64,000 nucleotides of DNA from Perkinsus olseni (lineage: Eukaryota; Perkinsozoa; Perkinsida; Perkinsidae), in the NCBI GenBank assembly GCA_013115135.1, contig JABANP010000248.1, positions 1 to 64,000 on the forward strand, given 5' to 3'. The notes under the pieces are model-generated. The model was not told the origin of the DNA. It saw only the letters and a program-made list of their open reading frames with translations, and ran no database searches. Positions 1-64,000 of the stretch are shown here, piece after piece; within the stretch, counting starts at the first letter, position 1, and every line of letters starts with the position of its first letter. A program made the position numbers and the translations under genes.

Positions 1-269
1 GTCGAAACAGTTCCAGGCGAGGAGATGACGGTCTCGTCACACGGAACTGGAGAGCCAATGCACGCAGCATCATAGGCAACCGAGCATACCGATCCATCTG
101 TACGGTTCACCAGACCATGACAGACTGCTGGGAGCTTCCACGTCATGCAGTAGGAGTGCTGGCATCCCGCAGTGTCGTTACAGAGCTCCTTGCACCAGTC
201 CAATTCCGTCCCGCTGATGACTTCTACGAGGACCACGAGGACCACACTCGAAAAAGCACCGTAGTTCAT
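1..269 (-). CDS. Cys-rich secreted protein, partial (cut by window edge)
   Basis: Reading the minus strand from the ATG at 269, the frame stays open to base 1 (about 89 residues), so the 3' end lies outside the window. The first 20 or so residues are hydrophobic (a run of FSSVVLVVLVEV) and look like a signal peptide. A Cys-rich body follows, spaced roughly C-x3-C-x5-C-x4-YC-x-TW, then C-x-G-L, and later SPVPC. The same spacing, including the YC.TW and C.GL words, occurs in the complete neighbour at 639-1034, so the two are paralogs. One N-glycosylation sequon (NRT) follows the C-x-G-L word. No known domain is recognised; a secreted, disulphide-bonded, lineage-specific protein is the most I can support. 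Confidence 0.6.
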   Translation of the reverse strand, partial: MNYGAFSSVVLVVLVEVISGTELDWCKELCNDTAGCQHSYCMTWKLPAVCHGLVNRTDGSVCSVAYDAACIGSPVPCDETVISSPGTVS

Positions 270-638
270 TGTGATAGGTTGGGACGCTAGAATCAACTGT
301 GAGATGCCTTTCACGAACCATGGGGGAGGCTTCAGTGAGAACGCCTAACACGATAATTACGCTTGAGACTCACTGACAGCCTGATTCTGCGGTCGCTGGC
401 GAGACCACAACGCAAGTGAGGCGTTTCATGCTAAGGCGAGCGAGGTCGGACGCCATCGAGTCGAATTAAGCTCGCTCATGAACGCAAGGCGAGACCCTAA
501 AGCATCACCGCACACGAAACTCAAGACGAAGTGTTGGTGAGGTGGTATAGGATATATTAATTGCAACAAATTGGGATATATTAGCGGCCTGCTTAACAGA
601 TGCATAACAAGGTAGTTTACGGTACAGGACTGAAGGAG
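270..638. other. Intergenic, no gene recognised
   Basis: About 370 bases between the two Cys-rich genes. No convincing ORF or RNA gene was seen; a short AT-rich stretch lies near 550-590. Confidence 0.4.
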
Positions 639-1034
639 TCACTCAGGCTGATGGTTCATCGGGCACAAGTAGGGCTCCCCTCTGCAACTGGAGTCGGAAA
701 TATGACAAAGGCCAGTATGGTTGATATAAAGACCGTAGCAGGCGGAAGGCTCCTCCCACGTACGGCAGTATGATCCCCAGTAGCTGGCTTTGCAAGAGTC
801 CACAGAACTACAAGCATCCGTGCAAGTTCGCAGTGTGGGCGTGCATCGGAGAGGACTGACACCGTCCGGCACAGTGAGACCTTCGCACACCCCTGTCGAC
901 GTGCACGAGCTTTCCTTACAATCAGAACGACGCTGACAGGCCCTCTCGCATAGAGCATGGCCGCGTAGCACGCTTGCATCAACGAAGGAATACAGAATGA
1001 AGATACAGACTGATACGCGAAGCCCACCGCGCAT
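639..1034 (-). CDS. Cys-rich secreted protein
   Basis: A single-exon frame of 131 residues when started at the ATG at 1034. Upstream codons in the same frame exist, but this ATG begins a good signal peptide (MRGGLRVSVCIFILYSFVDA). The mature part holds about 14 cysteines in two similar blocks, the second with the YC.TW and C.GL spacing shared with the partial gene at 1-269. An NHT sequon is present. It is not recognised as a known family. Tandem copies of small secreted Cys-rich proteins are common in parasites and can act at the cell surface, but that role is inference only. Confidence 0.6.
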   Translation of the reverse strand: MRGGLRVSVCIFILYSFVDASVLRGHALCERACQRRSDCKESSCTSTGVCEGLTVPDGVSPLRCTPTLRTCTDACSSVDSCKASYWGSYCRTWEEPSACYGLYINHTGLCHISDSSCRGEPYLCPMNHQPE

Positions 1035-1486
1035 TGCCGGCGAGTGATGAACAGCAGAACTAAGAGAAGTGAGATCATGCATGAGATGAGTGGCACCACC
1101 ATTCTGTGGCATTCGCTTTACCGTAATCTCAGCGCACGCAACCTCTGACTCCAGCTTCCACTTGAGACTCCAAGAACCAACTATGACGCACGATTCAAGG
1201 CAAGCGGCGAGGGCCAAACCGCGGACCCCCACTGGAAGCAATCGTTAAACATTCATATTGGCGTGCCTCTCCGGTGGTAATCATGCTCGGTGCGCGGTAG
1301 ACGTTGATACACGAGAGTCCCTTCCGATCACCACTGGTGGATCTACGAAGCGCAACGTGTCCCACGGCAGCGAGAGAACGCGTAGTAGACCAACAGGCAG
1401 GCCAAGTGTGCGCGTTAGACAGGGATTAACAATCCAACAATGAATGAGAGAGGTTAGAAACGTCGGAAGGTATCAATTTAGGTCAG
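1035..1486. other. Intergenic, no gene recognised
   Basis: Only short ORFs without recognisable domains on either strand. Confidence 0.4.
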
Positions 1487-4134
1487 CTACTCTACCAAGG
1501 GTCGATTTGTCTCCGTGTAAAAGCGCACCCAATCGTCTGTTGTCTTCGTAGGTGCTGGCAGTCTTCCCAGCAGCCATGCGATTGCAGCCGTAGCAGTCGG
1601 AGTTAGCGCTATCACCGCTAGCTGCAGTGATGGCGAGAGTGTCGAAGTCAGGTACGGTACTGTGACCTGAAAGAACTACCTTATTCAACCGATCATTGTT
1701 GGTCCCGAAGAAGAGCTCACCCATGCTGCGGCAAGTGCAGAGAAACCAAACGCCATGAACACAACCCCGTAGTTCTTCTGGAAGTTAGCTCGCCCGAACA
1801 AGCTGGCCGTGGCCAACGGCATGACCACGAAGGTGCCTGAACATCATCACCATTGGTAATCCTGCGTGACGGCTACTCTTCTCACCTCCCAAGACGAAGG
1901 CATTCCAACACATCCCGACCAAGAATGTTGTGATGGAGCACTAGTTCGAGATAGAAACAGCAATGACGCTGCTAGCCCGAGAGACACCACGCGAAGTGAG
2001 TAAAGCGGGTCTGTGGTAAGGATACCTGACCATCACCCAGAACCATCGAGCAATCAAAGACTGCCACGGCTCACCTGTCGTCACCCGGCCGATGGCGTTG
2101 ACGACTGCTGCCAATGACCAGGTCCTCACTAGTTGGGAGTCAGTCATACCACAGAGGCTCGTGCCCAACATCTGCCATGCAGAGATACTTGCTAATCTAA
2201 CTTCTTTTCCCTTACTTTAAAAGTAGAGGCAACGAATGTTATGGCTTGTGTGTTAGCAGCAAAGGCGACGACCAACAACCAGAAGTGGGGCGTCCGTATC
2301 TGGAAAACATCGATACTGAGTACCCTTGCCGAGGATCGAACCAGGGCCTTCACCGCCGAATCTCACCATTTTCCTCCAGGGCACTCCGTCCTGTCTGGCC
2401 TGAGCGTCGCTGCCCAACGCTCCTTGAGATGGCGGCCTGACTGCCACCTCGTCAGGGATCACCGCGGCTGCTATCGACAGAAGAGTCATCAGGACTCCCC
2501 CGACCACTCGTAGCATCAACCTGAACTGAGCCCTTGTGGCCTAACTCGAAGCCTTCATAAGACCACTTACGGCACACGAACAAGTACAGCGTAGTTGGGG
2601 TCCTGGACGGAGCACTCAACGCCGTATGGGTTGACTATTCTCGATTGCAGTTGAGTGAACACGAAGCTCCCTAGGCCGAAACTTGCCGCTGTTATACCGG
2701 AGTACAGACCTGTACCAACGCACGGCTCACGCGGTAGTTGGTCGAAGCTGTCTCGTTACCTCGTCGTTCGCTTGGAGCGATCTTGAAGAGCACTTCCATC
2801 GGAGCAGTGTATCCCAGCCCTATCCCTGCTCCTCCGATCACACTATAGGCTACTAAGAAGTATCTGAGAGCGGAGCGATGCCAGCAGGCAACCTGTGGTT
2901 TGTCGGCAACATCATATCTTCATGCGTATGTTAAAATTATAATATCGCACATTTATCAAAAAAAGATACTGATGTATAGTAGGCGCAATCTAAAGAGTCC
3001 GTTTCGTGCCACCGGTATAACTTTTTACCTAGAGCTCGTAGGGATCTGAAATTTCAACTATGAGCTCTCCTAACATTGTTATATTGTTTGAACATGTCAC
3101 GGATCGAATTATCGGACCAAAAAATTTTGGTGCATTTTCCAGCGTGCGCCGGCACAGTACTGTATAGTGAATGATGTAAGCCTGAGAATAGAGTAAGAAT
3201 ATACGAAAAGTTGGTATGCCGATGCCGTATATGTATATATTTTTTTATTCATTTTTATTTTTCCATCTGATCCATCATCATCCATCATTGAACCATTATC
3301 CGTCTGATATTCTTATTTCACAACCCCATCCACCTTCTGAAGTCTGTATTATGAAAAACACTATCATTGAAGAACCGAATTGATCACAGATGAGGCTCTG
3401 GGTTCCCTACGGAAACGGATAATCAGCAGCGAGCGCAGTAGCTGCAAGGGCATGGGCGATGGCCAGCAGAAGGCCGGAGGCGAACATGGCAATTGATGGC
3501 TTCAAACACGACCCAAGAGGCACCGACAGGGACATGAGAAATACCTGAGAAGATAAACACACGATCAACACTCCGACCAGACGAACGTCAAACGAACGGT
3601 CAAGTGGCCACTACTTGCAACGCGAAAATCCATGCTCCTCTGGCGTGAATCTGCCGAGCCGAGATGGTCGTCTCCACGTCAGCATAATAGGCCAGTACGT
3701 AGGAAGCAACATTACCCGCAGAGAACAGTACACCCAGGCACACGTGAGTCAATACCTAGGGCAGAAGGACATGGAGTACAACAACTCGCGGCCATCGTCA
3801 AGACATCATGCGAATGAGGGTGGCCATGCTAAGCGATGCTGCATCTTCCACCGCGTTCGGTGAGCAGTATCATACCCACCGGCAAGGGCGAGGTAGATGC
3901 CATGATCCGCCCTACCGTGGAGAGAACCGCACGAGGCAGCCGAGCTCCCACCAGCCGTTCAACCACTGCTTTCTTCGATACCGGTCCTCCCGAGAGAGAT
4001 GAGAACAGCAGCAGCGTCCCTAGCAACACTGCGATGATCGTGGTAGCCACCAGTGAGGCACCACCCACTGAGCCGCTCATTAAATTAGAGGAAACCTCAC
4101 TGAACGAAGTCGACTGAACACTGTGTTTCAGCAT
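1487..4134 (-). CDS. MFS transporter, oxalate/formate or monocarboxylate type (multi-exon)
   Basis: The exons I can close are the last two, 1721-1836 and 1487-1666, separated by a 54-nt intron, and the intron 1837-1885 (49 nt). The second-last exon carries GGTF then LFGRANFQKNYGVVF, the glycine- and Asn-Tyr-rich segment typical of oxalate:formate-antiporter and nodulin-like major facilitators. The last exon ends in a transmembrane run (LQLAVIALTPTATAAIAWLL). Earlier exons lie near 2780-2880 (VIGGAGIGLGYTAP), 2590-2740 (GLYSGITAASFGLGSFVF), 3420-3545 and 3640-3770 (VLFSAGNVASYVLAYY). The ATG at 4134 is the likely start; it precedes one hydrophobic segment and a basic stretch. The gene probably encodes a twelve-helix membrane carrier for a small carboxylate. 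Several internal junctions were not resolved. The intron at 2316-2366 carries a tRNA T-arm-like sequence. Confidence 0.7.
2316..2366 (-). other. 51-nt intron with tRNA T-arm-like sequence
   Basis: On the coding strand the intron runs from GTGAGA to CTCAG and contains CTGGTTCGATCCTCGG, which resembles a tRNA T-arm/B-box. No matching acceptor stem or D-arm was seen, so it is not a tRNA gene. Confidence 0.6.
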
Positions 4135-5081
4135 GACATCATAGGAAAGCTATCGGGCTGGTAGCACTTCAACTAGTCCTGTCAAGCCGGCCAGCGGGGA
4201 CGATACCGAACACTGTTCGGCGAACAGCGTGCGTTTCTGACAGAGCCATTCAAATGAGTTTGGACTGATTCAAAAAAGCATTGCCCACAAGGAGACGGGA
4301 CTTAGACGATCGAGCAGCACTGGTAGTTTCTCTTTCTTCTGAAATCAGGTCCGGAAATCGCCGAGCCGAGCAAACTCAGAAGATCACATTTGCCTTTCAG
4401 AAACGTTTTCGTTTTTTCCGTGGCACGCCGGTTGAATTGAGCAGTTTGATGCGCTCCTCACCAATACATGCATCCGTGTCATCTAGCCATGTCTCATCCG
4501 CGTACCTGGCGGGGAGTCAAGGCAGACGAGCCCGAACTGAACATCTCCATCTGCCACCTTGGAGTCAGAGGCCGCTACCAGATCAGTTACACTCGGTACT
4601 GATGCGCTAGCAAGTTAACCAAGCGCGACCAACTCACGAAAAAGACCATCCCCCCTGCCAGGCCCCACTCGCAAGTTCGCTACGCTCCGCCTCGCTAGCT
4701 CACCTCACAATGGTCCATCTGCCCTCTTCAACCCCTTGTTGCATCCAGGCCTCTATGGGCTCCTCATCCGACACGTACAACGGCGACGGCGTCGCATCAG
4801 CAGACTTCGACCCTGCACAACTCGCCTGAGGCCTGGGACAATTCAGCATCGGAAGACACATGAACAGTGTTAGAAAATAGGTCAGATTGCCCTGCGACCA
4901 TGATTGCAAGAGCGAATTACTCACCCTCGCTTCATCCGTCGTCGTTCCGTCCTCCCAATGCTCTTGTGTTCTGCCCCAGCCCCCTCCCCAGGAGTCCCTC
5001 CACGAGCTGTCCTTCCACTGACTACGGCTCCGTGACCAGCTCCCGTCGTATGACCACCAGCCATTGCTGCTGTCCCAGTTG
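4135..5081. other. Unresolved stretch
   Basis: Only short, compositionally biased ORFs. Some minus-strand sequence near 4700-5080 could be 3' exons or UTR of the stem-loop-binding-protein-like gene, but no frame could be closed. A CGCTCCGC-type dispersed word lies near 4684. Confidence 0.3.
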
Positions 5082-5724
5082 CTAGACCACGACCGGCTTC
5101 TCTTTCGCCATCCCCAGTCCCCACCCCAGTCGTTCCACTGGGCTTGTTGACGCCCCTGGCATTACGATGACGTATCGACCAAGAGCAGCATACCGCAGCA
5201 ACCTAGTCGCCACTGAGCCAGTCTCACTTGCCTGCGATTGTGATGATGTTGCTGCTTCGTGCTGGGCCGGAGGTTGGCCGTCTCGAGTGTCCCACTTGTG
5301 GAGGGCCTGCTTCCAAATTCTCAGCCGACTGAGGTATACAGAAAATTTCCCAGTCCAACAGGTTATCAAGTATGACACGAATGCAATCGGAAATCCGAGA
5401 GGCTCACCCTTCAAACGCCCTTTTGGAGTCCGTCCCGTCCACTCGAGGAGTTGAAGGATGTGACGGGTCTCTCGGGTTACGATCACACCTGTGCAGCAAA
5501 GACACGATTCACAATCACCCTCAGCATACTCCTATCCACCAGGACTTCTGGGAACCCTCAGAAAACCCTGATCTCCCTGGACTAGATCTTCGTTATGGAG
5601 AAGCACGAGCTGCTCACTTTCGAACATGCCTGACGTAGTTCTGGTACCCTCTGGTCATCTTAGCAATTCCTATCTGCTTCTCACGCTGGGCGAGGATCCG
5701 TTCCATGGATGCTCGTTGTGACAT
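5082..5724 (-). CDS. SLBP: Histone stem-loop-binding-protein-like gene (multi-exon)
   Basis: The first exon starts at the ATG at 5724 and encodes a stretch with QREKQIGIAKMTRGYQNYV, which matches the SLBP RNA-binding-domain core (R-x-K-Q-I...T..Y..Y). A downstream exon carries LRIWKQALHKWD, the conserved end of the same domain (W..LH.WD). A short piece between them (SQKSWW) fits the middle. The junctions between these blocks were not fully closed. The reading frame then runs to a stop at 5082 through a low-complexity tail. SLBP binds the 3' stem-loop of replication-dependent histone mRNAs and supports their processing and translation. The identification rests on the two ends of the domain being in the right order and strand. 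Confidence 0.6.
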
Positions 5725-6144
5725 GAGAGTTCCCCGTCAAAAAACACGAACTATGCCTCAAAACAGAGCAAGTGGTTCATGATGACGACCTCTTCAACTT
5801 GTCATCAAATAACGGCAACTGAGCACTCGGGAAGAATTGGAGACAAACAAGGCGATGTGATGCGAAAAAACAAATTTGGTGGCAGAGCTCAGCTGGGAGC
5901 ACACAGAAACCGTCGTCAGGAAAGAACAACATAAGCCTCAAGCATATCGCCGTTATGTGGCTCCCTCTTAGCATCGCCCGAACGGGGGCCTACGAGGAGG
6001 TGGTCAACCTGTCATAGAGAGCGGAACCATGAGAAGCACTTCCTAGAGGAGCTGCGACTGAGCCTAGACGTAATTTCCAACATTTCTGGTTCGCACGGAG
6101 ATTCTATTGTGGCATCCAGACCGGATGCCGTGGACGCCATCCAG
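5725..6144. other. Intergenic, no gene recognised
   Basis: 420 bases between the SLBP-like start and the ENPP stop. Short ORFs only. Confidence 0.4.
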
Positions 6145-8842
6145 TCAGGCAGCCTTAGAAAAAAGCAGGAAGGCAGTCACCTCAGCTAGACTGGCATTGT
6201 TCGGGGGCCACTCCGACTCCGGTATCCCGAGGGCCGTGGCGATAATGGCGAATACATGGACCTGACACGCATGCTATACAGAAGACGAGATCAGTTTAAG
6301 GTCAGAGGCCCAGGATGCGTCCTCACGCTATCAAAAGGGTGTTGAACCCAGGGGCTCCGCTTGATCTGCGGCCCTGCAGCGATGAAAACTGGCCACATGT
6401 CACTCAGTCTGAGAGAAGCTATCTTACACTGTGTAGCTCGCAGCAACGACGCTACCTGTTGTCATAGCCGTGGTCGCCCAAGCCATGGAACTGGTCGCCA
6501 AGGTACGTATGCCAGCCCTCGTCACACACACAAACCTGAGCTAGAGGATACCATGCACATGGCCAGGACAAGTACTCTCACCACAGGAGGTATTCTATCG
6601 TTCGCCTTGTAATGCCAACGCTCCGGAATGCCTTGCCGTAGATAGCAGGTCATGTGACCAGCGCCCGCTTCTTCCAGAGACGCTCGGATCGATTCGGCCT
6701 GGCGCGCATCATGTGGCCAGATGTGAGCAACAGGCCCAGTGGTCGTGATGTTCACCCTGAAAAGGATCGGATACACGACGAAGATGGTTCTTTAGCGGAC
6801 TGGGGGCTGGAGCCGAGATCTACCAGACTCTTGGCGAGAACGTTCAACCAGCAAAACAAGAGGGCTGAGCAGAAAGTATTGTACAAAACAAAGGGGTTTA
6901 AAACACTAAAATATCTCAGCCCACTCTCATTTCCAATCGATCCAAGCTGAGGAGGGAGGGGTGTACAGCAGCAATGCCCTGAACACTTCGTACGGCACTG
7001 ACGGCCAGTGCCTTACGGGCATCGACCGATACAACTGGTCATCAGCTCCAGGGGATCCATGCCTTCCGTTTACTTGACACGGATCAGATAGGAGAAGTTT
7101 CAACAAAGTTGGCGTGGGAGTACACCACGAGGGGCCTTGCTGCGGCCGAACCGAAATCCAACCGCCAACCCCGATGATAGACGCGTCCGAGGCGCCTACA
7201 GTTGTGCCCCCACTGACACCATCCAAGTCGGGCGATCCGACAGATGTCGACGTCCTTTCCATTTTTAGAAGGAGTGGTTTCCCCTTTTTCACGACCCGTG
7301 AGTCACGGGGATGCGATTTAGAGCCCTTGGGCCCCATGACGGGGCATCATCGGAGCCTTCAGTATGGCACTGTTTTCCACCACCCTCACGCGTCACACAT
7401 GATGTGTGAATTTTGACAGGTAGTACTCACATGTTCGGATCAACACCATCGGCCAAGTTGATTCCAGGATTCGTAGCCCAGGCCATGCCATGGTCGCTGG
7501 TAAGTATCACATTGACCCCACCTGTGCCAGCTCGAGTCCAAACAGACTCCGAAGGATGCACGCTACTCTGCCTACCTTGAATCTCTCCGATTCTATTCCT
7601 CAAGACGCCAATGGCGCTGTCGACTCTCCTCACAGCGGTCAGCGTTTCCTCAGTTCCCGGACCGTACTGATGCCCAGAATGATCCGGTTCTTCAAAGTAC
7701 CTGCCGCTGATCTTAACAACGGCTTTCTCTCAGCGCCTTCTTAATAAGCGCCCATGACCACGGAGGATCCAACAGTAGCATTCGTCAAGGGAGAACGCCG
7801 TCTGAACCGCTTTATGTTGGTGGTGTGAGGTCACCCTCACTGAGGTGTAGGTAGCTAGCAGCGAGCTAGCCCCATCTTACAGAAGGCCGAGCCTGACGTT
7901 TTGGTCTTCAACCATAACATCGATCAATTTATTGACGCGTTCATGGAAGCCAAGGCTCTGGTTATAGGGGTAGTTATATCTGGCAAATACGCTGTATTGA
8001 ACACAGAATCCAAAAGGGAGCTCCGAAACAAAAGCCGTCCCCTCACGTAGGTCGCAGGCCTTGAACGACTTTGTCACAGCCCACCCAGTTGATACAGACC
8101 GACTTGATACCGAGCCGGCTGGTCGTGCCCCATATGGGTTCAGCCTCTTGAAAAAACTGAACGGACCAACTGAGCATTGTCGTCTACAGTCTAGACTCTA
8201 GACTGATCGCCCTTCGCGCAGGTGAGAGAAACAACATGAAGTCCCGGCGGCATGGCCAGACTGGCTCACTCGCTCTTTGTAGTGTTCATGAAGAACCTCT
8301 CGCCCAGGTTGGGATCCCACATCTCGTTCGATACAATACCGTGGGTCTCTTGCCATGCCCCTGTGACAAGCGTCCAATGGTTCGGGAAGGTTACTGTCGT
8401 GAAGGCATTGATCAAGTGGTGGGCCTGAGTCGAATGAAATCCACTAACCGTTTCGAACTCGAAGATGATGCCATACTTTACGCGTCGAGACAGTGTCTCG
8501 AAGACATCCGTCGACATCGAAGCATGCTCACTATCCCAGGAAAGCACAATGGACAGGCGTCTGGATGATTCGCCGGGAGGAGAATAGTAAGTTACTATTG
8601 GTAACCACCTCGAGTCGTTATAGTCGTTAACAGCGACTATCGTTGTTGCTGGGTCCTACCTGTACACCCCTCTCGTTGAAGTAGTCCAGGTTGGGCGTGG
8701 AGGTGTTGCCATAATAGTCCCAGCGGAAACCGTCCATGCTAACCATGACCACCTTGCTGCTGCTGCTCTTCACGTCATCATACGCCGAGCGTATCGTTGT
8801 AGCAGCCACATGAACCCAGAAGGGGAAAAAAGTTATTCTCAT
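6145..8842 (-). CDS. ENPP-type nucleotide pyrophosphatase/phosphodiesterase
   Basis: Ten exons close in frame: 8842-8660, 8424-8270, 8169-8047, 7991-7881, 7700-7576, 7521-7431, 6756-6582, 6535-6456, 6408-6327 and 6261-6145, giving 413 residues. The start is the ATG at 8842, which begins a signal-peptide-like segment. Recognisable alkaline-phosphatase-superfamily motifs appear in order: VVMVSMDGFRWDY (metal ligand Asp), VTFPNHWTLVTG (the Thr nucleophile before FPNH), EPIWGTT, YFEEPDHSGHQYGP, NVILTSDHGMA, GPVAHIWP, IPERWHYKANDRIPP and GDHGYDN. The length equals one catalytic domain, without somatomedin or nuclease-like domains. The product probably acts on nucleotides or phosphodiesters at the cell surface or in the secretory pathway. 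Introns are mostly 46-65 nt, but the one at 6757-7430 is 674 nt. Confidence 0.92.
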
Positions 8843-9284
8843 CACTGAGCCGCTAATTTTTTTCCAACAGGAGCATCTTCTCGCGACTGGAAATCAAGAT
8901 CAGCGTCATGTCCCTCTCAGCACAACCCCAGTTTCCCACTGCGGGCTGCTCTCATGAGCGTTTCTAACCCGCTGGCCACCGTTGCATTACCGGAGTCCGC
9001 GAAGCAGATCCGTAGACGTTACCGGAAAACTATAGGAAAATGAGTACGGCATCATTCTCTAGAACCATCGCCGAGATACGCACGCTCAACACAGACCGTC
9101 CTGATCTCGACAGACGACCTCCGAGCCTCTGTGGCCGGTCTCCAACCTATTGAGCAACGAAACCTCATCATGATGTAAACCAATGAGAAATTGTTGATAC
9201 CACTCACATTCACTATTTCCTAATGCTATAGCGCAGTCAGTATTATTAAGTCCCCCACCTTCGGTAGGGTACGACCATGGCGGT
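8843..9284. other. Intergenic, no gene recognised
   Basis: Separates the ENPP start from the transporter stop. No supported feature. Confidence 0.4.
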
Positions 9285-11514
9285 CTACACGTTGTGTGGT
9301 CGGGCCTTCTTTGTAGTCGTGGCATACATATCAAAGGCGTCCATTTCTCGCGACTCATCCGCAGCGTTAACGAGCTCCACTGCAGTAGAGTCATCAACAA
9401 TCGTCTGCTGTGCTAGCGATAAAATAAGACCGCACAGTCCCCACAGACAGAAGGCCAGAGTGAACGCCGTCACACGATCGCCGACCAGCCACACGACCAA
9501 GCACACTATCGCTGGTCCGAGGCCTTTGCCTAGGTCGTCCATCAGTGTGAAGGCGGCGAATACCGTGCCCCTAGTCTTCGCTGGGTTCACGTTCATGAGA
9601 ATACCCTTGATATTGGGCCCCGAGATGGCAGCCAGTCCGCCGAGGCTAGCCCACAACGCTGGATTGGAGTAGCCTCGAAGCATGAAGACCATCGGGACCG
9701 GAGCGAGCAAGTTGGTAATGGCGATGAACTTCGGCAAGTCTTGACGCCTGTTGTTGTAAATGCGCTGACCGATATCCCCACCAGCCATGGAGAAGACCAG
9801 ACAGGAGATGCCAAAGGCTATGAGCACACCTGTCGCCTGATGCACCGTGAAGCCGAGATCCGTGGAGAGGAAGTCTGGGAGGAAGGTGCTGACCACTGAC
9901 CACGCCATGCACCCCGGCAACGACTGCGTGAAAAGAATCCGATTAGTCGGAACCTCCAAAACTGCCGAAAACTTCGACATGGTTAAGTCCGCCAATCTGA
10001 ATAGAGTTGCGAAATTTACGGTATTCGAAGTGGCAGTGATCTCACCTGAATCGGGCCTGACCCGATGCATCACCTTCCCAAGGTGCCGAGGTCTCAGCGC
10101 CCTGGACGCCATACCAGGCCCGTGCCGCTTCAGCCCGCCGCCTGACAGAATTCCAAGGTAATATCGACAAGCCCTTCCGACCGAACCTACGGCGATAGTG
10201 CTCCACGATTGGTCGGAGGCCGCGTCTCAACCGGGAGATAATGACGAGACTTCTTCTTATTTCCCACCTTCCTCAGTACGATCATCGCCAGAAGTATCTG
10301 ACAGACCACGCTTCTTCTACATTGGACGAGTCTCTGCAGCGTCATCACAATGGCAGTCAAGAGCGTCGGAGCGCTGAGCATAATGTAGACCTTCCGCCAG
10401 CCGTAGTCAGGTCCCATCCAGCCAGAGAACGCCTGTCCGATGGCGGCGCCACCTGCAGAGGGGAGGTGGTCAACGCTACAGAGATCGCTCAACTGAGCAC
10501 ATCGGCAAGAGTCTAACTATGCCAGAACCGTGAGCTTTGGATTATAAACTCACACGCACCACGTTGGTGTCACCACCTGCAGCCAGGACAAATAGATGAT
10601 TTGTGAAAAGCACGCTCTTATAATTTTAAATCATAAGGAGCGTGCCTTTGTCTTAGGCAAATGCGAATAAGCCTCGTTCCTCGTAGCCTAGTAAGAGTTT
10701 GGAGTTGGAACCTTCACAGGGTATAGACACGCTCGTCATATATCACAAGCTGGGACGAAACGGTCATCGTCGAAGCGGTTACCGATATGCAGCGAGGCTT
10801 CAGAGGGAACTTACTGGATGACGTTGTGCCGAGGATGGCACAGAGCATGTTACGCTGCGTTGGCGGGACCAACTCCGAGGCGATTGAGAAAAGTACCGGT
10901 AGTGAACCTGATGAGGACGACGACTGAAAAAGGAACAGCACCGCCGTCTCACGCCTACCACCAACCGACACACCCGTCGTTATTCGACACAGAAGGAAGT
11001 ACAGAAAGCCGCTACTGCCACTGGGCACACACGCTGTCAACAAACTTGCCGAGCCTGAGACAGGTGACACAATAGCCGCCCACTCATACCACTCCATGAC
11101 CGCATCCTACCGGCAATGGCCGTCGCAAAGGCCAGGATATGGAATCTTCTCGCTGCGTACTGGTCTGCCAGTGGTCCGGCTATAACAGAGGAGATCCCAC
11201 CGATAATAAAGAAACCCATCTGTACCATACCACCTGCGATGGAGCCAATAATAGGCCGGACTGAATGAAGCGATGACCTCACCGAGTTTCCAGTCTCGCT
11301 GAGTCTGGTCGTAGATCTCAAAGTCATCCCCAATCGCATGGAAGTTCGGGCTGGCTGCGTTCTGGTCCGCATTTATCAGGAACCCGCTGATGAGTAGCAC
11401 AAGGATCTGCCTCCAGTTCTCGCCCAGGAGAACCGCCCGCATCGAAACTCCTTCCTTTTCGACTGCACCATTGACAGCCTTCTCGCTCTTGCGACCCTTC
11501 TCGCCAGACTCCAT
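9285..11514 (-). CDS. Spinster-like major facilitator transporter (multi-exon)
   Basis: The ATG at 11514 starts a short basic cytosolic tail. A first membrane exon follows with LISGFLINADQNAASPNF and then IYDQTQRDWKLG, as in Spinster/SPNS-type carriers. Later exons carry IAGPLADQYAARR (loop 2-3 type motif), the arginine-bearing segment LCRITTGVSVGG followed by ASELVPPTQRN, and GGAAIGQAFSGWMGPDYGW. The last large exon (stop at 9285) adds about six helices, including FLPDFLSTDLGF and GNDIGQR-like loops. One 49-nt intron lies near 10020-10070 and closes in phase 2. The family moves sphingolipids, lysolipids or organic acids across endosomal or other membranes; the substrate here cannot be told from sequence. 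A further upstream exon near 11690-11825 is possible. Confidence 0.7.
10607..10651. repeat. Near-perfect 45-bp palindrome
   Basis: AAAGCACGCTCTTAT on the left matches the reverse complement of ATAAGGAGCGTGCCTTT on the right, with an AT-rich centre. It could form a long hairpin; it lies between exons of the Spinster-like gene. Confidence 0.7.
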
Positions 11515-12100
11515 GTACTCAGCAGACTTGTTGCCTGACCAAATCCACTGCGTACCATCGCGAACGACACCCCGCTCGCCACGACCGTCTCTACTGCCAC
11601 ACAGCCGGGACGGTCACAAAACACAGAAAACGAAGAGGCGGGAATATTAGTGCAACAAATTGAAGGAAGGCAGAGATGAGGAATGAAGACCGTACCTGCA
11701 GAGCTACTCCGATCTCCCCGATGGTGCAGTCCGTTGGCCACTGCTTGGGCCCACGGATTAGTAAATTGCCGACCTCCAGCGGCGGAATCAGCGCCGTTTC
11801 GATAACCGTCTTCTCCGTTCAACATTACAAAAATGAAAAACGACTGGAAACCAACTCCCAGCCAGACAAAAACTCAAAGCCATCTAGAAGGGCATTTGCC
11901 AACTTTCATCATCAACAGTAACAACCATCACGATAGGAACACAATGAGTAGAAACTATTCGCTTCGACCTTGAAGGCTGGGGTTCTCAAGATAGCGAGAG
12001 CTCGCCCGGAATTCTTGAACTGAGTCGGCCAAGGTGACGCCCTCCATGGACCTGAGCGGAGGATGGCCATCGGCGATGCAGCACACGGGTGATGGTGGTC
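11515..12100. other. Mostly non-coding
   Basis: Contains a minus-strand open stretch near 11690-11825 whose alternative frame reads like protein (TVIETALIPPLEVGNLL) and ends at a GTACGG donor; it may be a 5' exon of the transporter. Nothing else is supported. Confidence 0.3.
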
Positions 12101-15100
12101 TCACTGGAAGCTCTTCTGCTCCGCCTCGTAGGTGTACTTCGACCCAGACCCGGCCAGTGCCACGCTGAACACTCTCCTCTTATCCTTCGAGAAGAACCTA
12201 AGCACGTTGAATTTGCCCGCGAAAACTAATATAGATCCCTTCGGGCTGGTCATCCCCATGCCCCTACCGGTCGTATAAGTCGAGCAAGTCCTCCTTCTTC
12301 ATACCAGAGAGCTCCTTGCTCTCCTCAATACAACCATTCCAGTTGTATCGGCTCTCCTGGACCTAACACCAGTACACCATCTCCTTGGCCGATCGCCGCA
12401 TCCCCGCTGGGCTCACCTCACACCACATCGTAGTGGCCTCTTCGGTCAACGTACGTGGCGGCTCCAACTTGCTGCGGGCCAGGGACACCACATGAGAAGC
12501 AAAAGTGTCTTCGGACATCTCCAACAACACCGACTGCCTGATTAAGGGGCAGATCCACTATTGGCATGAGAACGGTTTTGATGTGATTCGCTCGAGAAAA
12601 TGCACGATCCTTACAAACCCCTAACAGAGAGTATAAAATCGACTCTGTTACCTTGGAGCTTCTACCAATTATTTGCCGTTGACAATGATTCAGCGCCCAC
12701 AACTGATTCGCATTCACAACGCGAAGAAGGCAAATTCGATCAGGTGCACATGTGCGTTGCAGTTTTTGCATGCGACCCACGGCTCCGCACTGAAGAGCAG
12801 CCGCCCTTCTCACCTAAACTCTTCCAAGAACGCATCTATCCTCTCCCACAGCGTAGCGGGTCCGGCCACCGCCGACTGCACGACAACAACGTAGCCGAGG
12901 ACCTGAAAAGAAGGGCAACCCAATTTACAGTACACCGATCTCGACGCCGAGCTCACCCCGCCGGTGAGTCTGACCCCACAGAAAACGCTGTAGCCCAGCT
13001 GCTGCTTCGTTCTTAGAGTGTCAAAGAGAGGTTCTTCCATCACCGACTCCAACAGGTCCAGCAAGACCCTGTCCCGAATGTTGTTAGGCGAGCACTGGTA
13101 GTAGGCCTCCAACTGAATGACCACAATCAAGATCAGCTGCGGCTGCGTAGCGTCACTTACGACGCTGTTCTGCTCCGTCGGGTCCTGAGTTTCCTCGAGG
13201 TAGACCGTATGACCAAGGGGAATCTCCAAACACTGCAGGTAGGGGAAGTCCGCCGGCTGAAGGAGAGAATATCTTTCAACCACAAATCTTCCCATGATCG
13301 ACCTAAGATGCTCCTCCATATCATGCACATGCACGATTACCGGGGCCACAAGACCTAGAGCTTACTTGAAGGTGTTGAACGGCATGCGCCTTCATCTCAG
13401 CTTCAACCATGCTCTCTATCTAAAGGACAGCTAAAGACAGCACTGGCCCTTCCACGTATATCCTACCTCCTCCACAAACTCCTTATCAAGGTTACCCAGC
13501 ATCAGGCACTCAGCCTTAACACCGTGCTGCTTCACAGTAGTGTCCAAGTCTCCCAGTATCTACAGTACGAGTGCGGATAGGCCTACCTATTAGCCTTCAC
13601 AGATAGTAAAAGTCAGTATACTAATACAAATACTTAAGGATCCATCTTAATACTGATTGATCGTGTCCCGAACGCACGGTATGAAAGTCCTCAGGAAGTG
13701 TCCCCAACAACTTTCAGATCATCATTGCTCATCACTACACGTAAAATATCGATATTACGTTATTATAGAATTATATTTTATCGCCCGAAACACCAATTAC
13801 AACCTATTCACTTCAAGCAGTTTCAGAAGTGTATGATATCAATAAATTCATAACTGCAATGTGATGATGATGAGATCCTCATCACTAGGATCTAGTTGGC
13901 TATAAATAGAAAAGCAGCGACCACCAAGAGGCGGCCACTGCTCTCCAGCGGAGCGATGCTAAGACCATTTAACGCCTTCCAGAGCTGCATCCCGCAATAG
14001 AGAATTTCCACGCTATACGATAGTAGGAGGGCGACGTCACCTGATCGAGGTTGTCAGCTACTCCCTTCTCCTGCAGTAAGGCTCGCTTAGTGAGGCCCCT
14101 ATGCATTGCCCCCTGAAGATGAGACCACACCTCTTCCATGGCATTCATGCATTTGCCCTCTCACCCGTGACAAAAGTGTCATCCTACGAATAGCTGAGGC
14201 ACAGGGTATAGGACGCATATCTTCATTAAAGAACCTACCAACAAAAATTATAGAAACGCCTCCACCGGGGATCGAACCCGGGACCTCACGAGATCCGCGA
14301 CAAGCTCAGAATACCCTAGAAAGACACAAGAAACTCCTCAAAAAGCAATCACTGCCTACCGGCGCTCCAGGGCCTCCTTGATGGCTCCAAAACGGCCGAG
14401 CAGCAAATCCTCGGACTTCTTCAAGTAAAGAATAACCTCCAATACCTACAACGAGCACTGTCACCCCAACGACGCTGACCAGAGGTAGAGAGGTGAAATC
14501 ACAGTCAACACAGGCGAGCGTTTTCGACCACATTTCAAGGCGCACTATGAAGGATACGGATTACCAGGGAGGCTGGCAGGATTCTCGCGTACTGCGCAAG
14601 CGCACAAAGGATGAGAGAAGGATGGGAAGCGGGGATGGTGGTTTCTACTATATAAACGATAGTGAAAGTCTTAGTAATATAAGAGGCAGGCATGGTTGTG
14701 CGCGAATAATATTCTATCACATACCACACTTTCCACATCTTCTGGCGCGCAACGACTACTAGGTGAGAAGAGGGGTCTAGAATTAACACACACGAAGGAA
14801 CCGGGTAGACAAAGATCAAAGCCATTTATATCGGTTTTGCATCGCTCCGCTCACATTTTTCATCAGGGCCGCAAGAGAATCCTTGAACCCATAAACACGC
14901 AGTTCAAGCCCCTGTGCAGCAAAGGTTAGTTCAGTCGCCAAGCCAGCCATCTCCGCCAAATAGGTCTCTTCGATCAAGGCCTCCTTAGCAAGCTCCACCC
15001 AAAGACGTTGTTGCACGAACATAGTGATGTCATTGACGAATAGTGGCGTCGTCAAACGGATCTGAGGAGAGAAAATTATGATCACCATTCGAGCCCCCTT

Positions 15101-18100
15101 TCCCCCCTGGACAATGGTGAATACGAACATGTATCTGTACGATGTTACCCCTATTCCACCATGGGGCTCCGGGAGCTCCCACGAGCGCACAAGCCAGGAG
15201 TCGATTTCGAGAAGAAACCACACCCGATCGGCAACAGCATCATCAACACGTACGCGTATATCGCAGCGAGGAGTCGCCGAAACGAGCGTCTTCGGTAGGT
15301 AGAAAAATTGGTCTCCTCGCGTGACCATCATCCTAGGAGCCTGTCGATCGCTCGGGACCACCGGGAAGTCTTCGTAGACGGACACGGTGGGGGCATCTTT
15401 CGCTTCTGAGGAAAAAAGTCGTTCACTTGCCGATGGCTTCAGAGAGGAGCTCACCATCCTTCATCTCAGGGAACACTCTTCCGGAGAGGCCCGAGCAGCT
15501 TGTGGAGGGATCGTAAACAGTGAAGTCCTTGGCGATGTATCTACAATATCAAACAGAAACTGAATCCTTACAGTCGATTGTGAGAAATATCCTAGCTTGA
15601 CCATAAGCATAAACAAGGAACAAGATACTCAGTCGACAGACATGGACGTACACATTCTTCCTAGGAAGAGCAAGATGGTCGTTGACACTAGGCGCAGCCA
15701 AGCGTCCCTTGAACTCGTCATCCAACTCCGTGCGCCAGTATTCCACACCAAACCACGGCTCAACCTCAGGAGGGCCCTCCGGTACCAGACCTGCAGAAAT
15801 AACGGATCACTACTGCCGAGTATGAGGAAGTAACAAATCCATCAGAGCCGTTAAGGAGAAAATGACAAATCCTCTCAGACAGTGTGAAAGGGGCAACAAG
15901 GACCAACGATCGTATCGACAGGGACTACAACGATCGGTTCACAAGAGTGAAAAACCTACCATCAATGTTAAGACCCATCTCCTTCGTCATCTTCTCCAAC
16001 ATCACCTCGGGCGTCTCGCCAGGTGTCTCATCCTCGTCCTCCTCATCCATCTCCTCGTCCTCCTCATCATCATCTTCACTATCCTCACCATCATCTTGCT
16101 CATCTTGCTCATCTTGCTCTTCCTCACAATCATCATCATCCTCCTCCTCCGTACCCTTACTCCGTCCGAAAACCTACGCAATCATTACTCAAGCGAGCGC
16201 CCCTAGGAGCACGTACACTGCTGGTGAGAACAAGTAGCATTTTCTCAGAGGTGATGTACTCATTAAGGAGCTCACTAACTTCCTTCGGCTTGAACTCTGG
16301 CTCCAGAAAGTACGTGCTGTTCAGAAGATTCTCATAAGATATCTTCGCAGCCTGAAGAAAATGTGCAGTAACCGACATATCTTTCTCTTAAACGAAAAGC
16401 CCGTGAGCCTTTAGATCAGTCCCCATCGATGCTTGCATGGTGATTTTAGCTACAATATATTTATCAGAGAACATAGTCCCGGAAACAGCCGTGAGAACGA
16501 CCGCGGAAGAAGGCATCCGAAATCGAACCAGCGGGCGCCGCGGCAAAGAGCTCACCGGAAGCATAGAGCTCGACAAGTCATCGGCAGTAGTAGAAGGATC
16601 TCTCTCCTCAATAAAACGGTACTGCATGTTGCTCACCTACAAAACAGGCCCATGAAGACCCCGAGTCGGTAGTTAGTCGGAATGCTGCGACGCCCTTCGC
16701 CCTCCGATGATATTGAAGGGTGGTCGCAAGCTCACCTGCCTGATCTCATCATACACCCAATCCGGTATCGATCCCAACCTCCTCAGCATGTCTAGATATC
16801 TGTGAAGAAAGGAAACCAACGATACACCAGCAGGGAGAGAGGATGAGCAAGCGGAGTGTGGGAGATATGAAGCTGCTATGTGATAACGAGCAGGCTCACT
16901 GTGGCACTATTCAGATAGTGATATCCAAATCAAATTAGATTATATTCATTATCGGCATATTATTATCATTAGTAGTTCTCTATAGCATCTATATGATGCA
17001 CCCCTCAGTAGCTATGGCAGAGAATGATTTTGCTTCCTAGGATTACTACAGTCGCCGCGACAGAAAAATTGTCGACAGCAACAGTCCGCAGCCGAGCACA
17101 CACAACCTCACCGTCGATCCACCCTTGGTTTGTGACGTAAACAAGAAGGGCTAGCCACGTATACCCTGCCCATAACTTACTCCATCACATGAACCACAAC
17201 TTCCTTCCAGAGGGCCAACCCCCTAGTAGAGAGAGTCACGCAGATGTCAAAGACGCTGCATATTGAATTACTACCGTACCTGACATTTGAGGTGGACTCA
17301 ATCACATCTCGACTGGCAGCAGCTCTCCAGTGAAAACGGCAGTGCCACCTGCAAATGGCCTTATTTCAGTATCAGCATTCATCGCACAATTTACGGGTCT
17401 CAGCGCCCAGACTAGTAGCTACTTTGCAACAGTATCGCTACTCACGCTGATGAGAAGTATAGCTCATGAAAAGGAAATACAACCCTCGTGTGACCTAGCA
17501 GCTCTTCCGTAATTAAAACGGTAATACGCGACAGTTCGGATGACAACTGTCATCAACCGCCAGCTCACCCTTCCTCAGACACCCCCGCCGAGAGGTCCGT
17601 AGCAAGTCCCTTCGACCTCAAGAACGATAACAGTGAGCCGGAGCCTGAGTCGAACCACCACTACAAAGAGAGAGTTGGGGAAGGAGTGGTACTACTACTA
17701 CTACCTTCATGGCCTATTAAGTGACCCAGCGTATTGGCCGGCTTCGTGCGGTACATGCCGTTCTGGGGAGGCAACTGCCACTGCAGTTGCAGCCTGTGGA
17801 TGTCTTTGATAGGCTGACAAGAAGCAATCCTCATCTCCACAGCGCATTAGAACGACTCATACGACAGAATATTTCAAGAAAATTCGAAAAAAACACTTTT
17901 TATTGACTCCGAGAAAGAAAATTCGTGGTCTTTTCCAACAAAGACCAGGACATCATTTCGCATAAGCAGTACGTCCAATCGCTTCATGATGCGACAGAGC
18001 CGGCCGTCCACTTCACAACGCGAAATGCTGCTACGCTCCGCCCCCACCATCCTACTCTAACTCTAATGAGGTAGGGCAAGGTCTCAACATCCAGAGGGAA

Positions 18101-20783
18101 GCCCTTCTTCTCCAAAGTAATATCCTCAGGCACCGCAGTCGCTAGCGGGTCAGCTGCAAGAGGTGCCGCCCGAACGTCCGAGAACGACGAACGCTGAAAG
18201 ATGACAACGATCCTCAGCGGAGCGATGCAAGGCTCACAATCTCACCAACTGCTTCTCCATGTCGTCTAATGGCATCCTCCCGACCATGCATGCCCGCATA
18301 CGACCTGAACAGCCGATAAAGATACACCGGGAATTTGCGGAAAAGTTGGTATTACCAGACAAGTAGTAACGGTCGTAAAACTGCAGTAGGGCCTCTCTCA
18401 ACTTGCCATAGTCACTACCGCCTTGTAACAAAGACTTCTTATTACCCCAGGTGAACTTCTTCCATATCTGATAGAAAAAGGGGAAAACTGAGTGCTAGCG
18501 CGTCAAGTGAACCCAAACACCCTCCTCCACGCAACACAATCACGCTGGCTCGACCTCGAGATTCCACAATCTCCCGACCTCCCATTCTACCGCCATTCAA
18601 GCTCACAATGATACGGTATTAAATTAACACTAATTATCATACCACACGGGAGCGAATTACTGTTTCTCCCCACGGCAAGGCCGCATCGGGTTGGATGACA
18701 AAAGCGCGCGCCCAGACGACGTCTTTACAGTACTGTACGCGCCATCTAAAGAGTGCAAAACTGTTCAGCGCGAGAACTCCTTAACTAAGAAGAATTACTT
18801 TCTCAAACTGAACTTATACTCTCATAAGCATACTGTAGTGACACCCCTGTCGCGAAGCGATATTAAGAAAAGAAATCTCTACCCATTCTGGCCCGGCTCT
18901 GCGCAGGACGTGACCCTCCCCAGGAAGAGTAGTACATGGTCTTCCTTAGCGAGGTAACAGCCTAGTTGCTCCAATCTTGCGGAATCACTGTTCAAAGTCT
19001 GTCGGTACCTACAGCGAATGAGCGCTCTCAGTAGGTCGCAGGTTCGAACCCCGCTAAGGGCATCTCTTGTAGCCCTACTCGCTCTCCACAGCTTCCAGCT
19101 CTCTTTCACTCGAGTCTGGGTTCATCAAAGGATTTGTAAAGAAGCCAGAAAACATATCCACTGCCTTCTCGAACCCGGACACGGTGCATTCAAAGTAGTA
19201 GCAGGTGTACCTACCCAGGAAGCTACGCCAAAAAGAGAGCGTGGATAACAAGGCCTGCCGCGTTCAACGGAATCAAGGGGCCAATAAATCAAGATTGACT
19301 ATTGGTTCCAGTCTCAATTCCGAGCTCCTTTCAAAGCAACCGTACTGGAGTCGAGGAAAGTACGGTACGGATTACGTTTCAAACTGTTAACTTGGTATGG
19401 GTACGGAGAACTAGTTCATATTAACTATATCAAATAACGCATACGTGTATCAAATTACGCCGTACTTCAAGTACGGCGTACTAGTACGGTACTGGGAACC
19501 GCTGCGACGGGTAGTACGGGTACGGAGCCGTACTCGTACTACCCATACCGTACTCCGTAACGTCGCCCACCTGTAAGGCCACGGAAGATAAGCCTTCTCT
19601 GGTGAGCAGTGGTGAAGACTCAGAGTGCTCACAACCTTGTAAAGTCCTCGCAGTTGTGGCCATAGGAAGATATTTCTACGCTTTTCATAGGTTGAGGTAG
19701 GATTTTGCAAATAAAAAGATACGCCCCCTAATACTACTCCAACTCGGTGTAGGCATTGCTGTAGCCACCGTTCTTCGACAAGTAGGTCTCGAACTCGTTC
19801 TCTCCAGGATACTTCTTCGAGCCCATGAACAGCATGTGCTCCAGGTAATGAGCCAGGCCGGGGTACCTGTGAAGGGAAACGACAGTAAAAATAGGATATG
19901 GCAAAAACACGAACAACAAAACTATCCGGCAAAAGTGTGACCCCGACGAATGCAAATATGGCTCTGGAATTTCGTGGATCAACTGTACTCATACAGACCT
20001 AAAATCAGTTTTTTCCTCAGGGCACTTTCCATTTTCGGCACACCCCATGCGTGCGTTCTACGCAGGCAAGGTTTCGTACAGCCAATGGACGATCGTCACG
20101 TGTCCGTGATAGAGGGAAGTTTAACAATGATCGCTGTTATCCCTTAGAGTGCCACAGCTACCCTTATGATCACGCTAACACTGTACTATTGCAACGGCAG
20201 TCGTACACTAGTACAGCTTTCTACTGATCTCACAGACCACAGTAGAGCTCACTCAGTAGGGTCAGTAAAACTGCCAACTCCAACACTGACTGCCATGGCC
20301 GCCTTCGTCTTCAACTCATCATCCAGCGGCAGTTGTACCAGTACCTAGCAGGAAGCCCACAATGAGCAGCGATGATGTTGATGTATTATCAGTGATAGAA
20401 AAGGAGCATCATCGGACCGAGACGGCGGGGTTTGAGAAAAGCACGAATACAACGGCGGTGGTGAAACAATTACGATGGGCTATCAAATACGTTTGATACG
20501 AGGCACATGTACATTGCAAAAAGAAATGCATCACTGACACAGCAATAGTCCAATGGCTGATCGTAAAGCGTGAAGAGAGCGCGAAGCCACCTCCTCAATT
20601 GCTGGCGCCTGCCGCTTTCCCCAACCCGCGTATTACAGCCTCGATGCCATTGTCCAGCCTGACAACTCTGTACTGTCTCTTGTCGTTGGGGCTCTTAGTG
20701 CTGTCCAGATCGACTAGTGACTTGCCGGCCACCTCCTCATGAGCTACTCGTTGGCGCTTTGCTGCTAACTCTGCTGGTGACAT
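12101..20783 (-). CDS. Insulin-degrading-enzyme-like M16 metallopeptidase (many exons)
   Basis: Starts at the ATG at 20783. Well-closed 5' exons are 20783-20637, 20344-20253, 19866-19738, 19210-19079, 19008-18936, 18467-18356 and 18304-18246. Later exons include 17813-17705, about 17645-17569, 17255-17181, 16799-16736, and blocks near 16.2-16.4, 15.7, 14.8-15.4, 14.0-14.1, 13.5, 12.8-13.3 and 12.1-12.4 kb. The inverted zinc motif HxxEH is intact ([20 protein letters not shown]). The family context follows: [18 protein letters not shown] (third zinc ligand Glu), [17 protein letters not shown], and the late [14 protein letters not shown] block. The stop is at 12101. Such enzymes degrade short peptides in cytosol or organelles. 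An acidic insert is present at mid-length. The junction between 17813-17705 and 17645-17569 does not close in phase with a simple GT-AG pair. Confidence 0.88.
14235..14289 (-). other. 55-nt intron with perfect T-arm-like hairpin
   Basis: On the coding strand it runs GTGAGG to TTGGTAG and includes CCGGGTTCGATCCCCGG, a five-base-pair stem with a TTCGATC loop exactly like a tRNA T-arm. No tRNA acceptor stem or D-arm pairs with it. Confidence 0.6.
15955..16165 (-). other. Acidic low-complexity insert within the M16 peptidase
   Basis: Minus-strand exon encoding about 45 mostly Asp/Glu residues (runs such as [19 protein letters not shown]), followed by a more normal helix-like stretch ending LNID at a GTAGGT donor. 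It sits between the segment like IDE LLVLTSS and the EPWFGVEYW block, at the domain-domain linker. The poly-Ser ORFs on the plus strand here are shadows. Confidence 0.7.
19009..19078 (-). other. 70-nt intron with tRNA-like sequence
   Basis: The intron between M16 exons 4 and 5 contains GGGGTTCGAACCTGCG. The opposite strand reads like a tRNA 3' half (AGGTCGCAGGTTCGAACCCC) after GAGCGCT. A full cloverleaf was not found. Confidence 0.55.
19340..19560. repeat. GTACGG/CCGTAC repeat cluster with palindromes
   Basis: Many copies of GTACGG and its complement, including a 23-bp near-palindrome (ACGCCGTACT / AGTACGGCGT) and a 32-bp near-palindrome around 19511-19542 (GTAGTACGGG...CTCGTACTAC). It lies in the 527-nt intron between M16 exons 3 and 4. 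Confidence 0.75.
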
Positions 20784-21345
20784 CTATTAGGAACTCAACA
20801 ACCACAACAATTCCTACTAACTTCTAGTCTCTATGGTCAAACATGCTCATCGTCAGTTCAACTAAGTCGAACCCTCCTCCCCCCTCGTGATTACCCATTA
20901 TCCTCATCCGCTCAACTCTTCAAGACTGATTTCTTTCTCCCCTACCGCTATGATTTTTAAAGTTAAATTGTTCTGCGGCTCCCACAAGGAATGGTCCGGC
21001 AAGAAATCGAGGCCAACGACCAAAGAAACGAGGCTATCCCGGAGCGAGATTCCCCATGTAGGAATGGCCGGAGATCAGCCAAATTCGGAATCCTTGGCGA
21101 GAGATCTTTACTATACATCATTGGCAGTGAACCCCTCGAGGATTGAACAGGAGAAAACCGTTCTCGCCGGGCGACGGCCGATCCTCCTTCTATCAATCAA
21201 GAGACGTCGTGTCGTGCACCCTCCCGAACCCCACTGTTGTGTCGTCGTGAACCCAAGGTCGCTCAGTATAAGTAATTACAGTGCTACAAGTAATGCCAGT
21301 ACGTAGGTTGGAATAATAGTAATAACAAGATCGACTTAGCGCTCA
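20784..21345. other. Intergenic, no gene recognised
   Basis: Probably contains the promoter of the M16 gene and the 3' end of the next minus-strand gene. No specific element is recognised. Confidence 0.4.
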
Positions 21346-23950
21346 CTACACATCGAACAGCCAATCCATAATCTGCCATACAGGTGCCATCAAACCCTCG
21401 ACTTGAGGGGCCAACGTGGCCGTCAGACGATCAGACTTCCTGCGGGAAGAAGAATCTCGTCCATCCCCCGAACTTGGCAATGCATATCCGACGTCGTTCG
21501 CCTCTTCATCTGCCTCAGAATTGATCAGCTGAAACCAGACGCACCGTAAAGATACGAAATTGAAGCGGCACGAACAAGCCGATAGTAGCCGGAAAGCAAA
21601 AGACGGGTGAGCGCGAGATGATTCTCCAAAATTCTTCGCAGTGCGCTATCGTATCTTCCTAGAGCTCTCCAGCAATGCTGACACTCTATCAGCTTCCTAT
21701 TTCATCAGCCGATTAATACCTATCTAAGCTAAACCCATAGACTGTCTCCAATAGTTCACACACAATACCACACGATGACCGCATCGTGTTACTACCGGGC
21801 TAGTGCAAGGTACTATCCCAATCATCGTTCCCTCGAACAAGACACTCCCTGACAGCTGCAGGCAGTTACGGGCTGCCGCTTGGGAAGGGAGGCAAACTGA
21901 AGAGAAGAGGAAAGTTGAAGGGCAGACGGAAACCGGCGGTGTAAGAAAAACAACCCCAGCCGATCAGGCGCCCTAGGATGAGCACTAAATGAGCGTAGCG
22001 CGACCGAGCCGCTCACAGAGGACAATCGCAATGCAGTATCGACCAGCACTACTCAGTCTTGCACCCAAGGCCAAGCTAGATTTCAGTAACGCTTTTCATA
22101 CCAACTCAGCACCTCCACCGCCGCTGACTTACCATGTATGAAGTTGCCATTGCCAACTCGGCATTCAACCACCTTCTCCCCGATAACTGCCTCGATATGG
22201 TGTCGAACCTGCGGCGTTTGTGTGATGTACTCATACCGCTCCTTCCCCAACTCCTACCGCGACAGCCATAGCAGGGGCGAATCCAAAAACGGTGACCCAG
22301 CACCCTGAGGAGCGTCCAGCGCCCATCGATGAGAGGCCACCGAGAGAGCCTCCAACACTTGCCAACGGGCCAAACTGAATACGACAAGAATACAACAACA
22401 GACGAACCGCTGTCCACAGGGAAATAAAGGCACATACGGTCAAACTAAATAAGAGGGAAATGGAAGAACATACATAATAGAAAATGGTAGAAAGTCTACA
22501 TAAAAACTATCTACAGAGAATAGTCGAAAATGCCTCTGCCCACAGTACAATAAGGTATCACTGCAAGAGAATGATAGTACACAAAGCCATACAGAATTCA
22601 TAATCAACTCCAGGGAACAACGACCTTATCCAGCCATCCCCGCTCAGCTCACCGACCAGCTTTATCACAGCAAGACGGAAGCAACGGAATCGAAACCCGA
22701 AAGGACATGATAGACCCGAAGGACCCGAGGGACCATCGTGAATAACCCCCTCGACTACCCCAGCATCGTCAGCCGTGTAAGCTCCTGATCTGTTCTGCAT
22801 GATGCCGCTTGTATCGAGCAGACCTCTTCCGCTGCTTCCTGCTGCGGCAGTGCCCTTGGTGGGGAAGCTAGAGAACATCTGACCAGACGACCAGTCGAAT
22901 GGGAGCGGAAAAATCTCTCCGACGATTAATATCGACGACAGTGGCGCTCGAGGTCTAGGTAGTTCAACCGACAATCCAAAAATAAAGTGTATCGCCATGC
23001 ATTCGGAAATGTCATTAATTGCTGCAACCCCAATTGTGGGGAACAGATCCATCCATTCCACGAAATCTGTTCTCTCTTCACCAGAAGCGGACCGAGTTGG
23101 TCGTCAACAAGATATCAGCGCCAGCAGTTTACCCTGACATGCATGTATATTCAAAGCCTGCCCATCACTACCGTGGGTATATCATCGCCACCCGGCGGCG
23201 GCAAGTCCTCTCGACTGGCGTAGTCTAGCGGGTCTGAGCTAATGAATCCTCTCTGGGCCGCCGGGGCACCTACACACAACACGCAATTGATCAAGTTGAT
23301 CAAGTCGAGCAATGACCCCTCCTGAACCGCTCTCCCTATTACCACTGTCACCGAAGAGGTCGGCCTGCTGCTGCTTCAAGCCATAAGTCTGCTGCTGCCC
23401 AGTAGCCTTGTCATCCGAGTGCCCGAAGAGACCTCCACGAGGAGGCGTGTCGTTGGATGGTGGCCGAAACATACCCTTTAAATGCTACTGAATATCAGCT
23501 ACTATTAGTAGAACAATACAACGGTTGTACTTGTACTCCATGAATACAGCAGGAGAACTACCGTATTACTATTGAATAGTGACTTGCTCTATACTAACCA
23601 TTATGAGTTTTCCCGACCATCCATTCGACAGTCTAGCAGCATTGTGGGGGCCATCGCCGTGGAGAGCCTCCACCTCCAGCATTCTGAAGTCTTTTACGCC
23701 CTGTGAATCGAATTGGGCGAACTCGAGTCCAAAAGCCCCACTGATGACCCACGACGACCTTCGCCGAATATCTTTTCTTCCCTCAAGCGCAAGCGAACCC
23801 GAATCCGATCCTGCAAGCTACAGCCGAATCACTCCGATCATCTCCGCCGTCTTCCCAACCGCGTTGGGGTGACTATTGAGAACAGTACTACTCCTAGGCC
23901 CGCCTGTCAAAAGGAACTTAACCAAAAGCAAGTGAGGGGTTATATATAAA
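21346..23950 (-). CDS. Uncharacterised multi-exon protein, Gly/FG-containing
   Basis: Several minus-strand blocks read as protein and end at good splice sites. An exon near 23.6-23.8 kb carries LEVEALHGDGPHNAARLSNG. An exon from about 23472 has GGLFGHSDDKATGQQQ and ADLFGDSG. Further blocks lie at 23.15-23.27 kb (SREDLPPPGGDDIPT), near 23.1 kb (ADILLTTNSVRF) and near 22.13-22.25 kb (ERYEYITQTPQVRHH, then a GTAAGT donor). The final exon ends in PVWQIMDWLFDV with a stop at 21346. The LFG repeats recall FG-type or low-complexity nuclear proteins, but no domain is recognised. Exon order and start are uncertain, and 21.5-22.1 and 22.3-23.0 kb were not resolved. Confidence 0.4.
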
Positions 23951-24067
23951 ACTGTACCGACTACCGAAGCCCATGGGGTAGCGGTACATAAGAATAGTGA
24001 TATCAATGGTCATAAAGCATATCTCAACTTCAAGCACGCAAGATACAAAGAAGGTCAAGCCAGGCTC

Positions 24068-25222
24068 TCATCTATACACAGGTTCCCAAGTGTCCAGCCA
24101 CTCACCGTCCATCAGACCTTTTTGAACCGGAGGATTAAACTCATCACAAATCTGTCGTCCCCGATCGTAGTACCGCTCCATCCCCAAATCATCGCACTTC
24201 CCCGTCGCTGCTTTACCGCAAGACCACCCGTCCTCGCTAGCGGCTCTCTCCTGCCGTCGGGCGCGCGGGAAAGTATCATTACCAGCTCCCGTGATCCACA
24301 CCCCTCCATCCGGCCTCGCGAAGACCCTGTGCCACGCTGCTGGTGCTGCCGACCGTCGATGAGGAATTGGAAACTTTCCTCGGCACGCTCCCCGCTGGAG
24401 ATCCACCACCCACAGAGCCCATGACGAGCTTTCTTTTATGTAGGCCAGGACATACGCCAGCCTTCTCCGGTGGTCAACATCGACAGAGGCAGCAGCACAG
24501 TCCCCCAACTCGATGACTTCCTTCCAGCCACTGCGCTCGCCCCACAGTACTACCGATCTACTACCAACCTTCACGTCTAATACAACCACTAGACAGTCCT
24601 GATCACCATCGATCGGCCTGTAGGCAGCAAAGCAATGAGGGACCGTTCTCGTCCGGCATACAACCTCCGCGCCGCCAGCTACGTCTACCCGGGCAATTCT
24701 GAAGGGACCCCAGAGACCATAGACACAATCGGTGCCAGTCGTCAGGCAGAAAAACCGCGATCGACCTCCTGACAGTAGCAGCTGCTCTCCTTTCCAGTCC
24801 GGAGAATAACGGTACACACCAGAGCTCTTCGCACAGATAACAGTATTATCAGGAGCGATGCAGGCGACGTCCAATGGGCTGAGCAAAAACCTTCTGTGCA
24901 GATTGGTCTCCATCTCTCCAGAAGATCTCAGCCGATCGATCTCACAGATCCACCTGGGCAAGGGAGGACTCTCACCTTCCACGGTTGCAATAGCCTTCAT
25001 AAGGAACAGGCCACTACCATCTGGCACCCTCAAACACCTCCGTACGTTCCTGGCCGGCTCTCTTCGAGTTCTTTTGAAAGCCACCAACAGTGGCCGAGCG
25101 TAGCTCCAGATCACAACCAGGAGATCCTCCGGGACTTCATCGCCCTTCTTACTTGATAACTCGGCCAAGGCAAGCACGATACGATCGATTTCGGTGGGAA
25201 TAAGCGGCACGTAGGCATGCAT
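24068..25222 (-). CDS. Uncharacterised 384-residue protein, beta-propeller-like
   Basis: One intronless frame from the ATG at 25222 to the stop at 24068. An N-terminal helical segment has PEDLLVVIWSYARPLL, a pattern reminiscent of F-box/BTB-adaptor helices. About 300 residues follow, rich in short beta-strand words and aromatic-Asp turns (VYRYSPDWKGEQLLL, CVYGLWGPFRIARVDV, WALWVVDLQRG), which suggests a propeller of about six blades. There is no signal peptide or membrane segment. A substrate-binding adaptor is possible, but nothing in the sequence proves it. The lack of introns contrasts with most neighbours. Confidence 0.6.
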   Translation of the reverse strand: MHAYVPLIPTEIDRIVLALAELSSKKGDEVPEDLLVVIWSYARPLLVAFKRTRREPARNVRRCLRVPDGSGLFLMKAIATVEGESPPLPRWICEIDRLRSSGEMETNLHRRFLLSPLDVACIAPDNTVICAKSSGVYRYSPDWKGEQLLLSGGRSRFFCLTTGTDCVYGLWGPFRIARVDVAGGAEVVCRTRTVPHCFAAYRPIDGDQDCLVVVLDVKVGSRSVVLWGERSGWKEVIELGDCAAASVDVDHRRRLAYVLAYIKESSSWALWVVDLQRGACRGKFPIPHRRSAAPAAWHRVFARPDGGVWITGAGNDTFPRARRQERAASEDGWSCGKAATGKCDDLGMERYYDRGRQICDEFNPPVQKGLMDGEWLDTWEPVYR

Positions 25223-26330
25223 TAAAAATTCTTAGAAGTCCCTGTAGACCTGCTCAACAGCAATAACGAGGCCGCAATAATCTATCAGACAACGACCACT
25301 GGCTGAGCCACTGCAGCCACAACCACTCGCTGTACGAAGATAACAACCCACACTCAGGTACTATTACCATCTACTCGTGAACGCCGTGAAGTAGAACTAG
25401 ATACCTGCACCCCAGTATTTCTCACAATGACTGATCTCAGAAAATACCAAAAAATTAACTACACGTGGATATACCGAAACTAAAACACGCCGACAATGTC
25501 GGTATATAGTCTGTCCCACCAAAATTTTCCGCCTTGGGAAATTTTGCGCCTGAACGTTGCACAGGGCGAGTTTACAATTGAAACTGGAGTTTTGGAACAG
25601 TCACGACATACCGCAACTAATGGTGCCCGTAGGAGCGCCAAATGAACCGCCTGAGGTCACTACCGCCCTGACAGTTCAGACATCTTATTGAAAGCTCCGA
25701 TTAATTTTCAGTGCGACAGACTGTGTCTTAGTTTCAGTGCGTGAGTTGTTTCGGCGTGACATTATTTGCGATCAAGATTCACTCTACAATCATGTACAAA
25801 ACCTAACTTCATTACGATTTCAGTTGAGACATATCATTACCGTCTCATTTCTACCCACCTCGCCAGAGCTACTCCGGGTCGCTTCGCTCCATCCACAGCT
25901 GCATACTGAAAGGTACTATGCCGACCCCGGGCGAAGTAGGACTGCAAATCAATGCACAGAGACATTCAGTGGCTATTATCAACTCGACACCAGTCGAGAA
26001 TAAGAAACAATGGAGATCAGCCAACTCACAAGTAAACCTGAATGTAGTAAGTCGACACCATAGCGCCTCTAAGAGTAGAGTAGTAGTATATCGCCGAGAC
26101 GAAAAAACAGCAGCCCAGCAGACTCCCAACGATAGCGCTGGGAGGCCGGGCATGCTTATCAGTAGCGGGCGACAGGAGCTGCATCCATTGCCTCGACGGG
26201 AACCGGCGGAAAACTGGTATGAGCCCCTGCCACCAGAGCAGCAAGTGTACACTAAGGAAAGAGAAGTTCAGAAGGGGGCGAATCCTCGACAACCCCAAGC
26301 TGGATAATGCAATATTGTTATAGTGATGAT
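25223..26330. other. Gene-poor, unresolved
   Basis: About 1.1 kb with short ORFs on both strands and no recognised domain. Small inverted repeats occur near 25490-25550 (CCGACAATGTCGG; AAAATTTCC paired with GGAAATTTT). Confidence 0.35.
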
Positions 26331-27887
26331 TTACTCATCATAGTGCTTCTCGAACTCCACAGCAGCCTCTTTGTCGAGCTTGATAGCAAGTGCACCGACC
26401 TTGTCGAGGTCCTTTATAGGGGCCTTGAAAATAAGGTCTGCTAGCCACGTAGGTTGACCCTCCTCAGGACCCACTATGTGGTCCCCTTCCGAAATCAGGG
26501 GGTGATTGCTGACGACCTCCACACCATCCATGTGGTCCCACTGCTTAGTGAAGGACAAGTCTGAGATTCTCCCAGATCTCAAGGCATTGATAGTCGAGCA
26601 GGCAATAGCATAACGCTGATCTTCAGGTAGCATCACCGGTGCACTGGGGATGCCCACAGACAGAAGCAGCTCCTCGTCGACCAAGTCAACACCATTAGCA
26701 ATCTTGTTCATCATGTGGACCGGTCCTCCCCCTAGTCGGGCGTTCACCTCGATCAGCCTGGGACCCTTGCTAGTGTACTTGCCCTCGACGTGGAAAACAC
26801 CGCTGCTGAAGCCCATAGCAAGTACCGAATCCACAGCCATCTTCCTGAGACCCTCGACCTGGTCCTTAGGCAGCATGCTGGGCATCACGTCCCAAGTCTC
26901 CATGAAGTAAGGCTCAACTGTCGGACCATTGTCGTGGACGGCCGCGTAAACACACTTGCCTTCACACATGACAGTATCAACATCAACCTCGGACCCATCA
27001 AGATACTCTTCGAGCATGAACCCGCCGAAATGCACCTTCGGGCCAGCGGACGCGTCACCGACACCTTCGCTGAACTCACCATCAACCACGACCATATTCG
27101 AGATCATATCGCAAGTCTCATAATAGGTTTTACGGAGATCGTCGAAGTCCGTCACTTTCTTGACACCTTGTGAAGCGGAACCACACAAAGGCTTCAACAC
27201 AGCCGGGAAGCCGACAGTATCAGCAGCACTCTGCAGGTCGTCCTCAGACTTGATCAAGTAGTTCTGTACGCTCGGCAGACCGGCTTCCTTGAGAGCACGA
27301 CGAGCCACGTACTTGTCTCTAGCAGTCATAATAGACTTCTCAGTAGCACAACGAAGACCAAGCTCCTTCCCTATGCGAGACATGGGCTGCAGACAGAGCT
27401 CGAAGAAAGTGCAGATACCATCGATCTGGCAGCCGAGGTCTCTCAAGGACGACACAGTATCGGCCACCACCTGGTCTAGATCGGGCGACATGATGTCCAT
27501 CGGGATGAACTTGGCGGCCTTCCCCTCTTCAACTAGGGACTTGCACCAGGCATCAGGCTCGTCAACTAGGATCACGTTGACACCAAGATCAGAAGCTCGC
27601 TCGTAAATGAAGCGCTTGGCGGGATAACCCGTACCAAAAAACACAATAGTAGAGCCTCGCAGCAACCTCAGTCTCAAGTCTTGCGACTCGACCGTTCTGG
27701 CGGATAACAACTCCTTGGGGACCTTAGGTAGCGTAGAGAAGTTTGCTTCCGGAAAAATGGACGAGGAACAGGTCGACTGGACACTAGCGTCGTCGTCTTC
27801 TTCTGTAGTAGAGGCCATAGACGGCGCTGGACCGTCTAGTTTAGAGTTGGAAAAAGGTAGCTCAGCAGATACTGCGGCTGTTGCCAT
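26331..27887 (-). CDS. ATP-grasp ligase, carnosine-synthase-like
   Basis: A single open frame gives 518 residues from the ATG at 27887 (MATAAVSAELPF). Codons further upstream begin with TTG, and that region looks like a polypyrimidine tract or leader. Central features are FGTGYPAKRFIYERA (N-terminal Rossmann-like part), TARDKYVARRALKEAGLPS (start of the ATP-grasp fold), FPAVLKPLCGSASQGV (ATP-binding lysine and glycine loop), GGFMLEEYLDGSEVDVD and RLIEVNARLGGGPVH (Mg-binding Glu/Asn). This set fits the carnosine synthase/biotin-carboxylase-like branch that joins a carboxylate to an amine with ATP hydrolysis. The actual substrates cannot be named. No targeting signal is obvious after the chosen start. 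Confidence 0.8.
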   Translation of the reverse strand: MATAAVSAELPFSNSKLDGPAPSMASTTEEDDDASVQSTCSSSIFPEANFSTLPKVPKELLSARTVESQDLRLRLLRGSTIVFFGTGYPAKRFIYERASDLGVNVILVDEPDAWCKSLVEEGKAAKFIPMDIMSPDLDQVVADTVSSLRDLGCQIDGICTFFELCLQPMSRIGKELGLRCATEKSIMTARDKYVARRALKEAGLPSVQNYLIKSEDDLQSAADTVGFPAVLKPLCGSASQGVKKVTDFDDLRKTYYETCDMISNMVVVDGEFSEGVGDASAGPKVHFGGFMLEEYLDGSEVDVDTVMCEGKCVYAAVHDNGPTVEPYFMETWDVMPSMLPKDQVEGLRKMAVDSVLAMGFSSGVFHVEGKYTSKGPRLIEVNARLGGGPVHMMNKIANGVDLVDEELLLSVGIPSAPVMLPEDQRYAIACSTINALRSGRISDLSFTKQWDHMDGVEVVSNHPLISEGDHIVGPEEGQPTWLADLIFKAPIKDLDKVGALAIKLDKEAAVEFEKHYDE

Positions 27888-28396
27888 TGTTGAAAAAAGA
27901 AAAAACTGGTCCCATGAGAAGTGAGGCAGCATACCGAGGAAAGGACCGTTGCCTCTCCCAGCGAAAGGAACGCACCAACGAGGACGGTTGAAATGAGGAA
28001 AACAAGCTCGAGGAAATTTACCCAAACACGAGACCGCATGCCCTGTGGTAAGGGTAGTCAGTCTCAGCCGAGACAAGCACTAACAAGAGAGGAACTCGCT
28101 AGAAGCAGAAAGTTCACGCGAACAAGGGCTCAAAACTGTGTGTAGGGTTTATTCCCAACTGGTCTAGCGTTCGAACACAGCGCAAGATTCTTCCGACCAC
28201 TACATCTACACGCTAAGATGCTGTGTGGTCAACTCTACTAAAACACAGCATGTTTGAGACGCATCTACAGTTGCTTATTGCTTGGAGTAAGAAATTGAGG
28301 AGTTGCAAGAGACAGCAAGATGAGCAAGATTCCTATCGCAACAACAACCGCAGGTCGGGAAAAGTAAGCAATCCTCGTAGTGTTCCCCTCCGCCCA
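27888..28396. other. Divergent intergenic region
   Basis: Lies between the ATP-grasp gene (-) and the VAP gene (+), so it must hold both promoters. No specific motif is recognised. Part may be 5' UTR or leader exons. Confidence 0.4.
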
Positions 28397-29084
28397 ATGT
28401 CCACGCTAGTCACCGTGAAGCCTGATGAGATAAAGCTGCCTACAACTTTGCATCAGTCGGTAACAACAATACTCAGGCTCGACAACAACAGCAAGAAGCA
28501 CTCTGTTGCGTATAAAATCAAAACAACAGCCCCTCGCAAGTACCTCGTCCGCCCTTCCAGCGGCCTCATGGGTCCCGGGGAATCAGCGGACATTCAGATC
28601 ATTCTGCAACCTCAAGCTACGGACCCTTCCAACGACCAGCACGACCGCTTTCTCGTCCAGTCCGCCGTCTCCAAGTCTGGCCGGCCTCTTGACCGTGAGG
28701 ACTGGGGCAAGCTTGATAAGGCCGACATTGAGGAACAGAAGATTCGTGTTGCCTTCAAGGCTACGGCTGATGCCAGTGATGCTACCGCCGCTCCCCCAGA
28801 GGGCGCTGGTGATGCGACTGATGATCTCCGTGCTAAGTACGATGAACTAATTCAGTACACACTGAGCGTGGAAAAGGACAAGAAGAGATTGGAAAAGGAA
28901 ATTGAAGCTGTGAGTTTGGTCTCGTAACGGTTCGATCGTGGTGTTGCCACTTCACTGGCAGGTGAAGCAATCAAGCACAAAAGCCGCACCTACCGGATCC
29001 GCAGGGTTCTCGACCACAGCCCTTCTCACTAGCATCACTGTTGCTGTTATCATCGCCAGAGTCGCTCCATTGTTTGGTTATTAA
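28397..29084 (+). CDS. VAMP-associated protein (VAP), tail-anchored
   Basis: Two exons, 28397-28909 and 28962-29084, around a 52-nt GT-AG intron give 211 residues. The start MSTLVTVKPDEIKLP is chosen because the MSP domain begins there; upstream codons are out of family. The MSP fold occupies residues about 4-125 (TTILRLDNNSKKHSVAYKIK, then YLVRPSSGLMGPGESADI, the region that binds FFAT peptides). A coiled coil follows (DDLRAKYDELIQYTLSVEKD). The second exon supplies the C-terminal transmembrane anchor (TALLTSITVAVIIARVAPLF). VAPs sit in the ER membrane and tether other organelles and lipid-transfer proteins. Length and order match the family. The intron carries a GGTTCGATC word. Confidence 0.93.
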
Positions 29085-29256
29085 TAATCAGGCCTCGTCG
29101 AGCCTCTGATACCATCTATCCCCCACATCGTGATTCATGAATTCACCGTGCATTGAGTATACATGAACCAACTCACATTTCTTCGTCACAAGCGTCGTGT
29201 TCTTTAGTGTCCAGTTCAATCACAACAAACGCTCTGACAGAAGCTCGGAGGTTGCA

Positions 29257-31984
29257 ATGTTCAGTGGCCTCGGAGGCATCCATCCTCCATCCCAAAGTCG
29301 AGAAGGGGCTCAGCGAGGGCAGGGCCTGCGCGATACCATCAGACGCTACGGCAGCTCCCTAGCGCTGCAGGTCGGAGCCGGCAGAAGGTGGGTCGACCAC
29401 CTTCAGCCTTGGACGATTTCTCGACGTTTCAGGACCAGTCAGAGCTCGCTGGGCAGCTTGTCTCAGCTGAACGGTGGTGGCCTGTGGCAGCGTCCAGGAG
29501 GGGATCGAGGCTCGATCGCTTCCTCAACCCTCAGGGCGTGTCGTTCTACCGGACTCAACCAGAACAATGAGGTGGGCCTATCTCGTCTGTTCGTGATTAT
29601 CAGTGTTTGGGATCTAAAATTTGGAAGGCTGAGGACAGGAGCGAATCTAGCTTCGATCATGCGCTCGTTCCCGGCGGTGTGCGTTGTCATTTAACTTGGC
29701 AATAGTAAAACTTTGCGTATTGTTCTAGAGCTGTGATAGACATATTCAGTCCACTTAGCGTCGACTTAAGAAAAACGAAACTAGCGGAAATAATTGCTCG
29801 TAATGGGCTTTTCTTTCTTATTCGTCGGATTTCTGCTTCGTGAAGGAGCAAAAGTGTGCAGGAGACCTCGACACTTGCCGCCGATCCTCCACCAAAGCGA
29901 CGTCTGACGATTGGGCACCTCATGGGACTCTCGCAGTCCCAAGCACTGGAACCAACACAACTAGAATCCACCAATCCCGGCCCTACTTTGTCGTTGGAGG
30001 GTACTACTTTCTCGTATGGTAGTACCATCAGCAGCCTGTACTCAGCTGAGCCAACTCCGAGCCTCACGGACACGATACCCCCGACGCTGCCACCATCACC
30101 GCCCACGAGACACGGAGGGAAGGGACGAAAACTGACTGTGCAGTCTCAAGTGAGAGTCTTCACTAGGCGTCACGAGGAGACTCATCGCCGCAGGCAACGG
30201 TACAGCTGCCGGCGTTAACTCAGAAGACCAGTAGTACCTCTCTGATGCACATCAATGAGGCTGTGGACGAAGACAATCCGATGATGTTGGACATGGGGAC
30301 TCAGGTGGGGCGACCAGGGTCGAAAGAGGATGTTTCGTGAAGGCATCTGATATTAGCGTATACATGAGGGCCCCCAATCTGATCACAGCAATAGGAGTCT
30401 GGCTGAACTTGAATCACCGCCAGTCCTGGGATTTCGGCTCTTACTCAGATGTCTGCGTGCAGGGGAGGGTGCGACAGTGCTGAGACCCTGAAGATACACG
30501 AAGGTTCGGAAGCGGGAGGCCAAGCCGAAAGGGAAGGATTCAGCAGGTCAAGCCATAAGTGAGGCAGCGAGTCCATGAAGCTGTGATGTTCGCATTAGCC
30601 GCGTTAACGGCGGCTCCAACACGCTGTTGCCGTAGCAAAATCGTCGTACTAGAAGCCTCAGGCTGTGACAGGTGTTAGACTGTAGCTTCACTTTGAGGTT
30701 GGATCTCTCCCGATCCGTGTACGGAGGATGTCATGGGACCCGTCTCCTCTTTGAGCGAGGGGATGATGAAGAGTCCCTCAGGCCTCAGTCAAGCTTCGAC
30801 CGACATATCCACGTCTCAAGTCATAGAAGCAGTCAACGAATCACGTGACTTCATCGACCAGCGTTTGGGAGAGGCCCACAATGAACTGAAGAACGACATT
30901 GAAGCAGCGGCTCGAGTAGGACGGAGCAGTCGTGGCTCTTGCAGCAGTTCTGGTCCGACAGGAGATTGTCGCGGAGGCCATGGCTGAGGAATCGGCGAAG
31001 TTGAAGGCGTCTTTCACGCAAGTTGTAGCTGAGAGTAGTGCAGAGCTTCGATCGGAGTTCAAAGCGGCTCAGGAGAAGCTCCATCTACGTCTGAAAGCGC
31101 TCGGTTGGTGCATCGGTGGCACTGGGCGGTGGAACAAATCCTGATAGGTATCGAGATTGAGGCGATTCATACTTGTGCCCAGCAACAGGATGTCATGCGA
31201 GAGCTCGACCGTCTGAAGGGCATCGAGATCACCTGTGAGGAGACCAAGTCCCGCTTGGACCAGATAGAGACAACTTGGGCGGAGCGTAGGTCGCTGTATG
31301 TTTCCTTTCTGTATACTGTCCGCCGTCCAGGATTCAAGGCCATAGAAAATAGGGCCGGAGCGGTGGTGATGGATGAACCGAGGACGCCGCCCAGGGCGAC
31401 CACTGCCACACGGATGCTGACGACCGAGCAGAATGCGCCTCAACGAAGGAGCGCTAACGTGCTGAGCACGTGTGGTGACGAGATTGGACGAGAGGCGAGG
31501 AGGCCGATCGTGGCAGCAGCACGACCATCCACTGCTCGGTGAGACTCACGGTCTTCAGATCTTAGAAGTTCCTCTTGGTGTGGTATTGTTCAGGTCGGAG
31601 GGGCGGGTGAGCTTACTCGGATCTGCTGCGGGGCTCCGCGTCGCCCTACCCGTTGCCGAGCGTCGAAGGTCATCGCGAATTCAAGCCCTAGCGGAGCGAA
31701 ACGAGAAAGCTAGCCAAGATTTACCGACAGTGGCTCCTGAAATGAACCCACAGCCGAAAACGAAGCCAAAAGCCAAAGCGAAGGCGAAAGGCAGGCCGAA
31801 GGGTCGACCAAGGGGAAAAGCGAAAGCTAAAGATGCGAAAGCTACCGCCGTGTCCGAGCTTGAAACTACTGTTGCTGTCGAGCAGTGCCGGGAAGTTGTC
31901 CCGCAGCAGCCGGCTGTTACAACTGCTGAGCCGAGGCTGTCCTTATTGAAGCGTCGAAGGCGTGCACTAGTCGGCGAGGCTTGA
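29257..31984 (+). CDS. Uncharacterised coiled-coil protein with AT-hook-like basic tail (multi-exon)
   Basis: Plus-strand blocks that look coding are 29860-30148 (Pro/Ser-rich, ending at a GTGAGA donor), about 30200-30308 (LMHINEAVDEDNPMMLDMG, GTGGGG donor), 30733-30900 (VNESRDFIDQRLGEAHNEL), 30930-31100 (LVRQEIVAEAMAEESAKLKA, a coiled coil) and 31150-31310 (VMRELDRLKGIEITCEETKS). The last stretch, 31690-31984, has a Lys/Arg/Pro/Gly-rich run (GRPKGRPRGKAKAK) resembling AT-hooks and ends RRRRALVGEA before the stop at 31984. The pattern suggests a nuclear DNA-binding or chromosome-associated protein. Most splice junctions and the start are not resolved, and more than one gene could be present. 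Confidence 0.35.
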
Positions 31985-33155
31985 GCGTGGGGTTCAGGCT
32001 GACCCTGAGTACAGTACTGCTTCGGTACACTAAACTGAATCATCAGATGTTTCATACCGTAATTCGTCGCTTTCACGGTGTCATCGTATCCTATGGCACA
32101 CGGTTTCATGCAAGAACTAGCTTTGATGCTGCTGTTTCGTTATCAGTGGTGAAGAAACAGACGGGAAGTAGTGCATTGAATGATTGGCCGAGCAGCTCTT
32201 ACGCTGAGAATCGAGAGGCTCTAATCAGACGGGCAGCTCCATAGTTTCTCGACCGTCTTACGTCCGGTACGTGCGCAGTGGATGATATATACCTCGCAGA
32301 TGAATGAAGCCCACTGGGTTGAACTACAACGGGCCCGAGAAAAGTCAATTACGCATAATGACAAATTATGAACTCAACGATAGAACTCAATGATCGACAC
32401 CGGTGAGTCGGTTCTATGGTAGGACAAAACCATAGGGTGAGCCGAGAACCGGTAGGACCGGTTCTATAGTAGGTGAGACGGTAGAACCGGCGCGCTAGGG
32501 CTATCCTAGGGCGATGCCATCGCTGTGATGACGGAGTGCGGAATGTGAAGGAATCTTTGAAAAACAGTCATACACTACAGTTGCTCCACTCAGACGCGGG
32601 TAAGTCAGGCGAAGGGGCTGACCTGATCGCTCGGAAGATTACTTTCTACGCGCTAGAAGGTGGTGGCTTATCTGCTTGTTGGAAGAGTACCCTGTACGCG
32701 GTGAATAGTAGGTCACCTACTGAAGGTGATCATGAGTGAAATACTTGCCGTCACAACAGAGGTGTGTTATGCACGGCCGAATGATTCCCATTCGAGTGGG
32801 ACCCCTCACGTCATCCAAAGCTACCAGATATTTCGTTCGCTTTAATGTCTGGCGGAATCCTTTGGAAACTTCCAGAAACTACCAGGAGCTCGCAGTTAGC
32901 CGTCTATAACGTTTCCTGACTCGAAAAAGGAAGGAGTTCCGACTTCTCCGACTGGGTGCCCGATCCTGGACTCCGTGACGAAAGCCTCGTCATGCCCTGA
33001 ATTGATTTTGTCCACCTTAACTCAATTCAATGCATTGACAACGACAGGTGCCTCCAACTGAGCACATCGGCAAGCGTCTAACTAAGCCGGAACCGCAAGC
33101 GTTGGACTATAAACTCACACACAACGACAGGTGAACATGACAACTATGTTTCCAG
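31985..33155. other. Gene-poor, with short repeats
   Basis: No recognised gene. 32405-32490 holds interleaved direct and inverted copies of GGTTCTATGGTAGG / ACCGGTTCTATAGTAGG-type words. Confidence 0.4.
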
Positions 33156-34202
33156 TTAGGTGATAACCTCTTCTTGAGTCCGAGTGTGGAGGTAATCTTC
33201 GAGCCCGGCAGTGCGAGCTAAGAGGTTCAGGTCAACCAGTTCGTGTACAAGTGTAATCTTCCTTTCTTCCTTGGTACCTGTCCGGTATACGAATGATATG
33301 GCGTCCTTGCTCTCGACACAGATCATTATTGAGTATTCCGATAATGTTTTAAAGCTTTGATCGAAAGCCGCGTTCACATGAAAGAATGTCGCCGTTAGAA
33401 CCGGCCAGACCTCGAAGTGCCTTTTCGTGGCGTAGCAGTCCTTGAAAACTTTCACGTAAGCATGTTCGTCGTTGACATGATTCGCTGCATGAATTTCGTA
33501 CGGGATATGGTACTTCAAAGCCATATTATTGACGGTGAATCTCCCCTTTTCTTTGTGGTAAAATGTAATATCGGCGCTCTGTCTCCCACCATCCCTTCCG
33601 GTTACTTCAATTTCCATGTTGATGAGTTCCTTGTGATCATCGTTTGGACCCTCCACTTTCACATACCGTCCTGGTGTGATAGCCAGCGGGCCCTCATGCA
33701 CAGAGTCGGTGAGCATCAGCCCCACATCAGCGAAACGACCATCTTGGAGTCGCAACTTGATGGTCACCGACTTACCACCACCGTCAGGGCAAATGAGGAA
33801 GTCCTCGCGGTCATACACTCGCAGGCTCGTGAAAGTGCGAGTGATTTTCCACAGAGACAAGGAATCAGCATGATCTAGAGCGCCTCCATTTGTTCTCCTG
33901 AAGACGTAGCATTTGGCAACCAGTTCCCTCCTAGAGTCCTCGTCATCCTTTCTGTGTCGCATCCTCTCCACAACGTAGTCGTCGAGAGAAAGATCTGTCC
34001 CATCGTCTAGCTGGAATTTCAAGTCTGCTCGTTTTCCGTGCGCCGTTCTTCTGACCCTCATCGATATCCCAGCCATGAACGGTATTTCAGGTGTAGTATC
34101 AAACGTCTCATAATACCCCGGCAGCAGAGGGGGAAGAAATTGGTTCTGAGCTACCGCAGCGCTGGCACTGTTGACAGGGATGATGATGAGAAGCTTCTTC
34201 AT
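33156..34202 (-). CDS. Secreted lineage-specific protein (348 aa), copy 1
   Basis: The ATG at 34202 gives MKKLLIIIPVNSASAAVAQN, a clear signal peptide; the frame continues upstream without family support. The mature protein includes LLPGYYETF, FLICPDGGGKSVTIKLRLQD, LAITPGRYV, RFTVNNMALKYH and YSIMICVESKDAISFVYRTG. The neighbour at 34843-35766 shares these words in the same order (about half identical over the body), so this is a tandem secreted family. No known domain is recognised. A surface or extracellular role specific to this lineage is plausible but inferred. The coding region is intronless. Confidence 0.7.
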   Translation of the reverse strand: MKKLLIIIPVNSASAAVAQNQFLPPLLPGYYETFDTTPEIPFMAGISMRVRRTAHGKRADLKFQLDDGTDLSLDDYVVERMRHRKDDEDSRRELVAKCYVFRRTNGGALDHADSLSLWKITRTFTSLRVYDREDFLICPDGGGKSVTIKLRLQDGRFADVGLMLTDSVHEGPLAITPGRYVKVEGPNDDHKELINMEIEVTGRDGGRQSADITFYHKEKGRFTVNNMALKYHIPYEIHAANHVNDEHAYVKVFKDCYATKRHFEVWPVLTATFFHVNAAFDQSFKTLSEYSIMICVESKDAISFVYRTGTKEERKITLVHELVDLNLLARTAGLEDYLHTRTQEEVIT

Positions 34203-34842
34203 GGCTACTACAAGAAACTGAAGATTCACAATCAATGCTTCAAAACGTCGTGAATCTACCAAGAATGCTCCGGTTCTTAGTCGACTAGTGGACCATCTTT
34301 GATGGCAAAATCTACCACCAAGCTCGACGAGGGCGAAGTAGGAGAGACGATTTGGGTTGGAAAAATGAGACGAGCGATCAGGGCGAACGCTCTTCCACAT
34401 GGATTCGGGCGGCACCGTTCGAGTGCTGGGATTTCCAATTCTTCTGCTCGAAATACTCAACATCATCGGCGATTCCTTATGCGAGAATAAGCCTTCACGA
34501 CGGCAAGAAAGGTGCGCCAATTGCATGGCTGTAGCTTGTCGTGCCGGCTGTCCGTCGCCACGCCATTGTTGTGATGCTGTCTACTGCTAGGGTGATCTAC
34601 CATTGGGCTGTTGATGTGTTATTGAGATAAATTAAGGTTGAGATTAGTCTCCAGTCCCCTTCTGAACAGTAGTGGTAGACACCAAACGTAGTTGAGTGCG
34701 GCTCTGACAATGCCATCAAGGAAATGAAAAGAAGTCTTGTCGCAGAACAGATTTCACAGTCAGAGCCCTACCACATGCTGTTCACACGGCCAACCTCTGC
34801 ATCATGGGAGTTTTACTCAGTTGAACGAGTGCTGTACTCAAT
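34203..34842. other. Intergenic between the secreted paralogs
   Basis: 640 bases. No separate gene is recognised. Confidence 0.4.
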
Positions 34843-35909
34843 TCAATGTATTGAACTACAGCATCGATAAACATGACATCTGCTCCACAACGTGAGATCT
34901 ACTAGTGCAAGGCGCGTGACGGGGTGTAGTCCACGTTTGGCAGCAACCTCAGCCAACAGATTCAGATTCACCGCGTCCCTTATCAGCGTAATTTCTCTTT
35001 CTTCCCCTTCACCGATCTGGTATACAAATGAGATTGAGTCGTTGCTAACCACACAAATCATCATCGGATACTTCGATAGATCCGGGAAGTGATGGTTGAA
35101 CGCCACATTGACGTCAAGAAAGGCATCGGTCCCAGTTGGCCAGAATCCACGATGATCTCTCAGAACGTAGCCCTCGCGGGGAGGCTTCGCATAGGAATGG
35201 TCATGGTCTCTCTGACCACCCATGGACGAGCTATGGTACCTCAAAGCCACGTTGTTGACGGTAAATTGCCCCTTCTGTTTGTGGTAAAATTCAATATCGG
35301 CGGTTTGTTTCCCAACACGCCTTCCATAAATTTCAACTCCCATGTTACCGAGCTCCCACAAATCATCCATATTTCTATTTTCCGCCATCACATACCGTCC
35401 AGGCGTGATGCTCGTCGGACCCTCAGTGAGGATCAGCTTCACATCAGCGAAACGACCATCTTGGAGTCGCAACTTGACGGTCACCGACTTACCACCACCG
35501 GCCGGACAAATGAGAAAACCCTCATTGCTTTGAATACCCAAATTCGAGAATTCGCGGTTCATCGTCTCCCGGAAAAACGTACCGACAAGCAGAGTTCGTG
35601 CGGATGCTATCTTCTGCACGACGTAGCACTTGCGGCTCAGCTCCCGTTTTGTTTCATCGTCATTGGTTCTACTCGGCAACTTCTGTAGAGCGCAACGGTC
35701 GAGAGCGAACTCTCGACCATCTTCATGTTTGAATCTTAGGTCGGCTCTCGGTCCGTGCGGCGACACCGAGTATCACTTGCTCAAGCCGTCCAAGGAGAGA
35801 ATCTCTTCGCTGCCATTTACATTTCGTAATACCCTAGCGGTAGAGCAGGGGGCCTGTAGAAAACCGTCGCACCAGTGAACGTCGTAGTGACTGCAATGAG
35901 AAGCTTCAT
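34843..35909 (-). CDS. Secreted lineage-specific protein, copy 2 (5' end broken or spliced)
   Basis: The body is open from 35766 to the stop at 34843 and parallels copy 1 (FLICPAGGGKSVTVKLRLQD, SITPGRYV, QFTVNNVALRYH, YPMMICVVSNDSISFVYQIG). The equivalent signal peptide starts at an ATG at 35909 (MKLLIAVTTTFTGATVF...LPLGYYE), but the frame then shifts and a TGA lies before the body. A 74-nt intron (GTAAAT to CCGAG) would join the two parts while deleting about 25 residues present in copy 1. Otherwise this is a pseudogene. The C-terminus also extends past copy 1 into unrelated residues. Both readings are open. Confidence 0.55.
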
Positions 35910-36374
35910 GATCATCAGTACAACCACTACTGACCGCGAGCCCTTCAACACTGCTAACGACACGAACGGTCGAATAGGAGCTGTGAAATGAGACGAAAGA
36001 AGCGCCACCTACTTCCGTCTCCGAAAGACCGTCTCTCAGCTGTCCACCTACCTCTGGTTCTCCTAGTGTTAGTTTGCTAGATCCAAGTGCAGAGTCTATC
36101 TCATTAGAGTATCTTATTTCCGTTAATACCGCGCACAACTTCAAAAACCTTTGGATGCGTGGAAGTATTTCAAGTTCTCAAGATTCCGACGCGCAGACTT
36201 GCAGGGCGAGCGCTGAATTGATTCTGATTATCTCTACACCTTCGCTCCGCCTCACTCTATTTCGCGACTTGAGTTTTTGAGCACACCCCGTCACCGTCGC
36301 GGACTCGGAATGCTGTCTAGCGGGGGTTCTCGCCTTCATCACGCCTTTCTAGTGTAGTTGTTTTGTCTACACCC
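35910..36374. other. Intergenic, no gene recognised
   Basis: Upstream of the secreted pair (-) and the next plus-strand ORF. Contains a TTCGCTCCGCCTCA word near 36241. Confidence 0.4.
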
Positions 36375-36582
36375 ATGAGTCGGGACTCGTCGGTTTCGTC
36401 CTCCACAGCAGCCGCGGCTACAACTACTGCTGCCGTCCCTCCGTCGAGCAACCGAGTCATCCTCCAACCCAACAGGGATGCTTGGGGATCCCGGGGAGAA
36501 GCTGCCAACCGAGTGGTACGGCTTGTCGCGGCTGGTGGCGCTCTCAAGAGGAACGTTCGACGGAAACGGGAGCCGCTGTAAT
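36375..36582 (+). CDS. Possible first exon of a plus-strand gene
   Basis: The ATG at 36375 opens a Ser/Ala/Thr-rich N-terminus (MSRDSSVSSSTAAAATTTAA) followed by SSNRVILQPNRDAWGSRGEA. The frame reaches a stop at 36581 but may splice earlier (GTACGG donor near 36516). It resembles a disordered N-terminus; no domain is seen. It could belong to the gene whose exons lie at 37.8-40.6 kb. Confidence 0.3.
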
Positions 36583-37814
36583 AAGGGGCCAACGGGGGAC
36601 CGGAGTGCTGACTGTAGTGTACGTAAACTATGAATCGTCCCAATTATCATTCAATACAGTCATGTACAGTGTGTAGTGCAATCGCAGGAAGTCGACGGTC
36701 GATCGATCCAGGGGCTCAGAGTGTCCCCGGAATCACATCGAGCGTGTGAAGCAGACCAATCCGAGGGTCGCTTCTGAGTCACGGGGAACCGTTCATTGAC
36801 CGACCGCGCAGTTCAATTTTTTCCGGGTGAACTACTCGGAGTAACTCGTGCTCTCGGATGACGGGTTATCAGCAGTTACTTAGCAGTAGTTGCGGGTCTA
36901 ACCACTTCTGCTTAATCGGTTTTATCGCCGCAAAAGCAACTGCGACCCTCAACGAAGCATCATTGCATCATCTCTGAACTGTGGATTGAAATTCAATCAT
37001 CAAGTTCGACGGTAACTGCTCGAAGCGTGGTTCATACAGGTCGGCATTGCCCGGTACCAAGTCAGCGGTTGGCGGGCGAACTGCGGCCAAACGACAGAAG
37101 GTTGCCGAACGTTCGAAAACTGCCAGTCTACGTCGAAGTCCGCTTCGGACAGGCGGCCGGGCGTTGGAGGAGGAAGCGATGGGCGAGGCTGGTTTGGAGT
37201 CTCTGAGTAGTAATGGGGGCGTAGCACATGACGCGGGTTCAGCACAGAACGATGGGAAGCTTTTGGGAATTATAAAGGGGCTGGAATCGTCGTATCGTCA
37301 CTAGCCTGGCTTTTGCAGTGGAAATGAGGAATGTCGCTATTGCCCAGACAAGTTGCTGACCCAACGCTGAATTTGGCATGGCCAGTTTCGTGAATCGGAT
37401 TTTCTTCGTCGTCCCACTTGCGCTTCGAGGCCAGTGTCCTTGTTTTCCGGTCGTCTGTGCCTTGCACAGAATTTTCCTATGGGAGTGGGTTTTATTGCTA
37501 TTATGATGCAGCGCTGGTCGATCTCTGTGGTCTAGTCGGGAGTGTCAGGTGATGGGTCGGTCGGCGCATGTGAATGGGCGTCGGAACGGAGCTGGAGCCC
37601 CAGCAGAACAGCCAATGTAGCGGATGATACTCAGAAGGTGACTCGCTTCGCTCCGCCGACTTGTAGTTCGAGTGAGGCGAAATCACCTTTCAGCCCAAGG
37701 CTAGCGTAGAGCAAACGGCGTCAGCAGAAACGAATGAAGCGGTGGATGCCAACTCTGCCGGGTGAGCTATTGAGGGGATTCAGTCTTATAATAGCCTCGT
37801 AAAGAAATACGTCC

Positions 37815-40570
37815 GTGTGTCGTTGTGGGACGTAATTCAGCGTTCATTGCCTTCAGGGCCTCCTCCGCACCAGCTGCAGACGTTGAGACGGCGTCACAGC
37901 TACCTGTTGAGGCCGTATCTGAGGTGCATGATTATGTGTGGAAGCACTTCCAGGGCAATGGTGATGATGAGCGGCTCGAAATTATTGCCGAAGTTGGGCA
38001 GGTAGTAGTAGGACAACTTTGGGAATCGCTCGAGAACTCGATGAGAGATATTGCCGTACGGAAATATTCAAGTGCTCATTCCCGACTGACGATACCGTAA
38101 ATTCCCCGAACTCCTGTATTTAATGCCCTGTGAGGCATTCATGGGGTGGAAACTGTGAGAGAGCAAGGATGGAGCCACTCGCTTCGCTCATCAGCATGCT
38201 TGCCATGATGGGGGACTGTGCCGAGCATCACCCGGGGTCGAAGTTCTCTTAACGTCTGTCGGGAGCAGTACACTATGTATCCCTTCAGGTTCTGTTAGAA
38301 GACTCTGAGAAATACGCAGACAAGGTGAGCTGGGTATGAACTTCAGACGCATGCTGTCAGCAGCAGTTGTTTCGATCTCGATAGGCCGCATTGCGGTACT
38401 GTGCTGCTCACGAATGGGTTCACACGAAATATGATTATTATCAAGTCCTGTGTTCTTGCTTTGTTGGTAGATGATAAAGGGTGCTCGACTGCTTTTTGTA
38501 TCATTAGAAATCGATGCTGGAGGAGCTAGCTGACTTGGAACCCATCATAGGCGGCCATGAAGCGGTGGATGAGTAGTATCGGGGTCCAGGGAATTTCACG
38601 CTCAATTTGGTATTTGACAGATTCGTTGATTATCTGTTGTCGGTTCGCCAGAGCGTCAGCGGCAGTGCACCAGCGAAGGAGTCGGACGAGACCGCAGCAG
38701 CAGGTGGTGGAGGTACGGCGAAGGGGGTGTCAGGAATTAATACCCGTTGTTTTCATCGAGAGCTACGATAGTGCAAACCTGGCCGTAGAGATGGCCTACG
38801 CTCCCCGGTTTGGAATCTTCAGCGCGACATTATGGAATTTGACTTGCCGTTCTCACTTTGCTATCTACGGTGAGTTGAAGAATGCTGTTGTAGGTGCCGA
38901 AGTGACTGGTACAGCAAAACGTTGCCAAGGGGGAGCAGACGCTGTCCCAGTGAACAACGCTGTTAAGGGGTACTTCTCCGAGCGTTAGGATGAGCGTAGT
39001 CCTCTACTCTACCGTGTCAGGCGCACTTGCCAAGGGAAGGTCACTTTGGTACCAAGACGCGGGCAAAACTCGGTAGGTTGAGGGTTGCAGGCTTCTATGT
39101 GGGATTGAGGGCGAGAATGATAATATATGATGGTCAATGGGTTGCGAATCGTACTGCACTGAACGACACTGTATCACTGGAAACTGTACCAACTGTCACT
39201 GTACGACTTATCACTGTACGGCTTGGAACTGTTCGAGTTACTGTTGTCTGGAAAACGAGTGTATGACTGGATACTGTAGACTCCTCAGTGTATCGTGGGT
39301 TGCTGCAGTGAACGACACTGTATCACTGGAAACTATACACTTGTGATTTATTCATGTATCACGCGTGAACAGTCGGGATATATTGCTCGAAGGTCCTGGA
39401 CAAAAGAATTATAGCAATCCTTATTCCCTTCAGGTGCCACCACCACCCCCGCCACCCCCTGCTGGTAAGCAAAGGAGGGATAGTGCATCGCGTGATGGAC
39501 TGCCATCGGCCTATGATTCACGTGATGTGTCATCGCTGTGAATGCTCTTCAGATGCCACGGCGTGGAGCTCAGCCACCTGCTACGCTGGCCAGGCTGGTG
39601 TACCTCCACCACCTCCTCCTCCTCCGCCGCCACCACCTGCTGCTTATGATCGGGTAATGGTGATAGGTTTGTTCACTTTGAGATACGGGACTATTGCAGG
39701 TACGACGATCACCACCTGGTTGGAGTAGCGGAGGTCGAGGGTAAGCAGCTTCACCGCTTTGCGATCGTTATTGCTGGGCTCATCAGGACGACGGCTGCAC
39801 GATCATCGTTAACAGGCAACTTGACGTATAACCCTTCGGGCTCGATGACTGTGGTAGGCTGCGGAGGGGCGGTGGTAGAGTTCCGTTAGGGGAGGTATTG
39901 TCAGGTTGAGAAAGAGAAGAAGATGGAGCACGAGAAGAAGCGTGTGCTGCTGCAATGCACGGAGAGCATTCGGAAGCTCCTCTCGAAGATGAACGAGCCG
40001 GGCATCACGGATAAACAAAAAGGGGTAATTTATTCCGCAATAATCGCCCCGCAGTGAAACCGCTTGACGTTTATTGTTCAGAAATACAAGATGATGATCA
40101 AGCGAATTAAGGAGACCATGGACAGCTTGGACAAGGCCCATCATCCAGCACCAGCAGCCCATCATACAAACGCTAAGTACGCATAGTAGGGCATGCCGCT
40201 AAGCTTGAGGAACCCCTATCGTCGGGAGAGCTTTTCGCGTGTATATGAGACTCTCAGGCCTGCCGCCGTGACTAGTGCTTCATCGTCCACTGCCGAAGCA
40301 GCCGACAGGAAGGTGGGTTTAGTAGTGGACGCCCGGCCTGAATATACTCCGTAGCAGGTCCTTCTGCCGCCTCGAGTACTGCAGTCTCACAACTTGCTCC
40401 CTGCCACTAGTGAGAACGCGCTCAGTCAGGTAAGGTCTCGGCGGGCCTATATGCGGATCGACTCATGTGGAGTTGTTGGTCTCAGGCGTCCCCAGCGACT
40501 CCCACCGCTGCCGCGAAGTAGTCACGATTCACCACTACGTAAACTTCAATCGCCGTTGAGAGGGTTGTGA
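37815..40570 (+). CDS. Multi-exon, proline-rich, possibly RNA-binding protein
   Basis: Plus-strand exon-like blocks in order: about 37850-38070 (SEVHDYVWKHFQGNGDDERL, a helical PWI-like segment); about 38740-38890 (ESYDSANLAVEMAYAPRFG and SHFAIYGELKNAVV, reminiscent of RRM fragments); 39437-39517 and 39600-39650 (runs of 8-11 prolines); 39900-40025 (EKEKKMEHEKKRVLLQCTES, coiled coil); 40090-40180 (MMIKRIKETMDSLDKAHH); and 40200-40430 (RLRNPYRRESFSRVYETLR, then LLPPRVLQSHNLLPA). A short last exon ends PLRKLQSPLRGL with a stop at 40570. Helical segment, RRM-like part, Pro tract and coiled coil recall RBM26/27-like RNA-binding proteins. That comparison is weak, and exon joins are mostly unresolved. 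Confidence 0.35.
39156..39336 (+). repeat. Pair of 30-bp direct repeats
   Basis: The block TGAACGACACTGTATCACTG plus GAAACT occurs at about 39158-39185 and again at about 39309-39336. Degenerate partial copies (CACTGTACG...) lie between. Confidence 0.7.
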
Positions 40571-41408
40571 CCGCCATGTTCAGGTGAGTTCAACGTGGCT
40601 TGCTCTCCAGAGTTGCCTGCGAATCATGCTTTACTTCAGGTCGCTTTTCTTACGTCAGAGTGCAGCATGCTGGCTTCTGCTCGTAAGGAGATCAAAGCAG
40701 CCTCACTGAGACTGAATGTTGCTTCGGAAACCCTCGCTCAGTTCAGTTCATTACAACTATCCCCCTTGTATCTAATAACATTCTTTCCTAAGTGGCGAAT
40801 TCGCGATGGCCAGCGCCGCTTCGCCTGCACTCTGCCTGTGTAAACTTGTCTCCGGCTTTAGGAGCGATTTGCGCATGCGTGCAGATTGCGAAGTTGTACA
40901 TTTGCGCCCACCACACACTGTCTCATTTGCCGACAATATGGTTGATCTGGCAACAGGCCGCCATGCTGGCCGGTGGCGTCCTATTACTTCCTTTAGGGGT
41001 GCCGCTGATTGTTGAGTTGCAAGAGTCTGGGGGACAGCGACAAGAGATTCTCAAGTCTTTGCGATCCTCGTTTGGTTGCGGAATTTCTGAGGAGTATGTT
41101 GCTCTTAGGAATTGAAGATAAACGAATAAGATGACATTGCATAAAAAATCTATTGGTATGGTATATGTGAATAAGTATATAAATATACTCACAACCAATA
41201 TACATGAGCAGTCACGAGAAGGAAGTAGGGTCCGCCAGGGTGTACTCTTCATAAATAGTAACTACGATATCATATATACTTAGGAGACATGATACCAGAT
41301 CCAATGTCATCCATCGCGACTGATGCTTCATGATAGAAAAGCTTAGTGAAGCTGCTCTTTCTAGTACTAGTAACGCATCCAGGCTTAGAGTAGTTTTATA
41401 ACGCCCTC

Positions 41409-42438
41409 ATGCCTCTAGTGAAAGAAGACGGTCGTGTTTCCGAGCCCCTTAATGGGAAGGTGGAGGAGTTTGAGGGGGAGCTCACTCGTAAGGCCAACAG
41501 CGCGCCATCACTAGGACGCCTTTTCCGGCAATAGGTGGTTCTTTAGAGTGTTCGGAGGAGGCGGCTGACGAGGGTCCTCGTTCTCTTCCCGAAGCGCAGC
41601 GGCTGAAGCGTGAAGGCAATGATCATTATAAAGCAAAGCGAGTCTCCTTGGCGATGGATCGTTATACGCTGGTAAGACCTGGCGAGCTTCAACCACGGTA
41701 AGTGACGATCGTGGTCGATAGGCCTATGCGACGTGCCCCAAAGAGGAGAAGATAGTACGAGCTCAATGTTTGGCGAACAGGTGGGGTGCGGTGAGATCGT
41801 ATTAAGATGAACCTTCTGTCCAGGGCTGCCTGCCATCACTACTTTTCTGAGTGGGAGGGTGTCATTGAAGACTGTACTGAGGCCCTCGAGTTGGATCCGT
41901 CCTACACCAAAGTGCTTCTGAGGCGAGCCAACGCGTGAGTAGGGCCGCTGATCTCTCTCGCAGGGATAATGTCGTCTCCGGGAGCCATCGCTTTTTCCCT
42001 TGTCCTCTCACAGAGATACCTATCCCGGTTAGGGTGGTGTCTTAGTCTCTCTCTCTGCGTCAGTTACGAGGAGACAGAGAAGTACAGCCAGTGCAAGGAG
42101 GATTTAGATAAATTACAGGAGCTCGATCCCTCTTGGATAAAGACACCCGCCAACAGGTCACTGTACGGCAAGATAGAGAAAGCTGGTAAGGACATCAGTT
42201 GGCGTCTGGTTACGTACGCGGGTGCTGCTCAGCGGAGGAGCAGTTCGAACGCGAGAAGGCGGAGATGGTGGACAAGTTGAAGGATCTGGGCAACACGGTG
42301 AGCCCTTCTGCCGCTCACTACATAACAGCTTCGCAAGGCTTTGTGCAGGTCCTCGGCAAATTCGGTCTGTCGACGGATAATTTCAAGTGTGTAAAGGACC
42401 CTTCTACCGGCAGCTATAGTATAAGTTTTCAACAGTGA
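41409..42438 (+). CDS. TTC1: TTC1 (tetratricopeptide repeat protein 1) homolog
   Basis: Seven exons close in frame: 41409-41487, 41535-41671, 41722-41780, 41824-41934, 42064-42185, 42233-42297 and 42349-42438, giving 220 residues. The TPR region begins with AQRLKREGNDHYKAKRVSLA, continues through VIEDCTEALELDPSYTKVLL and RRANAYEETEKYSQCKEDLD, and ends with a capping helix. The C-terminus (MVDKLKDLGN, then GKFGLSTDNF and STGSYSISF) is the hallmark of TTC1. The family binds Hsp90/Hsp70-type chaperones and Ras/G-protein partners through its TPRs. The protein is shorter than the human one at the N-terminus, where only a short acidic leader is present. Introns are 43-51 nt except one of 129 nt. 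Confidence 0.93.
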
Positions 42439-42528
42439 GTTCATCACCTCATTGCCGTTGAGTTCTCAATCGAGCTGAAGTGGCACTCTCGTCGGAACTT
42501 CAGTGAAAGACAAGCGCTGGTCCAACGT

Positions 42529-43353
42529 TTGCCAGCACTCTTACCCCCTCACCACCCTGACCAGTACTTCGCATTACTTGACATGCCTAAGACAAACTTT
42601 ACGGCCGATAGAGACGAGGGGATAGGAAAAGCGGATCTGATATCTAAGCGACACCACGTGTTAAGCGAGAGGCACAACGAGCCGCCACTACCTCTACCGT
42701 GGGGCCGAGAGGAGCTCAGATTCGCGTAGGCTCATGACCCATCTAGAGATTAACCATGATGAGAAAGTGTATGGCGGTGTACTCCTCAGACCTAGCAGGC
42801 CCAGCGTATTTTACAGAGGCCCTCGACTGCTGAGCATCTTTCCCGATGGAACCTTCAAGCTGGAAGGTGGGGATATCGATATCGTTCAGGAGGTCAAACT
42901 TGAACCTGGCCGCCAAGCCCTACTCTTTCGGCAATGTCTTCTCCTGCCTTAGACGGGGACCGAGTTACTCGGGAAGGAACAGCCGTGTTGAAGAGTGAGG
43001 GCCGCTGAGGATTGCCGTACCGTAGTTGTCGTGATGCAGATGTTGAGCTTATGCAGTTGGTTCTCCATAGTAAGATCAGTCATATCGCCAATACAGCGGT
43101 AGAGGAAGATGGCGGAGGGACTGAACTCGCACTGTATGTCATCTCGCTGTGGACTGATCGAGTTTTGGGTGTATCGAGAAGTCAGACGGCTCGGGCAGGT
43201 CCTGGTTCCCCTACCACGACCCATGCTCGGTCCTCATCTACCGGGGTGACGGCCGAGTTGACGTTCTGGACAGAGTCACTAACCAAAATCCGCTGGCCTA
43301 CCTGAAATGTGAGCGGATTGATGCGGATGCGACTAAACTGCTTTCCAGGCTCT
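42529..43353 (+). CDS. Uncharacterised protein, several short exons
   Basis: Immediately downstream of TTC1 on the same strand. Blocks that read as protein are 42580-42729 (RHHVLSERHNEPPLPLPWGR), 42734-42940 (RLLSIFPDGTFKLEGGDIDI), 43020-43190 (LHSKISHIANTAVEEDGGG, TELALYVISLWTDRVLGVS) and 43200-43353 (SWFPYHDPCSVLIYRGDGRV, ending KLLSRL before the stop at 43353). Splice sites such as GGGCAG|GTCC are present but not all phases were closed. It could be one short gene. No family is recognised. Confidence 0.4.
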
Positions 43354-43639
43354 AGGGAGCTCGTCACGAGACACGTGAAAAACCCATCTCTTTCGTTGCT
43401 TCGACTGAGGGGGAGGTTAACAGCAGCTGCCCGTCCGAAGATTCAGTCTCGGGCCCTCCTCATGCAATGAAGGCCTCCTCGCTTCGTGTCATTCTTGTTT
43501 TACATGTACAGCTGTGACTCAACGTTGAGCCGTATTCCAGTCCTGTCAATGCCGTGCAAATCGGCTGTTGTCCACGTATCCGCGCAAAGAACATGTCAAA
43601 CCAGAGCTCGAAGTCTACACATCAGTTCAGTAGCTGGAA

Positions 43640-43745
43640 AAATTAACGCAGAACAGTAAGTTCTGCGTAAGACAGAACTTGACAGTTCGGAGACGCATTT
43701 GCAGTCTCATGACTGCATGAGACTGCAGTCATGACAGTTCGGAGA
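43640..43745. repeat. Nested inverted repeats
   Basis: Includes a 26-bp near-palindrome (GCAGTCTCATGACTGCATGA...) and CAGAACAGTAAGTTCTG, plus two copies of GACAGTTCGGAGA. Confidence 0.7.
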
Positions 43746-43900
43746 TGAGTAGCCACAGCCTACTAGGCCACAGCGAGGTCAATCACTCCCGGGCTAGTTC
43801 GTGGTCTCGATGACTACAGTATCGAGTGCCATCCGTGCGCTCACCATAGTACCCTCGCCACGTTTACCGAACCCTGCCTCACAAGATCAAGGAATCGAAG
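43735..43900 (+). repeat. Segmental duplicate, copy 1
   Basis: About 160 bp (GGAGATGAGTAGCCACAGCC through CACAAGATCAAGGAA) matching 47715-47882 with scattered substitutions and a small insertion in copy 2. It lies 1.2 kb upstream of the 556-residue secreted gene. Confidence 0.8.
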
Positions 43901-44654
43901 TTAGTCGAAATTCTGCAAGCGCAAAATGTCCTTGCAGGCTTATGCCCAGCTCTGCGCAAGTGCCCTTCTGTTGCGTGTTTTCATGACCGAGCTATTCTCA
44001 TTTGCTGAGTGTTATGACGCGTTATCTCGTTGACGTTCTTCGCGTTATTGCGTTTTACGCGTGCGTTATGACGCGAAGTTATTTCAACTGGCGTTTATCG
44101 CGAAAAACACTTCCCGTGTTAAGAATTTCCAGTGTACGGGTTAACTCCGTGGGTTGGCGTATTATGGGCCACTGTGTGATGCTCATCCGTCGTGTGCCAG
44201 TATTGAGTAAACACCATTGACTCTAAACACAAAGCCACTTCGAGGCGCGGAAAGCCCCCAATCGTTGAGGTGCAACGTACGCGCGTCACTCTGCCACAGC
44301 TAACTGTGAATTTCACAGTGTGAAAAGGGCGTAGCTGAGGGGGAAGCCGCGCAGCTACAATCAATGCTGTGAGGATAGGCATCCGCAGCTCCTCATACCA
44401 GCTAGCCGGTGAGGAAACTAAATGTAAACTGGCCGCCTCAGAATGAGCTTGCTTAAATAGACGCAATGCCTAACTACCTCTTTCACCAAGGGATTCCTTT
44501 CTCAAAGCGAATCCTAGCTGGTTCTCGAAGCGAACGCGTGTACATCCTAGCTGTGTTCAACACTTTGGCCCTCGCCTGAGCCTAACTCCCATGGTAGACG
44601 AGAAGGCAGCATTGACCTCAGGAATCGTGACCTTTTGCAGTAGCATGACGCGCC

Positions 44655-44702
44655 TACAACTCCAATAACAGTGTGAACTTTACACTGCTGTTGGAGTTTT
44701 AC
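44655..44702. repeat. Hairpin
   Basis: CTCCAATAACAGTGT and its inverted partner ACACTGCTGTTGGAG flank a short GAACTTT loop. Confidence 0.7.
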
Positions 44703-45136
44703 ACCGAAAAACGCGTTGCGAATTTTCCTCCGATGATAGGAGGCAGCCGCTAGCGACGCTAGCCTAGCGTCAATGACGCCGCCGTTGTCCCTGAACGTCC
44801 GTTTTCCTCGAGCCAAGGAGCAAGCTCGAGCTTGCGAAGCCGTGATTAGCGCATCTAGAGCCGTCGAGCGAGCCGTTTGTATCAGTAAGGGGGCATAGAC
44901 ATATGCCGCAGACCATGGAATAGAGCTGACACGGACGGGCTGGTACAGAAAGACTGTTGGCATCAGCGCGCGGCGTCGTCATGCACGCAAGAACGATCTC
45001 CTCATAGCTGTTGTCGACTCAGCAAGCTGAGCTGCGGAGATACTTTCGATTAGAGATGTTGAATCGCCCCTTCCGCTAGATAGAGCCATGGTTGATCTCC
45101 TCTTACCATAGTTGATAAGAAAAGCAGTATCTCTCA

Positions 45137-46807
45137 ATGTGCACAGCCATCTTCTATGCAAGCTCCCTCCTGCTGAGCTCCCTCGCCAGTACAACCGTGG
45201 GGACCCCTCACTACTACGAGTTTCAGCTGGAGACCAGACGCCATTGCATCGAAGGTCTTCGAGATGCCCAAGGGAGGCCACCAGCTTGCAGCAAGTCTAT
45301 TGCTATGGAGACTGCTGGTCTCACCCTGCCCGGTATGGAGGATGGCACCCTCACAACAAGGTCTCATTTCATTATCGGCAGCGATGGGTCGGAAACTACT
45401 GTAGAAGCTCATCCAAGCTACCCTTACCAATACTTCCTGCGATGCTCGACTGAAAAGACCGTCACCGTGGAACGCCTCACCAATGCAAAAGCACTCTTCG
45501 TTGGGAGTACCTCTTCTGGTGTTGATGGCCGTCCTGCTACGCTATCCGACTCCACGTCGCTGGAAGATGATGGCTGGACCTTCATCGGGAACATGAAGAA
45601 GGATGGTGTTGAAGTTAACAAATGGGTTAAGATGAGCTTCCAAGGTATGGACAACTCGACGGGCTTCAACTATTCGTCTATGCACATGGCAAACCTTGCA
45701 CCGGATACCTGGACCCTATACATGGACGACAAGAACGAAAAGCCGCTGAGTATCATAGCCACCAACGGTAGGCATGGTCATGTGGTCCACCAAGAAATGC
45801 GCCTCGTTAACTTTGAGAAGAAAGAAGGTCTGATGCCCTCGGAAGAAGCCCGTCACCGCTTCCTCGACTTATATCAGATCGAAAACGATGAAGGCTCTAA
45901 CTCTCTCCTGTCTGCTGTTGGTACTGTGGAGGAGCACGGTGAAAGTTTCTCCAATATGCGTGAGAGTCTGCTTTCCGGCTACATTCCCCCTGACCCTGAT
46001 GCGCTTATTGAGGCGGTTGACTGGATACCACGCCGTCGCCTACGCTCCTCCCAAGTCATACCCTATTTCGCCGTCGAAGATGGCACAGCTGCTGCTGCGT
46101 ACTTCGATAGGCTTGGGTCTCGGAGGCAACTACTGACTGTGTTCAAATTTCAGTACCCTCCAACGTGCGCAGACAGTGCCCTCAAGGACAAGTTTTGCCT
46201 TTTCGTCAAATTGGATGTTGGCGGCGAGGGGTCTAGTGCCGCGCTAGATATGGATATGACTCTTCCTGACGTCCACAACCCGAGACGGAAGGCCCAACTC
46301 TCTCTGTCTGTCGCGCTTGCGTTCCACCCAGAGAAGAAAAACTTAGCGCTCTCTCTCAGTGTAGAGGCGTCGGGCTGTGCTGTTCTATGGGAGCTAGGCG
46401 AGGGTATCTCAATCTCTATAACGGTGTGCTTGGCAGGTAAGGGCGGTGTGAAGTACGACAACAGTACTCTGTCCTTCGAGGCGTTTATCGAGGCCTCGAT
46501 CTCTCTTGATCTTAACTTGCCGGTCGTCGGTAGCATCATTGACGCGACGATCATCGGTCGAATTGGATGCACTGCGGGGCCCGAGAACACCGTTACGGCC
46601 TATGGGAAGCTTGGCGTCAGCCACTCAGTCGTTATAGCTGGTGCTAGCATCACGTTTGACATCGTGGCCTCTACTGTTGACCATCTTCCGAACAAGTGGG
46701 AATTCTCTTCTGGAGTCACTCTCTCTGCCTGGATCAACCTCATCTTCTGGTGGCCAAGATGGAGTCACAGATATCTTATTTGGTCTGTAGGTCCTGTCAC
46801 TTTTTAG
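45137..46807 (+). CDS. Large secreted lineage-specific protein (556 aa)
   Basis: One intronless frame from the ATG at 45137. The first 22 residues (MCTAIFYASSLLLSSLASTT) form a signal peptide. The body has several N-glycosylation sequons (for example NST and NYS) and many beta-type segments: residues about 60-260 contain SHFIIGSDGSETTV and ALFVGSTSSGVDG, and residues about 340-556 contain KFCLFVKLDVGGEG, LSLSVALAFHPEKK, ISISITVCLAGKGGVKYD and SISLDLNLPVVGSI. The amphipathic strand pattern suggests a large beta-rich extracellular protein. It is not a family I can name. A truncated, frame-broken copy of its middle part lies at 47882-48085. Confidence 0.7.
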   Translation: MCTAIFYASSLLLSSLASTTVGTPHYYEFQLETRRHCIEGLRDAQGRPPACSKSIAMETAGLTLPGMEDGTLTTRSHFIIGSDGSETTVEAHPSYPYQYFLRCSTEKTVTVERLTNAKALFVGSTSSGVDGRPATLSDSTSLEDDGWTFIGNMKKDGVEVNKWVKMSFQGMDNSTGFNYSSMHMANLAPDTWTLYMDDKNEKPLSIIATNGRHGHVVHQEMRLVNFEKKEGLMPSEEARHRFLDLYQIENDEGSNSLLSAVGTVEEHGESFSNMRESLLSGYIPPDPDALIEAVDWIPRRRLRSSQVIPYFAVEDGTAAAAYFDRLGSRRQLLTVFKFQYPPTCADSALKDKFCLFVKLDVGGEGSSAALDMDMTLPDVHNPRRKAQLSLSVALAFHPEKKNLALSLSVEASGCAVLWELGEGISISITVCLAGKGGVKYDNSTLSFEAFIEASISLDLNLPVVGSIIDATIIGRIGCTAGPENTVTAYGKLGVSHSVVIAGASITFDIVASTVDHLPNKWEFSSGVTLSAWINLIFWWPRWSHRYLIWSVGPVTF

Positions 46808-47881
46808 TCATCTTTTGTCATTCTTCCAATGTGATGGAGCGGAGAAATTTTTTCTATTTCGCATTTATCGTCGAAGGTTTGTCCCAGTTTGCCCCACAAT
46901 TAGGAGAACTCGGTTCGTGTGGATTGAGAACTGGAGCACTTCGCCGATAGCCAATTCTGCATCGGACTCGAGGTGTAACTCGAGCTCCGAGGGTGTGGGT
47001 GTTGTGGTCTTTCTAGGCCAGCCTCGCCTAATGTTCGAGTTTTGCCGTACTCGCGTGAGTCGAGCGTACTATTCCGTATGACTGCTTTGTTCTGTCGAAA
47101 TGATGGCCATGTTCCTAGTGGTAAACAACCAAAACCTAATAGTGTTCCAGAACAGCCACGTCAAATCTAACTTTACTGTCTGTAACTTCGTCTTCGTAGC
47201 AGAGTCTTCGTTGTACATAATGAATGTGTGATATATGCGCGAAGTTGACCGAGAGCGCAAATTGTTATGTGCTCTTGGGAAACTAATTCTGAGTCGAACG
47301 TCATGCTCGCATTGGTGAGTATGTATTGGTCTGTGTCTGCAAGGCACGCATAGGCTTATGATGTTGCCAACTCTGTTGTCACCAGCTTACAGAAACGTAA
47401 ACCACGACCTAATATAGTTGTGAGCTTTAGGTTGTCTTGATTGAAGTAGGAGCTTCATCCACCGACAAGGGGAAATGTTGCGTTATCAACAGTTCCTGTG
47501 GAGGCCCTCATTGGGTTCGAGTGCGGCGCCGCCGGCACGATAGTATCGTGACGATACCGCTAGCCGTTGCATCGTATCATTGTTTCTCAATGAGAAACAA
47601 TGAGAATGAGAAATTCTCATGAACTCTCCTATGTTCGGCAAGATAAGGCTTGTTTGGCGCCCTTGAGGGAGAAGTGAGGGTGGCCCTCACAGGGCCTCAC
47701 TGTGAGCATGAACCTTCGGAGATGAGTAGCCACAGCCTACTAGGCCACCGCGGGGTCAATCACTCCCAGCTAGTTCGTGGTCCCAATGACTGCAGTATCT
47801 AGTACCATCCGTGCGCCCACTGTGGTACCATTATGGTACCCTCACCACGTTTACTGAACCCTGCCTCACAAGATCAAGGAA
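46808..47881. other. 3' flank of the secreted gene and duplicated segment, copy 2
   Basis: No gene. 47150-47330 resembles 48100-48260 (shared TTCGTCTTC..., CTTCATTGTAC-like, and TCATGCTCGC words). 47577-47601 is a near-perfect palindrome (CATTGTTTCTC / GAGAAACAATG). 47715-47882 repeats 43735-43900. Confidence 0.6.
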
Positions 47882-48085
47882 GCGTGGAGGAGCACGGTGA
47901 AAGTTTCTCCAGCATGCGTGAGAGTCTACTTTCCGGCGACATTCCCTCTGACCCTGATGCGCTTATTGAGGCGGTTGATTGGATGCCACGCGGCGTGGCC
48001 CACGCCGTCGCCTACGCTCCTCCCAAGTCATACCCTATTTCACCGTCGAGGATGGCACAGCAGCTGCTGTGTACTTCAATAATTA
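47882..48085 (+). pseudogene. Truncated copy of the 556-aa secreted protein gene
   Basis: VEEHGESFSSMRESLLSGDI and DPDALIEAVDWMPR match the intact gene at about 45927-46030 nearly base for base. A 12-bp insertion (CGCGGCGTGGCC) and a frame change then disrupt it, and it stops after about 70 codons. It is fused directly to segment copy 2, so the duplication lost about 1.2 kb of upstream sequence and the first 790 bases of coding sequence. Confidence 0.8.
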
Positions 48086-48539
48086 GTCACGTCGAATCCG
48101 ATTTCACTAATTATAGTTTCGTCTTCTTGAAAAAGCCTTCATTGTACCAAATGAGGTGTGCTTCATGCATTAAGTTGAGTGAAAGCGTGAAGTGTTGAGA
48201 GGTTCTTGAAAAAGGAATGCTAAGTCGGTCATCATGCTCGCCTAGACGGGTATTGAGCGGTGTTCGGAAGCCGCATACAATCTAATGGTGTCACCGGGTT
48301 GCAGAAGTGCTAATAATATTCTGATATCAAAGATATTACGTCATATATTTCTTGACCAAAGGAGAATTCTTACAGTATCTGCTGAGAATAGACAGGGATG
48401 TGTTGTAAATGATGCTTTCTGGACTCGAGTGTCGAGGTGGCTTATCCATTGGCATTCTCACAAGTTGTGAGTCAGCGTTGTGTTTCAGCATTCGCGTTCT
48501 TCTCGTGTTGATTGGGAATTGGAGTGCAAAAAAAGTGCT

Positions 48540-48760
48540 GCGGGCAACGAAATCGAACACCCCATTTGCGAAGTTGAATTTTCCAGTGCCGCGAAATTGA
48601 AGGTTCCAAGGACCGCTCACGAATATTGAAAGTTCGAATGTGAAATTGAAGTTCCTTATTGCGAAGTTGAAAGTTCCATCATGTCGAAATTGAACTCACG
48701 AAAGGCCAACGTGCGGATTCGAAAGTCCCACCTGGAAATTGAATGTTCCACGTGCGGAAT
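48540..48760. repeat. Degenerate tandem repeat, GCGAAATTGAAAGTTCC type
   Basis: At least eight imperfect units of about 18-25 bp built on GAA(A/G)TTGAA(A/G)GTTCC. Confidence 0.65.
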
Positions 48761-51087
48761 AGATATTCCCGTGCGCGGTCGCGGGGTGAGCCTTGCAGGA
48801 AGAACGCGGAATAGACGTCGACCCCGCGTAGAGGAGCGAAGGTAGTGAAGTGACCGCTGCTGGCAACGCCTGAATCCTCAATAGAGAGAGAGTTCACGTC
48901 CATCTATGAACCCAACATCACAGTCGTTAATACCAATACTTCTATAGCTATCTATAGCTAGCCACGTGCACTAGTCGTAGCAGAGACACAGCAGACCAGA
49001 GCTAGTACGTACGATCCACAACCACAATACGTAGCAACAGTACGAACCAACGATACTAACTTAGTAATACGAACCACAGATGCGAACAGAACGGTTCAGC
49101 CTCTGCGTGGCCGTTACGGATACGTTGAAACCGTCGGATACGTCGGGCGAAGATACTGATCTTGCGCACTCGTCGTTCCTTGGCTCACGTTAACCGCGGT
49201 GACCGCGCGCCCGTTTCAGATTCGTACATCCAACATCGAACGAGGTAATGTGATTATCGGTCGGAAACCCGTAAGTGTGGAGCCTATACTCAAGCTCTCG
49301 GGCCGGGTTTTCGACCTGTTAGTCCTCACCCCACACTCCCGAATCGGGAGTCCCGATCGACTGAGTTATTAATCGAACGACTCCGGAAGCGACTCTTGAC
49401 GCTGTGATAAGTTAGCGCCGATAACCTTTTGAGGAAAGAGGAGGAACGCGAGGGAGAGGGAAGAGGAGTTTCTCAAATGAGCTTGTCTTGACGCATTCAC
49501 AGGAGAAGTACGATATAATATAGCCTTTCAATACTTTTCAGCACAGGCGGAGTTGCGCAGGAGTATGGAGCGCAGCCGTCGGAATGAAGCGGTTGCCTAG
49601 GGCGTCGTGAGGATGAGCTGGGTGAGTCTCGGGAGACATACTCACACCAATAATACTAATATCTGGTGGATCGGGAGATATAATAAAGTTCATGGGCCTG
49701 GTTGTCGACCTGTAAATCCTCACCGAGCGCTCCCGAACGACTGGTTGGACGAAGGTTGGAGCTCATGCTGTTTACCTTGGCCACTTTTGCCTCGGGCACT
49801 GCATCAGAGGTTTTCAAAGACCCACACCGCAAACCCGAGTATGCAAATAGCTTCACCGAAACTTCATATCGAGACGTCGCCTCATGCATTCTGATGGTCG
49901 ATCCGACCGACATTAAGTAGTAAGTACGATCACGAGTAAGATTAGCACACTTTCAGCGTGTGTGCTTGGGAGATAAGACTCAGAGAGTTTTTCCCAACTT
50001 GGAAATCCCAAGCGCTCGACGGTAATCGAAAAGGTGACGCGTTGTTATTCTATTATACTGTGCACCCGAATGCTGACCGCAAGCCCTTCGCCCGGGTGTA
50101 GCAGATGGGATAACTTGAGTTGATACCCTTTTCTCGGCTCTATCAGGAGCCTTGTTGCGTTGAGTGTCGCCGCGATTAGCAGCCTGCGACCGTTCCGCGG
50201 GGAAGGGGTGATTCATAAAATCCAAGGGAAAGGTACAAAATCCAAGGAAGCACTTTCGGGGATCTTGTTGCCCATGGCAATAGTTCGGGTTTCTGGCTGC
50301 CCTGGGTAACAGTTCCGGGATCGGGTTGCTCGGTCGGGTTTCGGGAGGGGTTTCGGGTTACCCGTTCCTGCCTTCACCCGCAGTTCAGGGTTTTTTCTGT
50401 CGCCTTTGCCTCCCTGTTGCACGCGCTTCCTTGGATTTTGTACCTTTCCCTAGGATTTTGTACTTCACCCCGCGGGGAAGACATGTTATGAAGGGTGATT
50501 CAGCAAGGTGTGGAGTGATTTCGCAGGCCAGTTTTTCGCTGAGAAGTGGGCGTTTGGCTCCCAAGGCTCAGAAGGATGAGCCCAGTGCTATGAAAAATTC
50601 AACTCCGCAGTTTTACGTGTTTTTGTGGATTTTGGCGTGAGTAACACCTCGTAACGAGCCCCAGGGAGGAGCGCACCTCGCTGAGACACCCCTAACAACG
50701 ATCCGCTCGTAAGAAGATAACGCACCTATCATCTAGGAACTGAGCTGGGCTGGCAAGATATCATGGAGGAAGATATTCCTTTCGCTCGCAACGCAACGCT
50801 ACGCTTCACTTCACACTGAATACAGTTGCGAATTATTGGGCGAGCGATTTTCACCATGAGCTTCTCGGCGAGCGAGAATGTAATCTTTTTCTCCGATCTC
50901 TATCCTTCGCCATCATGCTTGAACTTCCTCGGTGTAATGTGCAAGGGGTAACTCGGTGGTACCGGGCCCGGGTGAGTCTAGAATTCTGTGGTACGGTCGG
51001 ATGCTCGCTCGAGGCTCTTGACGTTCCTACCAGCTCTGCGTTCCATATTTCTACCGATAGTTCCTTGTTACATAGTACTCGTCTGAG
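48761..51087. other. Gene-poor 2.3 kb
   Basis: No recognised gene. About 49305-49360 and 49690-49740 share a GGGCC(T/G)GGTT(T/G)TCGACCTG...TCCTCACC block. An inverted-repeat element occupies 50195-50480. Confidence 0.5.
50195..50480. mobile_element. MITE-like element with about 40-bp terminal inverted repeats
   Basis: The left arm at 50214-50252 (AAAATCCAAGGGAAAGGTAC, AAAATCCAAGGAAGC) matches the reverse complement of the right arm at 50423-50463 with about three mismatches in 40. The similarity extends outward through GGGGTGA to CCGCGGGG. The interior of about 170 bp has no ORF and is GGGTT/CGGG rich. Size and structure suit a non-autonomous DNA transposon. A target-site duplication was not clear. 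Confidence 0.75.
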
Positions 51088-51950
51088 ATGGCCAAGTCGA
51101 TCCGCTCTAAAGTTAAGAAGCGCTTTCGAACCTGCAAGAGGCAGTTGGTCAGTGCCACCATTGACAAGAAGCGACTTCAGGATACCAATCAGAGGCTTCG
51201 GGAAGTCGCCACCGGTAGTAGACAAAATCCCCTAGAATTATCGAGAGGGTTCATTCTCAGGTGTCTTCGTGAAGCCGACTACTCCCAAGAACGCCTTTCT
51301 CTACCCTGACGACCCGGCGGCAGCTTTTCCTAAGGTTTTGCTCTTGACCCGGCTGGACTGTGTTGATAGGCTTGGCGGTCAGGTCATAGTGGCTAAGCCG
51401 TTGGATTTCCGGAGCGAAGCAATGCCTCATAGTGGTTATGCTATCACTGGCAATCGCAGGAAGTACCGTTTTTTGGTAGTTCTATGAGTGCGATCATTCG
51501 GCATCTCGCAAGGTACGGTGCCTCGGAGTTCGAGAGCATTCCTCGTGTTGTCGTTGGTGATGACATCGGAGGCTCTGTGAGGGCTAAGTTAGCCTTCGCA
51601 CAAGCGAACGATGATGATGAGGATACTGAGATGGGCGCCACTCGGGCCGTTGCCGAGCCTGTGCCGGCGACTGGCGTTATCACGCAGGTAGCGCAGCGCT
51701 TGTGGAGAAATATTTCAGGAAGGCGTTGCTTTGTTAGGGCGATCTGGCGAAGGAAGTGGCGAGGGAGAAGATGGAAGGTAATGGGGCAACTGCCTTGAAT
51801 GGAGAATGCTCGGATTATTGCCGCAACATAGGTTCTAATGTGAAGTTCCAACCCGTGGTCCCGGCCATGGTTTCAAAGCTCCCAAAGAGCCAGAAGCGTA
51901 GCAGAGACCGCACGTCTTTGAAGACCAGGAGAGGGGCGGACCGCCGTTAA
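51088..51950 (+). CDS. LLPH: LLPH/DUF2423 nucleolar protein
   Basis: Six exons close in frame: 51088-51214, 51261-51334, 51383-51462, 51513-51687, 51738-51777 and 51832-51950, giving 204 residues with introns of 46, 48, 50, 50 and 54 nt. The N-terminus MAKSIRSKVKKRFRTCKRQL is the signature of the Learning-associated-protein homolog (LLPH/Cgr1-like, DUF2423) family. Exons 2-3 carry PKNAFLYPDDPAAAFP and KPLDFRSEAMPHSG, which I associate with protist members. The C-terminus is Lys/Arg-rich (KSQKRSRDRTSLKTRRG). The family localises to the nucleolus and takes part in ribosome biogenesis or chromatin. It is a clean example of this genome's intron style. Confidence 0.9.
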
Positions 51951-52684
51951 CCATACTAGGTAGTAAAGAAGGCTGGAAATACTGGTTTCGAGCGGGTGGG
52001 ATTTTGCTGGGCTGGCTTCAGGTTATGTGACCTCTGTTATATTCCCCCAACACGTACAACTATGACACCCGTCGCCTGACCACCGTCCAACGCGATAACG
52101 TTACTTAACTTTTCCGACGAGAGCCACGTCTGCCGTGTTTGGTTGGGTTAGTCGGCGCGAGACGTTTCCTGGTGGGGAGGGATTAACTGGGAGGAAGTGC
52201 TGCGACTGTGTAGATTTCATACGCCCGAGAGGCTGTGATTTCGAAGTGGTATCTTAGCTCGAGCAAGGGTTACTATAGAATTTTACATGCATAAACCACA
52301 GCATGCTCTTATTGATTTGACGGGCGCCTAGCGGATCGTTGCAAAGCTTTGATGCGGCGCTGCATCGCGAATGCTCGATGCTTGCAGAATCCTCGACTGT
52401 CGACGGGAATTGTAAGTCCGCCAGTCTGTAGCAAAGAGGAAAGTTTCGGGGTACATACCACATAGGGGCAGCTGACTGGCGATAAGAGCGTATTAGAGCT
52501 TGAGGGCTTCTCTGCACAAGTATTAGTGACACTGGCCTTCCCTGGTCTGCAGCCCCTAACTCGGAGCGGGCACTGTGTTCTGCCATAGAGCCCTTACCTC
52601 TCAAGAGACCTTCGTCTTTTGATAAGCCAGCAGGGTTGTGCTGTAGTATTGATTTATTCATTTCAACAGACTTCGCTTGACCAC
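51951..52684. other. Intergenic
   Basis: Between LLPH and the tRNA ligase array. Short ORFs only; probably promoter and UTR of copy A. Confidence 0.4.
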
Positions 52685-55600
52685 ATGTCGCGGTGTCGCA
52701 TCGCCCCTCAGGCGACTAGAGCCCTCCTGCCGTCAGAGGCCACCAGCATGTGCGCCGCCAGCAGTCATCGGATAAGCCCTCTTGCTATCAAAGCCAAGGT
52801 CGATACTCCCGAGAAACTGTATGAGTGGTTGAAGAGATGCAAGCATTGCAAACTGGTAGTATTCCTTGTCACAGTGATAGCACTGCGATAGTCTCGTCGG
52901 AATGCGCTTGCGAGGTGTAGCGGCTTGTGCGAGGACTTCAGAGTTCCTCATTACGCTGCCTGAGGTCTTCCGTTGACCAGGTTAATACCAAGGTCCCAGA
53001 GCTAGGCTGTGAGATTGTCGATGTTAGCATGCTCAAGCGGAAGTCTGAGGATAAAACGTAGGAGGGATAGGAGGGGTGAGTGGGGAAATACCATTTCCAG
53101 GTATTTGAAAAATGACCTTCTACACTGTCTTTTGCGGAGGGGCCTGTCTCTGGCAGTAACCACGAGCGAAACCAACAAGAAAAGGAGGGTCGAGGTAATA
53201 GGAATCTCCCAGGATTTTACCAGCGTTGAAGTTGTAGGAAGAGGCTGATGATGGTTCCCGCAGTGCTTCTACAGAGGAGGTGGCCAAGGTGGTCCTGTTG
53301 AGGCAAGGCTTGCCAAAGTTCTTCGACATTGATGTGGATAAGGATTTCGCTGGTACGACAGGGAGACAGTTCATTCAAGGATCGCTGCTCTTGCTGTGAA
53401 GTATCCGCGTTTCTCGAGGGTGCGTGCAAAGCCTGTTTATTTCCTCTATTCTGACCATATTTCCACCAGAAGTCTTTTTGCCATTTTTTAGTCTTCTAGA
53501 TACTGATGAGCCGTCGTGGCTCCGAAAACGGCTGGCGAAGCGATGGCCGACGAATTTGTATTTACTGGACAAGGCGAACGGCGAGAATGCACAGGTGCCC
53601 GAGATGGCGTTTGGTGCCCTTTTGGGAATTTATGGGTTCCTAGGTGTCGTGGTCGGAGGAGTTCTCGGCCTGGGTCATTTGTTCTAAGAACGTCTCGCTC
53701 GTCGCAAGAGAGCTGGCGGACATTCACCGGTATGAGGGCGGAAGTCCCGAGTTCGATCCCCGGCATTGGTATTTTTGGCAGGTTTAAAAGCGATCGATTC
53801 GAGTATGCAAAACTTGTTGCAGCGGCGTGGTTTGAAGAACTGCAGAAGCTCGAGCGGATCGGCACTTTGGAAACGGTATTAGCTGTGCTGCATTCTGTCT
53901 TTAACCATGATCGACCTAAGATTCGGAAGATCCTCTCCCACCATACGCTGGTCGGTGAGCTCTGCGGCAGAAGTGGAGTGCAGCACATAGTGAAGTACAA
54001 CAGCCAAGGCCTTAAATGGTGAGGAGCCTCCTTGGCCGGGGGTGCTGGAGTTTGCTGCTAGGTACGCCCTCGTTGCGAACGTGTGCGGTGCCGAGTCGGC
54101 CTGTGTAGCCCCCGCTGACACACTGACGATTCTCAAGGCATGTGGCCTCACTACGATAGAGGAGGTAGACTGGTAGAGTATCTTAGGTCGAAGATGGTTC
54201 CTCACAGGTTTGCCCGGCGAAGGCAGTGGAGCTGCGGGAGGATGACTGGGATAGCATGAGCAACGAGATAGCTGCTGTGAACCAGTCCGAGATGCATGAT
54301 GTGACGACTCTCGAACACCTCATCCATTGCCAGCGAGAAGGGGTAGTTGCTTACTTTGAGAATCGGAGGTCTGAAGGCGATGGTGCGGTAGTAGTAGTGG
54401 CTCTGGGGAAGGCCAAGACAGCTCAATACCGGCTCTTGCGGAAATTGCGGGAAGTGACGAAGCAGGCTACTCGAAAGCGGCAAGATGGTAAAGTCTTCAA
54501 GCAGACTTGCGAGATGATGCTGAGCGGGAATGCTCGGAAAAATGAGCTGCTAGCGCTCTTCTTGGAGCTCTTCCGAAGGGTTCAATACGTGGTCAGAGAG
54601 GATATCGACGGTTTTGGAGCATTCGAAGCGGTGGACCAGCGGTTCCCGGAGTTGTTGGCTCTGGCTGTGCGGACAGAAGTGGTTGATGATGCGAAAGAGG
54701 CAGCGGGAAGGGTGGTAGTGATCCATGCGCCTCCGGGTTCGGTACCGAAAGGGATGCTCACTGATGACTTTGTTCTGCACCCTGACAAGGTTAGGAAGAT
54801 GCTCGTCCGCGGCAGCCATGTTGTGCAGCTTCCGAATATATTGCAGCTGAGGGGTCTTAGTAAGCTCATGCGGCATCGCGTGAAGGTCATTCGGTACGGC
54901 TGGGAGGGGCAGGTGGGTGATGTATTGAACCGTGCGTTGGAGCGAGGGAAGGGAGAGGACCTCTACGAGACGGATAAGAGGTTCTTCGATTCTCCTATCG
55001 ACAAGCAGTGCGCTCTTATCGGGAAGTGGTACGAGACGCTGGACAAGATTGCTATTCCTGGCGTACAGCAGACCACTGTGGGCACGGCGGAAGAACTCAG
55101 GGCGGCGGTCGAGAAGCTCCTGTCGGGTGAGTTTGAGGAGCCTGAGGGAGTTGGGGAAGCGCAGAGGGTCTTCGTGGTGGCGCCGATCGGAGTGCCGGGC
55201 AGTGGCAAGACTCGGCTGTTGAAGGAAGTGTTCGCTAAGCTGGCAGTGGCGCACGGGAAATATCGGCAAAATTTGGTTGATGAGAAGAGCGAAGCAGCAG
55301 CAGGGGCGAATGTGTGGGATGCTCTGTACTTGAGCAGTGATGAGTTCGCTGCTAGAGGGAAGGGCGATCAGAGACGGCAGAATGTGGAGATGAGAAGGGC
55401 CAGCGAGGCGTTCTCGAGGGAGAGCATCGGGCGAGCGCCGAAGGGGTCGACTCACGTGGTGTTGGTGGATAAGAACCATATCCATGCTGGGGATTTGAGG
55501 GGAAGCGCGTCGCCGTTCATGAAGGCCAACGCGCAGGTTAAGGTGATAGCGTTATTCCTGGCTGACACTGATGATGCTGAGGGAGAGGAGAAGGTGTGGA

Positions 55601-56520
55601 ATTACCCATGGAGCCCGAAGACGATGGCAGTTTGCTTGAAGAGGGTCTTGGGGAGGGGTGCCCACCCGACGCTTGGCAGTGATGCCAATGATGATCGCAA
55701 GAAGGCCTCTGTATTCCTCAAGTTTTGGAGGCTGTTCGAGGATCATGCAGGCCTGCAGCAGAACAAGTTGATATCTTCGGTCTTGACCTTGCCCATAGTG
55801 AACAGCGGGAGTTGGAGGGAGGATGGCACCAGCCTCGCGAAGGAAGTGCTGTCGAGCGTGCCTGGACGGAAGGATCGGAATCGATGGAACTTTGAAGTCA
55901 GCGAGGAGGTTCTGGCAAAAATGCAGAAGCTGACGGCAATGGTTGAGTGTGATGAGGATTCCTTTGCTGAGTCTGATCGGTGCGGCGAGGCCGTTGTGCA
56001 GAAGGTGGAAGCTCTTGCGGCGGAGTGTCATTGGCCGCTGTATGTGGGAGTGGATATTTCGGGCCCTAACAGAGAGGTGTTGATGAAGCACACGATGAGC
56101 TTCCTCGATGCCAGCCAGTGGAGTATGAAGGAAGAGCTTCACGTGACTCTGTCGTTTTTGGGGTGTCGGGAGCCCGAGGGTGAGAGAAGGAAACAGATTG
56201 TGCAGGCTATTGCCATGGGGGAGGATATGATGGCTACGGTCTCACCGAAGAGGCTTTTAGTGGTCCCAGGAAGGTTGGTCTGTGCCGAGGTTGAAGTCGA
56301 TGGTCCCGGGTTCCTCGACGACTTGCAGCCTCAGCCGCACCTTCACATCACCATGGCCCTGGACAATGGCTGCCCTGCCAAGTTAGCTAGAGAGTACCTC
56401 AGTGGCTTTCATGAGCAACGGGGAGTCATTGAAGGCACACAGTTGACTGACATTCAAACTTATCAATTTCCTGATGAATTACGTCTTACTGATTGCACGA
56501 TTAAGAATTACTTCAAGTGA
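52685..56520 (+). CDS. TRL1: tRNA ligase (ligase-kinase-CPD), copy A, apparently catalytic
   Basis: Nine exons close in frame: 52685-52855, 52981-53057, 53101-53194, 53238-53352, 53500-53594, 53644-53729, 53782-54018, 54062-54164 and 54208-56520, giving 1096 residues. Adenylyltransferase motifs in order: RQGLPKFFDID, LLDKANGEN (motif I, Lys177), WVICSKN, LVGELCGRSGVQHIV (Glu272), REGVVAYFE (Glu370) and KAKTAQYRLLRKLREVTK (Lys394/396). A 130-residue module of unknown function follows (VVIHAPPGSVPKGML). The 5'-OH polynucleotide kinase has P-loop GVPGSGKT (Lys660) and VLVDKNHIHAGDLR. The C-terminal 2H phosphodiesterase has HVTLSFLG (His971) and HLHITMAL (His1039). The order matches fungal/plant tRNA ligases, which heal and seal 2',3'-cyclic-phosphate and 5'-OH ends in tRNA (and UPR mRNA) splicing. 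The ligase part is intron-rich; the rest is one exon. The exon 4-5 join is the least certain. Confidence 0.9.
53730..53781 (+). other. 52-nt tRNA ligase intron with T-arm-like sequence
   Basis: Runs GTATGA to TTGGCAG and contains CCGAGTTCGATCCCCGG, a T-arm with one mismatch. Removing it is needed to avoid a TAA, so it is a real intron rather than a tRNA gene. Confidence 0.65.
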
Positions 56521-56794
56521 CGTTTCCGTCGAGTGTCGCTACTGTGTTACCACCAGTATGACCGATCCGGACGACAGACGAGCTTGGTAGTAGGCTCATG
56601 GGCTCAGTCGGCTTGTTTTGACCGCGTCACTCCAAAAGGAATGGAACGCCCGAACTGGCTTATCACGAGAACAGCATTGCCACAATCAGCTGTTGAGGTT
56701 GGGGCTGCCTTCGGACCTGGACGCCTCGTCCGCCAGCATTGCGTACTCCCATAGCATCAAGCGACATCAAGATTGACTAATCCCCGATTGATTC
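56521..56794. other. Short spacer between tRNA ligase copies A and B
   Basis: 274 bases. No feature recognised. Confidence 0.4.
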
Positions 56795-59700
56795 ATGTCC
56801 TCTGTCTCTTCGCAACCGGTCGTGGGCGAAGGGGCTGAGCCGATTGCTGCTGATGAGGTGATACGCTCAATGCTCTCTCACACGAATCAGGACAGACACC
56901 CTCTAGCTGTCCGTGAAGGAGTCCAGACGCCCCAGCAGCTCCTCGAGTGGGCGGAGAGGTCTAACAAGTGTGAATTGGTGAGAGGCCTCCCGAAGCCTGC
57001 TGAGCGTAATAGCTCCGCGCGTCGTTTTAGATTACCCAGAAAGTCTCGGGCTGCCCCTGCGATCTGGTCCATATAAGCCCTATACTCGCGAGAGCCAATG
57101 ATGGGTATGTCTCAAATTAGCGATCAAGATGCTTCAATATGATGGTGCTCAGGTCCAAGGGAGATCGCGTTCGTCAAGCATTGGTCGGGCTCTGGTGTCA
57201 CCCTAGCTGTCTCCAAAGACGCGGATATAGGGAACAAGAAGCGCAAGGTTGGTTCGACGGTTCGATACGTTACGCCCTCTCTGATCGCGATTGCTTGTTG
57301 TGGAATCGGCGGATTTGCCCCGGTTGTGGATGATTCGGTCGAGAACTTCTAGAATGCAGAGCCGCGGTTTTATGATAGTTACGGTATCATCGCGGACAGT
57401 GCGGCGTGGCCTCTGCAATAACGCCATTCCGCTCCGCTGCACTCATCAGAATGCGCAGACCTGATTCAGCGTTCTCGCCTTCGGATCTCTTGGGAACTCG
57501 TGAGCGGAAAACAGAAGCCGAGATTTCCGATGTGGTGGAGCATCGTCGTGATATTCATAGTGCAATCGTTGCACCGCAATCAAGACCGTGCTGAACGGGC
57601 GTTGTAGAAGCATGCTGAGAGCAAGTCAAGAATACCTCATCTGTTTCGCAGGCTGACGTTGACAGCACCGAAGGATCCCCTAGGTGGTTGTGAGGCAGAC
57701 AGCTCTACCGATGCCCTTCTCCTGATGAAGCGAGCGCCGCTGAGTGCAGGTGCAAGTTCAAGTAAGTACCGACAGTCTTAGTGACCTCGCCCATGGTATT
57801 CTCAATAGGGATTGGCTTTATGACCGCCATGGGCAAGGCGACGGAGGAACTCAAACACTGGCCCTTGCGGGTGTACGTGAAGGACTGCCCAGAAGGAGAG
57901 CCGGTGGCTGTAAGCGTGGCGGTAGACTGTCTACCGTAGACAAGCTCTGGCGGTTCACTATCTCCATGCTCATCGTCATACTCGGTGCCGTCTGGTGCCA
58001 TCGCCTATTGATCTCTTCAGCTCGGTCGAGGAGCTCTTCCTCGTCATTGGCTGAGCATGGTATGTGTCTCCTCAGGTCACTTGGTGCGAACGTTTCGACT
58101 CCTGGCTAATACATGCCGGCAGAGCATCAGTGTTACTCAAGGAGGAGGAGGATGACACCATTGAGTAGGTGACCGAGTCACACAGCGGTCGATCGGGTGG
58201 CCTGACGGCCCCGCCTGGCACCTCAATTCAATTCCACTTCTCAGCAACACTGCCAACGGTTGCGGTGAGGCTCGCATGGTCGCTGCTGCATGGTCCAGAC
58301 TACTACTCAGAAGAGACCATTCTTTGGTGAGCCCGTCAGCACTTTTTGAGGAGCCTAGCCTGTCGCACTGTGTGGCTGTGTTTATTCTTAGCACGCGTTA
58401 TCAATCGTTCGGCTCGTGAGCTAGAAATCAACGTCATGAGCTTCCGTCGCTAGCGCGCGATGACGTGGGCGTCCTGATCGTACGCGCTCGTTTTCCCCAG
58501 TCTTTCTGGCTCGCTTCGAGTAATGACTGGAGAGAAATTACTCATCTCAGCTTCCGGGAAATTGTTACCAAACCTCGTCCTTCGAGAAAAAATCCGGTCG
58601 AGATCGCGTAGATGTGAGTATGCCCCATTATCTCAGCTGAAACGGCTCCTGAGTAACTTCACTCTCACTGGCACCCTCCACCGTCGTGATGGACCGAAGC
58701 CGTTATCGAAAACCGAGAGATTCGGCTTCGTCTGGTAAGATGCTGCTGAGCAGGCAGCGGTACGGCCCAGATGCCGTTACTCAGGCACGGTCTCATTCCG
58801 AAGCAGCTTTCATCGGTGAGTCCTTGTGTTGACCCGAAGACGACAGCTTCTGTGCTGCAAGCCTGTGGCCTCGTGGAAGCCTCTGACGATGAGGTTAGGA
58901 GTGGTGGGGATCGTGGGCGCTTTTTGTGAGTGTGATAGAACTCGGACTCGAACGTTCGCGTTCAGCTATCGCACGGAAGTGAAACATATCTTCACTGGTC
59001 TGCCGTATCTTAGTCAGCATTGCTGGCTTAGACACACACTGCAGACCTGTTCTCTCAGGGAAACGGTTTGCGTATGAAAGTCGTTCATGATAAGGAGGAG
59101 CTCAGAGAAGCACTGAGAGAAGCCTACTTCGCCGGAATCCCGGATTCATCCGCGGCCGGCAACCTTGACCAGTGCCAGAATGCTTGTACGGCCATTTACC
59201 TCTGCACCGACGAGGAAGAACCCTCGCGAGTTCTGCTGGTTGACTTCTCGGAAACAGCAAAATTCCAGCTGCTCAGTGCGATGCGCCACGACTTGTCCGC
59301 GCTAGCGGGCCGTGGTCTGAAGGCCCAGACTGGAGTGAAGCGCTTCAGGCGGCAGTGCGGGAGAATCCTAGACGACCAAGTGGGAAGCAGCTACGCATTC
59401 GAGGCCTACGTGGCTCTGTTCAAGAATATTGCGAACGTTGCTACTGCTGCGGGGCAGTGGAACAGCGGAGCTTTGCATGGGAAGTTCTTAGAGTTGGCGC
59501 ACAAGGCGGCGGAGAGTTCCGACGAGGCCCCGAATAAGAGCTTGGTTGTCTTGATCCATGCCCCTCCGGGTATCGTGCCCGCCGACATGCTGACTTTCTC
59601 GATTGAGGTCGATTTCACGGGCACCCTTAGTGACATGGTGCGCAGGGGTGGCAGGCACGTTGCTCGTACGCGGGATATTTCCTTTATGAAGCAGCGCCCC

Positions 59701-62199
59701 GAGGAGGAGGAGATCAAAGTGATCAGTGTTTCTTGGGACGGCAGCGTCGACGATGTTATGATGAGATCCTTCGAGACGGCCGGTCGGATGAATCTCTGTG
59801 ATGCTGATGTGAAGTTCTTCGAGATGGACCCGGAGGATCAGGTGGAGGAGATAACACGCTGTTATCACATAGCAGCGAGGGAGAATGGCAGGGAGAGGGA
59901 TTGGGTCCGAATGGCCTCATCGGTCGAGGAGTTGCCTGAGATTATTGGGCAATTCGAAGCCGAGCAGAAGCAGCAATGCCGAACCGAAACATTGGGGAAG
60001 GAGTGTCGTATCGTCCTCGTCGATGCTCCGCCGGGCTACGTGCCACACGAGCTGATTACTGATAATGTGGTTACCACCGTCGAGACCATCGAGAGTCTCC
60101 GCAGGGGTGGCGGCAAGCATGTACTGTATGCGCCTGGGTGGGCTGGAGGCGCGCCTGTGACCGGGGTTGTGAGGATTGGCTGGGACAGGCGAATCGGCGA
60201 CATCCTCAATAGCTCGACGAAGCGGGCCAGGTGGAACAAATCTCATAAATACCTGCTAGAGGAAGAGCGACGTTTCGCCTCGGCGAAGCTCGGTGAGCAG
60301 AGCGGCCTTATTGGGGCATGGTTTGCTCAGCAGAAGAAGGAGATCCCTGATGCCTCGTCCGTCGAGACGGTCTCGGACAAGGCAAGAATGAAGACGGCTA
60401 TAGCCCGGTTGTTGCGCAATGGGGCGCCTGTGAGAGGGAAGCCGATGGCGGCGGCCGAAGAAAGCCTCCCTGAGGATGTCGCAGCGGAGCAAGAATTCGA
60501 GGAGGGAGAGGAGGATGAAGATTCGCTATCACCGGGTCCCTCAGCAGCACCCAACCCAGGTGACCATGTCGCATCTTTCGAGAGCGTGGATGAATCACCC
60601 GTGATCGAAGCTGAGGTCGTCGACGATGAGAGCCCACCGGATACTATCATGACTGTAGCAGACGAGGCCACTGCGGTTAAGGTGGATGACTCTGCCGCAG
60701 TGGATGGATCAGCGTCGTCGTCACCGGCGAGCCCGCCAGAAAAGTCGTCGTCGTCTGTGGTGGAGGCCAAGGTCGTTGCTCCGACTGACGGCCTCGTGGG
60801 TGATGAGGAGGCCGTCACTGCCATTGACACGGTCGCTGCCGCAGAGCGGCCTCATGAACAGGTGACCGCGCCATCACAGGAGTCCGCCGCCGCCGGCACC
60901 GAGAGCGTAACGGCGAGAGTCGAAGAGACGAAAAGCAGGAGGGGCATGGTTGTGATCATCCACGCACCTCCAGGAGTGGTACCGAGAGATCTGCTGACGG
61001 AAGACGGGGTTCCTGGGGAGAGGCAAATCCAGAAGCTGTTAGACGACGGTGATGATCATATTGTGCATGCGTGCACGGTGGGCTTCCTATTCCGATTCAA
61101 GTTCCCCCACGAGCGAGTGGCTGTCGTTAAGTACGGCTGGGAAGGGGCCATCCAGGACGTCATCACTCGGACTCTAGCTCATGCTGGTGATGATGATAAG
61201 TCGACGCAGGACGAAAGATTCTTCGCGTCTGATATGAGCGAACAAGGAGGGCTGTTCGCGAGGTGGTATAAACAAGCGTCGAAGAAACCACCGAGAGGAG
61301 TGAAGACGGCGAGCCCCGCCTCAGAGAAGGCTCTGCGTGATGCTGTACACAGGATGCTTGGCGACACGCCGAGGGCGTCCAGAACCGTCCTCCTCGTCCT
61401 CCCGCTCGGGCTGCCAGGCTCCGGGGCGAGCCAACTTTTCGGGACTATGTTCGACAAGCTCAAGGTGAAGAGGGCGAAGCTCCTGCAAGGGAAGAGTCGC
61501 GTGGAGGACGATGGCTGCTCGGACGCCGTCGTGAGTAATGCCGCTCTGATCAACGCCAGGGACTTTGCTAAGAAGGGCGCTATGGACAGCACAGCCTTGG
61601 GGGCTGCCTTGAGGAGGGCCAGCGGTGACTTCGTCGAGCGCAACGTGAGGAGATCAAAGCAGGGGTCGACACATGTCGTCTTTCTTGACTTAAATCACAC
61701 CAGCACTCACAGTGTCAAGGCATCGGCCAAGAACTTCATGATTAACGGTGTCGATGTGAAAGTCTTGGCCTTGTTCATGGCAGAGGTCCCGGGCACAGAG
61801 TTGGCGAGCTGGCAGTACCCGTGGAGCCCTCAGGGGATACTCTCCTGCTTGAAACGGGAGATCGATTCCCACGGTGACTCTGAAGGTTTCGACTCCCGAA
61901 TGACTGAGCACTTCTTCGAGCTTTGCAAACGGTTTGAGAAGTACAAATGCCCGCAGACCAGCAGGCTGATCAGAGAGGTCAAGCGGGTGCCGATAGTTCA
62001 GCCTGTTGCAGCCGTGGATGGTGAGGATGCTCGCCGTGGATTGGAGAAACTCCTCAACGTCAGAGGGACTTTTTCAGAAGAAGACTTACAGCAGGCCAAC
62101 GACCTCGCTGGTATGATCGAGTCCCCGGCAGAGTTCGAGATGTCCAATTTGGATTCGATATCCGATGAGATTCTGAGTAGAATCGCTGCCATTGCTTAG
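56795..62199 (+). CDS. tRNA ligase paralog, copy B (pseudoenzyme)
   Basis: Exons homologous to copy A: 56795-56977, 57031-57104, 57153-57247, 57695-57761, 57809-57909, 58076-58164, 58245-58326, 58637-58734, part of 58760-58915, and a large last exon 59059-62199 (ATG available at 59074, 1041 codons open). The third exon has one extra base relative to copy C, so the 5' frame is broken as written. Every ligase motif is altered: KANG is CPEG, ELC..H is TLH..P, EGVV is CTAI and KAK is SET. The APPG module occurs three times (about 59540, 60005 and 60945). The Ser/Glu-rich linker spans 60460-60930. The kinase P-loop reads GLPGSGAS with no lysine, and DKNH is DLNH. The protein ends where copy A's phosphodiesterase begins. 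It could be a regulatory or scaffolding pseudoenzyme, or only the 3' ORF may be expressed. Confidence 0.8.
59540..61340 (+). repeat. Three APPG modules within copy B
   Basis: Protein-level repeats of about 120-130 residues starting near 59540 (VVLIHAPPGIVPADML), 60005 (IVLVDAPPGYVPHELI) and 60945 (VVIIHAPPGVVPRDLL). Each is followed about 60 residues on by a G-W-(D/E)-G-x(2-3)-D-(V/I)-type word and then by a (R/K)FF or RRF word. Copy A has one (about 54710-55120). I do not recognise the fold. It starts like a P-loop beta-strand but lacks GKT/S. Confidence 0.75.
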
Positions 62200-62547
62200 G
62201 AGTCTTAGACTTCATTACGTAATTACTCCTGGTCTTAAACTAAGCCGTTCCTTTCTCTCATCCTAACGTATTTTCTGCTATGAACGTTCCATATTCGGTT
62301 GAGTTCGGTAGTGATGAACTGCGACCCGCTGACGAGGAAGCAGCTACACCGTTAGCCAACGTATGGGACCCTACCGATACCGCGGTCAACACTCACGCTC
62401 GCTCGCCTGAGGAGGATCTCCTGTCAACCTGCCACAGTTGACGGCGGTCCGAGGTCGGCAATTCCTCCAGGCCGTCTCAGATCCTTTAGTCTAGTCAGAT
62501 AACTCGCTCCAGCTTCCCTTTGAGATTGGCTGTTCACCGATTGATTG
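62200..62547. other. Spacer between tRNA ligase copies B and C
   Basis: About 350 bases with no supported gene; probably UTR and promoter of copy C. Confidence 0.4.
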
Positions 62548-64000
62548 ATGACATCCTCTCCTCCATCCTTGGAACCGCTCGTGAACACAGCCACGGGTCC
62601 GCCCCTCACCGAGCTGATCTCCACAATTCTCTCACGCCCAAGCCTTGATAAGCACCCTTTGGCTGTCGAGGAAGGAGTTGACACGCCTGAGCAGCTCCTT
62701 CAGTGGGCTGAAAAATCACCCAAATGCGAAGTGGTAAGCATCCTACATAGTCTACTTAGTGATGACCAGCTGAGTTCGAAGGCCCAACCTGTCTCAGGCA
62801 ACCCTGGCAGTTCCCGGCAAACCATATGATCTGGTCCAGGTCATCCCTGTTCTTAAAAGGGCAAATGATGGGTAGGCTTTAGAACCACTTGTATGTGATC
62901 ATCAAGAAGAGCACCCTTGTCTCACTAACAGTGTGATGCAGGCTAACAAACTCCACATCAGGTCCCGTGGTGATTCTTTCCGCCGAGCACTGATCGCTTC
63001 CGGTGTCACTCTAGCTGTGCCTTCGGATCGCGCTGATAAAGTAGAGGAGAAAAAGCGGAAGGTGAGTGCAGTTTCGATGCTCCGCGTGGATCATCGTCCG
63101 CGTTAAGTGAACAGTCAATCGTAATCCGTTCTGAAGAAGGAATCTTAAGTCGTGTGTTGGCCTCCACCCTTCGAGCGGCCGTCACGCCATTATTCCATTG
63201 CAGATTTGAGGGCGGTTGTAGATGATAGAAGTTCCCTGGTTCTTGCGTAGGCTCCAAGCTCGCCAGATGACAGTGACTTTACTCATGAGACCAGGGAGAC
63301 GCTTCTGCTGATGAATGGTCCGCCGCTTAACGCTGATGCAAACCCAAGTGAGTACCGCCACGGCCGACAGCCGTCACCCTAGAAAACGCTCTCCTCAGGT
63401 ATCGGCTTCATGCAAGCCATGGGTAAGATGGCAAAAAACCTGAAGACACAGCCAATGCAGCTTTACACGAAGGAATGTGCGGAGGGCGAGCCTGTGGCTG
63501 TAGGCAATGGTCGCGCTGTTGACGCCTCCCGACGATACACGCCGTTTGGCATCCTCCTCTTTCACTGTAACCGCAGAGCTCTCCGTCGGCTATGCTGAGT
63601 CAGCATCACCTGTCGACTGAGGGTACTCATTGCTACTCGTACCTCCTATTAACTCTGAAGTTGTTTTCTGATGGTCACGTCCCTTAACGATTTAGCATTC
63701 GGGTGAATCGCATCTGTGAATAGCCGATTACTTCAGGTCACTTGGTGTGCTCCTCTCGATTCCTGGGTCATCAATTCCGGTGGCTTTTCCCTGTTGGTTA
63801 AGGAGGGAGAAGATGTGTCTGAGTATGCTCCAACACCTAAGAATTCGGCCATTGCCGTCTCTTTTACATGACGTAGCCGATTCAGTTACGCTGATGACAG
63901 TAGCCATCACAAAGCAATCGTTGCTGCATCTGCCTGGTTCGAGCTGCTGTCCGGGAAGGATATTGTTTTGGTGAGTCGTTCGAGCCGCCGCGGTGCTCCT
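62548..64000 (+). CDS. tRNA ligase paralog, copy C (5' part; runs off the window)
   Basis: Seven exons close in frame: 62548-62733, 62798-62871, 62962-63061, 63251-63347, 63399-63499, 63737-63822 and 63877-63970; a GTGAGT donor then leads out of the window. Start by ATG at 62548, directly comparable with copies A and B. Shared words include HPLAVEEGVDTPEQLLQWAE, YDLVQVIPVLKRAND, SGVTLAVPSD, GFMQAMGKM, LYTKECAEGEPVAVTWCAPL, DSWVINSGG and AIVAASAWFELL. The lysine of motif I is replaced: LYLLDKANGE in A aligns without gaps to LYTKECAEGE here, putting Cys at the lysine position and Glu at the Asn position. No frame disruption is visible, so this looks like an expressed inactive ligase domain. Whether kinase and CPD follow cannot be seen. 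Confidence 0.8.

What the first reader, a model, noticed from the sequence alone, without database searches (positions are those of the whole stretch)
52685..64000. Tandem array of a tRNA ligase with two paralogs that have lost catalytic residues
Three head-to-tail genes share the same exon plan. Exon lengths 74/74, 101/101 and 86/86 recur between copies, and splice phases match. Copy A retains all ligase, kinase and phosphodiesterase motifs; B and C do not. Fungal/plant-type tRNA ligases are normally single-copy housekeeping enzymes, so a local family of pseudo-ligases next to the active gene is unexpected. It could mean regulation of RNA repair, competition for broken tRNAs, or heteromeric complexes.
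Basis: partly seen in the sequence, partly recalled or inferred. Interest (0 to 1): 0.92.

Follow-up and report, generated by a model that had tools for sequence, protein, structure and literature searches.

The report
Tandem inactivated copies of tRNA ligase
Next to what looks like a working RNA-repair enzyme (a tRNA ligase), this single-celled eukaryote keeps a row of related genes that have lost the enzyme's key catalytic residues yet still look preserved by selection, so they probably serve as non-catalytic partners or RNA binders.

Summary
Gene A (52685-56520) is a 10-exon, 1081-aa ligase-kinase-phosphodiesterase. B (56795-62199) and C (62548-67827, running past the window) share its exon plan: 9 of 9 intron phases match. 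A keeps KANG, GELCG, EG, KAK, a kinase P-loop and two HxT motifs. In 4 of 4 open B-type copies examined (B, C, and b1, b3 on contig C328), 6 of 6 catalytic Lys/Glu are replaced, the P-loop reads GSGAS and the phosphodiesterase domain is gone. A ~150-aa module present once in A occurs three times. Selection looks real: dN/dS is 0.30-0.34 in 6 of 6 pairs, and between C, b1 and b3 exons are more alike than introns and exon indels are multiples of three. D, a kinase-phosphodiesterase without a detected ligase part, lies downstream; C328 holds four B-type copies, one frameshifted and one cut by the contig end. The genome also has Tpt1-like, splicing-endonuclease and two RtcB-like genes. I read B/C as selected pseudo-ligases; a partner or scaffold role is inference. 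Expression, activity and relatives could not be tested. The organism is probably a Perkinsus species.

The parts
52685..56520 (+). Gene A: tRNA-ligase-like, 10 exons (52685-52855, 52981-53057, 53101-53194, 53238-53352, 53500-53594, 53644-53729, 53782-53875, 53921-54018, 54062-54164, 54208-56520), 1081 aa
   Evidence: open frame, GT-AG; Pfam RNA_lig_T4_1 E=1.7e-4 at residues 136-363, below cut-off
53571..53573 (+). A: Lys177 of ligase motif I (KANG), the expected nucleotidyl-lysine
   Evidence: sequence, alignment; motif definition Kx(D/H/N)G from PMC6592678 (passage)
54676..55128 (+). A: single copy of the ~150-aa 'HAPPG' module between ligase and kinase
55189..55212 (+). A: kinase P-loop GVPGSGKT
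   Evidence: sequence; sub-cut-off AAA/P-loop hits
56029..56517 (+). A: C-terminal 2H cyclic-phosphodiesterase-like domain with HVT and HIT motifs (start approximate)
   Evidence: TIGR02258 E=0.0014, below its cut-off; motifs
56795..62199 (+). Gene B: 10-exon paralog, 1343 aa, ligase and kinase residues lost, no phosphodiesterase domain (56795-56977, 57031-57104, 57160-57247, 57695-57761, 57809-57909, 58076-58164, 58245-58326, 58637-58734, 58785-58893, 59059-62199)
   Evidence: acceptors of exons 3 and 4 chosen to keep the frame
57886..57888 (+). B: Cys codon at the position of the motif I Lys (CPEG for KANG)
59527..59985 (+). B: module copy 1
60001..60438 (+). B: module copy 2
60913..61359 (+). 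B: module copy 3, of B's three the one closest to A's copy
61408..61431 (+). B: degenerate P-loop GLPGSGAS (Lys-Thr of the P-loop replaced by Ala-Ser)
60916..62333 (+). 3' part of B and its flank, 95% identical to C while the earlier part of exon 10 is about 56-81%: homogenised by conversion or unequal exchange
   Evidence: dS about 0.1 here against 0.8-1.7 before it (B/C)
62548..64000 (+). Gene C, part inside the window: exons 1-7 (62548-62733, 62798-62871, 62962-63061, 63251-63347, 63399-63499, 63737-63822, 63901-63970); exons 8-10 lie at contig 64254-67827
63476..63478 (+). C: Cys codon at the position of the motif I Lys (CAEG)
55564..55744 (+). A-D conversion tract (three blocks 88-95% identical to D; the 16 blocks outside both tracts are 52-73%)
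56164..56404 (+). second A-D conversion tract (four blocks, 82-98% identical)

Best explanation
A is most likely a working healing-and-sealing tRNA ligase (ligase, kinase and cyclic phosphodiesterase on one chain). B-type genes arose from an A-like gene by tandem duplication, lost the phosphodiesterase domain and the catalytic residues of ligase and kinase, and tripled a module that lies between them. They were then amplified and kept by purifying selection as non-catalytic proteins. The likeliest mechanism is that the retained ligase and kinase folds dock on RNA ends or on A (and D), with the three modules as extra binding surfaces, making an RNA-repair or tRNA-splicing assembly in which A supplies sealing, A/D supply end healing, and B/C supply scaffold or regulatory surfaces. 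Shown here: gene structure, homology to A, residue loss, signs of purifying selection, amplification, conversion. Inferred: the direction of change (A-like ancestor), that A is active, that the dead folds still bind RNA or A, and the scaffold role.
For: Shared 10-exon plan with 9 of 9 phases. A has a sub-cut-off RNA_lig_T4_1 match and the KANG, SKN, GELCG, EG, KAK, P-loop and two HxT motifs. In 4 of 4 open B-type copies, 6 of 6 catalytic Lys/Glu are replaced, the P-loop is GSGAS and the kinase SSD is NAR. Selection: whole-gene dN/dS 0.30-0.34 in 6 of 6 pairs of B, C, b1, b3; dead ligase parts 0.19-0.40; dead kinase 0.11-0.34. Between C, b1 and b3, coding indels are 9; 6 and 9; 6 nt, non-coding ones of mixed length, and exons are 95-96% against introns and flanks 90-93% identical. 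Pathway partners in the same genome: Tpt1-like 2'-phosphotransferase, tRNA-splicing endonuclease. Precedent for inactivated enzyme domains kept for complex assembly: non-catalytic RNase III domains of KREPB9/KREPB10, essential for editosome association (PMC5770545, abstract).
Against: No expression, interaction or activity data. b2 carries a frameshift early in exon 10, and B needs acceptors in exons 3 and 4 that are not those of C, so some copies may be decaying. The linker between modules 2 and 3 is only weakly constrained (dN/dS 0.38-0.69). C, b1 and b3 are close and the array exchanges sequence, so their pairs are not independent. The module's fold is unknown, so its binding role is a guess. 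Two RtcB-like genes offer another RNA ligase, so A need not be the main tRNA ligase.
Confidence: 0.45

Rival explanations
1. B-type genes have a new activity: the nucleotidyltransferase fold was re-tooled, with the shared Cys at the old Lys position and the CxEGEP stretch as part of a new site.
For: Cys, Glu and GEP at and after motif I are identical in B, C, b1 and b3; dN/dS below 1.
Against: The other five catalytic ligase Lys/Glu and the kinase P-loop Lys are lost as well; I know of no chemistry of this kind (recalled); four related copies give little power.
Confidence: 0.12
2. B/C bind broken tRNAs or A without making a working complex: they are dominant-negative or sequestering regulators of RNA repair.
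For: Same ligase and kinase domains as A without the catalytic residues, and more B-type copies than full-length A-type ones among the matches on C166 and C328.
Against: No expression levels or RNA-binding data; the tripled module suggests more than simple competition (inference).
Confidence: 0.2
3. The B-type copies are a decaying, homogenised gene family (pseudogenes or near-pseudogenes) with no present function; the low dN/dS reflects past selection and conversion.
For: b2 is frameshifted, d is a fragment, B needs altered acceptors, and the array is recombining.
Against: Among the close copies C, b1 and b3 dN/dS is still 0.30-0.32, and 4 of 4 exon indels counted over their three pairs (not independent) keep the frame; C, b1 and b3 (1368, 1365, 1363 aa) are open throughout.
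Confidence: 0.15
4. Copy number is partly an assembly effect: C328 holds the other haplotype of the same locus, so the true array has about two to four B-type genes per chromosome rather than six. (This concerns copy number, not function, and can hold together with any of the readings above.)
For: C166 ends and C328 begins inside or near the array; one 3-kb stretch tested on each unique side (48001-51000 of C166; 23001-26000 of C328) has no second copy apart from dispersed repeats. Left and right parts of one locus with an unmerged overlap would give this.
Against: Identity between the contigs is 95% over the C/b3 stretch but 83% over D/d and the end flank, low for alleles. It does not touch the A-B-C array itself.
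Confidence: 0.5

Closest known systems
Fungal tRNA ligase Trl1 and plant RNL (ligase-kinase-cyclic phosphodiesterase)
   Same: A has the same domain order on one chain, the KxxG nucleotidyl site, a P-loop and 2H phosphodiesterase motifs, with Tpt1-like and splicing-endonuclease genes in the genome. KxxG adenylation and the three activities on one protein: PMC3400036 (passages).
   Different: A is so divergent that no Pfam model of a tRNA-ligase kinase or phosphodiesterase domain appears, and it carries a ~150-aa module that matched no family. B/C lack the catalytic residues and the phosphodiesterase, with the module three times.
Split RNA ligase systems (amphioxus BfRNL with separate kinase/CPD; T4 phage ligases with Pnkp)
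   Same: D is a kinase-phosphodiesterase with no ligase part detected, as healing and sealing are split there (PMC3400036, passages; D).
   Different: Here the split form stands beside a full fused enzyme and non-catalytic copies.
Non-catalytic RNase III proteins of the trypanosome editosome (KREPB9, KREPB10)
   Same: Inactivated enzyme domains kept, and essential for association with a complex of active relatives (PMC5770545, abstract only).
   Different: A different enzyme family and reaction; no complex has been shown here.
RtcB
   Same: An RNA ligase of tRNA splicing, present in this genome as two gene-like clusters.
   Different: Unrelated enzyme family with other chemistry (recalled; the review PMC13247085 was seen only as a search listing).

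Membership tests
Trl1/RNL-type tRNA ligase (gene A) | Nucleotidyltransferase domain with KxxG and the further ligase motifs | tested here: met
   KANG at 177-180, SKN, GELCG, EG, KAK (names of motifs after I are recalled); RNA_lig_T4_1 E=1.7e-4, 21.9 bits against a cut-off of 28.3
Trl1/RNL-type tRNA ligase (gene A) | P-loop polynucleotide kinase domain after the ligase | tested here: inconclusive
   GVPGSGKT present at the right place, but only sub-cut-off AAA hits and no tRNA-ligase kinase model
Trl1/RNL-type tRNA ligase (gene A) | C-terminal 2H cyclic phosphodiesterase | tested here: inconclusive
   HVT and HIT present; TIGR02258 E=0.0014 and LigT_PEase E=0.04-0.08, all below cut-offs
Trl1/RNL-type tRNA ligase (gene A) | Seals RNA in vitro or replaces a known tRNA ligase | not testable with these tools
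   bench test
Trl1/RNL-type tRNA ligase (genes B, C) | Catalytic Lys and Glu of the ligase motifs | tested here: not met
   0 of 6 kept in each of B, C, b1, b3
Trl1/RNL-type tRNA ligase (genes B, C) | Kinase P-loop GxGKT/S | tested here: not met
   GSGAS in 4 of 4 (B, C, b1, b3)
Trl1/RNL-type tRNA ligase (genes B, C) | Cyclic phosphodiesterase domain | tested here: not met
   frames end before it; no H[VI]T[LM] motif in 4 of 4
Pseudoenzyme (B, C) | Homologous to an enzyme, catalytic residues lost, still under selection | tested here: met
   E of 1e-41 to 1e-53 to A; residues lost; dN/dS 0.30-0.34. That A is an active enzyme is inferred.
Pseudoenzyme (B, C) | Expressed protein with a non-catalytic role | not testable with these tools
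   no transcript or protein data

The most novel reading that the evidence does not exclude
A eukaryotic RNA-repair complex built from one ancestral tRNA ligase: an active ligase (A), a stand-alone end-healing module (D) and an amplified, recombining family of inactivated ligase-kinase scaffolds with a tripled module of unknown fold (B/C).
Probability: 0.3. Interest if true: 0.82.

Novelty: new variant of a known kind. Interest (0 to 1): 0.62.

Why it matters
Fungal and plant-type tRNA ligases are essential repair enzymes, and I know of no inactivated paralogs of them (recalled). Two paper searches aimed at this ran (12 of 26 papers listed, 2 of 2) and two on Perkinsus with tRNA splicing or RNA ligase; none of their listings shows such a case. 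Four others failed, and subscription papers are mostly not held. If B/C act with A, they would be pseudoenzymes of RNA repair, parallel to the non-catalytic RNase III proteins of editosomes, and would make it testable why an organism with both RtcB-like genes and a Trl1-like ligase keeps this array.

Tried and rejected
Module as a degenerate copy of the kinase domain: looked possible by eye, rejected for lack of support (12 of 12 module-kinase comparisons at z<=3.0 against z>=10.9 in 15 of 15 module-module ones; hhalign probability 0.3). Structure of the module: AlphaFold mean pLDDT 65, Foldseek 0 hits at E<=0.001. Structure of A exon 10: mean pLDDT 43, not used. Solved structures by sequence: no tRNA ligase hit with either long-exon frame, the A ligase part or the profile of A, B, C, b1 ligase parts. 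Six-frame genome search with RNA_lig_T4_1 found nothing, not even A, whose domain is split over exons, and its controls were silent; not used as evidence. IRE1 RNase family: nothing, but controls silent too, so no conclusion. The genome was searched with the long exons only, so stray copies of exons 1-9 would have been missed. PHROG 'RNA ligase' E=0.008 for the A ligase part and its NCBIfam hits are too weak to use; one B-type ligase part has a chance-level Pfam match to an adhesin domain, E=0.54. No Rfam family and no tRNA in the window. RNA-ligase mentions in two alveolate mitochondrial papers are, in the passages shown, to the ligase used as a laboratory reagent, not to a native enzyme.
Full report
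WHERE IT IS. The window is bases 1-64000 of contig C166 (75009 bases) of an unnamed 61.5-Mb, 968-contig assembly of a eukaryote (spliceosomal-type introns; cytochrome c1 below). It is probably a Perkinsus species: a 69-residue piece of its cytochrome c1 matches PDB 9fq7 and 9fzl over 67 residues at about 134 bits with four differences. That these entries are the Perkinsus marinus supercomplex is my recall; that such a structure was reported is cited in PMC13066397 (passage).

THE GENES. By aligning the 5' regions of the copies I built spliced models. A (1081 aa), B (1343 aa) and C (1368 aa) have ten exons each, nine short and one long. All nine intron phases agree, and junctions fall in the same alignment column at 5 of 9 sites for A/B and 4 of 9 for A/C, the rest within 5 columns. 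On contig C328, mapping C's exons gave b1 (1365 aa) and b3 (1363 aa), open throughout, and b2, open through exon 9 and frameshifted early in exon 10. A further B-type tail (b0) is cut by the start of C328. Downstream of C lies D, an open frame at 72335-73855 that matches A from residue 624 to the end at 66% identity, with kinase and phosphodiesterase. No convincing ligase part was found near D: over 67901-75009 the best matches to the ligase half of A were a minus-strand one at E=0.51 and residues 8-31 at E=1.5. C328 ends its array with a fragment, d. A search of the whole genome with A's long-exon frame gave 21 matches and with B's 10, all on C166 and C328 (the tool calls such counts lower bounds, and exons 1-9 were not searched).

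WHAT A IS. A matches RNA_lig_T4_1 at residues 136-363 (E=1.7e-4; 3.3e-5 when the first 470 residues are scanned alone), below Pfam's cut-off. It has KANG, which fits motif I Kx(D/H/N)G (PMC6592678, passage), then SKN, GELCG, EG and KAK in order, then a P-loop, then two HxT motifs, with a weak match to RNA 2',3'-cyclic phosphodiesterase (E=0.0014, below cut-off). The names of the motifs after motif I are recalled. Ligase, kinase and phosphodiesterase on one chain is the plan of the yeast and plant enzymes (PMC3400036, passages). A against D gives dN/dS 0.14 outside the conversion tracts (311 codons, dS near saturation at 2.0), so the healing half is constrained; the ligase half of A could not be tested this way.

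WHAT B AND C LOST. At 13 motif positions of A, the six catalytic Lys/Glu (K177, K199, E257, E355, K379, K381) are replaced in 4 of 4 copies examined (B, C, b1, b3); G180 and G256 are kept in all four, and S198 and G260 in some. Motif I reads CPEG in B and CAEG in C, b1 and b3; the frameshifted b2 also has CAEG in its open part. The kinase P-loop GSGKT is GSGAS and LYLSSDEF is ALINARDF in 4 of 4; the frame ends before the phosphodiesterase in 4 of 4. A module of about 150 residues (HAPPG...VP...GW) occurs once in A and three times in each of B, C, b1 and b3. Its fold is unknown, and it is not detectably related to the kinase.

WHY NOT PSEUDOGENES. dN/dS (Nei-Gojobori) over whole genes is 0.30-0.34 in all six pairs of B, C, b1, b3. 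In the dead ligase parts it is 0.19-0.40, in the dead kinase 0.11-0.34, and in the linker 0.38-0.69. Over the three pairs of C, b1 and b3, exon indels are 9; 6 and 9; 6 nt, while non-coding indels are of mixed length, and exons are 95-96% identical against 90-93% for introns and flanks. Limits: no significance test was run; dS of B against the others is near saturation in exons 1-9; close copies share history and conversion; b2 is broken; B's exon 3 and 4 acceptors are not those of C, and at the C-equivalent sites its frame is lost.

ARRAY DYNAMICS. The 3' part of B (60916-62333) is 95% identical to C, while 13 blocks before it in exon 10 are 56-81% identical. A and D share two tracts of 82-98% identity; the 16 blocks outside them are 52-73%. 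The genes exchange sequence. One 3-kb stretch on the unique side of each contig has no second copy except dispersed repeats, which fits C166 and C328 being left and right parts of one locus with an unmerged overlap. Whether the overlap is allelic or tandem is open.

PATHWAY CONTEXT. The genome holds a Tpt1-type 2'-phosphotransferase match and tRNA-splicing-endonuclease matches, as a Trl1-type pathway needs (recalled), and two RtcB-like genes.

READING. A is most likely an active tRNA ligase. B/C are most likely selected pseudo-ligases (about 0.85 for that step alone, my estimate). That they act as scaffold or partner of A is the mechanism I think likeliest (about 0.45), with sequestering regulator, decay and new activity as rivals. 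No expression, protein or comparative data could be had here.

Noticed in passing
window 48480-49208 and 50205-50471: Dispersed repeats: 106 matches reported in the assembly, 40 candidates scored, the longer ones at 86-96% identity on other contigs; the second has inverted ends, like a small non-autonomous transposon.
   Followed up: no
window 45119-46804 (+): Single open frame of 562 aa matching all but the first positions of Pfam DUF6740 (E=2.6e-140), function unknown.
   Followed up: no
window 26334-28079 (-) and 28217-28924 (+): Divergently placed ATP-grasp protein (582 aa) and major-sperm-protein-domain protein (236 aa) frames.
   Followed up: no
G000 contig C423, 86913-88838 and 90864-92465: Two RtcB-like genes on one strand about 2 kb apart, in the same genome as the Trl1-like ligase.
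   Followed up: no
contig C166 68564-68714 (in L001): A short tandem repeat between C and D; the stretch is 21 bases longer than the equivalent one on C328.
   Followed up: no
contig C328 8498-8728 (in L034): b2: a B-type copy with a frameshift early in exon 10 while a later 974-residue frame stays open; possibly an assembly error or a recent loss.
   Followed up: partly
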